This document shows positions 1 to 38,643 of a DNA stretch of 38,643 nt, piece after piece; position 1 is the stretch's first letter, and every line of letters starts with the position of its first letter. Location of the stretch: NCBI GenBank assembly GCA_944324915.1, contig CALUYD010000015.1, positions 1 through 38,643 of the forward strand. The letters are read 5' to 3'. A program made the translations under genes and the position numbers. Origin of the DNA: Candidatus Gastranaerophilales bacterium. Its GTDB lineage: Bacteria; Cyanobacteriota; Vampirovibrionia; Gastranaerophilales; Gastranaerophilaceae. Under the pieces are notes generated by a model. It saw only the letters and a program-made list of their open reading frames with translations. It was not told where the DNA came from and ran no database searches.

Positions 1-77
1 TGGTGGGCCATCCTGGACTCGAACCAGGGACCTCACCCTTATCAGGGGTGCGCTCTAGCCACCTGAGCTAATAGCCC
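1..77 (-). tRNA. tRNA-Ile (anticodon GAT)
   Basis: Read on the minus strand, the 77 bases fold as a complete tRNA. The acceptor GGGCTAT pairs with ATGGCCC (one G-U pair), the anticodon loop CTGATAA gives anticodon GAT, the T arm is CCTGG-TTCGAGT-CCAGG, and CCA is encoded at positions 1-3. This is the tRNA reading AUC/AUU. In many bacteria this gene sits in the 16S-23S spacer, but here the upstream neighbour is argS and no 16S 3' end is present. Whether tRNA-Ala or 23S follows cannot be seen because the window ends at the CCA. Confidence 0.96.
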
Positions 78-276
78 TTATATTGTTTGTTAAACTTATT
101 TAATTGTCACTTTAGTCTATTGAACTTTCACCCGTTAGTCTGGAATCCCACCCAGAGCACGTGAGCTAATAGCCCTTATATTGTTTGTTAAACTTATTTA
201 ATTGTCACTTTAGTCTATTGAACTTTCACCCGTTAGTCTGGAATCCCACCCAGAGCACGTGAGCTAATAGCCCTTA
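65..276 (-). repeat. 98-bp tandem repeat carrying the tRNA-Ile 5' end
   Basis: Positions 65-162 and 163-260 are identical 98-bp units, and 261-276 begins a third. On the minus strand each unit junction contains the first 14 bases of the tRNA (GGGCTATTAGCTCA). After that, the two upstream copies diverge from the tRNA, lack a pairing D-stem and have no anticodon arm, so they are not tRNA genes. Each unit also holds the AT-rich stretch lying directly in front of the real tRNA and a short hairpin (TCTGG, 8-nt loop, CCAGA). Slippage duplication of the tRNA promoter/5' region is the simplest reading. An assembly artefact cannot be excluded from one sequence. Confidence 0.9.
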
Positions 277-313
277 ATACTAATCTTGCAATCGGTAACC
301 TTTTGCAAAAACT

Positions 314-342
314 AGATTACCAAGAACAAAATTTAAAGTCAA
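314..342 (-). promoter_or_regulatory. possible promoter reading into repeat and tRNA-Ile
   Basis: On the minus strand TTGACT (337-342) is followed after 17 bases by TAATCT (314-319). The -35 is good and the -10 only 3/6. It lies just after the argS stop and would transcribe the 98-bp repeats and then tRNA-Ile. Co-transcription with argS is the alternative. Confidence 0.35.
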
Positions 343-2034
343 CTACATTTTTTCAACAGGATTAACTCCGATTAAATTAAGCATAGTAGACATAATTATT
401 CTAAAGCAATTAACCAAAGATAATTTCATTAGGCTATCTTGGGTATCTTCAGATAATACTCTTGTGTAATTGTAAAAATGGTGGAATGAATTTGCTAATT
501 CTGTTAAATATTTGCATAGCATATAAGGAGCTCTATACTTAACAGCGTTTGCTAAAAGCGCTTTTCCTTCTTCCATTTTTAAAATCAGAGCTTTTGTTGC
601 TTCATAGCTTTCTTGCGATAAATTTTCAAACATACTTAATATATTTGGATTGTTATTGAATTTATCGATTTCTTCTTTTGTAAGTAGCGCTTGAAGCTCT
701 GTTTTATTATCTACATCCAATCTTTTTTCGGTTGCTTTTCTTATAATCGAGCATGCTCTTGCATGTGCATATTGAACATAAAATACAGGGTTTTTATCTG
801 ATTGAGATTTAGCCAAATCAATATCAAAATCAATAGTTGTATCTGATGATCTCATTAACATCCAAAATCTTGTAGCATCAACTCCAACTTCTTCAATCAA
901 ATCATCAAGAGTAACCATTTTTTTACGTTTGCCCATTCTTTGTTGTTCGCCGTCTTGGATTAAATTAACTAATTGACCCAAAAGCACTTCAAGTTTATTT
1001 GAATCATATCCTAGAGCGTCAATTGCTGCTTTCATTCTTGGAATGTAGCCATGATGATCTGCGCCCCAGATATTGATTAATCTTTCAAAACCTCTATCTA
1101 ATTTGTTTTTATGATATGCAATATCCGCTGTAAGATATGTGTTTTTGCCGTCTGTTTTGATTAAAACTCTATCTTGGTCATCTCCATAGTCTGAGCTTTT
1201 AAACCAAACAGCGCCGTCTTTTTCATATATCTTGCCTGATTTTTTCAAAGTTTCAAGACATTTATCAACTTCTTTGTTTTCGTATAATGAAAGTTCAGAG
1301 AAAAATAAATCAAAATGTGTTCCAAACTTCTCAAGCAATTCCTTTTGAAGTCTTAGCATATCAGCTTTAGCAAATTCTGCATAAGGCAATGTTGATTTTT
1401 GTTCTATATATCTTTTAGCGCAGTCAATTAAGTATTCTCCAGGGTACATATCTTCTTCAAGTTCTATGTTTTCACCTTGAAGTTGGCGAACACGAACTTC
1501 TAAAGATTTTCCGAGTTTATTAATTTGATTTCCGGCGTCATTTATATAAAATTCTTGAAATACGTCATAATTACAATATTTCATAATATTGGCTAAAGCA
1601 GAACCCAATGCTGCCCATCTGCCATGTCCTATGTGGAATGGACCTGTCGGGTTTGCGCTAACATATTCAATGTTAACTTTTTCACCATGTCCAATATCGG
1701 ATTTTAGATAATTTTCTTTTTTTTCTAAAATGTTTTTAACAACTTCATTTAAAAATTCTTTTTCTAATTTGAAGTTGATAAAACCTGCAACAATATTTAT
1801 TGAGAAATTTTTTGGCTCAATATGTTTAACTATAGTTTGAGCTATTAATGGCGGTGCCATTTTTGCTGTTCTTGCAAGAGCAGAAATATTAATTGCAAAA
1901 TCTCCAAAATCTTTATTTTTTGGAGTATCGCAAACTAATTCAAAATTAATCTCTTGAGTTTCATTTAATTCTTTTAATTCAATCGCTTTTTCAATAGCTT
2001 CTTTTGTAATATTTATAAAATAATTCTTTAACAT
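343..2034 (-). CDS. argS: arginyl-tRNA synthetase
   Basis: Class I aminoacyl-tRNA synthetase that charges tRNA-Arg in the cytosol. The protein has 563 residues, the normal length. It has the N-terminal ArgRS-specific domain (about 1-110), the active-site motif SANPTGPFHIGHGRW with HIGH at 134-137, and a KMSKS-region MGKRKK at 367-372, degenerate as is usual in ArgRS. A helical anticodon-binding domain follows and ends in the typical LNLIGVNPVEKM. The ATG has no Shine-Dalgarno sequence. A candidate promoter (TTGATT, 18 bp, TAAAAT) ends only 9 bases before it, so the mRNA leader may be almost absent. tRNA-Ile follows downstream on the same strand. Confidence 0.97.
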   Translation of the reverse strand: MLKNYFINITKEAIEKAIELKELNETQEINFELVCDTPKNKDFGDFAINISALARTAKMAPPLIAQTIVKHIEPKNFSINIVAGFINFKLEKEFLNEVVKNILEKKENYLKSDIGHGEKVNIEYVSANPTGPFHIGHGRWAALGSALANIMKYCNYDVFQEFYINDAGNQINKLGKSLEVRVRQLQGENIELEEDMYPGEYLIDCAKRYIEQKSTLPYAEFAKADMLRLQKELLEKFGTHFDLFFSELSLYENKEVDKCLETLKKSGKIYEKDGAVWFKSSDYGDDQDRVLIKTDGKNTYLTADIAYHKNKLDRGFERLINIWGADHHGYIPRMKAAIDALGYDSNKLEVLLGQLVNLIQDGEQQRMGKRKKMVTLDDLIEEVGVDATRFWMLMRSSDTTIDFDIDLAKSQSDKNPVFYVQYAHARACSIIRKATEKRLDVDNKTELQALLTKEEIDKFNNNPNILSMFENLSQESYEATKALILKMEEGKALLANAVKYRAPYMLCKYLTELANSFHHFYNYTRVLSEDTQDSLMKLSLVNCFRIIMSTMLNLIGVNPVEKM

Positions 2035-2043
2035 AATGTAATT

Positions 2044-2073
2044 ATTTTAATATAAAACATTGACTAAAATCAA
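2044..2073 (-). promoter_or_regulatory. candidate argS promoter, very short leader
   Basis: On the minus strand TTGATT (2068-2073), an 18-bp spacer and TAAAAT (2044-2049) lie 9 bases before the argS ATG. Initiation 6-7 bases downstream of the -10 would leave a 2-3 base leader, which fits the absence of a ribosome binding site. Confidence 0.4.
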
Positions 2074-2124
2074 ATATTAAGAAAAGTAAAATTTATCTGA
2101 AAAAGTGCTACATTATTAGCAAAC

Positions 2125-2152
2125 TTGACTTTTTACGCTCATTTGATAGAAT
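2125..2152 (+). promoter_or_regulatory. promoter of the 69-residue gene
   Basis: TTGACT (2125-2130), a 16-bp spacer and TAGAAT (2147-2152) match the sigma-70 consensus 5/6 at both boxes. The next gene starts 26 bases downstream with AAAGG ahead of its ATG. This is one of the best-matching promoters in the window. Confidence 0.6.
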
Positions 2153-2178
2153 AGAATTTGCTTAAAAAAAGGTAAATA

Positions 2179-2388
2179 ATGAGTCGAATTAACGGAATAG
2201 GTTACAATATTAACAACAACACAATGAGCTTGTACACAAAACGTACTTGCTCAGATAATTCTGAATTGTTTATAACCTCTAAATTAAATATGTTATATAA
2301 GCAAACTCTTTCTAAACGCAATCAATATGCAAGCAGAAGAAATTTAAGAAAGATGGTTGAAGGCAATCATCTTGATGAAATCGTTTAA
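2179..2388 (+). CDS. small basic protein of unknown function
   Basis: A 69-residue protein that I do not recognise. The N-terminal half is rich in Asn, Ser and Thr. The C-terminal half is basic (around KQTLSKRNQYASRRNLRK) and predicted helical, so binding to nucleic acid or another acidic partner is possible but unproven. There is one Cys, no signal peptide and no membrane segment. A consensus-like promoter and an AAAGG ribosome binding site precede the ATG, which supports a real gene. Its stop codon overlaps the stop of the convergent gene by 3 bases. Confidence 0.6.
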   Translation: MSRINGIGYNINNNTMSLYTKRTCSDNSELFITSKLNMLYKQTLSKRNQYASRRNLRKMVEGNHLDEIV

Positions 2389-2918
2389 TTTATTTCTTTG
2401 TTTATTTTTGTTTGAATTTCGTTTGCATAATTAATATATTTTACAAGGTTTTCATATCGTGCTTCATTTTCGCCGTATGGAAATGTTTTTTCCATAAGTT
2501 TTTGTGTATCGATATTTAACTCTTTTAATTTTATCATTGCATCTTTTACTAGTTTTGCCTTGTATAATTTTGGAAAAAATGCAAATAAAAAATTTTCAAT
2601 ACTGTTGAGTGAACCTTTTGAAGCAAGTTTTTGTTTGAAATTTAAAAAACGCTTGATTATTTTATACGAATTATCGCTTATTTGTGCATTATTATCCTCT
2701 GATACCATTTCTATATCGGATTTATTTAGTCTTTTATGGGGTTTTTTAAATTCTTGCGGTATTTCTGTTTCTAAATTTGAAAATGGAGAAGTTGTTTCAT
2801 TTTCTTCATTTATGCGCTCAAAAATATTTTCGCTGTTTTTTTCTTCAATTTCTTCGTTGGGTATGATACCGCTTTGTTTTAGTTTTTCAACTAATGAATT
2901 ATAATTCAAATCGCTCAT
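2385..2918 (-). CDS. hypothetical acidic protein
   Basis: About 177 residues from the ATG at 2918. The frame can be extended to a GTG at 2933, but neither start has a clear ribosome binding site, and the ATG with MSDLNYNSLV is preferred. The N-terminal 60 residues are Glu/Asn/Ser-rich and probably disordered. The C-terminal 100 are Lys/Leu/Phe-rich and helical. No signal peptide, membrane segment or known motif was seen. It is divergent from nifU and converges on the 69-residue gene. Function unknown. Confidence 0.6.
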   Translation of the reverse strand: MSDLNYNSLVEKLKQSGIIPNEEIEEKNSENIFERINEENETTSPFSNLETEIPQEFKKPHKRLNKSDIEMVSEDNNAQISDNSYKIIKRFLNFKQKLASKGSLNSIENFLFAFFPKLYKAKLVKDAMIKLKELNIDTQKLMEKTFPYGENEARYENLVKYINYANEIQTKINKEIN

Positions 2919-2969
2919 AAAAATATTATGCACTTAAATATAATTTTTTTTGCCATATACAAGTAGGAT

Positions 2970-2989
2970 TTTTGATATATAATTCAAAA
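2970..2989. promoter_or_regulatory. inverted repeat around the nifU -10 box
   Basis: TTTTGA (2970-2975) and TCAAAA (2984-2989) form an inverted repeat with an 8-bp spacer that contains TATAAT (2978-2983). No good -35 lies 16-18 bp upstream, so the promoter may need an activator, or a repressor may cover the -10. It lies 33 bases before nifU. The regulator is unknown; an Fe-S-sensing one would make sense but nothing here shows it. Confidence 0.35.
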
Positions 2990-3021
2990 TATAGAGTAGA
3001 GATGTCAAAAAATAGGTTTAT

Positions 3022-3849
3022 ATGTGGGAATATTCAGATAAAGTTAAAGAACATTTTACTAACCCAAAAAATGTGGGTTCAATTGAAAACGCTGATGCTG
3101 TTGGTCAAGCAGGGGCTTTGTCATGTGGAGATAAATTAAAATTATATTTAAAAATAGACGGCAATAAAATTACAGATGCAAAATTTCAAACATTTGGTTG
3201 CGGGTCTGCTGTTGCAGCTAGTAGTGTTTTGACTGAAATGCTTATTGGAAAAACACTCGATGAAGCAAGAAAAATTACAAATAAGCAAATAGCGGATGAA
3301 CTAGACGGTTTGCCACCTGAGAAAATGCACTGCTCTGTTATGGGCAGAGAAGCCCTTGAAGACGCTCTTAAAAATTATTACCAAGAAGATTGGGAAGATT
3401 TAGAAGACGATGTTGAAGAAGGCTCAATGATTATCTGTCATTGTTTTGGTGTATCGGAAAAACAAATAATTGATGCGATATTAAATAACGGCGCTAAGAC
3501 ATTTGATGATATTTCTAAAATAACTTCGGCAGGTTTAGCTTGCGGAAGATGTCGAGAAAATATAAAAGCGATTATTTCAAGATATGTTAAAAATGATGAA
3601 AAGAAAACTTTAACGCCTGTTCAAAAAATTATAAAAATAAACAATGTTATTGAAACAGTTATTTCGCCGGAGCTTCAAAAAGATTTTGGAGATATCGAGT
3701 TGGTGAATGTTGATAATAACAACGTTTATGTTAAATTAAAAGGACATTGTTCGCAATGTGCTAATGCAAAATTGACTCTTAAAAATTTTGTTGAAACAAA
3801 ATTAAAAGAGTTGGTCGATGATGATATAGTAGTTTTTGAAGAAAAATAA
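3022..3849 (+). CDS. nifU: NifU-type Fe-S cluster scaffold, three-domain
   Basis: Assembles Fe-S clusters from the sulfur supplied by NifS and passes them to apoproteins. The 275-residue protein has the full modular NifU layout. An IscU-like domain (1-125) has C35, D37, C60 and C104. A central [2Fe-2S] BFD-type domain has C139, C141, C174 and C177. A C-terminal Nfu domain has C243-x2-C246. All nine expected cysteines are present. The stop overlaps the nifS start by one base (TAATG), so the two are translationally coupled. No nitrogenase, iscR or suf gene is nearby, so a housekeeping NIF-type system as in some anaerobes is more likely than a nitrogen-fixation role. An AGG 6 bases before the ATG supports the start. 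Confidence 0.95.
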   Translation: MWEYSDKVKEHFTNPKNVGSIENADAVGQAGALSCGDKLKLYLKIDGNKITDAKFQTFGCGSAVAASSVLTEMLIGKTLDEARKITNKQIADELDGLPPEKMHCSVMGREALEDALKNYYQEDWEDLEDDVEEGSMIICHCFGVSEKQIIDAILNNGAKTFDDISKITSAGLACGRCRENIKAIISRYVKNDEKKTLTPVQKIIKINNVIETVISPELQKDFGDIELVNVDNNNVYVKLKGHCSQCANAKLTLKNFVETKLKELVDDDIVVFEEK

Positions 3850-5042
3850 TGAAAAAAGTATATTTAGATAATAACGCTACAACTTGCGTTGATGAAAAAG
3901 TTCTAGAAGCAATGCTTCCTTATCTAAAGGAAAATTATGCTAACCCTTCAAGTATGTATGAGCCTGCAAGATATAGTGCTAAGGCTATTGAAAACTCCAG
4001 AAGTCAGATTGCAGATTTTTTAGGAGTTGATAATCCTAATACAATAATTTTTACATCTTGCGGAACAGAAGGTGCTAATACTGCTATAAAAGGCGTTGTA
4101 TCTAAATTTGGAAATTTAGAAAATAAAAATCATATTATAACAACAAGAGTTGAACATCCTTGCGTATTATCTGTATATGAAAATTACGAAAAAAAAGGAT
4201 ATAAAGTTTCATACATCGGAGTTGATGAAAATGGTGACTTGGATGTTGAAGCGCTATTGAATAAAGTTGATGATAAAACAATTCTTGTATCTGTAATGCA
4301 TGCCAATAATGAAACAGGGGCAATATATCCTGTTTATGATATAGCAAGAGAAGTTAAAAAAATAAATAAAGATACTAAAGTTTTTGTTGATGGCGTTCAA
4401 GCAGCAGGCAAAATCCCAATTGAGCTTAGAAATAGCGATATTGATTTTTATTCAATTTCCGGTCATAAATTCCATGCTCCAAAAGGAATTGGTGCGCTTT
4501 ATATTAAAGAAGGCACTTTATTTGAACCTTTTATGCTTGGCGGACATCAAGAAAATTCGCTAAGAGCAGGAACATATAATACACCATATATAGTTGCACT
4601 TGGAGAAGCTGCAAAATTGGCTAAAGATAGCCTTGACTTTGAGTTATCTGAAGTTAAAAGATTGAGAGATAAATTAGAAAACGGAATTTTATCTCAATTA
4701 AAAAATGCTAAATTAAATTCAAAAGCAAAAAAACGAGTTCCAAACACAACAAATATCGGTTTTGAATATATTGAGGGCGAATTAATTTTATTATATTTAA
4801 ATGAACTTGGAATTTATGCTTCATCAGGAAGCGCTTGTACATCAGGAAGTCTTGATCCATCTCATGTTTTAAGAGCGCAAAAAGTTCCATTTACCTCATT
4901 GCATGGTTCAATTCGTTTTTCTTTATCCAGATTTACAACAGAAGATGAAATTGATTATGCAATTGAAAAAGTTCCTGAAGTAATTAAAAAACTTGCTAAA
5001 ATTTCACCATTTCAAAAAGAATTAAATGAATTAGGTTTATAA
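3849..5042 (+). CDS. nifS: cysteine desulfurase (NifS/IscS family)
   Basis: PLP enzyme that converts cysteine to alanine and donates persulfide sulfur to NifU. The 397-residue protein has H103 (VEHP), D181 and Q184 (DGVQAAGK) that contact PLP, and the Schiff-base lysine K207 in SGHKFHAPKG. The persulfide cysteine C330 is in SGSACTSG, which marks it as group I (NifS/IscS) and not SufS. It follows nifU with a one-base overlap and ends in a strong terminator. By context it is named nifS; the sequence alone would equally allow iscS. Confidence 0.95.
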   Translation: MKKVYLDNNATTCVDEKVLEAMLPYLKENYANPSSMYEPARYSAKAIENSRSQIADFLGVDNPNTIIFTSCGTEGANTAIKGVVSKFGNLENKNHIITTRVEHPCVLSVYENYEKKGYKVSYIGVDENGDLDVEALLNKVDDKTILVSVMHANNETGAIYPVYDIAREVKKINKDTKVFVDGVQAAGKIPIELRNSDIDFYSISGHKFHAPKGIGALYIKEGTLFEPFMLGGHQENSLRAGTYNTPYIVALGEAAKLAKDSLDFELSEVKRLRDKLENGILSQLKNAKLNSKAKKRVPNTTNIGFEYIEGELILLYLNELGIYASSGSACTSGSLDPSHVLRAQKVPFTSLHGSIRFSLSRFTTEDEIDYAIEKVPEVIKKLAKISPFQKELNELGL

Positions 5043-5044
5043 TT

Positions 5045-5075
5045 AAAAAGCATTGGTTTTTAGCCAATGCTTTTT
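5045..5075. terminator. bidirectional intrinsic terminator
   Basis: AAAAAGCATTGG (5045-5056) pairs perfectly with CCAATGCTTTTT (5064-5075) around a 7-base loop. A T-run follows the GC stem on both strands. It sits between the convergent nifS and AsmA-like genes and can end both transcripts. Confidence 0.92.
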
Positions 5076-5079
5076 AGTA

Positions 5080-8000
5080 TTAATTTGATAGAACACTTGG
5101 TAATTTTAGTGTGTTTTGAAGTTTCGATTTTATTTGGTCTTTTGCTTCTTGTTTTTTTGTTTCTATTGTATTTTGGATTGTTTGTTTTGTATTATCAATA
5201 ACTGCTTTTTTGGCTTCTTGAGCATTTTGCAATGTTTCATTTAGTTGTTTTTTTAATTGTTCTTCTTGTTTCTTTAAAATTGATGTGCTGAATGTGTTTG
5301 CTTTGTTCATATCGTCTTGCAAAACAAGCCACTTAAATGATTTAACGACAGTTAGCGGTTTTGTTGTATCCCCATTTAAGATAATTTGGAATTTTGTTGC
5401 ATATTCGTCAGAGTGATTTTTTGAAAAATCCGGAATTGCGTCATATTCTTTTTGAGTTACAACCTGAGAGAATGTTGAAAATAATTTAGCGCTTACAATA
5501 TCAACCCCAGGGGTTTTTTGAACTAAATTAATAGGATTTGCTAAAGCTAATGGACCCATTAAATCTGAAACAGAAGAAGCTAATCTGCCTCTAACTTTAG
5601 CGTCAATTTTATTATTTAATAAGTTCATTTTACCACTTACAAGTGCACTTAAAATATCTCCTTGAGATGTTATTGAGCTAAATGTTGCTATGCCATTATT
5701 AAAGCTAACATCGCCTTTTAATTTTTCAAAATGAGTTGTATCTATTGTTGCAAGCGGTGTTACAATAGTTCCAATTGTGTTTTTAAAGAATGAATTTTCT
5801 CTTATATTTTGAGCTAATATGAAATTTTCTATTTTTGCAAAAGGTCCGTATTGACCGTTATCTATTTCAAAATCAACTTTACCTTTTAGTGATTTCATTT
5901 GTTCATAATATGTTGCACCTTTTAGGCTTATATCAGTGCTGAATTTTAATTTTCCCGATAGCGTATCTTTTATATTGGCTGCTTTTACAAGAGCTTCATT
6001 TGTATCAAGGTTTTTACCTTTTAAATTAATTGTTAAAAGTGAATTTATTAAATTCATCTTGATTTTGCCTGAAACATCGCCTTTAAATGCTTTACAGTTC
6101 AAGTTATCAAGATATAAGTCATTATTTTGTATTTTTAAATCACCTGTGATATTTTCAATAACTATTGCGCCTGTTGTTAATTTTTTAATATTGTATGCTC
6201 CATCCATATATATTGGAATATTGGCACTTTGGCTTGATGAAGCACTTGACGTTGCTTGTGGCATTGCTTTTTTCATTGCTAAATCAAGAGTTTTCATCAT
6301 ATTATCTACATTAATCAAATCAGATTTTATATCAACGTTATTTATTTTTAATATCTTTGATGGCTTTAAGTTTATTTTCATTGAGCCATCAACTTTTGAA
6401 CCGTTAACATCAATTTGATTTCCTTTTAAGTTTAAACCTTGAGAAATGAAATCTAAATCAATCGAATTTGCTTTGATTAATAATTCCGGAATATTTATAT
6501 CCCAAATTTTTAAATCTCCTCCGTAATTTAAATCATTTAGCTTGCCATTAATTGATAATTTGCCTTTTGTTTTAAAAGAGGAATTTTTAAAAATTGCAAT
6601 TTGTCCTTTTTGTTCATTTGAAATGTTGATTTTAAATGTTTCTATATTATCGCCATTAATTGAAGCGTTTAAGTCTGCAATTTTTTGTGCATTTAAAATG
6701 TTGTTTTCAAGGTTATCGCTAAAATTATTTTGGGTTTTATATAGACCTGAATTTTTAATTTTTATTTTGTTTTTATCTATTTTTGTATCAATGTGTATTA
6801 TTGATTTATTGTTTAATAAACTGTTAAGATTTATTGGTGTTATGTAGTTATTTGAATCAGCATAAAGCTGAGCTAATATTGCTTGTTTTTCTAGATTTCC
6901 TTTTATGGATATTTTTGCAGGAATTGAGCCTTTGTGTGGCAAATAGAAAGCAATTTCTTTTCCAAGAGTTTGAATAATATCATTGGTTGCAATTTTGCCG
7001 TCAATAAATAAATCAATATCGGCGTCATCTAGATAATTATTAATGTTGCCTTTAACATTAATTTTTGATGAGTTGTTATATATTAAATCAAATGGTTTTA
7101 TTGTAATTGTTTTGTTATCAATATTTATGTTTGCATTATTTATCGTTGTTTTAATTTTTGCTTGTGGCATATTCAAGCTAAAGCCTGAATTTAAAAGAGT
7201 TCCTTGCATTGTTTTTGGATTAAAATCAAAATCCATATTTAAATCTTTATTTGTGATAAACAATGTTTTGTTGTTATCTTGAATATTTAAGTTGTTTAAT
7301 TTTGTGTTTAGTTTTGCTTTTAGATCTTCTAATTTTCCTGTAATATTTACATCTGCAGTCAAAATACCGGAATTTAGAGTATAAAGACTTTTTATTTCTT
7401 TTGGAGCAAATGTTTTATACAATTCACTTAAAGATAATTTATCTGTATTTATCGTAATATTTGTGTTAGAATTTGAATCTATTGTACCTTTTGCGCTTAG
7501 TTTTGTGTTGTTGATTAAAACTGATGTATTATCAATATTTAAATTATTGTTATCTAAAAGTATATTTGCTATAAAGTTTTGAATTTTTAAATTGTATTTA
7601 GGATTTATAAAAGCACCGTCTTTAACAATGATTGAACCATTTGATGTTAATTTTTTTAAATCGGTTTTAATCGATGCATTTGCGCTAAAATAACCGCTTG
7701 CACTAATTTCATTTAGATTATTTTTGATATTTAAGCTATCTAAAAGTGCTTCTAAAAGTTCATTTAAACTTTTAAAGTAAATTTTATCTGTTTTTATATT
7801 TGTTTCGATTTTTGGGTTTTTTCCATATTTCAAGTTTCCAAATAATGTAATTTTTTCATTTTCTTTTGCGTATAAATTGCTATCAAATTCAACATGTTCT
7901 CCATTTGTTTTGATATGTATATAGCTATTTGGAAGTCTTATATCTGATAATTTTAAATTAATATCATCAACATTAAAATATCCGTTTGAAATAAAGTGTT

Positions 8001-8835
8001 CATTTGCGTTTTTTATGTTTATTTTTGAGTTAATTTTCGCTTTTAGGTCGTATGTTTGATAAATTGTAACAAGATTTATAAATGGTATATCAATTTTTTC
8101 ATTTTGTATTTGTTTTTTATCTTTTGTGGATGCTTTAGGCAAACTTGCTCTTATATCGATGTTTGCTAAAATATTTTCTATATCATCTGATAATAATTTA
8201 GCGTTTGTTTTAATTTTAAATGAGTTATTTGCACTATTGTATCCTAAAATTAATTCTTCGCCGTTTAATTTTAGATTATGATTAGTTTTTAAGTCATCAA
8301 CAAGCGCATTATAGTTTGTTATTTTTATTGAGGGGACTTTTATTCTGATTTTTTCAACAATTTTATTTACAAATTCATTTTCGTTTTGAGCTTGTTGGGG
8401 TTTTGAGATATTTTCATTGATAATTTCTTCAACAAGAGTTATTATTTTATATTCTTTGTTGTCTATAATTTCAAGGTTTATATTAGGGTTTTCTATATTG
8501 CATTTCGCTGTTTTTATAGTTAGTGTTAATAAAGATGGAAGTGCTATTCCTCCTTTAATTTTTGATGATTTAAATAGCGTTGAATTATCATCAAATTTTA
8601 CCTCTATATCATCAACAATAAGACCTATTGATAAAAGTGGAGTAGTGTATAGTTTAATTTTTGAATAGTTAAGATTTAATTTAGATGTTTCTTTAACTAT
8701 TTTTTGAATATCGCTTTTATATTTGTCAAAATCAAGCGTTGCATTTAATATTGGAGGTATTGCTAAAAATAAAATATACAAAAAAGCTACAATTGAAGCT
8801 AATGTAATTAAAAATATCTTTAGGAATTTATTCAT
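5080..8835 (-). CDS. AsmA-like envelope protein
   Basis: A 1251-residue protein with one N-terminal membrane anchor (about 6-30), then a very long region of repeating short beta-strand pattern rich in Asn, Lys, Ile and Leu. A C-terminal AsmA-type domain (about 950-1150) contains segments such as DISLKGATYY, DFEIDNGQYGPF and GVDIVSAKLFS. The last 80 residues are a Lys/Gln/Glu-rich coiled coil. AsmA/YhdP/TamB relatives are inner-membrane anchored, span the periplasm and are linked to lipid transport to the outer membrane, so the protein implies a two-membrane cell. A G-run (GGGGGG) 6-11 bases before the ATG acts as the ribosome binding site. The exact subfamily is not clear. Confidence 0.85.
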   Translation of the reverse strand: MNKFLKIFLITLASIVAFLYILFLAIPPILNATLDFDKYKSDIQKIVKETSKLNLNYSKIKLYTTPLLSIGLIVDDIEVKFDDNSTLFKSSKIKGGIALPSLLTLTIKTAKCNIENPNINLEIIDNKEYKIITLVEEIINENISKPQQAQNENEFVNKIVEKIRIKVPSIKITNYNALVDDLKTNHNLKLNGEELILGYNSANNSFKIKTNAKLLSDDIENILANIDIRASLPKASTKDKKQIQNEKIDIPFINLVTIYQTYDLKAKINSKINIKNANEHFISNGYFNVDDINLKLSDIRLPNSYIHIKTNGEHVEFDSNLYAKENEKITLFGNLKYGKNPKIETNIKTDKIYFKSLNELLEALLDSLNIKNNLNEISASGYFSANASIKTDLKKLTSNGSIIVKDGAFINPKYNLKIQNFIANILLDNNNLNIDNTSVLINNTKLSAKGTIDSNSNTNITINTDKLSLSELYKTFAPKEIKSLYTLNSGILTADVNITGKLEDLKAKLNTKLNNLNIQDNNKTLFITNKDLNMDFDFNPKTMQGTLLNSGFSLNMPQAKIKTTINNANINIDNKTITIKPFDLIYNNSSKINVKGNINNYLDDADIDLFIDGKIATNDIIQTLGKEIAFYLPHKGSIPAKISIKGNLEKQAILAQLYADSNNYITPINLNSLLNNKSIIHIDTKIDKNKIKIKNSGLYKTQNNFSDNLENNILNAQKIADLNASINGDNIETFKINISNEQKGQIAIFKNSSFKTKGKLSINGKLNDLNYGGDLKIWDINIPELLIKANSIDLDFISQGLNLKGNQIDVNGSKVDGSMKINLKPSKILKINNVDIKSDLINVDNMMKTLDLAMKKAMPQATSSASSSQSANIPIYMDGAYNIKKLTTGAIVIENITGDLKIQNNDLYLDNLNCKAFKGDVSGKIKMNLINSLLTINLKGKNLDTNEALVKAANIKDTLSGKLKFSTDISLKGATYYEQMKSLKGKVDFEIDNGQYGPFAKIENFILAQNIRENSFFKNTIGTIVTPLATIDTTHFEKLKGDVSFNNGIATFSSITSQGDILSALVSGKMNLLNNKIDAKVRGRLASSVSDLMGPLALANPINLVQKTPGVDIVSAKLFSTFSQVVTQKEYDAIPDFSKNHSDEYATKFQIILNGDTTKPLTVVKSFKWLVLQDDMNKANTFSTSILKKQEEQLKKQLNETLQNAQEAKKAVIDNTKQTIQNTIETKKQEAKDQIKSKLQNTLKLPSVLSN

Positions 8836-8863
8836 ATTCTACCCCCCAATATAATTTTTAATT

Positions 8864-8869
8864 ATTATA
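8864..8869 (-). promoter_or_regulatory. candidate -10 box of the AsmA-like gene
   Basis: A perfect TATAAT on the minus strand 28 bases before the ATG. No convincing -35 lies 16-18 bp upstream. Confidence 0.35.
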
Positions 8870-8913
8870 CTATAAAACTATTTGATAAAGTATTTATAAC
8901 ACAAATATTAACA

Positions 8914-10434
8914 TTATTTTTGCCAATCAATATCTGTTATATATTTTGTCTTGTTATAGTAATTTATGTCATCAGTCGGTTTTTTATAGTTTTTTTTCAT
9001 TTTTTTATTTAAATAAAGAGAATGTTTTTTGTTTTCAAACGCTAAAAACCAATCATTATCTTTATTAAGAGCTTTTTTTATAGGATATGAATTATCTATA
9101 ATTAAAATATCATGATGAAATTCGTTTAAAAATTTTCTATAATCTTTTGCTAAAAAGAAATTAGCCATTTTATTAATTAATTCATTGTCATAGACTTCTT
9201 CATATCTTCCATCCATAAATATATGGTTATTTGGATATAATTTATAAATTACATAACTTGCATCGTGAAAATTAACAAAAACATTACCTTTGATGTTATT
9301 TTCTTTTATAAATTCAACCATTTGATAAGGATAATCTGTTTTATCTATTCTATTTATAAATTTATAATCATATAGATGCGAAATTGTAGATATTGCAATT
9401 AATACAAAAATAATTATTTCTTTTGTGTTATCTATTGTTTTTGGTAGTTTTTTATTGAAAATGTCATAAAAATCACCATAACAAAGGATTATAACGCTAT
9501 ATACAAAAAACACATGGCATCTTAGAGCTTTTATTGAAATTAACATCATAAAAAGAAGAATTATGTATTTTGTTTTGTCTATTTTTTTATAAAATTCAAT
9601 AAAACCGCTATTTTTGATATTTTTTACTATTGAATATAAAAATAATGATAATGTTATAAAAAAGAATATTTTAAATTTCAAAAGTGAATATTTAAAATAT
9701 TTGCTAAAAAATGCGCTTTGCCATTCTGTTATATAAATTCGATTTAATTTAAATGCATCAATTATAAAATTTATGTATTTTATTCCGTATGGGTTAATGA
9801 GTGTTGTAAATCCGCACAATAGTGCAGTTATAGCAAGATATTTTGAATATTTTTTATTATTATTTAAAAATTCTCCTATGCAAAATAAAACAATAAGAGC
9901 AATCCCCAAAACAAAACCGCCATGCATATTTGCCCAAATTATGTTTAAAATTGGCAAGCACCATAAAATTCTATAATTTTTGTTTATTTTTGCATATTTT
10001 AAAATGTAGAAAAATATAGCAAAAAATAAAAACGAGAATGTTTGACATCTTATTGTTGAAAAGATGTTATATGATATTGCTTGAATTGCAAAAAAGAAAA
10101 ATAAAAAATGTAATTTAATATCTTTATTATCAAGTTTAATCGTTTTAATTATTGTAAAAATTGTAAGAAAAATTATTAATGATTTAAAAATAAATAGTCC
10201 AATATCGCCAAAATTATTTTGTATCAGGTAAAATATTAAACTTGAACCCCATTCATGGTCAATAAATTCGTGTGTTGTGCCGTAAGAATAAAAATCATAA
10301 TTAAATAGTGTTCCTGTTTGAAAAAAACTTTTTCCTACGATTAATCTTGCCCAAAAATCATAATCAATACCGCAATCAAGTGAACTAAAAAGTAATATAA
10401 AAAGAGCAAGAGTCAAATAAAAAATAAAATCCAT
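8914..10434 (-). CDS. multi-pass membrane protein, putative GT-C-like
   Basis: A 506-residue protein with about 9-10 hydrophobic segments up to about residue 360, followed by a soluble C-terminal domain. The first outside loop carries D24-Y-D26-FW and D59-H-E-W62, a pattern seen in uncharacterised membrane proteins resembling GT-C glycosyltransferases, where acidic residues in this loop are catalytic. The C-terminal domain has the associated DGRYE motif (408-412) after a GNVFVN-type strand. If the assignment is right it would move a lipid-linked sugar on the outer face of the inner membrane. Substrate unknown. The ATG has no ribosome binding site and a TATAAT lies only 6 bases upstream, so the mRNA may be leaderless. 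Confidence 0.7.
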   Translation of the reverse strand: MDFIFYLTLALFILLFSSLDCGIDYDFWARLIVGKSFFQTGTLFNYDFYSYGTTHEFIDHEWGSSLIFYLIQNNFGDIGLFIFKSLIIFLTIFTIIKTIKLDNKDIKLHFLFFFFAIQAISYNIFSTIRCQTFSFLFFAIFFYILKYAKINKNYRILWCLPILNIIWANMHGGFVLGIALIVLFCIGEFLNNNKKYSKYLAITALLCGFTTLINPYGIKYINFIIDAFKLNRIYITEWQSAFFSKYFKYSLLKFKIFFFITLSLFLYSIVKNIKNSGFIEFYKKIDKTKYIILLFMMLISIKALRCHVFFVYSVIILCYGDFYDIFNKKLPKTIDNTKEIIIFVLIAISTISHLYDYKFINRIDKTDYPYQMVEFIKENNIKGNVFVNFHDASYVIYKLYPNNHIFMDGRYEEVYDNELINKMANFFLAKDYRKFLNEFHHDILIIDNSYPIKKALNKDNDWFLAFENKKHSLYLNKKMKKNYKKPTDDINYYNKTKYITDIDWQK

Positions 10435-10440
10435 AGCAAA

Positions 10441-10446
10441 ATTATA
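10441..10446 (-). promoter_or_regulatory. -10 box giving a probable leaderless mRNA
   Basis: TATAAT on the minus strand with exactly 6 bases between it and the ATG of the membrane protein gene. Start of transcription would fall on or next to the A of the ATG, and there is no Shine-Dalgarno sequence. Confidence 0.45.
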
Positions 10447-10492
10447 GTATAAATTTTTTGTTTAAGCTATTATTAGTTTTAGGAGAATACTT

Positions 10493-11527
10493 ATGGAAAA
10501 CAAAATTAACGAAATTAGAACACAAGCAATAGCTGAAATCGAAGCAAGTACTGATTTAAAATCATTAGAGGAAGCAAAAAATAAATATCTTTCAAGAAAT
10601 TCTGAATTTAATAATTTGAAAAAAGGCATGAAAGATTTGCCTAATGATAAAAAACCTGTAATTGGTTCTTTATTAAACAAGGTTTCATCAGAATTAGAAA
10701 AACTTGTTAATGAAAAATTTGAACTATTTTATATAAAAGAATTAAATGAAAGACTTTTAAAAGAAAAAATTGATGTTACATTAGATGGTGACTATATTCC
10801 GCAAGGACATGTTCATCCTTTAACTCAAACAGTAAATGAAATTGTAGAAATTTTCGGTCATCTTGGTTTTTCTTTAATAAAACCAGAGTTTTCTCCTGAA
10901 GTTGAATTGGAAAAATATAATTTTGATTTATTAAATGTTCCAAAAGAACACCCCGCAAGAGATGTTCAAGATACATTTTATTGCGAAAATATGCCTAATG
11001 TTGTACTAAGAAGTCAAACATCAAATGCGCAAGCTCGCCAAATGATGAATTCAAAACCTCCGATTAAAATTATTTCTCCTGGCAGAGTTTATAGAAATGA
11101 AAATGTTTCTGCAAGAAAAAATAATTTATTTCATCAAATTGAAGGCTTATATGTTGATAAAAACGTTACAATGGGACACTTAAAAGGCGTTTTAAATGAA
11201 TTTATTCGTCTTTATTTTGGCTCAAGCCGTCCAACACGTTTTAGAAGTAGCTTTTTCCCATTTACAGAACCATCAGTTGAAATTGATGTTCAATGTATAA
11301 TGTGTCAAGGCAAGGGTTGTAGCGTATGCTCTCATACAGGCTGGCTTGAAATTCTAGGTGCCGGTATGGTTGATCCTAATGTATTAAGGGATGTTGGAAT
11401 TGACCCTAATGTATATTCAGGTTTTGCATTCGGTACAGGTGTAGAAAGATTAACTATGCTTAAATATGCAATAGATGATATACGCTTATTTTTTAATGAT
11501 GATGTAAGATTTTTAAAACAATTCTAA
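10493..11527 (+). CDS. pheS: phenylalanyl-tRNA synthetase alpha subunit
   Basis: Class II synthetase catalytic subunit; with PheT it forms the (alpha-beta)2 enzyme that charges tRNA-Phe. The 344-residue protein has an N-terminal coiled coil (1-85), motif 2 around GRVYRNENVSARKNNLFHQIEG, and the C-terminal motif 3 GTGVERLTMLKYAIDDIRLF. The FRSSFFPFTEPSVEIDV segment of the Phe pocket is intact. A C-x2-C-x4-C-x2-C knuckle (CIMCQGKGCSVC) in the catalytic domain is a common zinc-binding variant. AGGAG 7-8 bases before the ATG sets the start. pheT is not next to it; it is likewise unlinked in Cyanobacteria. Confidence 0.96.
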   Translation: MENKINEIRTQAIAEIEASTDLKSLEEAKNKYLSRNSEFNNLKKGMKDLPNDKKPVIGSLLNKVSSELEKLVNEKFELFYIKELNERLLKEKIDVTLDGDYIPQGHVHPLTQTVNEIVEIFGHLGFSLIKPEFSPEVELEKYNFDLLNVPKEHPARDVQDTFYCENMPNVVLRSQTSNAQARQMMNSKPPIKIISPGRVYRNENVSARKNNLFHQIEGLYVDKNVTMGHLKGVLNEFIRLYFGSSRPTRFRSSFFPFTEPSVEIDVQCIMCQGKGCSVCSHTGWLEILGAGMVDPNVLRDVGIDPNVYSGFAFGTGVERLTMLKYAIDDIRLFFNDDVRFLKQF

Positions 11528-11534
11528 AAAAGAA

Positions 11535-12152
11535 TTATTTATCTTGAATAAGGTTGAAAAGTTTTTTCTTTTTAATCATCAAGACAGATTTTCTATCTGC
11601 CTTTGCTCCTTTTTCGATTAATTGTTGAGCAATTGGAATCATATCATTTTTTAGAGCAACGTATAATATTGTGTTATCTGTAATAGAATCTTTGTAGAAT
11701 ATATTTGCTTTTCTATCCAGCAAATATTGCGCCATATCATTGTTTTTGTGTTTTACCGCCTCATATAGTTCGCTATTAAAGCCTCTATCTAGTTTTGCAC
11801 CTTTTTCATAAAGCAATTTTAAAGCAGTAAAATTATTTTCTCTTGCAGCTATATAGATAGGGTATTCCGCCATATAACTATTGTTAGGATTTAAACCTGC
11901 ATTTAGGAGAATTTCCACGTTTTCATTTTTATTTTTTTTGATTTGGTCAATAAGGCATTGAGTACTTAAATTTAATTTTTTAGAATTTAGTATGTCTTTT
12001 TGCTCTTGCGTTAGGGTGTTTTTTTGCGCATTCATTATTATAGAGCGTGATGAGAAATCTCCAAAGTCATTTAAATCAATTGCTAAAGCCGGTGCTTTAA
12101 TAAAAAGTACCGGCATAAGCAATAAAAATATTTTAGTTAGTTTATTTTTCAT
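11535..12152 (-). CDS. exported ankyrin-repeat protein
   Basis: A 205-residue protein with a clear signal peptide (KNKLTKIFLLLMPVLFIKAPALA, cleavage near residue 24). Four or so ankyrin repeats follow, with NVEILLNAGLNPN, YPIYIAARENNFTALKLLYEKGAKLD, LYEAVKHKNNDMAQYLLDRKAN and ILYVALKNDMIPIAQQLIEKGAKAD marking successive units. Ankyrin repeats bind protein partners; here the site of action would be the periplasm or outside. The ATG overlaps the fabG stop (TAATG), so it is translated as the last gene of the fatty-acid operon. Why it is there is not apparent. Confidence 0.85.
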   Translation of the reverse strand: MKNKLTKIFLLLMPVLFIKAPALAIDLNDFGDFSSRSIIMNAQKNTLTQEQKDILNSKKLNLSTQCLIDQIKKNKNENVEILLNAGLNPNNSYMAEYPIYIAARENNFTALKLLYEKGAKLDRGFNSELYEAVKHKNNDMAQYLLDRKANIFYKDSITDNTILYVALKNDMIPIAQQLIEKGAKADRKSVLMIKKKKLFNLIQDK

Positions 12153-12880
12153 TAAATAATTAATCCGCCATCAACTTCAAGAACTTGACCTGTAACATAG
12201 CTTGAATCAACTGCCAAGAATTTAACAGCTTTTGCTATGTCTTCCGGAGCCCCCATACGTTTTAGAGGAATTAATTTCATCATTTCTTCTGTGTTAGCTA
12301 AATCTTTTGTCATATCTGTTGCAATGAAACCGGGAGCAACAGCGTTAACTCTTATGTTTCTTGCACCTAATTCTTTTGCTAAAGATTTAGTAAAACCGAT
12401 TAAACCGGCTTTAGCTGATGAATAGTTAGCTTGTCCGATGTTTCCTGAAACACCAACTACGCTTGACATATTAACGATAGCACCGCTTCTTTGTTTCATC
12501 ATGATTTTAACAACAGGTTTTGATACATAAAATGCTGAATTTAAGTTTGTATTGATAACAGCACTCCATTTATCTTCGCCCATGCGAATAAATAAATCAT
12601 CTCTTGTAATACCTGCGTTATTTACTAAAATATCAATTCTGCCGTATTTTTCAATGATTTTTGCTATATTTTCTTCAACTTCTGCCTGATTTGAAACATC
12701 AAACTTGAATGCTTCAGCTTCAACTCCAAGAGCTTTTATTTCTTCTACTGTTTTGTTTGCAGCTTCTGTGTTACCTGCATAGTTAATAACAATATCATAA
12801 CCGCATTTAGCTAATTCTAGAGCACATGCTTTTCCTATACCGCGAGAGCCGCCTGTAACTAATGCTAATTTTTCACTCAT
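12152..12880 (-). CDS. fabG: 3-oxoacyl-ACP reductase
   Basis: NADPH-dependent reductase of the fatty-acid elongation cycle, a short-chain dehydrogenase of 242 residues. The cofactor loop is TGGSRGIG (9-16), NNAG is at 87-90, and the catalytic residues are N112, S140, Y153 and K157 (YSSAK). The C-terminal VTGQVLEVDGGLII is typical of FabG. It follows fabD by 4 bases, with the order plsX-fabD-fabG as in many bacteria. Confidence 0.96.
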   Translation of the reverse strand: MSEKLALVTGGSRGIGKACALELAKCGYDIVINYAGNTEAANKTVEEIKALGVEAEAFKFDVSNQAEVEENIAKIIEKYGRIDILVNNAGITRDDLFIRMGEDKWSAVINTNLNSAFYVSKPVVKIMMKQRSGAIVNMSSVVGVSGNIGQANYSSAKAGLIGFTKSLAKELGARNIRVNAVAPGFIATDMTKDLANTEEMMKLIPLKRMGAPEDIAKAVKFLAVDSSYVTGQVLEVDGGLII

Positions 12881-12884
12881 TATA

Positions 12885-13832
12885 TTAAACTCCTACCATT
12901 AATTCATTTACTGTTGCTTTTAGTGATTCTGAATCGTAAACATTGTATGTTTTAATTTCTGATGAAATTTTACGATTTAAGCCTGCTAAAACTTTTCCGT
13001 TGCCAAATTCAATAAAAGTATCAACGCCCATATCTATGGCATTTTGGATTGTTTGAACCCACATTACTGATGAATTTATTTGATTTGGCATTTTTTCTCT
13101 GAAATCGTCTGATTTAGTTGTTTTTTTAGCATCAACATTAGTTATAACAGGAATTTTTGCATCATTTAATTTTAGATTTTTTACAAAATCAACAAAACCG
13201 TCACGTGCGCTATCCATAAGTTTAGAGTGAAAACCACCTGAAACAGCTAGAGGTACAACTCTTTTTGCGCCACGTTCTTTAATTAATTCACATGCTTTAT
13301 TGATTGCTTCAACTTCGCCTGTTATAACAATTTGAGTTGGATCGTTATAGTTTGCAATTTGCGCCAAACCTAATGAAGAAACTTCTTTTAAAACCTCTTC
13401 AATAGTTTCAATTGTTGCGCCTAATACAGCTGCCATTGTTCCTTTTGTTGTTTTTGTTGCTTGATCCATCAATTCAGAACGTTTTTGAATTGCTTGCATT
13501 GTTGTTTCTAAATCCATAACTTCAGCGCAATACATAGCGCAATATTCACCTAATGAATGACCCATTGTAACGCTTGGTTTAATATCAGGACATAGTGATT
13601 TAAACGCAACAAGTGCTGCAATTGAAGTCGCTACAATAGCGCTTTGAGCATTGATTGTAAGTTTTAAATCTTCATCGGGACCATTAAAACAGATTTTTGA
13701 AATATCTTTACCTAATGTTTTATCTGCTACATCGTATACTTTTTTAGCACTTTCGTAATTGTTATACAAATCTAATCCCATGCCTGTGCTTTGTGAGCCT
13801 TGTCCAGGGAATATAAAAGCAATTTTTTTCAT
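12885..13832 (-). CDS. fabD: malonyl-CoA:ACP transacylase
   Basis: Transfers malonyl from CoA to acyl carrier protein to feed fatty-acid synthesis. The 315-residue protein has the N-terminal FPGQGSQ, the nucleophile S93 in GHSLGEY, the catalytic H202 in GGFHSKLM, and the C-terminal EFGNGKVLAGLNRKI. Length and order are normal. It lies 21 bases after plsX and 4 bases before fabG. Confidence 0.96.
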   Translation of the reverse strand: MKKIAFIFPGQGSQSTGMGLDLYNNYESAKKVYDVADKTLGKDISKICFNGPDEDLKLTINAQSAIVATSIAALVAFKSLCPDIKPSVTMGHSLGEYCAMYCAEVMDLETTMQAIQKRSELMDQATKTTKGTMAAVLGATIETIEEVLKEVSSLGLAQIANYNDPTQIVITGEVEAINKACELIKERGAKRVVPLAVSGGFHSKLMDSARDGFVDFVKNLKLNDAKIPVITNVDAKKTTKSDDFREKMPNQINSSVMWVQTIQNAIDMGVDTFIEFGNGKVLAGLNRKISSEIKTYNVYDSESLKATVNELMVGV

Positions 13833-13853
13833 TTTTTTCCTCTACTTTATTGT

Positions 13854-14903
13854 CTAGTTTAATGTTTCGGCGATTTTATTGCAAACACCTGATTCAACAG
13901 CTTCTTTAGCTACTCTTATTGCATTTTTAATTGCATAAGACGAGCTTCTGCCATGTGATATTACAGTAATGCCTTTAACGCCTAACAACAAGGCACCGCC
14001 AAATTCTTCGTAATTAATTTTTTTGTATATTCTTTTCATAAATGGTTTGGCAAGTAAGCCTACAACCATTGAAATTATGTCACTTTTGAATTGTTCTTTG
14101 ATTAATTTGAATAACATCATTGAACAACCTTCGATAGTTTTAAGCGCAACATTGCCGACAAAACCATCGCAAACAACAACATCAACATCGCCTTGGAATA
14201 ATTCTTTTCCTTCAATATTTCCGATAAAGTTTAAACCAAGAGTGTTTTCTTTTAACAGTTTGTGTGTTTCTTTAACTAATTGGTTACCTTTTTCTTCTTC
14301 TTCGCCAATATTCATTATTCCAACTTTTGGATTTTTTCTGTTGTATACTTTTTCAACAAAAGTTGAACCCATAAGAGCGAATTGCAAAAGCATTTCAGCA
14401 GAGCTTTCAGAATTAGCACCGGCATCTATTAAGACAACGGGTTCTTTTCTGGTTGGTAGTGTTGCAGCAATAGCGGGGCGCTCAATTCCTCTTATTCTTC
14501 CCAATCCAAATAAAGAGCTTGCCATAGCAGCACCTGTTGAGCCTGCTGCAACAACAGCATCAGAGCTTCCTTTTGCAACGGCATCAACGGCTAAAACAAT
14601 AGAAGAATTTTTCTTTTTGCGAATTGCAGTTCCAACAGCTTCGCCCATTTCGATAATTTCATCGGCTTGAGTTAATTTTATATCAAGTTTTGACAAATCA
14701 ACTTTAATTTTTTTGATATAATAACCGCCACGATTTGAACGAATACCCTTTTTTGATATTTCATTCAAGACTTCTTTGATTTTGTCAACTTGTCCAACGA
14801 GCTCAATTGCTACGTTGTAATCATGCGCAGCCCATACTGCACCTTTAACGATTTCTGAGGGGGCGAAATCTCCTCCCATTGCATCGACTGCAATCCTTGT
14901 CAT
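13854..14903 (-). CDS. plsX: phosphate acyltransferase PlsX
   Basis: Makes acyl-phosphate from acyl-ACP, the donor for PlsY in glycerophospholipid synthesis; a peripheral membrane enzyme. The 349 residues start with MTRIAVDAMGGDFAP and contain GSTGAAMASSLFGLGRIRGIERPA, DAGANSES and VCDGFVGNVALKTIEG, all PlsX signatures. A Lys/Gly-rich insertion of about 15 residues at 50-66 makes it slightly longer than usual (about 330). It sits 28 bases after rpmF, the common rpmF-plsX pairing. Confidence 0.95.
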   Translation of the reverse strand: MTRIAVDAMGGDFAPSEIVKGAVWAAHDYNVAIELVGQVDKIKEVLNEISKKGIRSNRGGYYIKKIKVDLSKLDIKLTQADEIIEMGEAVGTAIRKKKNSSIVLAVDAVAKGSSDAVVAAGSTGAAMASSLFGLGRIRGIERPAIAATLPTRKEPVVLIDAGANSESSAEMLLQFALMGSTFVEKVYNRKNPKVGIMNIGEEEEKGNQLVKETHKLLKENTLGLNFIGNIEGKELFQGDVDVVVCDGFVGNVALKTIEGCSMMLFKLIKEQFKSDIISMVVGLLAKPFMKRIYKKINYEEFGGALLLGVKGITVISHGRSSSYAIKNAIRVAKEAVESGVCNKIAETLN

Positions 14904-14931
14904 ACTAATTACCCCAACTGTTAACTACAAA

Positions 14932-15255
14932 CTATTCTTCAGTTTTTTCTTCAGCTTCAGCTTTAACTTCTTCTTTTACTTCTTCAGTTTTTGTTTCAGT
15001 TTCAGCTTTTTTTGCTCTTGGTTTTCTAGTTTTTTTAGTTTCTTCTTTTACTTCTTCAGTTTTAACTTCTTCTTTTGGTTGTTTTTTAATTGAAGCAAAA
15101 CCGTCTTTATAATATCCGCATTCAGGACAAACTGTGTGTGTTAAAACAATTGCTTTGCAATTTGGGCAAGTTGTTGTAGCAGGAGTTGATCCTTTCCAAT
15201 TTGCTCTTCTTGTTGCCTGACTTGCTTTTCCTGTTCTTTTCTTTGGTGTAGCCAT
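14932..15255 (-). CDS. rpmF: ribosomal protein L32 with long charged tail
   Basis: The first 52 residues are a standard bL32. They start MATPKKRTGK and have the zinc ribbon C30-x2-C33 and C43-x2-C46. A typical L32 stops near residue 57-60. This one goes on for about 55 more residues made almost only of Glu, Lys, Thr, Val and Ala (EEVKEE-type repeats), acidic towards the end. It opens the operon rpmF-plsX-fabD-fabG. AAGGA lies 7 bases before the ATG. The tail is in frame with no sign of a sequencing error. Confidence 0.93.
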   Translation of the reverse strand: MATPKKRTGKASQATRRANWKGSTPATTTCPNCKAIVLTHTVCPECGYYKDGFASIKKQPKEEVKTEEVKEETKKTRKPRAKKAETETKTEEVKEEVKAEAEEKTEE

Positions 15256-15321
15256 TTTTATTTCCTTTTCTTATTAATTGTATATCTATATTAAACTCGA
15301 CTATATTCTATTGTCGTAAAA

Positions 15322-15359
15322 AAAGAAGTCCTTGTCAATAATTTAACAAGGACTTCTTT
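15322..15359 (-). terminator. intrinsic terminator of the winged-helix gene
   Basis: A 14-bp perfect stem, AAAGAAGTCCTTGT with ACAAGGACTTCTTT, around a 10-base loop. On the minus strand it is followed by a T-run. It ends the winged-helix transcript and isolates the rpmF operon, which must therefore have its own promoter within 15256-15321. Confidence 0.92.
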
Positions 15360-15378
15360 ATTAAAATTAATTTTAAAA

Positions 15379-15576
15379 CTATCTTAAGCTAACTTTTGTG
15401 TAAGAACCTTTTTTAGAGAAGTTAACTTTGTCTTCACGAGCTAACCAACCTAAGCCAAGGCTAGCAAAGTTTTCGTTGATACCTAGATCTTTGTTCATTT
15501 TTTTAGTTGTAACTTCGCCGTTTTCGTTTAGGTATTCCCAAATTTTTCCTGCTGTTTCGATAATTGTTTCTTGCAT
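15379..15576 (-). CDS. small winged-helix protein (DUF2582-like)
   Basis: A 65-residue protein that matches the small winged helix-turn-helix family known as DUF2582. The features are GKIWEYLNENGEVTTKKMNKDLGI (helices 1-2), ASLGLGWLAREDKV (recognition helix region) and a two-strand wing ending SYTKVSLR. A DNA-binding regulatory role is plausible, but family members are poorly characterised. AAAGGAG lies 6 bases before the ATG. It is divergent from leuD, and a 20-bp palindrome in the shared region overlaps both -35 boxes, so it may regulate itself and leuDB. It is monocistronic. Confidence 0.85.
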   Translation of the reverse strand: MQETIIETAGKIWEYLNENGEVTTKKMNKDLGINENFASLGLGWLAREDKVNFSKKGSYTKVSLR

Positions 15577-15597
15577 TGTTTACTCCTTTTTAAATGC

Positions 15598-15625
15598 TGT
15601 ATACAAGTTTACTACTGTGTGTGAA
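15598..15625 (-). promoter_or_regulatory. candidate promoter of the winged-helix gene
   Basis: On the minus strand TTCACA (15620-15625), a 16-bp spacer and TATACA (15598-15603). It lies upstream of AAAGGAG and the ATG at 15576. The -35 overlaps the edge of the 15623-15642 palindrome. Confidence 0.45.
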
Positions 15626-15642
15626 TTTGTATTAACAAATTC
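15623..15642. promoter_or_regulatory. 20-bp palindrome, candidate operator
   Basis: GAATTTGT-ATTA-ACAAATTC is a perfect inverted repeat with 8-bp arms and a 4-bp spacer, typical of a dimeric helix-turn-helix operator. It covers the -35 of the leuD promoter (15627-15632) and touches the -35 of the divergent winged-helix gene. Confidence 0.6.
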
Positions 15643-15655
15643 CTGTTTGTATAAT
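15627..15655 (+). promoter_or_regulatory. leuDB promoter
   Basis: TTGTAT (15627-15632), a 17-bp spacer and a perfect TATAAT (15650-15655). The leader to leuD is about 50 bases, AT-rich, with no leader peptide, T-box or attenuator hairpin visible. Confidence 0.55.
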
Positions 15656-15710
15656 TATGTTAATTTATATTATAGTTATTGTATATAGTTTAAATGGATG
15701 AAAAAAACTT

Positions 15711-16193
15711 ATGAATAAAAATTGGATTTATGGCGACAATGTAGATACAGACGTTATTATACCCGCTCGTTATTTAAATACGCAAAACCCAAAAGAATTA
15801 GCTTTACATTGTATGGAAGATATTGATAAAACTTTTTCAAGCTCTGTAAAAGAAGGTGATTTTATTATTGCAGGAAATAATTTTGGTTGCGGTTCATCAA
15901 GAGAACATGCTCCTTTGGCAATAAAATCATGCGCAGTTAAGGCAGTTATTGCTAAAACATTCGCGAGAATATTTTACAGAAATGCTATAAATATTGGTCT
16001 TGTTATTATCGAAAATGATGAAATACAAAATGATGTTGATGAAAATGATGAAATTTCAATCGACTTATCTTGTGGAAAAATATATAATAAAACAAAAAAG
16101 AAAGAATATTTTTTTAAACCTTATCCAAGTGAAATTCAAAAATTAATAGAAGCAGGCGGGTTGGTTGAATATACAAAACAAAAAAGGAATTAA
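15711..16193 (+). CDS. leuD: 3-isopropylmalate dehydratase small subunit
   Basis: Swivel subunit of isopropylmalate isomerase, the second step of leucine synthesis; needs LeuC with its 4Fe-4S cluster. The 160-residue protein shows [13 protein letters not shown] (16-28) and the family signature [15 protein letters not shown]. The length matches the short, 160-170 residue LeuD form rather than the 200-residue enterobacterial form. leuC is not in the window. leuB follows after 2 bases. The ribosome binding site is poor (GGATG 11 bases before the ATG). A homologous subunit of homoaconitase is possible but less likely beside leuB. Confidence 0.93.
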
Positions 16194-16195
16194 TT

Positions 16196-17284
16196 ATGTA
16201 TAATATAGCAGTCTTAATGGGCGATGGTGTAGCAAGTGAAATATTAGACAGTGCAGTTTGTGTATTGGATAAAGTTTCATCTGTTTATGATTTAAAATTT
16301 AATTATAATTACGCTCCAATCGGAGGTAGAGCTTATGATGAAACAGGTACGCCTTTGCCGGATAAAACAATTGAAGCATGTTTAAAATCAGATGCAGTTT
16401 TATTGGGTGCAGTCGGCGATTGGAAATATGATACTTTGCCACCTGAATTAAGACCTGAGCGAGCTTTATTAGGTATTAGAAAAAGATTAAATCTGTTTGC
16501 TAATTTAAGACCTGTAAAAGTGTTTGATGAACTACTTTATTCATCTCCTCTAAAATCAGAAATTGCTCAAGATGTAGATGTAATGATAGTTAGAGAACTA
16601 ACAGGTGATGTTTATTTTGGAGAACCCAAAGGTATAATTAAAAAGACAACTCTTGATAATCGAGAAATTAAAGTTGGCTTTAATAATATGATTTATGATG
16701 AAGATGAGATAAGAAGAATAGCTCATGTTGCCTTTAAATCTGCCAAAATGCGCAAAAAAAGAGTTTGTTGCGTTGATAAAGCAAACGTTTTAGATGTTTC
16801 ACGATTATTTAGAGAAGTAACAACTGAAGTATCCAAAGAATATGGTGATGTTGAATTGTCATATATGTATGTTGATAATTGTGCTATGCAATTAATATTA
16901 AATCCAAGACAATTTGATGTTATATTAACAGGAAATATTTTTGGCGATATTTTATCTGATGAAGCGTCAACAATTTGCGGTTCTTTAGGGATGTTACCTT
17001 CTGCATCTATGTCAGATGGAAAAACGCCTTTTATGTATGAGCCAATCCATGGTTCTGCTCCTGATATAGCAGGTAAAAATGTGGTCAACCCAATAGCCAC
17101 TATTTTATCTGCTGCAATGATGTTAGAATATTCTTTTAATCAAAAATCAGCAGCTGATTCTATTTATAGAGCCGTAAGAGATGTTTTAAAAGATGGCTTT
17201 AGAACACGCGATATTTGTTTAAAAGAAAACAAATTGTGTACTACAACTAAAATGACTGAGTTAATAGCAGAAAAAATAAAATAA
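16196..17284 (+). CDS. leuB: 3-isopropylmalate dehydrogenase
   Basis: NAD-dependent oxidative decarboxylase, third step of leucine synthesis. The 362-residue protein has [30 protein letters not shown], the substrate-binding [14 protein letters not shown], and [25 protein letters not shown] with the metal-binding aspartates. [16 protein letters not shown] is in the NAD site. It is paired with leuD and ends 2 bases before the stop of a convergent gene with no terminator between them. Confidence 0.96.
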
Positions 17285-17286
17285 AA

Positions 17287-17640
17287 TTATTTTGATTTAG
17301 TTATTGAACAATAATTTGGAGATTTAACGTATTTTTGAGCACCTTTGAGGTTTTTTAGACCTTTGGTGTAGTAATAATTTTCATTTCTCATTATATTGAT
17401 TAAATCTTCAAGTTCTAAAATCTTAAAACTGCAGGATAATTCTTCCTTGTATCCTACTTCTTTGTAGTAACATCTTCTATTTGACCAGCCTAAAATCATA
17501 AAGATACCATTATCATTGTTATCAATGTGATAATTGCAGCTTGAAAGGTTTTGCAAAAATTCTTCGTTGGTATTACAAAAAGCATTATTGCTAAAGAATA
17601 ATAATATTGTTAATACTAATAAAAATACACTTTTTTTCAC
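17287..17640 (-). CDS. small secreted Cys-containing protein
   Basis: A 117-residue protein with a signal peptide (KKSVFLLVLTILLFFSNNAFC, cleavage near residue 22). The mature part has Cys in SSCNYH, RRCYYKE, LSCSF and NYCSITK and could form two disulfide bonds in the periplasm or outside. I do not recognise a family. The start is GTG, fixed by AAGGTGG about 4 bases upstream. It lies convergent with leuB. Confidence 0.7.
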   Translation of the reverse strand: MKKSVFLLVLTILLFFSNNAFCNTNEEFLQNLSSCNYHIDNNDNGIFMILGWSNRRCYYKEVGYKEELSCSFKILELEDLINIMRNENYYYTKGLKNLKGAQKYVKSPNYCSITKSK

Positions 17641-17753
17641 AATTCCACCTTAAATTATGCTACCATTTATTTTTTTGGCGGACTTCATTTCTTTGGTTGA
17701 TTTTGTAATTATTAAATTCCCAAAAATTTTGAAAATGTATTAACTTTGTTGAA

Positions 17754-19625
17754 TTATTTTGCTTCTTTTTTCTCTGCAATTCTTTTTTCTTGCCATTGAA
17801 CGATTTTCTTTTTAAGTTTTCCGCTGAATGGCACCATAAGAACGGGAACTAAAAATCTTACAACTAAAGTAAATATTGTTAGTGATTTGAATTTACTTAG
17901 TTTTTTGCCGTAAGAACTTGTTAGAGAGTTTATTGCTTTGTCTATTGCTTTTTCATCTCCAATGGCACGAGATAATTCCTTAGCTATTTTCTTGCTTCCA
18001 AGCATATCTTGGCTTAATTCGAGAATTTCTTTTCTTGTTGGTTCTGTATTTTTTAATGCAGTTATTGCATTTTCTATTATATCTTCTGTTAGATTAAATC
18101 CTTCAAATGTTTTTAATTGTTTTAATTTATCTAAAATTGTTTTAACTTCAGTATTTGTTACTTCTTTTAATCCGTCTTTTGTGATTTTGCTATCCAATAG
18201 GCGTACAACTTCGTCTTCTATACCCATTTTAACTGCACTTGGTGCATCTTTTATAATTTCATCTAATCCTTTATATGAGTTTTTGTTTTCAATTTTGTTA
18301 ACTATATCTTTTAGTCTTGATTTGTATTTATCTTTAGCTTGACCAATTAAGCCATCTAGTGCCCAATCAATGATAAATGCTGCAGTACTTGATACTGCCG
18401 TAACAAGAATAGAGTGAACATTTAATCCTAGTTTTTGAGAAGGTTCAATTTTTTCAGATCTTAAAGTATTTTGAACCCAATATCCTGTGATAATAATTGA
18501 TTCCAGATCAGCCATTCTTGCGGACGGCTTTTTAAATGTTGAAACGACTTTTGTTGCACCTTCGCCAAATTTTGACATGCCGACTTTTTCTATAAGGGAC
18601 GCTGTTCCATCTATTGCGCTTGTTAAAACACTACCTTTAAAAGTAATATTTTTATTGTTGTTTTTATTGAGCATTTGTCTGAATTCATTTTGCTCTTTAT
18701 TTAATTTTGAATTTTTCTTTGCTTCTTCAAGTCTATGTTGTTTTTCAAGGTTTTTCTTAGCGAATAAAAATGCCATAACGCCAGGTAATAGAAGGCTTGA
18801 AATCTTGGCTTTTAAAATGCCTGTCATAGCCCCTGTTGAATTTTTCCAGAATACATCAAATGCTTCAGCATAATCAGTAGGTTCACCTGCTTTTTTTAGA
18901 ATATTTTTTACAAATTCAGGATTTTTTTGGAAGGTTTCAAGATGGTTATTTTTTAAATTTTTAACCATTTCAGACGCTTTTTGTGCAATTTCATCAATAT
19001 TTGGAATATATTCTGCTTTAGAATAACCTTTATAGAATGCTTTTAATTGATCAAGACCCGATAAGTCTTTAGCAGCCTCTTTTGCTGAATTTATTTTAAA
19101 TTTAAAGTTGGTTTTTTCTTTTTTTAGTGCGCTTTTTGCAATTTCAAGTGCTTTTGTGCTTCTTTCATCAATTGCTTCGATTTTGTCGCCATCAATTTTA
19201 AGAAGACTTCTGTTGTTTTTAACAACATCAATAGCTTTTTTAATAAAACCACCGCCGATTGTTAAACTTAAGAAACTACCCAAAAACGCTTGTAAGAAGT
19301 TTTTAGTAGCTACAATTTGTTTATCTTTTTCTTCTGAGCCGGGCATGTTTAATACAAACAATGGTTTTAGCATGCCTGCAATGATTAAAGAATATATTGC
19401 ATTATATGCAGCTTCGTTATCATAAACAAATTCAACTGTTGAATGAAATAATTTATTTAAACCTATAGACCCGCCGAAGCTAATCGCTTGTGCGGGTCTG
19501 ATTTGGTTTTTATTGTATTCTTGTTTGGTCTCAGCTTTGCTTTGTTGCACTTGTGCTTTTCTTTTGTGCATCAGCATTTTGTTGTTAATATTATTATATT
19601 GCGAATAATTTATATTTGTTTTCAT
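17754..19625 (-). CDS. two-fold repeated membrane protein with F-x-G motifs
   Basis: A 623-residue protein of unknown function. After a polar N-terminus comes ISFGGS (48-53), and later ITFKGS (327-332). Each motif is followed by the same plan: a hydrophobic stretch (about 77-132 and 373-428), a long charged helical region, and a second hydrophobic stretch (about 268-290 and 583-603) that runs into a basic coiled tail. The protein is thus an internal duplication. I recall such F-x-G motifs in many Melainabacteria proteins, where their role is unknown. The start ATG has no close ribosome binding site; AGAGG is 16 bases away. No enzymatic motif was seen. Confidence 0.75.
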   Translation of the reverse strand: MKTNINYSQYNNINNKMLMHKRKAQVQQSKAETKQEYNKNQIRPAQAISFGGSIGLNKLFHSTVEFVYDNEAAYNAIYSLIIAGMLKPLFVLNMPGSEEKDKQIVATKNFLQAFLGSFLSLTIGGGFIKKAIDVVKNNRSLLKIDGDKIEAIDERSTKALEIAKSALKKEKTNFKFKINSAKEAAKDLSGLDQLKAFYKGYSKAEYIPNIDEIAQKASEMVKNLKNNHLETFQKNPEFVKNILKKAGEPTDYAEAFDVFWKNSTGAMTGILKAKISSLLLPGVMAFLFAKKNLEKQHRLEEAKKNSKLNKEQNEFRQMLNKNNNKNITFKGSVLTSAIDGTASLIEKVGMSKFGEGATKVVSTFKKPSARMADLESIIITGYWVQNTLRSEKIEPSQKLGLNVHSILVTAVSSTAAFIIDWALDGLIGQAKDKYKSRLKDIVNKIENKNSYKGLDEIIKDAPSAVKMGIEDEVVRLLDSKITKDGLKEVTNTEVKTILDKLKQLKTFEGFNLTEDIIENAITALKNTEPTRKEILELSQDMLGSKKIAKELSRAIGDEKAIDKAINSLTSSYGKKLSKFKSLTIFTLVVRFLVPVLMVPFSGKLKKKIVQWQEKRIAEKKEAK

Positions 19626-19670
19626 GACACTTATACAAAACCTCTGAATTTTTTTCTTTGCGCTTATATT

Positions 19671-20666
19671 TTAATTTGTTACAAAATATTTCTGCGAATT
19701 TAGCAATGTTGATTTTCTTTTGTTCGAGTAATTCTCGATTTTATCTGTTATTATTTTTTCAAATTCTATATTATAAAATTCATTAATTTCTTTTATAAAA
19801 AAGCATGGGCTTGTGATGTTAATTTCTATAATTTTTTCATCTATCACATCTAAGCCGGCTGTGTAAATTCCATCTTTTTCAAATTTATTTTTCAATACTT
19901 CTTGCATGGATTTTTCTTTTTGAGTTAATTCAGCAGGTTTAAGAGTGTTTGAATTATGTTCGTTAAATTTAAAATCGTCGTTTGAAGCAATTTTTCTTAC
20001 GCAATATTCAAAAATTTCTCCGCAAATATATACAAGTCTTTTATCTCCTTGCATGACTTTAGGGATATATTCTTGAACCATGACTTGAGTTTTATAGTTA
20101 TTTGTAGCGTTTGATAAAATTGCATTTATGTTTTTATCTTTATCGTTTAAATAAAATACGCCTGAGCCAAAACATCTGTTTAGAGGTTTTATTATGATTT
20201 CTTTTTTTTCAAATAAAAATTCTTTGATGATTTTTTCATCCGCACTTACTATGTTATCCGGAATAAAACCTTGAAATTCGTTAACATAAAGTTTTTCATT
20301 TATATTTCTTATGGCACTTGGGCTATTAACTATAAAAACATCTTTATTGACATATGATAAAACATAGCTTGCGTTAATGTAGTCTATATCAACAGGTGGA
20401 TCCGGTCTAAAGAAAATTGTATCAAAATCATTTAGGCATTTTGCTATTGGCGATTGTTCTTTTATAATATCATTATTTTTTATGTGCGTTTCAAAAACAA
20501 GTGCGTAGGGAACATTTCTTCTTTGAAATAGCTTATTTTTGAGCGTTATATATACTTTATTTTCCCGCCTCAAATATTCAAAAACAAACCAAAAATTTGT
20601 CACGAGCTTATTAAATTCAAAATATTTGAATTCTATATCATCTATAACGATTAATATATTTTTCAT
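19671..20666 (-). CDS. glutathione synthetase-like ATP-grasp enzyme
   Basis: The 331-residue protein follows the prokaryotic GshB plan. It has the N-terminal domain with FRPDPP (86-91, FMRKDPP in GshB), VNSPSAIRNINEKLY, ATP-grasp lysine motif IIKPLN (158-163), GDKR (207-210) and metal-binding EINITSP (281-287). The glycine-rich loop that in GshB follows this region (RGNL..GG) is replaced here by a polar stretch, about 228-243. That loop closes over the gamma-glutamylcysteine site, so the substrate may differ. No gshA is nearby. ATP-dependent peptide ligation is likely; true glutathione synthesis is uncertain. The gene appears leaderless, with TATAAT 6 bases before its ATG. Confidence 0.8.
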   Translation of the reverse strand: MKNILIVIDDIEFKYFEFNKLVTNFWFVFEYLRRENKVYITLKNKLFQRRNVPYALVFETHIKNNDIIKEQSPIAKCLNDFDTIFFRPDPPVDIDYINASYVLSYVNKDVFIVNSPSAIRNINEKLYVNEFQGFIPDNIVSADEKIIKEFLFEKKEIIIKPLNRCFGSGVFYLNDKDKNINAILSNATNNYKTQVMVQEYIPKVMQGDKRLVYICGEIFEYCVRKIASNDDFKFNEHNSNTLKPAELTQKEKSMQEVLKNKFEKDGIYTAGLDVIDEKIIEINITSPCFFIKEINEFYNIEFEKIITDKIENYSNKRKSTLLNSQKYFVTN

Positions 20667-20672
20667 GACTTA

Positions 20673-20703
20673 ATTATAACAAATAAAAAATTTAGTGTAT
20701 AAT
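20673..20703. promoter_or_regulatory. compact divergent promoter, both mRNAs leaderless
   Basis: The 43-bp intergenic region holds TATAAT on the minus strand (20673-20678) and TATAAT on the plus strand (20698-20703). Each box ends exactly 6 bases before the ATG of its own gene, and no ribosome binding site exists on either side. Weak -35 matches overlap the opposite -10: TATACA at 20696-20701 on the minus strand with a 17-bp spacer, and ATAACA at 20676-20681 on the plus strand with 16 bp. Confidence 0.5.
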
Positions 20704-20709
20704 AATTTT

Positions 20710-20916
20710 ATGAAAAATTGTCCGTTTAAAAATGAAGTTTGTTCTGAATCTTGTGCTTTGTTTATAAAGTCAACAGAATTAAATGAAATGGTGTATAACA
20801 GATTGAAAGCTATTGGCGTAGTTAGCGCCGAGAATGATGGGATTTGTTCTTTTAAAAATATGGCTTTGGCTCAAAGCAGATATATTTTTGAAAACACCAA
20901 AGTTTTTAACAACTAA
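20710..20916 (+). CDS. small Cys-rich protein, possible metal binder
   Basis: A 68-residue protein beginning MKNCPFKNEVCSESCALF. Four cysteines are visible (CP-x4-C-x3-C and a later IC), which could bind Zn or an Fe-S cluster; it is not a family I recognise. The frame can be extended to a GTG at 20695, but that codon overlaps the -10 region, so the ATG at 20710 is preferred. It opens the plus-strand run of genes to 28604 and lies 24 bases before the TPR gene. Confidence 0.6.
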   Translation: MKNCPFKNEVCSESCALFIKSTELNEMVYNRLKAIGVVSAENDGICSFKNMALAQSRYIFENTKVFNN

Positions 20917-20940
20917 TTAATTTGTATTTTGGAGTTTATA

Positions 20941-21990
20941 TTGTTTAGAGAAAATATAATTGCGGAGCTTAAAGCAAAAATCGAGAGCAGTCCTTATGAT
21001 GCTGAAAATTATAGAAATCTTGCGAATTATTATGTCGGATGTGAAGATTTTAATAATGCGCTTTTGGTGTATAAAAAATTAATTGAAATTGCACCGAGTG
21101 ATATTCAATCTTTACTTAATATCGGAAGTATTTGTTTTTATAGAAAAATGTATGCTGAAGCAATTGAGTATTTTAATAAAGTTATAAAAATTGATGAAAA
21201 TAATTTTGCGCCATACTATAACTTGGGTAATGTTTATGCAGAAATAGAAAATTTTGAACTTGCCCTATCTAATTATGAAAAAGCGTTATCGATTAATCCT
21301 GATAAAGCTGAAATATATAGCGCGCTAGGATATTTGTTTCAAGATGTAGATAATTTAGAAGAAGCAAAAAAATATTACGAAAAAGCAATAAAATTAGATT
21401 GCGTTAATGCAGAAAATTATATAAATATTGCAAATGTTGAGCAAAAAATGGGCAATATTGAAGATTCTGTAATTAATTATCAAAGAGCATGCGAACTTAA
21501 TCCGAATGATGCTAAAGCGTTGCTTTGTCTTGCAAATTCTTATGCAGCATTGAAAGAATTTAAATGTGCACAGGATTGTTTTAAAAAAGCTATTGAACTT
21601 GAGCCGGCGTATTATTCTGCTTGGGTTTGCAGTGCTATTACATATTGCGATGAAAACAATATTGAAAAAGCGATGGAATTATTAAAACATGCTATTGAAA
21701 TTGACCCTAATAAATCAAATGCTTATGTTGTTTTGGCTAATATTTTGGTCGATGAAAAAAGATATGATGAAGCGTTGAATTTATACAAAACTGTTCAAAG
21801 CATTGCCCCTGATAATCCAAAAATACTTACATTTATAGCAAATACTTATGTATTTATGAATAATTATACTCAAGCGGTTAAATACTACAAAAAAGCAATG
21901 AAAATTGCACCTAAGGATAACGAAATTAAATTGATTTATATTGAAATGGCTAATAGTTATATAAATAATAAAATGAAAGGCATAAAATGA
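20941..21990 (+). CDS. TPR-repeat protein
   Basis: About 349 residues consisting almost entirely of nine or so 34-residue tetratricopeptide repeats, with units such as FAPYYNLGNVYAEIENFELALSNYEKAL and AEIYSALGYLFQDVDNLEEAKKYYEKAI. There is no signal peptide or membrane segment, so it is cytosolic and probably a binding scaffold. The start is TTG at 20941, chosen because GGAG lies 6 bases before it; an in-frame TTG at 20929 has no such signal. The stop overlaps the next start by 4 bases (ATGA). Confidence 0.88.
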   Translation: MFRENIIAELKAKIESSPYDAENYRNLANYYVGCEDFNNALLVYKKLIEIAPSDIQSLLNIGSICFYRKMYAEAIEYFNKVIKIDENNFAPYYNLGNVYAEIENFELALSNYEKALSINPDKAEIYSALGYLFQDVDNLEEAKKYYEKAIKLDCVNAENYINIANVEQKMGNIEDSVINYQRACELNPNDAKALLCLANSYAALKEFKCAQDCFKKAIELEPAYYSAWVCSAITYCDENNIEKAMELLKHAIEIDPNKSNAYVVLANILVDEKRYDEALNLYKTVQSIAPDNPKILTFIANTYVFMNNYTQAVKYYKKAMKIAPKDNEIKLIYIEMANSYINNKMKGIK

Positions 21991-22391
21991 ATAAAGCAGC
22001 GCTAAGTGATAGATTTATTTCAGTTTTAGCTTATTATACTTTTGGAATTTTCAGTATAATTTGGATAGTTTTTGCAAATTTGACAAAAAAAAGAATAACA
22101 CCCTTTTTAATGTTTAATCTATATCAAGCTATATTTATTTCTGTTATATTGGCGGTTATTTCTTTATTGTATAGTATTGCTATTAATTTTATGATGGTAA
22201 TACCATTTGTTGGTAAATTGGCAAATATGTTTGATATATTTTTTAATAAAACTCCTTTGTATTTTTCTTTTACTATTAGCGGGCTTTTAGTAACATTATT
22301 AATTACATATCTTGCTTTTAGAGCGCTTATAGGTGCAAAATCATATATTCCTTTTATCTCCGAAATTGTAAAAGAAAATTTTGGAGGATAA
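21987..22391 (+). CDS. Tic20-like (Ycf60-type) membrane protein
   Basis: A 134-residue protein with four predicted membrane helices. Two places recall the Tic20/Ycf60 family of Cyanobacteria and plastids. One is FLMFNLYQAIFISV before the third helix (FIRFNTMQAILLD-like in Tic20). The other is the C-terminal YIPFISEIVKENF (AEIPxISEAVY-like). Tic20 is part of the plastid inner-envelope protein translocon; the function of bacterial relatives is not settled. It overlaps the TPR gene by 4 bases and touches the FliO-like gene, so the three are co-translated. The family call is by eye; a DUF4870-type protein is the alternative. Confidence 0.6.
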   Translation: MNKAALSDRFISVLAYYTFGIFSIIWIVFANLTKKRITPFLMFNLYQAIFISVILAVISLLYSIAINFMMVIPFVGKLANMFDIFFNKTPLYFSFTISGLLVTLLITYLAFRALIGAKSYIPFISEIVKENFGG

Positions 22392-22799
22392 ATGAAAAAG
22401 ATATTGATTTTAAACTTTTTATCAACAATGTGTTTTGCACAAGACGAAGTTATAAATAAAACGGAAGAAGTTTCAAAAATTTTAGCTCAAGATGTTTATG
22501 AACCTAATTATTTTGGTATGATTTTAGGGCTTTTTTTGGTTGTCGGATTAATTTATATAACAGGTTTTTTGTATCAAAAACTAACAAAAGCATCTATTGT
22601 AAATAACGATTTATATTTAAATAAAGCGCAAATTATCTCAACTACATCAATTGGGCAAGGCAGAAATCTGCATGTTGTAAAAATTGGAGATAAAGCCTGC
22701 TTAATAGGCTCAACTCAAAATAATATAACATTTTTAAAAGACGTTGAATTACAAAATAAAGATGATAGCGAAGGTGTTGAAAATGGCAAAAACGGTTAG
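22392..22799 (+). CDS. FliO-like membrane protein
   Basis: A 135-residue protein: signal-like N-terminus (KKILILNFLSTMCFA), a short outer segment, one membrane helix (about 41-60, YFGMILGLFLVVGLIYITGFLY), then a small cytoplasmic beta domain. That domain, with QIISTTSIGQGRNLHVVKIGDKACLIGSTQNNITFL, matches the FliO/MopB pattern. FliO helps fold FliP in the flagellar export gate. No other flagellar gene is in the window, so either flagellar genes are dispersed or this paralogue has another role. GGAGG before the ATG overlaps the end of the Tic20-like gene. Confidence 0.65.
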   Translation: MKKILILNFLSTMCFAQDEVINKTEEVSKILAQDVYEPNYFGMILGLFLVVGLIYITGFLYQKLTKASIVNNDLYLNKAQIISTTSIGQGRNLHVVKIGDKACLIGSTQNNITFLKDVELQNKDDSEGVENGKNG

Positions 22800-23652
22800 A
22801 ATTGGAAACAAAATAATAGGTGATAATCATCCTTGTTTTATAATTGCAGAAATTGGAATTAATCATAACGGCTCATTAGAAATGGCAAAAAAACTTATTA
22901 GTATCGCTCATTTTTTTGGTTGTGACGCTGTAAAATTTCAAAAAAGAACAGTTGAAGATGTTTATACTAAAGAAGAACTCAATACTCCAAGACAAAGCGT
23001 TTTTGGTAACACAAACGGAGATTTAAAACGAGGGCTTGAATTTGGCTATGATGAATACAGAGAAATTGATAAATATTGTAAAAATTTAGGTATTTTATGG
23101 TTCGCATCTTGCTGGGATAAAAAAAGCGTAGATTTTATGGAGCAATTTGATGTTTGTGCTTATAAAATCCCATCAGCCTTATTAACTGATATAGAACTTT
23201 TAAAATATACTAAACAAAAAAATAAACCGATTTTATTATCAACAGGCATGTCAACAATAGATGAAATTGATAAAGCGCTTGATGTTATAGGGCTCGATAA
23301 TACTATAATTTATCATTGTACATCTACATATCCTAGCGAAAATTCTGAACTTAATTTAAATGTTATTAAAGCATTTAAAGAAAAATATGATTGTCCTATT
23401 GGATATTCTGGGCATGAAAAAGGAATAGTTTCATCAACTATTGCGGTGGTTTTAGGAGCATGTTCTGTTGAGCGTCATATTACATTAGATAGAACTTTGT
23501 GGGGTTCTGATCAGGCGGCAAGTTTAGAGCCTGAAGGATTAAGAAAGATGGTTCGTGATATTAGAAATGTAAAAGCATTTTTAGGCGACGGCAAAAAAGT
23601 TGTTTATGAAAGTGAGCTGCCCATCAAAAAGAAATTGAGAAAGGTTAATTGA
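22783..23652 (+). CDS. NeuB-family sialic/nonulosonic acid synthase
   Basis: Condenses phosphoenolpyruvate with an N-acetylhexosamine to give a nine-carbon sugar acid. About 289 residues. Signatures are FIIAEIGINHNGS, DAVKFQKRT, KIPSALLTD, LLSTGMST, HCTSTYPS, GYSGHEKG and ERHITLDRTLWGSDQAASLEP. The protein stops after the TIM barrel and lacks the C-terminal SAF (antifreeze-like) domain that caps the active site in NeuB, PseI and LegI. The ATG at 22783 is chosen (GAAGG 8 bases upstream); it overlaps the FliO-like gene by 17 bases. The stop overlaps the phosphatase start (TGATG). The exact sugar is not known. Confidence 0.88.
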   Translation: MAKTVRIGNKIIGDNHPCFIIAEIGINHNGSLEMAKKLISIAHFFGCDAVKFQKRTVEDVYTKEELNTPRQSVFGNTNGDLKRGLEFGYDEYREIDKYCKNLGILWFASCWDKKSVDFMEQFDVCAYKIPSALLTDIELLKYTKQKNKPILLSTGMSTIDEIDKALDVIGLDNTIIYHCTSTYPSENSELNLNVIKAFKEKYDCPIGYSGHEKGIVSSTIAVVLGACSVERHITLDRTLWGSDQAASLEPEGLRKMVRDIRNVKAFLGDGKKVVYESELPIKKKLRKVN

Positions 23653-24140
23653 TGACTTTAAAATTATCAAAAGATATAAAACTTATAGTTAGTGATTTTG
23701 ACGGAGTTTTTACTGACGGTTCAGTATATATTTCAGAAAAAAATGAAGTACAAAAAAAACTTAATTTTAAAGATATTATGGGTGTTTCTATGATATTAAA
23801 ATCAGGAAGAAATTTTGCAATAATATCCGGTGAAGAAAGTAATATTTTAAATTATTTCAAGGATAAATTTAACATAGATGAAATCCATGGCGGTATTCGT
23901 CACAAAGGCATTGTTTTAGATGAAATAATGAGAAAATATGACCTAAAACCAAGCGAAGTTTTGTATATCGGAGATGATATTAATGATATTGCAGCAATGG
24001 AGCTTGTTGAATTTAGGATTGCTCCTAAAAATTTAAATCCTGTTTTGACTTTTAAGGTTCAAAATTTACAAATTACCGATGCAACAGGTGGAGATGGCGC
24101 AATCAGAGAAATAGCAGATACATTAGTTGGAATGGGTTAA
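23652..24140 (+). CDS. HAD phosphatase, KdsC/NeuA-C type
   Basis: A 162-residue HAD-superfamily phosphatase without a cap domain. The nucleophile loop is SDFDGVFTDGSVY near the N-terminus, motif II AIISGEES, and motif IV YIGDDINDIAAME. This matches the KdsC family (KDO 8-phosphate phosphatase) and the C-terminal phosphatase domain of some NeuA proteins. After a NeuB-type synthase the likely substrate is the 9-phosphate of a nonulosonic acid, though KDO 8-phosphate remains possible. The ATG overlaps the synthase stop by one base; a TTG one codon earlier is not needed. Confidence 0.85.
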   Translation: MTLKLSKDIKLIVSDFDGVFTDGSVYISEKNEVQKKLNFKDIMGVSMILKSGRNFAIISGEESNILNYFKDKFNIDEIHGGIRHKGIVLDEIMRKYDLKPSEVLYIGDDINDIAAMELVEFRIAPKNLNPVLTFKVQNLQITDATGGDGAIREIADTLVGMG

Positions 24141-25834
24141 TGTTTTATAGAATAGTTAAATATATAACTAATCTTTTAAATTCGGTTGATACGTTTAATA
24201 AACATATCAATCAGTATAAACTTGTTTCAAAAGAACCTGCATTGCCTTCTTATGCTTATATTAATTGGGGTATGCATTTAATTAATTCGGGTAATTTAGA
24301 AAAAGGACTTGAAAAATTAAATCAAAGCGTTTTGATGAACAAATCAAATCCTGAAGTTTATATAAATATCGGTATAACATATGCTCAAGGGGGTAATTTT
24401 TCTGAAGCGCTGAAAAATTTTAAAAAAGCTGTTCGATTAGATAAAACAAACGCAAGAGCATGGGGTTATTTAGCAGGTGCTTATAGTGAATTAAATGAAA
24501 ATTCTCTTGCAAAAAGTGCATTTGAAAAATCGTTAAAATTAGATAAAGTAAATCCATATACTTACTTAAATTATGGAATTTTTTGCATTAAAAATAATCA
24601 AAGAGATTTAGCAAAAAATTTATTAAAAAAAGCATATATTGTTGATCCAACAAATCTTCAACCTCTTATGATGTGGGGAATGCTTTTAGTGGATGAAAAA
24701 GAATATAAAAATGCATTTTTTAAATTTCAAAAAGTATTACAAGCACAACCGCTTAATGTCGATGCGCTTTATTTATCCGGATTATGCTCATTGAAAACAG
24801 AAAATTACAATGAATGTATTGAATTTTGCAAAAAAAGCTCAAGCATTATGCCTGATAAAAAAGAAAATTATATATTATTGTGTGAAGCGTATTTAAATCT
24901 GGAAGATAAACAAAATTGCTTGAGTTCTTTTGAAAAATATGAAAAGTACTGTTGCGATGATTGGAAATATTATAATTCTTGGGGTATTGCATATCAACAT
25001 TGGGAAAATTATGAAGAATCAATTGATAAATTCAGAAAATCTATTGAATTGAAAAATGATGAAACAATAAATCATGATTCACTTTCTTATTCTTTAATTA
25101 AATTAAACAGATTAGATGAAGCAAAAGATGAAATAGAAGCTGTTTTAAGAATAAAACCGGATTTGGCAGGTTGCTATTATAATCTTGGTCAAATTTATAT
25201 GAGAAAAGAATTATATCAAGAAGCGATAGATTCTTACAAAAAAGCATTGTCCTTGGATATTAATTTAAAGAAAGCATATTTTAACATTGCAGGAGCATAT
25301 CATTATAAAAAAGATATTAAAAATGCTATTAAATATTGGGAAAAAACAATTGAATATGATAAGCAAAATCAAAACGCTTATATTAACCTTGCTATGACAT
25401 CAATTAATGAATTAAACGATACAATTAAAGCCTTAAGATACATTAGAAGCGCTTATGAAATAAATAAATACAATATTGATGTTGTTTTTAATTATGGTTT
25501 GATTTTGTTAAAAACAGATGATGTTTATAGAGCTGAAGAAAAATTCTTAGAGGTTGCTAAATTGGATGAAAATTTTAAAAATGTGAAATTGGCATTATCA
25601 GAATGTAAAGTAAGGCAAAATAAACCTAATGAAGCTATTGAAATTTTAGATAATTTATCTGATGAAGAAAAAAATGAGAAAAATTATCTAATGATTAGAG
25701 CGCTAGCGCTAAAAGAAATTTTGAAAAATAATTTAAACGATGTTACAATAAATGAAATAAATGCGATTTGTGATAAAATACAGAAAGATTATGGCGATTA
25801 TGCCATGGCTGAAGAATTAAGACAACTAAATTAG
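24140..25834 (+). CDS. long TPR-repeat protein
   Basis: A 564-residue protein with about 14 tetratricopeptide repeats, for example PEVYINIGITYAQGGNFSEALKNFKKAV and AGCYYNLGQIYMRKELYQEAIDSYKKAL. It is preceded by a 45-residue lead with a weakly hydrophobic start but no signal peptide. The ATG overlaps the phosphatase stop (TAATG), so it is coupled to the sugar-acid genes. It may be a scaffold for that pathway or for a surface-glycosylation complex, by position only. The stop is 24 bases before lysC. Confidence 0.87.
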   Translation: MFYRIVKYITNLLNSVDTFNKHINQYKLVSKEPALPSYAYINWGMHLINSGNLEKGLEKLNQSVLMNKSNPEVYINIGITYAQGGNFSEALKNFKKAVRLDKTNARAWGYLAGAYSELNENSLAKSAFEKSLKLDKVNPYTYLNYGIFCIKNNQRDLAKNLLKKAYIVDPTNLQPLMMWGMLLVDEKEYKNAFFKFQKVLQAQPLNVDALYLSGLCSLKTENYNECIEFCKKSSSIMPDKKENYILLCEAYLNLEDKQNCLSSFEKYEKYCCDDWKYYNSWGIAYQHWENYEESIDKFRKSIELKNDETINHDSLSYSLIKLNRLDEAKDEIEAVLRIKPDLAGCYYNLGQIYMRKELYQEAIDSYKKALSLDINLKKAYFNIAGAYHYKKDIKNAIKYWEKTIEYDKQNQNAYINLAMTSINELNDTIKALRYIRSAYEINKYNIDVVFNYGLILLKTDDVYRAEEKFLEVAKLDENFKNVKLALSECKVRQNKPNEAIEILDNLSDEEKNEKNYLMIRALALKEILKNNLNDVTINEINAICDKIQKDYGDYAMAEELRQLN

Positions 25835-25858
25835 CACATTTGTGCAGAGGTAAGAAAA

Positions 25859-27118
25859 ATGGGACTTATTGTACAAAAGTTCGGCGGAACATCGGTAGCA
25901 GATAGCGAAAAAATTAAAAATGTAGCAAAAGCTGTTATTAAGGAAAAATTAAACGGTAACGATGTAATTGTTGTTGTTTCTGCTATGGGACACACAACAG
26001 ATAATCTTTTGAAATTATCAAAAGAAATTACATTAAACCCTTCAGCTCGTGAAATGGATATGTTGTTATCAACAGGTGAACAAATATCTATGTCATTATT
26101 AGCTATGGCGATTAATGAGCTTGGATACAAAGCAATAAGTTTAACAGGTTATCAGGTAGGTATAAAAACTGAAAATTGCCACATGTGTGCTCGAATTATT
26201 GATATTGAAACCACAAGAGTAAAAAGACTTTTAAATGAAGGCAATATTGTTATTGTTGCAGGTTTCCAAGGTGTATGTGAAGGAAATGAAATAACAACAT
26301 TGGGTCGTGGCGGATCTGATACAACAGCAGTGGCACTTGCTTGTGCATTTAGGGCTGACAGATGTGATATTTATTCCGATGTTGAAGGTGTTTATACTGC
26401 GGATCCTCGTGTTATAAAAACGGCAAAAAAACTAGATAAAATTTCTTATGAAGAAATGCTTGAGCTAGCGAGAGTAGGTGCAAATGTTTTACATCCTCGC
26501 TCAGTTGAAACTGCAAAGCAATATAAAATGCCTATGAGGGTTAGAAGCTCATTTAAACTTGATGATTTAGGAACTTTAATAATAGGAGTTGAAGAAATGG
26601 AACTAAATAAACCTGTTACAGGATTTGCATGTGATAATTCGCAAGTAAGAGTTGTTATTTGTGATGTTGTGGATGAACCCGGTAATGCTGCAAAATTATT
26701 CAACCTTTTAGCAGGTGAAAATTTAAGTGTTGATATGATTATTCAATCTTATGCAAGAAGTCATAACAACACTAACGATATTGCTTTTACTATTGCTAAA
26801 AGTGATTTAGATAAATTCAACTCTATTGTTAATGATATTAATAAAATAGTTCATGCAAGTAATATTCATGTTGATGAAGATATTGCAAAAGTATCTATTG
26901 TTGGTGCCGGCATGATAGATAGACCTGGTATTGCAGCAAAAATGTTTGATACATTAGCTAATTCAAATATCAATATTAAAATGATTTCAACAAGCGAAAT
27001 TAAAATCAGTTGTCTTGTTGAAAAGAAATATGGTGAATTGGCAGCTAAAATCCTATGTCGAGCTTTTGATTTAGATGGTGCGCAAGTTGCCGATGTAAAA
27101 GGTGATTTGCCGGATTAA
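25859..27118 (+). CDS. lysC: aspartate kinase
   Basis: Phosphorylates aspartate, the entry step to lysine, threonine and methionine. The 419-residue protein has the kinase motif KFGGTS (7-12), LLSTGEQIS, the substrate region [13 protein letters not shown], and two C-terminal ACT domains (about 265-415) that bind feedback inhibitors. The length fits the monofunctional alpha-subunit type. AGAGG 9 bases before the ATG sets the start. A GCACA-TT-TGTGC inverted repeat (25834-25845) lies in the 24-base gap. No lysine riboswitch is present; there is no room for one. Confidence 0.95.
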
Positions 27119-27121
27119 TAA

Positions 27122-28060
27122 ATGATTGAAGAAGTTAAAAGTTTTTTAGATAAATATAATATTAAAAATAAAAGAGTCATCGTAGGTTTTTCAGCAGGGC
27201 CTGATAGCACTTCGATGGCTTTTATTTTGTCAAGATTAGCTAAAGAATATAATTTAGAGCTTGTTTTAGCTTATTTTAATCATAATTGGCGACCAAATGA
27301 AGCAAAAAAAGAGGAAGAATTTTCTTTTGATTTTGCAAACAAAATTAATGCTTTGTTCTATACAAAAAAAGCACCCAAAAATTCCATTAAAACTGAAGAA
27401 ATTGCTAGGGAATTGAGATATGCTTTTTTTGAAGAGGTTATGGATAAATATAATTCCGATGTTGTTTTTTTGGCGCACAATAAAAATGATAATATCGAAA
27501 CTTTAATATATAGAATAATTAAAGGAACGGCTATAAAAGGGTTATGTTCAATTCCTGAAAAAAGAGATAATTATTATCGACCTATGCTTAAAATTACAAA
27601 AGAGCAAATTTTAAATTTTATTGATGAAAATAATCTTGATTATATGATAGATTCATCTAATGATGATACAAAATATAAAAGAAATTTAATCAGAAAAAAA
27701 ATACTTCCGCTTTTTGATGAGATAAATCCTAATTATATGATTAATATTGAAAATCTTATAAAAAATGCAATTTCAACAAGAGAAATTGTTGATGAAGAAT
27801 TAAAAAATTTAAAAGCTGAATTAATTGAAAATGAAGCAATTAATCGTGAAAAATATATTTCAAAATCAAAAGCTCTAAGGTATGAATTTTTAAATGATTT
27901 TGTAGGTGATAAATTAAAATGTCATAATTATAAAAACATTAAAAAAATAGATGATTTTATTTTGAATAATAAAAATTCGCAAATTTCTATTAATAAAGAG
28001 TTGTTTTTAAAAATAAAAAGGAATAAAATTTTCTATATCGAATGTCATGGTTATGATTAG
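27122..28060 (+). CDS. tilS: tRNA(Ile)-lysidine synthetase
   Basis: Modifies C34 of tRNA-Ile(CAU) to lysidine so that it reads AUA. The 312-residue N-type ATPase has the PP-loop at SAGPDS (24-29), where the usual motif is SGGxDS: the first Gly is Ala. YFNHNWRPN, HNKNDNIETLIYRIIKG, IDSSNDDTKYKRNLIRKKILP are family features. The C-terminal domain is short. The tilS-hpt order is as in many Firmicutes. It starts 3 bases after the lysC stop. Confidence 0.93.
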   Translation: MIEEVKSFLDKYNIKNKRVIVGFSAGPDSTSMAFILSRLAKEYNLELVLAYFNHNWRPNEAKKEEEFSFDFANKINALFYTKKAPKNSIKTEEIARELRYAFFEEVMDKYNSDVVFLAHNKNDNIETLIYRIIKGTAIKGLCSIPEKRDNYYRPMLKITKEQILNFIDENNLDYMIDSSNDDTKYKRNLIRKKILPLFDEINPNYMINIENLIKNAISTREIVDEELKNLKAELIENEAINREKYISKSKALRYEFLNDFVGDKLKCHNYKNIKKIDDFILNNKNSQISINKELFLKIKRNKIFYIECHGYD

Positions 28061-28070
28061 AAAGATTTAA

Positions 28071-28604
28071 ATGGAAAAAGATATTAAAGATTTAAAAGTT
28101 TTAATAAAACCGTCTGAATTAAAAGATAGAATTAAAACATTGGCTGATGAAATAAATTCTAATTATAATTTGGATGAACCTCTTACATTAATTTGTGTTC
28201 TAAGAGGCGCTGTTATGTTTTTTTCAGAGCTATCCAAGTATTTAAAAATGCCTGTTAAAATGGAATTTGTTTCACTATCAAGCTATGGTGATGCTCAAAA
28301 ATCATCAGGAAAAATAAAATCTTTTAATTTAAATCTTCCAAATATGCACGATGAAAATGTTTTAATTGTTGAAGATATTGTAGATACAGGTTTAACCTTA
28401 GATTTTTTAATTAAATTTATTAAGATGAAATGTAGTGCAAAAGATGTTAAATTAGCCGTTTTATTTGATAAGAAATGTGCTCGAAAATACGATGTTATTC
28501 CCGATTTTTCAGCTTTTGAAATAGATGATAAATTTATTGTAGGCTTTGGGCTTGATTATTGCGGATATTATAGAAATTTAGATTATATCGGTTATTTTGA
28601 ATAA
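28071..28604 (+). CDS. hpt: hypoxanthine phosphoribosyltransferase
   Basis: Purine salvage: hypoxanthine or guanine plus PRPP gives IMP or GMP. The 177-residue protein has the PPi loop VLRGAVMF, the flexible loop SLSSYG, the PRPP motif VEDIVDTGLTL (E101, D102, D105), and the base-binding VGFGLDYCGYYRNLDYIG. It ends exactly where the convergent spmB stops, with no terminator. Confidence 0.95.
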   Translation: MEKDIKDLKVLIKPSELKDRIKTLADEINSNYNLDEPLTLICVLRGAVMFFSELSKYLKMPVKMEFVSLSSYGDAQKSSGKIKSFNLNLPNMHDENVLIVEDIVDTGLTLDFLIKFIKMKCSAKDVKLAVLFDKKCARKYDVIPDFSAFEIDDKFIVGFGLDYCGYYRNLDYIGYFE

Positions 28605-29138
28605 TTATAAAAAGAAGATAGAGCAAACTATTATTGCTGCAATAAGTCCTGTAATATCTGCTAAAATTCCTGCTAATAGCGCATGGCGAAATTTTGTTAT
28701 ACCTACTGAGCCAAAATATACACTTGCGACATAAAATGTTGTTTCGCTGCTTCCTGTAATAACGGCAGCTAGTTTTGTAGCATAAGAATTAACGCCTGTT
28801 TGATTGATAATATCAGCTAAAACTCCTAATGTAGCAGAACCTGATAGTGAACGAGTGAGCATAATAATCGATGTTTCTATTGGAATTTTAAAATAATCAA
28901 ATACCGGAGATAAAATATTTTGGATGGTTTCAATTGCTCCGCTTGCTCTTAACATTGCGGTAGCTACCATAATTGCAACTAAATAAGGAATAATTTTAAT
29001 TGCAATATTAAATCCTTCTTTTGCTCCTTGAGTAAAATCTTCATAAGCAGGAGTTTTTTTATAAAGAGCATAAATTAATATCACTGCAATTATAAAAGGC
29101 AATATAAATATTGAAAGAGAATTTAAAAAATTAATCAT
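28605..29138 (-). CDS. spmB: spore maturation protein B-like membrane protein
   Basis: A 177-residue membrane protein of the nucleoside-recognition (Gate) fold. It has GFNIAIKIIPYLVAIMVATAMLRASGA, LTRSLSGSATLGVLAD and the diagnostic ITGSSETTFYVASVYFGSVGI. SpmA/SpmB act in spore-core dehydration in Bacillus but are common in non-spore-formers, where the transported substrate is unknown. The ATG overlaps the spmA stop by 4 bases (ATGA). Confidence 0.92.
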   Translation of the reverse strand: MINFLNSLSIFILPFIIAVILIYALYKKTPAYEDFTQGAKEGFNIAIKIIPYLVAIMVATAMLRASGAIETIQNILSPVFDYFKIPIETSIIMLTRSLSGSATLGVLADIINQTGVNSYATKLAAVITGSSETTFYVASVYFGSVGITKFRHALLAGILADITGLIAAIIVCSIFFL

Positions 29139-29710
29139 TTAAACACCCTTTCTAATAATTTTGAGAAAAACAATGCGCTAATAAAGGCAATTGTTGTAAC
29201 GATTAATGTTGGAAGTATGATTTGTGTAGGGTTTTCCATTCCATTTGCGCTTAGAATTGCAATAACTACCGCAGGAACAATTTGAAAACCTGCCGTATTT
29301 ATAGCAAGAAACGTGCACATTGAATTTGTTGCATATTTTTTATCTTCGTTTTTTGCTTGCATTTCTTCCATCGCTTTTATACCGAATGGAGTTGCTGCAT
29401 TCATCAATCCTAGTGCATTTGCGCTAATGTTAAGTGCAATATTGCTTATTGCTTCATTATTTTCTTTTAAATCAGGAAAAATTTTTAAAAGCGGTTTTTT
29501 GATTATTTTTGAAAATAATTCCATTAATCCTGAATTTTTTGCAATATTAACAATGCCTAGCCAAAATGCCATAATGCCAATTAAAGAAATTGATATTTCA
29601 ACTGCTTTTTGACTTGATTTTAATATTGCATCAATAGTTTGAGGCATTGTGCCGTTTATTGTTGCGCAAAATAGTGATATTAGAATTAAAAAGATAAATA
29701 TATAGTTCAT
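29135..29710 (-). CDS. spmA: spore maturation protein A-like membrane protein
   Basis: Partner of SpmB: about 191 residues, membrane-embedded, with SIGLIGIMAFWLGIVNIAKNSGLM-type helices, NALGLMNAATPFGIKAMEEMQ and ATNSMCTFLAINTAGFQIVPA, all SpmA hallmarks. The ATG at 29710 (MNYIFIFL) is preferred because it follows the upstream stop by one base; an in-frame ATG at 29746 would overlap that gene by 35 bases. No sporulation genes are nearby. One unit with spmB and two upstream small genes is likely. Confidence 0.9.
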   Translation of the reverse strand: MNYIFIFLILISLFCATINGTMPQTIDAILKSSQKAVEISISLIGIMAFWLGIVNIAKNSGLMELFSKIIKKPLLKIFPDLKENNEAISNIALNISANALGLMNAATPFGIKAMEEMQAKNEDKKYATNSMCTFLAINTAGFQIVPAVVIAILSANGMENPTQIILPTLIVTTIAFISALFFSKLLERVFK

Positions 29711-29711
29711 T

Positions 29712-30947
29712 TTATTGGAATTTTTCTGCAAAATAGCTTTCGCCATCCATTGTTATGCAGTATTTTTTGCCTTCTTCGCTATCTATAATTCTAATATATT
29801 CTTTAGTTATTAATTCGTCAATAATGGATAAATCCGCAATTTCACCTGTTGCTTGAAATAGTTTTGAATTGATGTATTTCATTGTAAAATCAGGTTGCCT
29901 TAAAACATTTTTTATAAAATATGCGCAAACTATAACTTTGTCTGATAAATTATCGCAAATAAAACCTGATAAAAATGGTTTAAAATCAACTTGATTAGCT
30001 CTTTGAGATAAAGAAATTCTTTGAGTTGCTATGGATTCATCTTTTGTTTGTTGTTCTATTTTTATTTCTTCAATTTCATTTTGTTGTATTGTTTGAATAT
30101 TTTGTGAAACTTCATTTTGAAAAATAATTTCTTCTGTCGGTGTGTTTGTTATTTCTTCTTGATTTTGCAGAGAAACTTCAATATCAGCTAAACTAATATC
30201 AGGTTCATAATCAAAGTCATTTAGTGCACTTGGTTCAATCTGTGGTGTTTGAACGTTATTTTCTTCTATTTCTTCAAATACCGATGGTTTTGGAGTAGGC
30301 GTATTGAATATATCGTTTAATATTGCTTGGCTTTCTTGCTCTTTATTGTTTTTAGGATTTATGTCAACTATATCATCATTTTTGATTGAAATTGATGATG
30401 ATGTTTTATTTAAAGATTCAAGAGAATCTATTTTTTCTTGAGCAAGACTGATTAATTGCGAAATGTCATCAAGGGCTGATGGTTGTTCGCTATTAATATT
30501 TTGTAAATCTTTTAGAGAAATATCATCTTTTATATTTATTATTTTTGTTTCATTTTGAAATTTAATTTCAGAAGACGGTTTTTGTTCTTCTTGTTTTTCA
30601 TTTTTTATTTCAATTATTTGGCTTGGTTCTTCTTTTGGCTTTGTTATACTTTCGTTTTTAAATTCAAAAACTTCTTGTGGTTTTACAAAGTAGCTTTTTT
30701 TATCTTCTTGCTCTTTTGTAGCGTTTTCGTTTTTAATTTCTGTTTTTTGTTCTATTTTTTCAATCTCTTGGATTGATTTTACGTTTTGGTTTGTTACTTC
30801 AACTTTTTTTATCTTGGATTTAAATTCTTCACTAACATCAAAAATGCACGCAAAATACATATCCATTTCTCTTTGCGTAATTTCTTTGTTGTTAGATTCT
30901 AGACTAAATTCTGATCCATTTGATTTTATTTTAATGTTGTAGTACAC
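29712..30947 (-). CDS. unknown protein with two folded ends and acidic linker
   Basis: A 411-residue protein in three parts. Residues 1-55 form a small domain (beta strands, then a helix) resembling the 41-residue protein encoded just upstream. Residues 56-310 are a Glu/Gln/Asn/Ile-rich linker of low complexity, strongly acidic and probably disordered. Residues 315-411 are a helical domain ending in a winged-helix-like stretch (IIDELITKEYIRIIDSEEGKKYCITMDGESYF). The start is GTG with AAGGA 7 bases before it. The gene lies in a probable operon with spmA/spmB. Function unknown; a regulatory or adaptor role is a guess. Confidence 0.75.
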   Translation of the reverse strand: MYYNIKIKSNGSEFSLESNNKEITQREMDMYFACIFDVSEEFKSKIKKVEVTNQNVKSIQEIEKIEQKTEIKNENATKEQEDKKSYFVKPQEVFEFKNESITKPKEEPSQIIEIKNEKQEEQKPSSEIKFQNETKIINIKDDISLKDLQNINSEQPSALDDISQLISLAQEKIDSLESLNKTSSSISIKNDDIVDINPKNNKEQESQAILNDIFNTPTPKPSVFEEIEENNVQTPQIEPSALNDFDYEPDISLADIEVSLQNQEEITNTPTEEIIFQNEVSQNIQTIQQNEIEEIKIEQQTKDESIATQRISLSQRANQVDFKPFLSGFICDNLSDKVIVCAYFIKNVLRQPDFTMKYINSKLFQATGEIADLSIIDELITKEYIRIIDSEEGKKYCITMDGESYFAEKFQ

Positions 30948-30967
30948 GTTTTTTCCTTAAATTCAAA

Positions 30968-31093
30968 CTATGCGTGTTTTTTGAGTATTTCTTCTCTCCA
31001 TTTTTCAAGTTGTTGTTCAACAAAATCCGCATCATCTGAAGAAAATTCTATCTCTAAATCGCCTTTTTTCATTTTGAAAACATATTGGGCCAT
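30968..31093 (-). CDS. 41-residue small protein
   Basis: A short frame starting MAQYVFKMKKGDLEIEF and ending QQLEKWREEILKKHA, with AGGAG 8 bases before the ATG and a stop 20 bases before the GTG of the next gene. It has a beta-hairpin-like start (VFKMKKGDLEIEFSSDD) and an amphipathic helix. The pattern recalls the N-terminus of the neighbour (IKIKSNGSEFSLES followed by a helix). Codon use and the strong ribosome binding site support a real gene. Function unknown. The remaining stretch to 31307 holds only promoter-like sequence. Confidence 0.7.
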   Translation of the reverse strand: MAQYVFKMKKGDLEIEFSSDDADFVEQQLEKWREEILKKHA

Positions 31094-31122
31094 ATAATAT
31101 AAACTCCTAGTAATCTGATACA

Positions 31123-31128
31123 ATTATA
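31123..31128 (-). promoter_or_regulatory. candidate -10 box for the 41-residue gene operon
   Basis: A perfect TATAAT on the minus strand 29 bases before the ATG of the small gene. No good -35 is seen 16-18 bp upstream. Confidence 0.35.
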
Positions 31129-31272
31129 ATTCAAAACATGCTAATAATCTTGTTTTTTTAAGTATTGTTAAATAAAATTTTTTAAATTGATTTTTTAAAA
31201 AAAATTGTTAAATTGTTGGTATAAAGACTATTTTTAATATATTTGTATGACTAAATCATGAAACATTTTTCC

Positions 31273-31278
31273 TATAAT
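31273..31278 (+). promoter_or_regulatory. candidate -10 box of the 485-residue TPR gene
   Basis: A perfect TATAAT 29 bases before the TTG start at 31308, with AGAGG in between. The -35 position shows no consensus. Confidence 0.35.
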
Positions 31279-31307
31279 ACACATGGGGTAAAATACAGAG
31301 GTTTATT

Positions 31308-32765
31308 TTGTATAATTCAATCTATCCGATTAATATAAATTATCATAATCAATATCGCAAAAATAGCGATAAACCTTCTGATGCTCAAAATGCCCCAAGT
31401 CATGAATCAAGTGGTAATCAAACTTTTCCAAATGGCACAAAAGTCGCTATTGACTATACTAAAGGTCAAATAAATATTTCTCAAGTTTTAACTGATTTTA
31501 GAAGCACCATTATTGCAATTAATGCGCCTGATGATGTTAAAGAAGAAGTTGGTTTATATTTAGGACTTGTTGAAAAAGAATCTCACAAAGAAAACCCCTC
31601 AAGAGAAATTATTGTATCAAATTTAAAAAATGCTTCAAGAGTTTCTGATGCATATATTTCAAGTGCATTAAATAAACCGTCTGATGTTGTTGAAAAATGG
31701 ATTGATACTTTATTTTTGCAAAAAATAAACCTAAAAGCTGACCCTAACGAAATAAATCCTGATTTTCAATTGGAATTTCCAAAAACTGCTCAAGAAAAAA
31801 TTGATGCTCAAAAATTAGATGAATCTAAAGAAATTTCATTTGAAACCCCGCAAAGTGAAGTTAAAATAACAGAACTTGAAACAAGTGTCGAAGAAATTGA
31901 GCCTCAACAACCGGTATATGAAGATAATGAGCTTGATATTGAAAGTGACTTTGAATTATCTCAAGATGATTCAGAAGAGTCAAAACAGGAAAATTCTTTT
32001 AGCCCGACATGTGATGCTGATATTAGAGCAAGGATTTTATTTGTACAGGCAAAAAATATGCCGCAAACTAATGACGGCGATATTAATGCAATTAACCTTT
32101 TAAATGAAGCATTAGGAATAATGTCGCAAGATGAAAATGCTAATCAAAATATCAGAGCTGCAATCCATATTGAACGTGGAAAAATATTTGATAATTATGA
32201 TTATGTTGATTATGCGCTTCGCGATTATTATGAAGCTACAAAAGCTGATGATTACAATTTAAAAGCGCAAGCATATTATAAATCAGGACAAATTTATGAT
32301 GAATTTAGCGAATTTTATCCTGCTATGGATAATTATTTATCAAGTGTGGCTTATAGCGCTGAAGCTGATAATGCTGATGCGCAAACAAGGGTGCTATCTA
32401 AAATCTCAAGTTTATTTACAAGACAATATGATAAACAAAACGCTCTACAATATGGCGATTTAGCTATCGATACTGCTAAAGAAACAAATAATGAAGCACT
32501 TATTGCGGATACTTATTCTAATGATGCTCAAAATTCTCAATATTTAGGTGAAAATGATAGAGCAATCGATAGCTATAAGAATGCACTAAGTATTTTTTCA
32601 AGAACTGATGAAAGCTATGAGCAAATGGCTTATAATTATGAACAAGCTGCAAATGTTATGAGAAAATTAGGTAATCATGCTAAAGCAGCGAAGCTTCAAT
32701 TGAAGGCAAATCAATATTATCAAAAAGTCCAACTTCAGCAGTTGCAATTGGAAGAAGCAAGTTAA
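31308..32765 (+). CDS. TPR protein with acidic linker
   Basis: A 485-residue protein. Residues 1-45 are polar and Asn/Ser-rich, 45-165 a helical domain (TKVAIDYTKGQINISQVLTDFRS onward), 170-235 a Glu/Ser-rich acidic linker, and 240-475 six or so TPR-like repeats (for example ALRDYYEATKADDYNLKAQAYYKSGQIYDEFSEFY). There is no signal peptide. The start is TTG with AGAGG 5 bases upstream; an ATG start in frame would lose the N-terminus. Its last 86 bases overlap aroB on the other strand. Function unknown; the acidic linker recalls the 411-residue protein next door. Confidence 0.82.
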   Translation: MYNSIYPININYHNQYRKNSDKPSDAQNAPSHESSGNQTFPNGTKVAIDYTKGQINISQVLTDFRSTIIAINAPDDVKEEVGLYLGLVEKESHKENPSREIIVSNLKNASRVSDAYISSALNKPSDVVEKWIDTLFLQKINLKADPNEINPDFQLEFPKTAQEKIDAQKLDESKEISFETPQSEVKITELETSVEEIEPQQPVYEDNELDIESDFELSQDDSEESKQENSFSPTCDADIRARILFVQAKNMPQTNDGDINAINLLNEALGIMSQDENANQNIRAAIHIERGKIFDNYDYVDYALRDYYEATKADDYNLKAQAYYKSGQIYDEFSEFYPAMDNYLSSVAYSAEADNADAQTRVLSKISSLFTRQYDKQNALQYGDLAIDTAKETNNEALIADTYSNDAQNSQYLGENDRAIDSYKNALSIFSRTDESYEQMAYNYEQAANVMRKLGNHAKAAKLQLKANQYYQKVQLQQLQLEEAS

Positions 32766-33741
32766 TTTTTGAATTTTCAACTTTTTTATCGTGTGTCATA
32801 AGTTCAATCATTTTTGAATTTTTAAATTTTATTTTTTTATCTAAAAGTTCATATTTTTCTAATAACGAAATAATTTGATTATAGTATTCATTTGAAATTT
32901 TATCTTTTATAATCGCTAATTTGCTTGCGCATTTTATGCCATGAGCCACTGCTTCACCATGTGAGATTTTTTTATAGTTAGATAATGTTTCAATCGGATG
33001 AGCATAAGTATGACCAAAGTTAAGAATTTTTCTTAATCCGCCTTCTAATCTATCCAAATTAACAACGGTTGCTTTTAGGCTTGCGCATGAATTAATTATA
33101 AAATTCATTTGTCTTTTTACATCTTCTTTTTGATTTATTGTAAGAAAATCTATTAAATTAAAATCAGAATTTTTATTGCAAGATTTTTCAATAAATGCAT
33201 ATTTTAAAACTTCGCCTAGTCCGCATTTGTATTCGTATTCATTTAATGTGTTTAAAAATTGCGGGTCGATAAGAATTTTTTTAGCACAATAAAATGAACC
33301 GATTAAATTTTTTCCGTATTTTGTGTTAAAGCCGGTTTTTCCGCCAATGGATGAATCGCACATGGCTAAAAGTGTTGTAGGAACTTGAATTAAATTAACT
33401 CCTCTTAATATTGAGCTTGCAACATATCCTGCTAAATCTCCTACAACTCCACCGCCAAGAGCTATAATTGTATCTTTTCTTTCTATTTTTTCTTCAAGTA
33501 ATTTATTTATAATATATTCAAAAGTTTTGAAATTTTTATATTTTTCGCCATCTTTTATTATTATTGTTCTTTTTGGGTTGAATTTATAGATTATTTCAGG
33601 ATATAGCTTATATAAAGTTGTGTTTGTGATTAAAAAACTTTTTTTGCCATTTAAATAATCATGAATTTTGTTTCTTAAATCGTCTTCGATTATAATTTCG
33701 CTTTTTATATTTTCTTGTGTGTGAATTTCAATTTTATTCAT
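32680..33741 (-). CDS. aroB: 3-dehydroquinate synthase
   Basis: Second step of the shikimate pathway, NAD and metal dependent. The 353-residue protein has ALGGGVVGDLAGYVASSILRG, VPTTLLAMCDSSIGGKTGFN, GLGEVLKYAFI, LNFGHTYAHPIE and SHGEAVAHG, with the zinc-binding Glu and two His residues. The C-terminal MTHDKKVENSKINLLLP matches the family, so the end at 32680 inside the convergent TPR gene is genuine. The start overlaps aroK by 8 bases. It is the last gene of the gmk-to-aroB operon. Confidence 0.95.
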   Translation of the reverse strand: MNKIEIHTQENIKSEIIIEDDLRNKIHDYLNGKKSFLITNTTLYKLYPEIIYKFNPKRTIIIKDGEKYKNFKTFEYIINKLLEEKIERKDTIIALGGGVVGDLAGYVASSILRGVNLIQVPTTLLAMCDSSIGGKTGFNTKYGKNLIGSFYCAKKILIDPQFLNTLNEYEYKCGLGEVLKYAFIEKSCNKNSDFNLIDFLTINQKEDVKRQMNFIINSCASLKATVVNLDRLEGGLRKILNFGHTYAHPIETLSNYKKISHGEAVAHGIKCASKLAIIKDKISNEYYNQIISLLEKYELLDKKIKFKNSKMIELMTHDKKVENSKINLLLPIATAEVGLFDNIDLPSIEASLL

Positions 33742-34243
33742 TAATTTTCTCTATTTCTTTTATTATTTCTTCTATTGATTTATTGTCTGTTTCAATTGTA
33801 TATTTTGCTTGTCTATAAAATATTTCTCTTTTTGATAAAATTTCTTCAATTGCTTCTAGTTGATTTTTTGTATTTAACAATGGTCTTGTGGTGTCGTTTT
33901 TAATTCTTTTTAAAATAGTATTTTTATCTGCTTTTAAATAGATTGTTAAAATATCGTCTTTGAATAATAAATTCTTGTTTTCTTCCTTGATTATTATTCC
34001 GCCACCGCATGAAATTACCGTATTATCTTTTTTGAGTGCATTTTTTAGAATTTGCGTTTCTTTTGTTCTAAAGTTTTCTTCTCCATTTTTTTTAAAGAAA
34101 TCAGCTATTGAAATATTTTCTTCTTTTTCAAAAATTTCATCAAGCTCTTGTAATTCAAAGTTTAATTTTTCGGCTAAAACTTTTGCAGTTGAGCTTTTTC
34201 CGCTACCCATCATTCCAATTAGAGCAATTTTTTTATATTTCAT
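33734..34243 (-). CDS. aroK: shikimate kinase
   Basis: Phosphorylates shikimate with ATP. About 169 residues with Walker A GMMGSGKS (10-17), the shikimate-binding ELDEIF and FRTKE, CGGGIII, and the lid motif RPLLN. The ATG at 34243 is preferred because GAGG lies 5 bases before it; an ATG 8 codons upstream lacks one. The start overlaps the end of aroC by 11 bases. Confidence 0.94.
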   Translation of the reverse strand: MKYKKIALIGMMGSGKSSTAKVLAEKLNFELQELDEIFEKEENISIADFFKKNGEENFRTKETQILKNALKKDNTVISCGGGIIIKEENKNLLFKDDILTIYLKADKNTILKRIKNDTTRPLLNTKNQLEAIEEILSKREIFYRQAKYTIETDNKSIEEIIKEIEKINE

Positions 34244-35357
34244 TAATCCTCTTTTGATAATTTTCAAATGATAAATCTATATCTTTTTTGCTATCTTTTC
34301 CAAATTTTTCTAAAAATTCATCCAATATTATAATTGCACTCATGTTTTTTGCAACAACTCCACAAGCATATACTGCGCAATTATCTGCGCGCTCAAAATG
34401 TGCTTGAGTAGGGTTGTGTGTTTTAATTTCAACAGAGTTCAGTGCTTTTTTCATAGTAGGAATTGGTTTCATTGCAACTGTAATTACAATATCTTCGCCG
34501 TTTGACATTCCGCCTTCTATACCGCCTGAATTGTTTGTTTTGTGATTATATTTATCATTTTCATAATATATTTCATCATGGCTTTTTGAGCCTGATATTT
34601 TTGCATAATCTTTTCCTAGCCCAAATTCAACAGATTTTATCGCAGGAATTGACATTAAAGCATTTGCGAGTTTTGCATCTAATCTTCTATCCCATTGAAT
34701 AAAACTTCCTAGACCAACAGGAACATTTTTTATTGTTAATTTAATAATTCCGCCTAAAGAATCCCCTTGAGCTTGGTATTCTTTAATGTAATTATCAAAT
34801 TCGTTTTTATCTTGGCATTCACCAATTTGCAAAATTTCAAAGTCAAATTCTATATTATAGTTTTTTAAAATATTTTGACAAATTGCACCGAGCGCTACTC
34901 TTGTTGCCGTTTCTCTAGCGCTTGAGCGCTCAAGAACATATCTTATATCATCAAAACCATATTTGATACATCCTGCTAAATCAGCGTGAGCGGGGCGAAA
35001 TTTTGTAATTTTCTTTTCTTCAATTTTTTCTAAAATTTCGTTTTTTAAATTTTCATCCAATGAGTTAAAATCTATTTTTTCAATGCTCATTGGATAAATC
35101 CAATTTTGCCAATCTTTATTTTTAATTTCTATTGAAATAGGACTTGCAGTCGTAATTGAATGTCTTACGCCTGATTTAATCTCAATTTTATCTTGTTCAA
35201 TTTGCATTCTTCCGCCACGACCTGCGCCTTTTTGACGATTTGAAAGTTCTGAATTTATGAAATCAAAATCAAGCTCATATCCATAAGGAATGCCGTCAAT
35301 TATAGCATTTAAACATTGTCCGTGGGATTCGCCCGAAGTTAAAAATCTTAGCGCCAT
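34233..35357 (-). CDS. aroC: chorismate synthase
   Basis: Last step of the shikimate pathway; needs reduced FMN. The 374-residue protein starts with FLTSGESHGQCLNAIIDGIPYG and has RQKGAGRGGRMQIEQDK, RPAHADLAGCIKYG, ERSSARETATRVALGAI and NSGGIEGGMSNGEDIV. The GESHG and GAGRGGR motifs are intact. It is between the Nif3-like gene (one-base overlap, TAATG) and aroK, giving an aroC-aroK-aroB block for chorismate. Confidence 0.96.
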   Translation of the reverse strand: MALRFLTSGESHGQCLNAIIDGIPYGYELDFDFINSELSNRQKGAGRGGRMQIEQDKIEIKSGVRHSITTASPISIEIKNKDWQNWIYPMSIEKIDFNSLDENLKNEILEKIEEKKITKFRPAHADLAGCIKYGFDDIRYVLERSSARETATRVALGAICQNILKNYNIEFDFEILQIGECQDKNEFDNYIKEYQAQGDSLGGIIKLTIKNVPVGLGSFIQWDRRLDAKLANALMSIPAIKSVEFGLGKDYAKISGSKSHDEIYYENDKYNHKTNNSGGIEGGMSNGEDIVITVAMKPIPTMKKALNSVEIKTHNPTQAHFERADNCAVYACGVVAKNMSAIIILDEFLEKFGKDSKKDIDLSFENYQKRINEI

Positions 35358-36100
35358 TACACAATTACCCAGGGTTTTTCTTCTTTTGCAATTATTACTT
35401 CAACTTTTGTTTTTGCAATTAAACCTTGCATTAAAGGTAATATTGGTATTTCTGATTCAAAATGACCAATATCGATTACTGCAAAACCTTCTACTTCAAG
35501 CGCTTTATGGAATTTAACATCGCCTGTAATATAAACATCGACATCGTATTCTTTTAATTTATCTATGAAGCTGCCGCCTGCACCTGCGCAAATTGCAATA
35601 TTTTTAACTATTTCAATATTGTTTGGATTTATTAATTTTACATGTTCTAAGTTAAGTGATTGTTTAATATTTGAAATTAGTTGTTCAAGCGCTAATTCGT
35701 CTTTTAGACAAACATTTTTTACATAATTATCAATCGGTATCGGATTTTGCAAACCTAAAACACCGCATAACTGATCAGTTGTTGATCCGCTTGTTTTATC
35801 AAGATTAGTGTGTGCGCTATATACGCAAATATTATTTTTGATTGTATCAATAATTAAATCGTTATCTATTTTTCTGATACTGTCAAAAATCATCGGATGA
35901 TGTGTAACAATTAAATCGCAATCGTTTGTAATTGCCTGCTCTAATACATCTCTTGTCATAGATAATGCAACTAAAACTTTATTTGTATAATCATGACCAA
36001 GATTGATTTGCCAACCTGAATTATCCCAAGGTTCAGCAAGTTCTAGTGAAGCATATTTTTCGATTTTTGAAATAATATAATCCGTTTTAATCACAAACAA
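35357..36100 (-). CDS. Nif3-like dinuclear metal-centre protein
   Basis: A 247-residue member of the Nif3/YqfO/YbgI family. It has EPWDNSGWQI near residue 23, the metal ligands in THHPMIF (H67, H68), SAHTNLD, and the C-terminal DIGHFESE with the last His and Glu. The family is widespread and often annotated as GTP cyclohydrolase type 2, but its biochemical role is unsettled. It overlaps coaBC by 14 bases and aroC by one base. Confidence 0.92.
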   Translation of the reverse strand: MFVIKTDYIISKIEKYASLELAEPWDNSGWQINLGHDYTNKVLVALSMTRDVLEQAITNDCDLIVTHHPMIFDSIRKIDNDLIIDTIKNNICVYSAHTNLDKTSGSTTDQLCGVLGLQNPIPIDNYVKNVCLKDELALEQLISNIKQSLNLEHVKLINPNNIEIVKNIAICAGAGGSFIDKLKEYDVDVYITGDVKFHKALEVEGFAVIDIGHFESEIPILPLMQGLIAKTKVEVIIAKEEKPWVIV

Positions 36101-37250
36101 CCTCCAAGATTTTTTTGGCGATATTTTCTTTTGTATCTAAATCTATATCTATAATTCTACCACTTTTTTCAATAATTGTAACCTTGTTTTTATCAGTGTT
36201 AAGAGCTGTTTTAACATCGTTTGCAATAATATAATCAAGATTTTTGTTTTTTAGTTTATTTTGCGCACAATTTATCAAGTCTTTGTCAGTTAAACAAAAG
36301 CCTATGATTTTTTGATTTTCTTTTTTGTTTTGTGCTATTGTTGCTACAACATCAGGGTTTTTTATTAATTTTAATTCTAAAAAATCACCTGTATTTTCTT
36401 TTGATATTTTAAATTCTGAATTGTTTTCAACTTTAAAATCACCAACAGCTGCGCTCATAATCAAATAATCAAAATCTTGTTTTTTAAGTTCTTCAAGCAT
36501 TTTATCTGCTGAATTAACATTAATTATTTTATATGGTTTATCTAATTTTATTGTAGATATAACGCTAACTTCAAACCCTAAATAATATGCCCAATCAGAA
36601 ATTGCAGTTCCCATTTTTCCTGATGAAGCGTTAGTTATAAATCTTACTGAATCTATATTTTCTCTTGTCCCGCCAAGCGTTATCAGTATTTTTTTTGTGT
36701 TATTTTCTTTTTTTTGAAATAGGTTTCTTAAGGTTTTTTGATAAATAAAATCAATTTGAGCTAATCTGCCTTTTCCTTCTGTACCGCAAGCTAAAAAACC
36801 TTCTTGCGGTTCAATAAAATCACAATTATATTTTTTTAATGTTTCAATATGATTTTGAATTATCGGATTTTCCCACATTCCCGTATTCATAGCAGGAGCC
36901 AATAAAATCGGTTTTTTATATCCTAAATATGCGCAAAATACACTTGATAAAAGATTATCCGCTAAACCCAGGGCAAGTTTTGATATTGTATTTGCGCTAA
37001 TTGGCGCTATAACAAAAATATCTGCCCAATTTGCAAGGGAAATATGTTCCACATCATCTCTTGATTTAAATTGCTCGCAATAAATTTTATTTTCGCTCAA
37101 TGTTTCAATAACAAGAGGTGACACAAAATTAAGCGCATTTGGTGTTGTAATTACTTTTACATTGAAATTATTTTTTTTATAAAGTCTTATTAATTCATAT
37201 ATTTTATATGCAGAAATTGATGAAGTTATACCAATTAGTATGTTTTTCAT
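36087..37250 (-). CDS. coaBC: bifunctional phosphopantothenoylcysteine decarboxylase/synthetase
   Basis: Two consecutive steps of coenzyme A synthesis. The N-terminal CoaC flavoprotein domain (1-180) has the catalytic H69 (VEHISLA), PAMNTGMW (119-126) and C155 (LACGTEGKGRL). The C-terminal CoaB domain (about 186-387) has ITLGGTRENIDSVRFITNASSGKMG and the ATP/CTP-binding part ending in KKILEVVCD. Length and fusion are normal. gmk ends directly before it. rpoZ, often between gmk and coaBC, is absent. Confidence 0.96.
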   Translation of the reverse strand: MKNILIGITSSISAYKIYELIRLYKKNNFNVKVITTPNALNFVSPLVIETLSENKIYCEQFKSRDDVEHISLANWADIFVIAPISANTISKLALGLADNLLSSVFCAYLGYKKPILLAPAMNTGMWENPIIQNHIETLKKYNCDFIEPQEGFLACGTEGKGRLAQIDFIYQKTLRNLFQKKENNTKKILITLGGTRENIDSVRFITNASSGKMGTAISDWAYYLGFEVSVISTIKLDKPYKIINVNSADKMLEELKKQDFDYLIMSAAVGDFKVENNSEFKISKENTGDFLELKLIKNPDVVATIAQNKKENQKIIGFCLTDKDLINCAQNKLKNKNLDYIIANDVKTALNTDKNKVTIIEKSGRIIDIDLDTKENIAKKILEVVCD

Positions 37251-37817
37251 TTATCGAGTTTCCTTTTTATAAATTGAAATTAACTCGTCTACTGCTTTTT
37301 CCACTATGTCATTTTCGATAATATAGTGGAATTTATCCGCATTTTTTAATTCTTCTTTTGCAGCAAGTAATCTTTTTTGAATTACTTCTTCTGATTCTGT
37401 GTGTCTGCCTCTTAGTCTTTTTTCTAACTCTTCAAATGTTGGCGGTTTGATAAAAATTGTAATTGCATTGGGGCATTTTTCCATAACTTGCAAAGCGCCT
37501 TGAAGTTCAATTTCTAAAAGAACGCTTTTTCCTTCGTTAATTTTTTCATCTACGAATTTTTTATTTGTGCCATAGTAATTCCCGCTATAACAAGCATATT
37601 CTAAAAATTGATTATCATTAATCATTTTTTCAAACTCTTCTTTTGAGATGAAAAAATAATGCATGCCGTTTATTTCGCCGTCTCTAGGGTTTCTTGTGGT
37701 GTTAGAAATTGAATAGACAATATTATTGTCTACTTTTTTAAAAAAGTCTGTAAGTATTGTCCCTTTTCCAACACCGGATGGACCTGTAAATATGATTAAT
37801 TTTGCTTTGTTTTTCAT
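37251..37817 (-). CDS. gmk: guanylate kinase
   Basis: Converts GMP to GDP with ATP. The 188-residue protein has the P-loop GPSGVGKGT (12-20), the GMP-binding SNTTRNPRDGEINGMHYFF, and LEIELQGALQV. The stop is immediately followed by the coaBC start. It opens the gmk-coaBC-nif3-aroC-aroK-aroB operon. TATAAT (37828-37833, minus strand) lies only 10 bases before the ATG and no ribosome binding site is present, so the leader would be 3-4 bases. Confidence 0.96.
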   Translation of the reverse strand: MKNKAKLIIFTGPSGVGKGTILTDFFKKVDNNIVYSISNTTRNPRDGEINGMHYFFISKEEFEKMINDNQFLEYACYSGNYYGTNKKFVDEKINEGKSVLLEIELQGALQVMEKCPNAITIFIKPPTFEELEKRLRGRHTESEEVIQKRLLAAKEELKNADKFHYIIENDIVEKAVDELISIYKKETR

Positions 37818-37827
37818 AGTTATTACT

Positions 37828-37833
37828 ATTATA
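37828..37833 (-). promoter_or_regulatory. -10 box of the gmk operon, near-leaderless
   Basis: TATAAT on the minus strand ending 10 bases before the gmk ATG. No consensus -35 at 16-18 bp and no Shine-Dalgarno sequence. Confidence 0.4.
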
Positions 37834-37865
37834 CATATAAATTTTAATTTTGATAGTTTTTTGTG

Positions 37866-37891
37866 AAAAAAAGGGAGAGCATAGACTCTCC
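37866..37891 (-). terminator. terminator of the glycine-rich gene
   Basis: On the minus strand GGAGAG (37886-37891), a 6-base loop and CTCTCC (37874-37879), then one C and seven T. It lies 26 bases after the stop and separates that gene from gmk. Confidence 0.75.
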
Positions 37892-37916
37892 TGTATGGTT
37901 TAAAATAATATGAAAT

Positions 37917-38643
37917 CTAGTTTACGAGAATTATTACTACGCCTGAGCCTCCAGCGCCACCAGAATAGGCTTCTCCGCCTCCGCCGCCTCCGCCGCCTCC
38001 GGTGTTAGTAGCTCCATATTCTCCTGCTTTACCATCGGGTGAACCACGTCCACCCCCGCCTTTGCCACCTGGAAAATATTGAGAACTATGGCCACCGCTT
38101 CCGCCGCCACCGCCAAACCATTCACCATCATATTGAACCCCATCTTGTCCAGGGCTACCACCGTTGCTCTCGCTCCCTGGTCCACCATTTCCACTTCCTA
38201 ATCCACCGGCTTTAAACGTTTGTAGTCCGCCGCCACCGCCAGCTGCTTCCCAAGTTGAAAATTTTGTAGTTTCGCCAGTAGAGCCTCGTCCGTATCTTGT
38301 TCCGCCACTACCCCCATTACCAATGGTAACTGTAAATGATTGATTAGCAGAAAGCTGAAGTATATTACTGTAGGTGTATCCACCGCCGCCTCCGCCTCCA
38401 TTGTCTGCACCGCCGCCACCACCACCGCCAACTAAGAATACTGACACTGTTGCGTTGTTCTTAGCTATAAAGGTGCCAGATGATTTTAAATATATCTTTT
38501 GTTTTCCAGCAGAATTGGTTGTTTCAATTACATTTCCTGAATAAACATATACTAATCCGCTATCTTCTTGTTCACACACTCCATTTTTCAATTCATACCC
38601 ATCATTACATGCACTGCATTGTCCTGTTGTTAATAAACAACTC
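37917..38643 (-). CDS. Cys-rich/glycine-rich surface-type protein, partial
   Basis: The frame stays open to the window edge, so the N-terminus is missing; the apparent TTG start at 38591 is not a true start. The first visible residues (TTGQCSACNDGYELKNGVCE) belong to a C-x2-C...C repeat typical of extracellular Cys-rich proteins. The rest is a glycine-rich domain of about 200 residues with FLVGGGGGGGAD, FTVTIGNGGSGG and a closing GGAGGSGVVIILVN. This matches the Gly-rich domain found in phage tail-fibre and bacterial surface proteins. The glycine codons raise local GC well above the rest of the window. A secreted or cell-surface role is likely. A terminator follows. Confidence 0.82.
   Translation of the reverse strand, partial: SCLLTTGQCSACNDGYELKNGVCEQEDSGLVYVYSGNVIETTNSAGKQKIYLKSSGTFIAKNNATVSVFLVGGGGGGGADNGGGGGGGYTYSNILQLSANQSFTVTIGNGGSGGTRYGRGSTGETTKFSTWEAAGGGGGLQTFKAGGLGSGNGGPGSESNGGSPGQDGVQYDGEWFGGGGGSGGHSSQYFPGGKGGGGRGSPDGKAGEYGATNTGGGGGGGGGEAYSGGAGGSGVVIILVN

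Follow-up and report, generated by a model that had tools for sequence, protein, structure and literature searches.

The window analysed here, a stretch of 38,643 nucleotides, corresponds to contig C15 in the 36-contig MAG of a Candidatus Gastranaerophilales bacterium, an uncultured gut relative of the cyanobacteria, and its base 1 is the 3' end of a tRNA-Ile(GAT) gene. By argS, the nearest relatives of this genome are likewise MAGs of Candidatus Gastranaerophilales. The upstream flank of this gene consists of two identical 98-bp units, each of which opens with the first 14 nt of tRNA-Ile (GGGCTATTAGCTCA); the units agree at 98/98 bases, although both their number and their perfect identity are the assembler's own inferences, as set out below. 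The features of the locus are as follows:

1–77, minus strand: intact tRNA-Ile(GAT), at whose 3' end the contig starts (ARAGORN and Rfam; 77-bp overlap with contig C6)
78–175, minus strand: repeat unit 2, 98 bp, adjoining the tRNA (TRF, unit alignment)
96–109, minus strand: spacer motif of unit 2, TGACAATTAAATAA (85% conserved)
124–157, minus strand: conserved core in unit 2, CTCTGGGTGGGATTCCAGACTAACGGGTGAAAGT (mean between-species identity 81%)
162–175, minus strand: copy of the tRNA's first 14 nt at the start of unit 2
176–273, minus strand: repeat unit 1, the distal one, with the same sequence as unit 2 (TRF, unit alignment)
194–207, minus strand: spacer motif of unit 1, TGACAATTAAATAA (85% conserved)
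222–255, minus strand: conserved core of unit 1 (between-species identity)
260–273, minus strand: copy of the tRNA's first 14 nt at the start of unit 1
314–342, minus strand: putative promoter TTGACT-N17-TAATCT, in terminal argS and ahead of the first unit (position and -35 kept in relatives)
343–2034, minus strand: argS, arginyl-tRNA synthetase, directly upstream and used as divergence yardstick (PF00750, PF05746, PF03485)

The tandem pair with its tRNA starts, as described in an earlier sequence-only reading, is confirmed by TRF (period 98, 2.2 copies, 99% matches, span 60–276), while the start of a third unit, also claimed there, is present as sequence at 260–276 but amounts to TAA followed by the opening tRNA start of the distal unit. 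The -10 element of the putative promoter is too weak in the window for a consensus scan, and the spacer motif TGACAATTAAATAA is presumably boxA-like. Searched with Rfam, the window and 15 unit-bearing loci contain no RNA family except tRNA: in the window RF00391 has no match at the gathering score, and the weak miRNA, ycf2 and leader matches obtained lie far below theirs. A likeness of GGGTGGGA to a T-box, noticed by eye, is dropped, as the flanking geometry is mismatched and Rfam gives no T-box match. The MAG contains no 16S rRNA gene.

The arrangement at tRNA-Ile is not the only one of its kind in the genome. For all tRNA genes that could be fetched with enough upstream sequence, upstream copies of the gene's own first 11 nt were scored. 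In the genome of the window such copies are found upstream of 8 of 36 tRNA genes (Ile, Lys-TTT, Met, Asn, Leu-CAA, Pro-GGG, Pro-CGG and His), compared with 11/1208 (0.9%) when tRNAs are paired with the upstream regions of other genes and 0/36 in the downstream regions, so the tRNA-start copies are not due to chance. A related genome (G001) has them upstream of 4/34 tRNA genes (cross-gene control 0.2%), while a genome from another family (G045) has one in 43, which is at background. The 98-bp unit taken as a whole is not an ordinary dispersed repeat, since a search of the genome returns only the array and a 25-bp match to the tRNA end; the unit itself is thus not dispersed, but the same architecture is seen at other tRNAs. 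A query with nothing but the spacer motif TGACAATTAAATAA retrieves additional arrays from other genomes, at Leu, Pro, Val, Gly and Asn.

Across tRNAs the units are 85–200 bp long, tandem and supplied with internal palindromes. Many also contain a reverse-complement copy of a tRNA arm, such as TGCTCTACCTGCTGAG upstream of tRNA-Lys; this inverted copy is present at Lys, Asn and Phe in the genome of the window, and can also be seen at Leu and Pro. At several sites the flank adjoining the tRNA is duplicated as well, with 28–30 of 30 bases agreeing at Asn, His, Pro-CGG, Phe and Lys and 10.5 ± 2.7 of 30 in a control with different tRNAs. The first unit of the window, at 12/30 bases, shows no duplicated flank above background, and the Ile units contain no antisense (inverted) copy of the D-arm. 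A further motif, GAAAATTRAATA, which we take to resemble the cyanobacterial boxA, stands directly before many tRNAs of the same genome, with or without units (e.g. loci L163, L157 and L148).

Related species carry 0–3 diverged units at tRNA-Ile, located between the tRNA and the conserved promoter in terminal argS, and the array is thus a feature of the lineage and not of chance; this position would place the units in a transcribed leader. Since several related species are without any unit at tRNA-Ile, the Ile unit is dispensable. The Ile units of 16 genomes can be aligned and contain the conserved blocks GGGTGGG and CGGG together with the spacer motif (TGANAATTNAAT). Over 28 genome pairs within the genus, mean identity is 81% in the Ile core and 85% in the spacer motif, while it is 48% in the stretch separating them and 45% at the four-fold sites of argS. 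With 81% against 45% at these sites, the Ile core is either constrained or repeatedly homogenised, and its conservation suggests selection rather than mere tolerance, a point against the reading preferred below. RNAalifold, run on the Ile unit alignment, finds no pair with a compensatory change. Units from one genome resemble each other while those of different species diverge, as the proposal of a recent event or homogenisation would have it; that proposal's appeal to exact identity, however, hinges on an assembly with k=77.

Units at different tRNAs and in different species have a palindromic core in common, here called type A (CACTCTGCCGA-hairpin-GAGAGG), whose tRNA contexts comprise Leu, Phe, Met, Pro, Lys and a pseudo-copy of Ile. 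It occurs in 152 of 386 Cyanobacteriota genomes, all in the family or order of the window, while none is found in the other classes sampled; a reversed-pattern control gives 1 match in the same 386 genomes. In a genus-centred set, all 30 type A loci examined begin directly after a tRNA end, oriented on the 5' side of the tRNA or antisense on its 3' side. High-copy genomes contain up to 61 copies, the number in G111, whose sister genomes have 0; in three high-copy genomes only 5/30 type A loci are near a tRNA, and others sit within other palindrome-like repeats. At L321, L324, L327 and L333, from other genera of the family, the core lies inside a second repeat (GTCATCCTGAGC...GCGAAGGATCT), a pattern that suggests the insertion of one palindrome into another. 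One further copy (L296:3448-3494) is not near any tRNA but is flanked by tail/baseplate genes in the phage-like contig IMGVR_UViG_3300011008_000426. The copies away from tRNAs, together with the one between phage tail genes, suggest that the type A core may be mobile. Its stems contain 726 Watson-Crick and 17 GU pairs in sense orientation and 725 and 14 in antisense, while tRNA acceptor stems contain 5–6% GU; because the stems are nearly pure Watson-Crick and show no strand bias, pairing at the level of DNA is favoured over pairing in RNA.

The units of the window do not contain the type A core. Their own core (type C) differs from it and is found only at tRNA-Ile, with no occurrence found in IMG/VR. 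On the other side of the same tRNA-Ile, a pseudo-tRNA-Ile does carry the type A core, and pseudo-tRNA-Ile copies are located downstream of tRNA-Ile in the genome of the window (G000) and in G002, G016 and G019. At L139/L002 (the C6 end of the window's genome) the pseudo-tRNA-Ile lies directly 3' of tRNA-Ile and its terminator and is split by a type A core and also by a GTGCG..CGCAC hairpin insert, which is present in G002, G016, G019 and G027 too. At L024, L116 and L128, the region 3' of tRNA-Ile carries tandem repeats, with 2–3 copies of a block made up of terminator, hairpin insert and the 3' end of the tRNA.

The reading preferred here, to which we assign a probability of roughly 0.6, is that the array is one case of a class of tRNA-end repeats found throughout the Gastranaerophilales lineage, in which palindromes are lodged at the DNA level in duplicated tRNA ends. 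A unit would comprise a copy of the terminal 10–20 nt of a tRNA, a hairpin-rich core and a copy of the flank, often with an inverted copy of the adjoining tRNA arm, after which the intact tRNA follows. Palindromic repeats may have settled in duplicated tRNA ends as DNA, and the resulting direct repeats would then expand, contract and homogenise by recombination, giving 0–4 copies. Units on the 5' side, as at tRNA-Ile, would lie in a transcribed leader, where they may be tolerated and perhaps exapted. As the type C array has no type A core, inverted D-arm or duplicated flank, its membership in the class rests on architecture and location. Among the proposals of the earlier reading, a scar of an element at the tRNA comes closest of the three, as units recur at many tRNAs and often share a palindromic core, but they are 85–200 bp repeats and not the remnants of a large integrated element; a change in tRNA dosage finds no support, as the decoys are incomplete tRNAs.

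Tandem units built on a tRNA end have long been known mainly from one tRNA locus of E. coli, tyrT. Examined directly, E. coli tyrTV contains 3.1 units of 178 bp, each with the 19-nt 3' end of the tRNA, palindromes and an inverted copy of the T-arm (GGGGAAGGATGAGAAGCTTCGA, three copies over the array; tRNA complement GGGGAAGGATTCGAACCTTCGA). The two systems are alike in that tandem units adjoin a tRNA and each contains a terminal piece of that tRNA, both of which hold for the array of the window. The E. coli units, however, lie on the 3' side of one tRNA type, while those of the window lie upstream and carry the 5' end, and Gastranaerophilales units in general are found with many isotypes, on either side of the tRNA, are restricted to relatives within Gastranaerophilales and share no Rfam family, with the Ile unit lacking an inverted arm. 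RtT (RF00391) matches four times in the E. coli control and has no match at E<=1 in 15 unit-bearing loci. The Gastranaerophilales units follow the same plan as tyrT/RtT but represent a different family. Relatives of the tyrT/RtT repeat elsewhere in enterobacteria are BIMEs, which have been reported to act as attenuators (PMC2965389). REP/BIME elements are likewise short palindromes, scattered over intergenic positions and spreading although they carry no gene themselves; unlike them, the core in the window's genus is found at tRNA ends, and the Y1_Tnp/RAYT transposase domain (PF01797) has 0 matches in the window's genome, one of 24 genus members searched having one. An origin as REP elements mobilised by RAYT is rejected, given the absence of PF01797 from the window's genome. 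No description of Gastranaerophilales tRNA-end repeats was found in the literature searched, a body from which most subscription papers are absent. That a tyrT-type plan is present at many tRNA genes of a distant family, on either side of the gene, makes this a broad phenomenon, and it points to the ends of tRNA genes as favoured places for small palindromic repeats as well as for phages and islands. Both the origin of tRNA-end repeats and their effect on tRNA production thereby become open to comparative and experimental test.

Among the alternatives, the units may be cis-regulatory leader RNAs, where, within the primary transcript, the tRNA-start copy and the antisense arm would base-pair with the tRNA and prevent or slow cloverleaf formation and RNase P cleavage, unit number tuning tRNA output; we regard this as doubtful. 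In equilibrium folding of 20 genes, the mean acceptor-stem probability is 0.81 without units and 0.04 with a gene's own units, compared with 0.55 with the units of other tRNAs and 0.39 with shuffled units, and the strong conservation of the Ile core and spacer motif within the leader fits as well, although the folding effect follows partly from the presence of tRNA-end copies at all. The effect is weak at tRNA-Ile (0.39 with no units, 0.20 with foreign, 0.06 with shuffled and 0.02 with own units), and once pairing span is limited, as a rough proxy for co-transcriptional folding, the acceptor-stem probability returns to 0.42; regulation is therefore held as a rival and not as the main explanation. 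Units also occur on the 3' side of tRNAs, many species have none at tRNA-Ile, and no compensatory pair is seen in the Ile unit. As to the decoy starts and processed leader of the sequence-only reading, their location fits, as the units lie between promoter and tRNA in the readable relatives, while a regulatory role stands as a rival only. Still more doubtful is a lineage-wide regulatory layer in which tandem cis-antisense decoys in tRNA leaders would compete with the tRNA 5' end for folding and RNase P, copy number setting the output of each tRNA. Self-sealing decoys, in which the tRNA-start copy is locked by its own antisense arm, are dropped as a general rule, as equilibrium folding predicts pairing with the real tRNA.

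The units could also be remnants of phages or integrative elements that use tRNA genes as attachment sites, the tRNA-end copy being an old att site. A partial tRNA beside an intact one is the usual mark of integration (PMC9897764), as it is at the att sites of such elements, and one type A core lies within a phage-like contig. Unlike att sites, however, the units are tandem 85–200 bp repeats with internal palindromes, with no integrase gene and no element between the copies (those of the window are 98 bp apart, with no intervening gene); many isotypes have them, on either side of the tRNA, and the type C core is without an IMG/VR match, which together render a remnant quite improbable.

A similarly low probability is given to an origin of the units by tandem duplication of tRNA-Ile together with its leader, followed by decay to shortened pseudo-tRNAs and without the insertion of any separate element. 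On visual inspection, the core of the Ile unit looks like the tRNA from anticodon-arm to T-arm (CTCCAGACTAACGGGTGAAAGTTC in the units of relatives, CCCCTGATAAGGGTGAGGTCC in the tRNA), and the pseudo-tRNA-Ile copies downstream in G000, G002, G016 and G019 are in keeping with such duplication. A decaying pseudogene is, however, not expected to retain 81% identity when four-fold sites retain 45%, and the cores at other tRNAs are clearly unrelated to tRNA.

Contigs C15 and C6 have exactly 77 bp in common, namely tRNA-Ile, at the start of C15 and the end of C6. Because two further contig pairs of the MAG also overlap by exactly 77 bp, the assembler used k=77, with tRNA-Ile as a graph junction. With its TRF span of 60–276, the array has a self-overlap of 119 bp, more than k, and the two-unit count and perfect identity are therefore inferences of the assembler. 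Relatives assembled separately contain one to three units inside long contigs (e.g. G001:C3, 148 kb), and in G001, G010, G019 and G027 the units show differences of a few bases; arrays of such units are real, since independent assemblies hold non-identical units. A loop in the repeat that was unrolled twice where a contig ends in the k=77 assembly would agree with the 77-bp graph overlap and the 119-bp self-overlap, but as an explanation of the array it is very improbable given the non-identical units inside contigs of independent assemblies (G001:C3, G019 and G027). The C15–C6 join is likewise supported, as array, tRNA-Ile, terminator and downstream pseudo-tRNA-Ile form one contiguous stretch in G002, G016 and G019.

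At the other end of the window, 37917–38591 encodes a glycine-rich domain protein (PF21722), within whose gene a GC-rich triplet repeat is located at 37975–38001, in a contig that is otherwise AT-rich.
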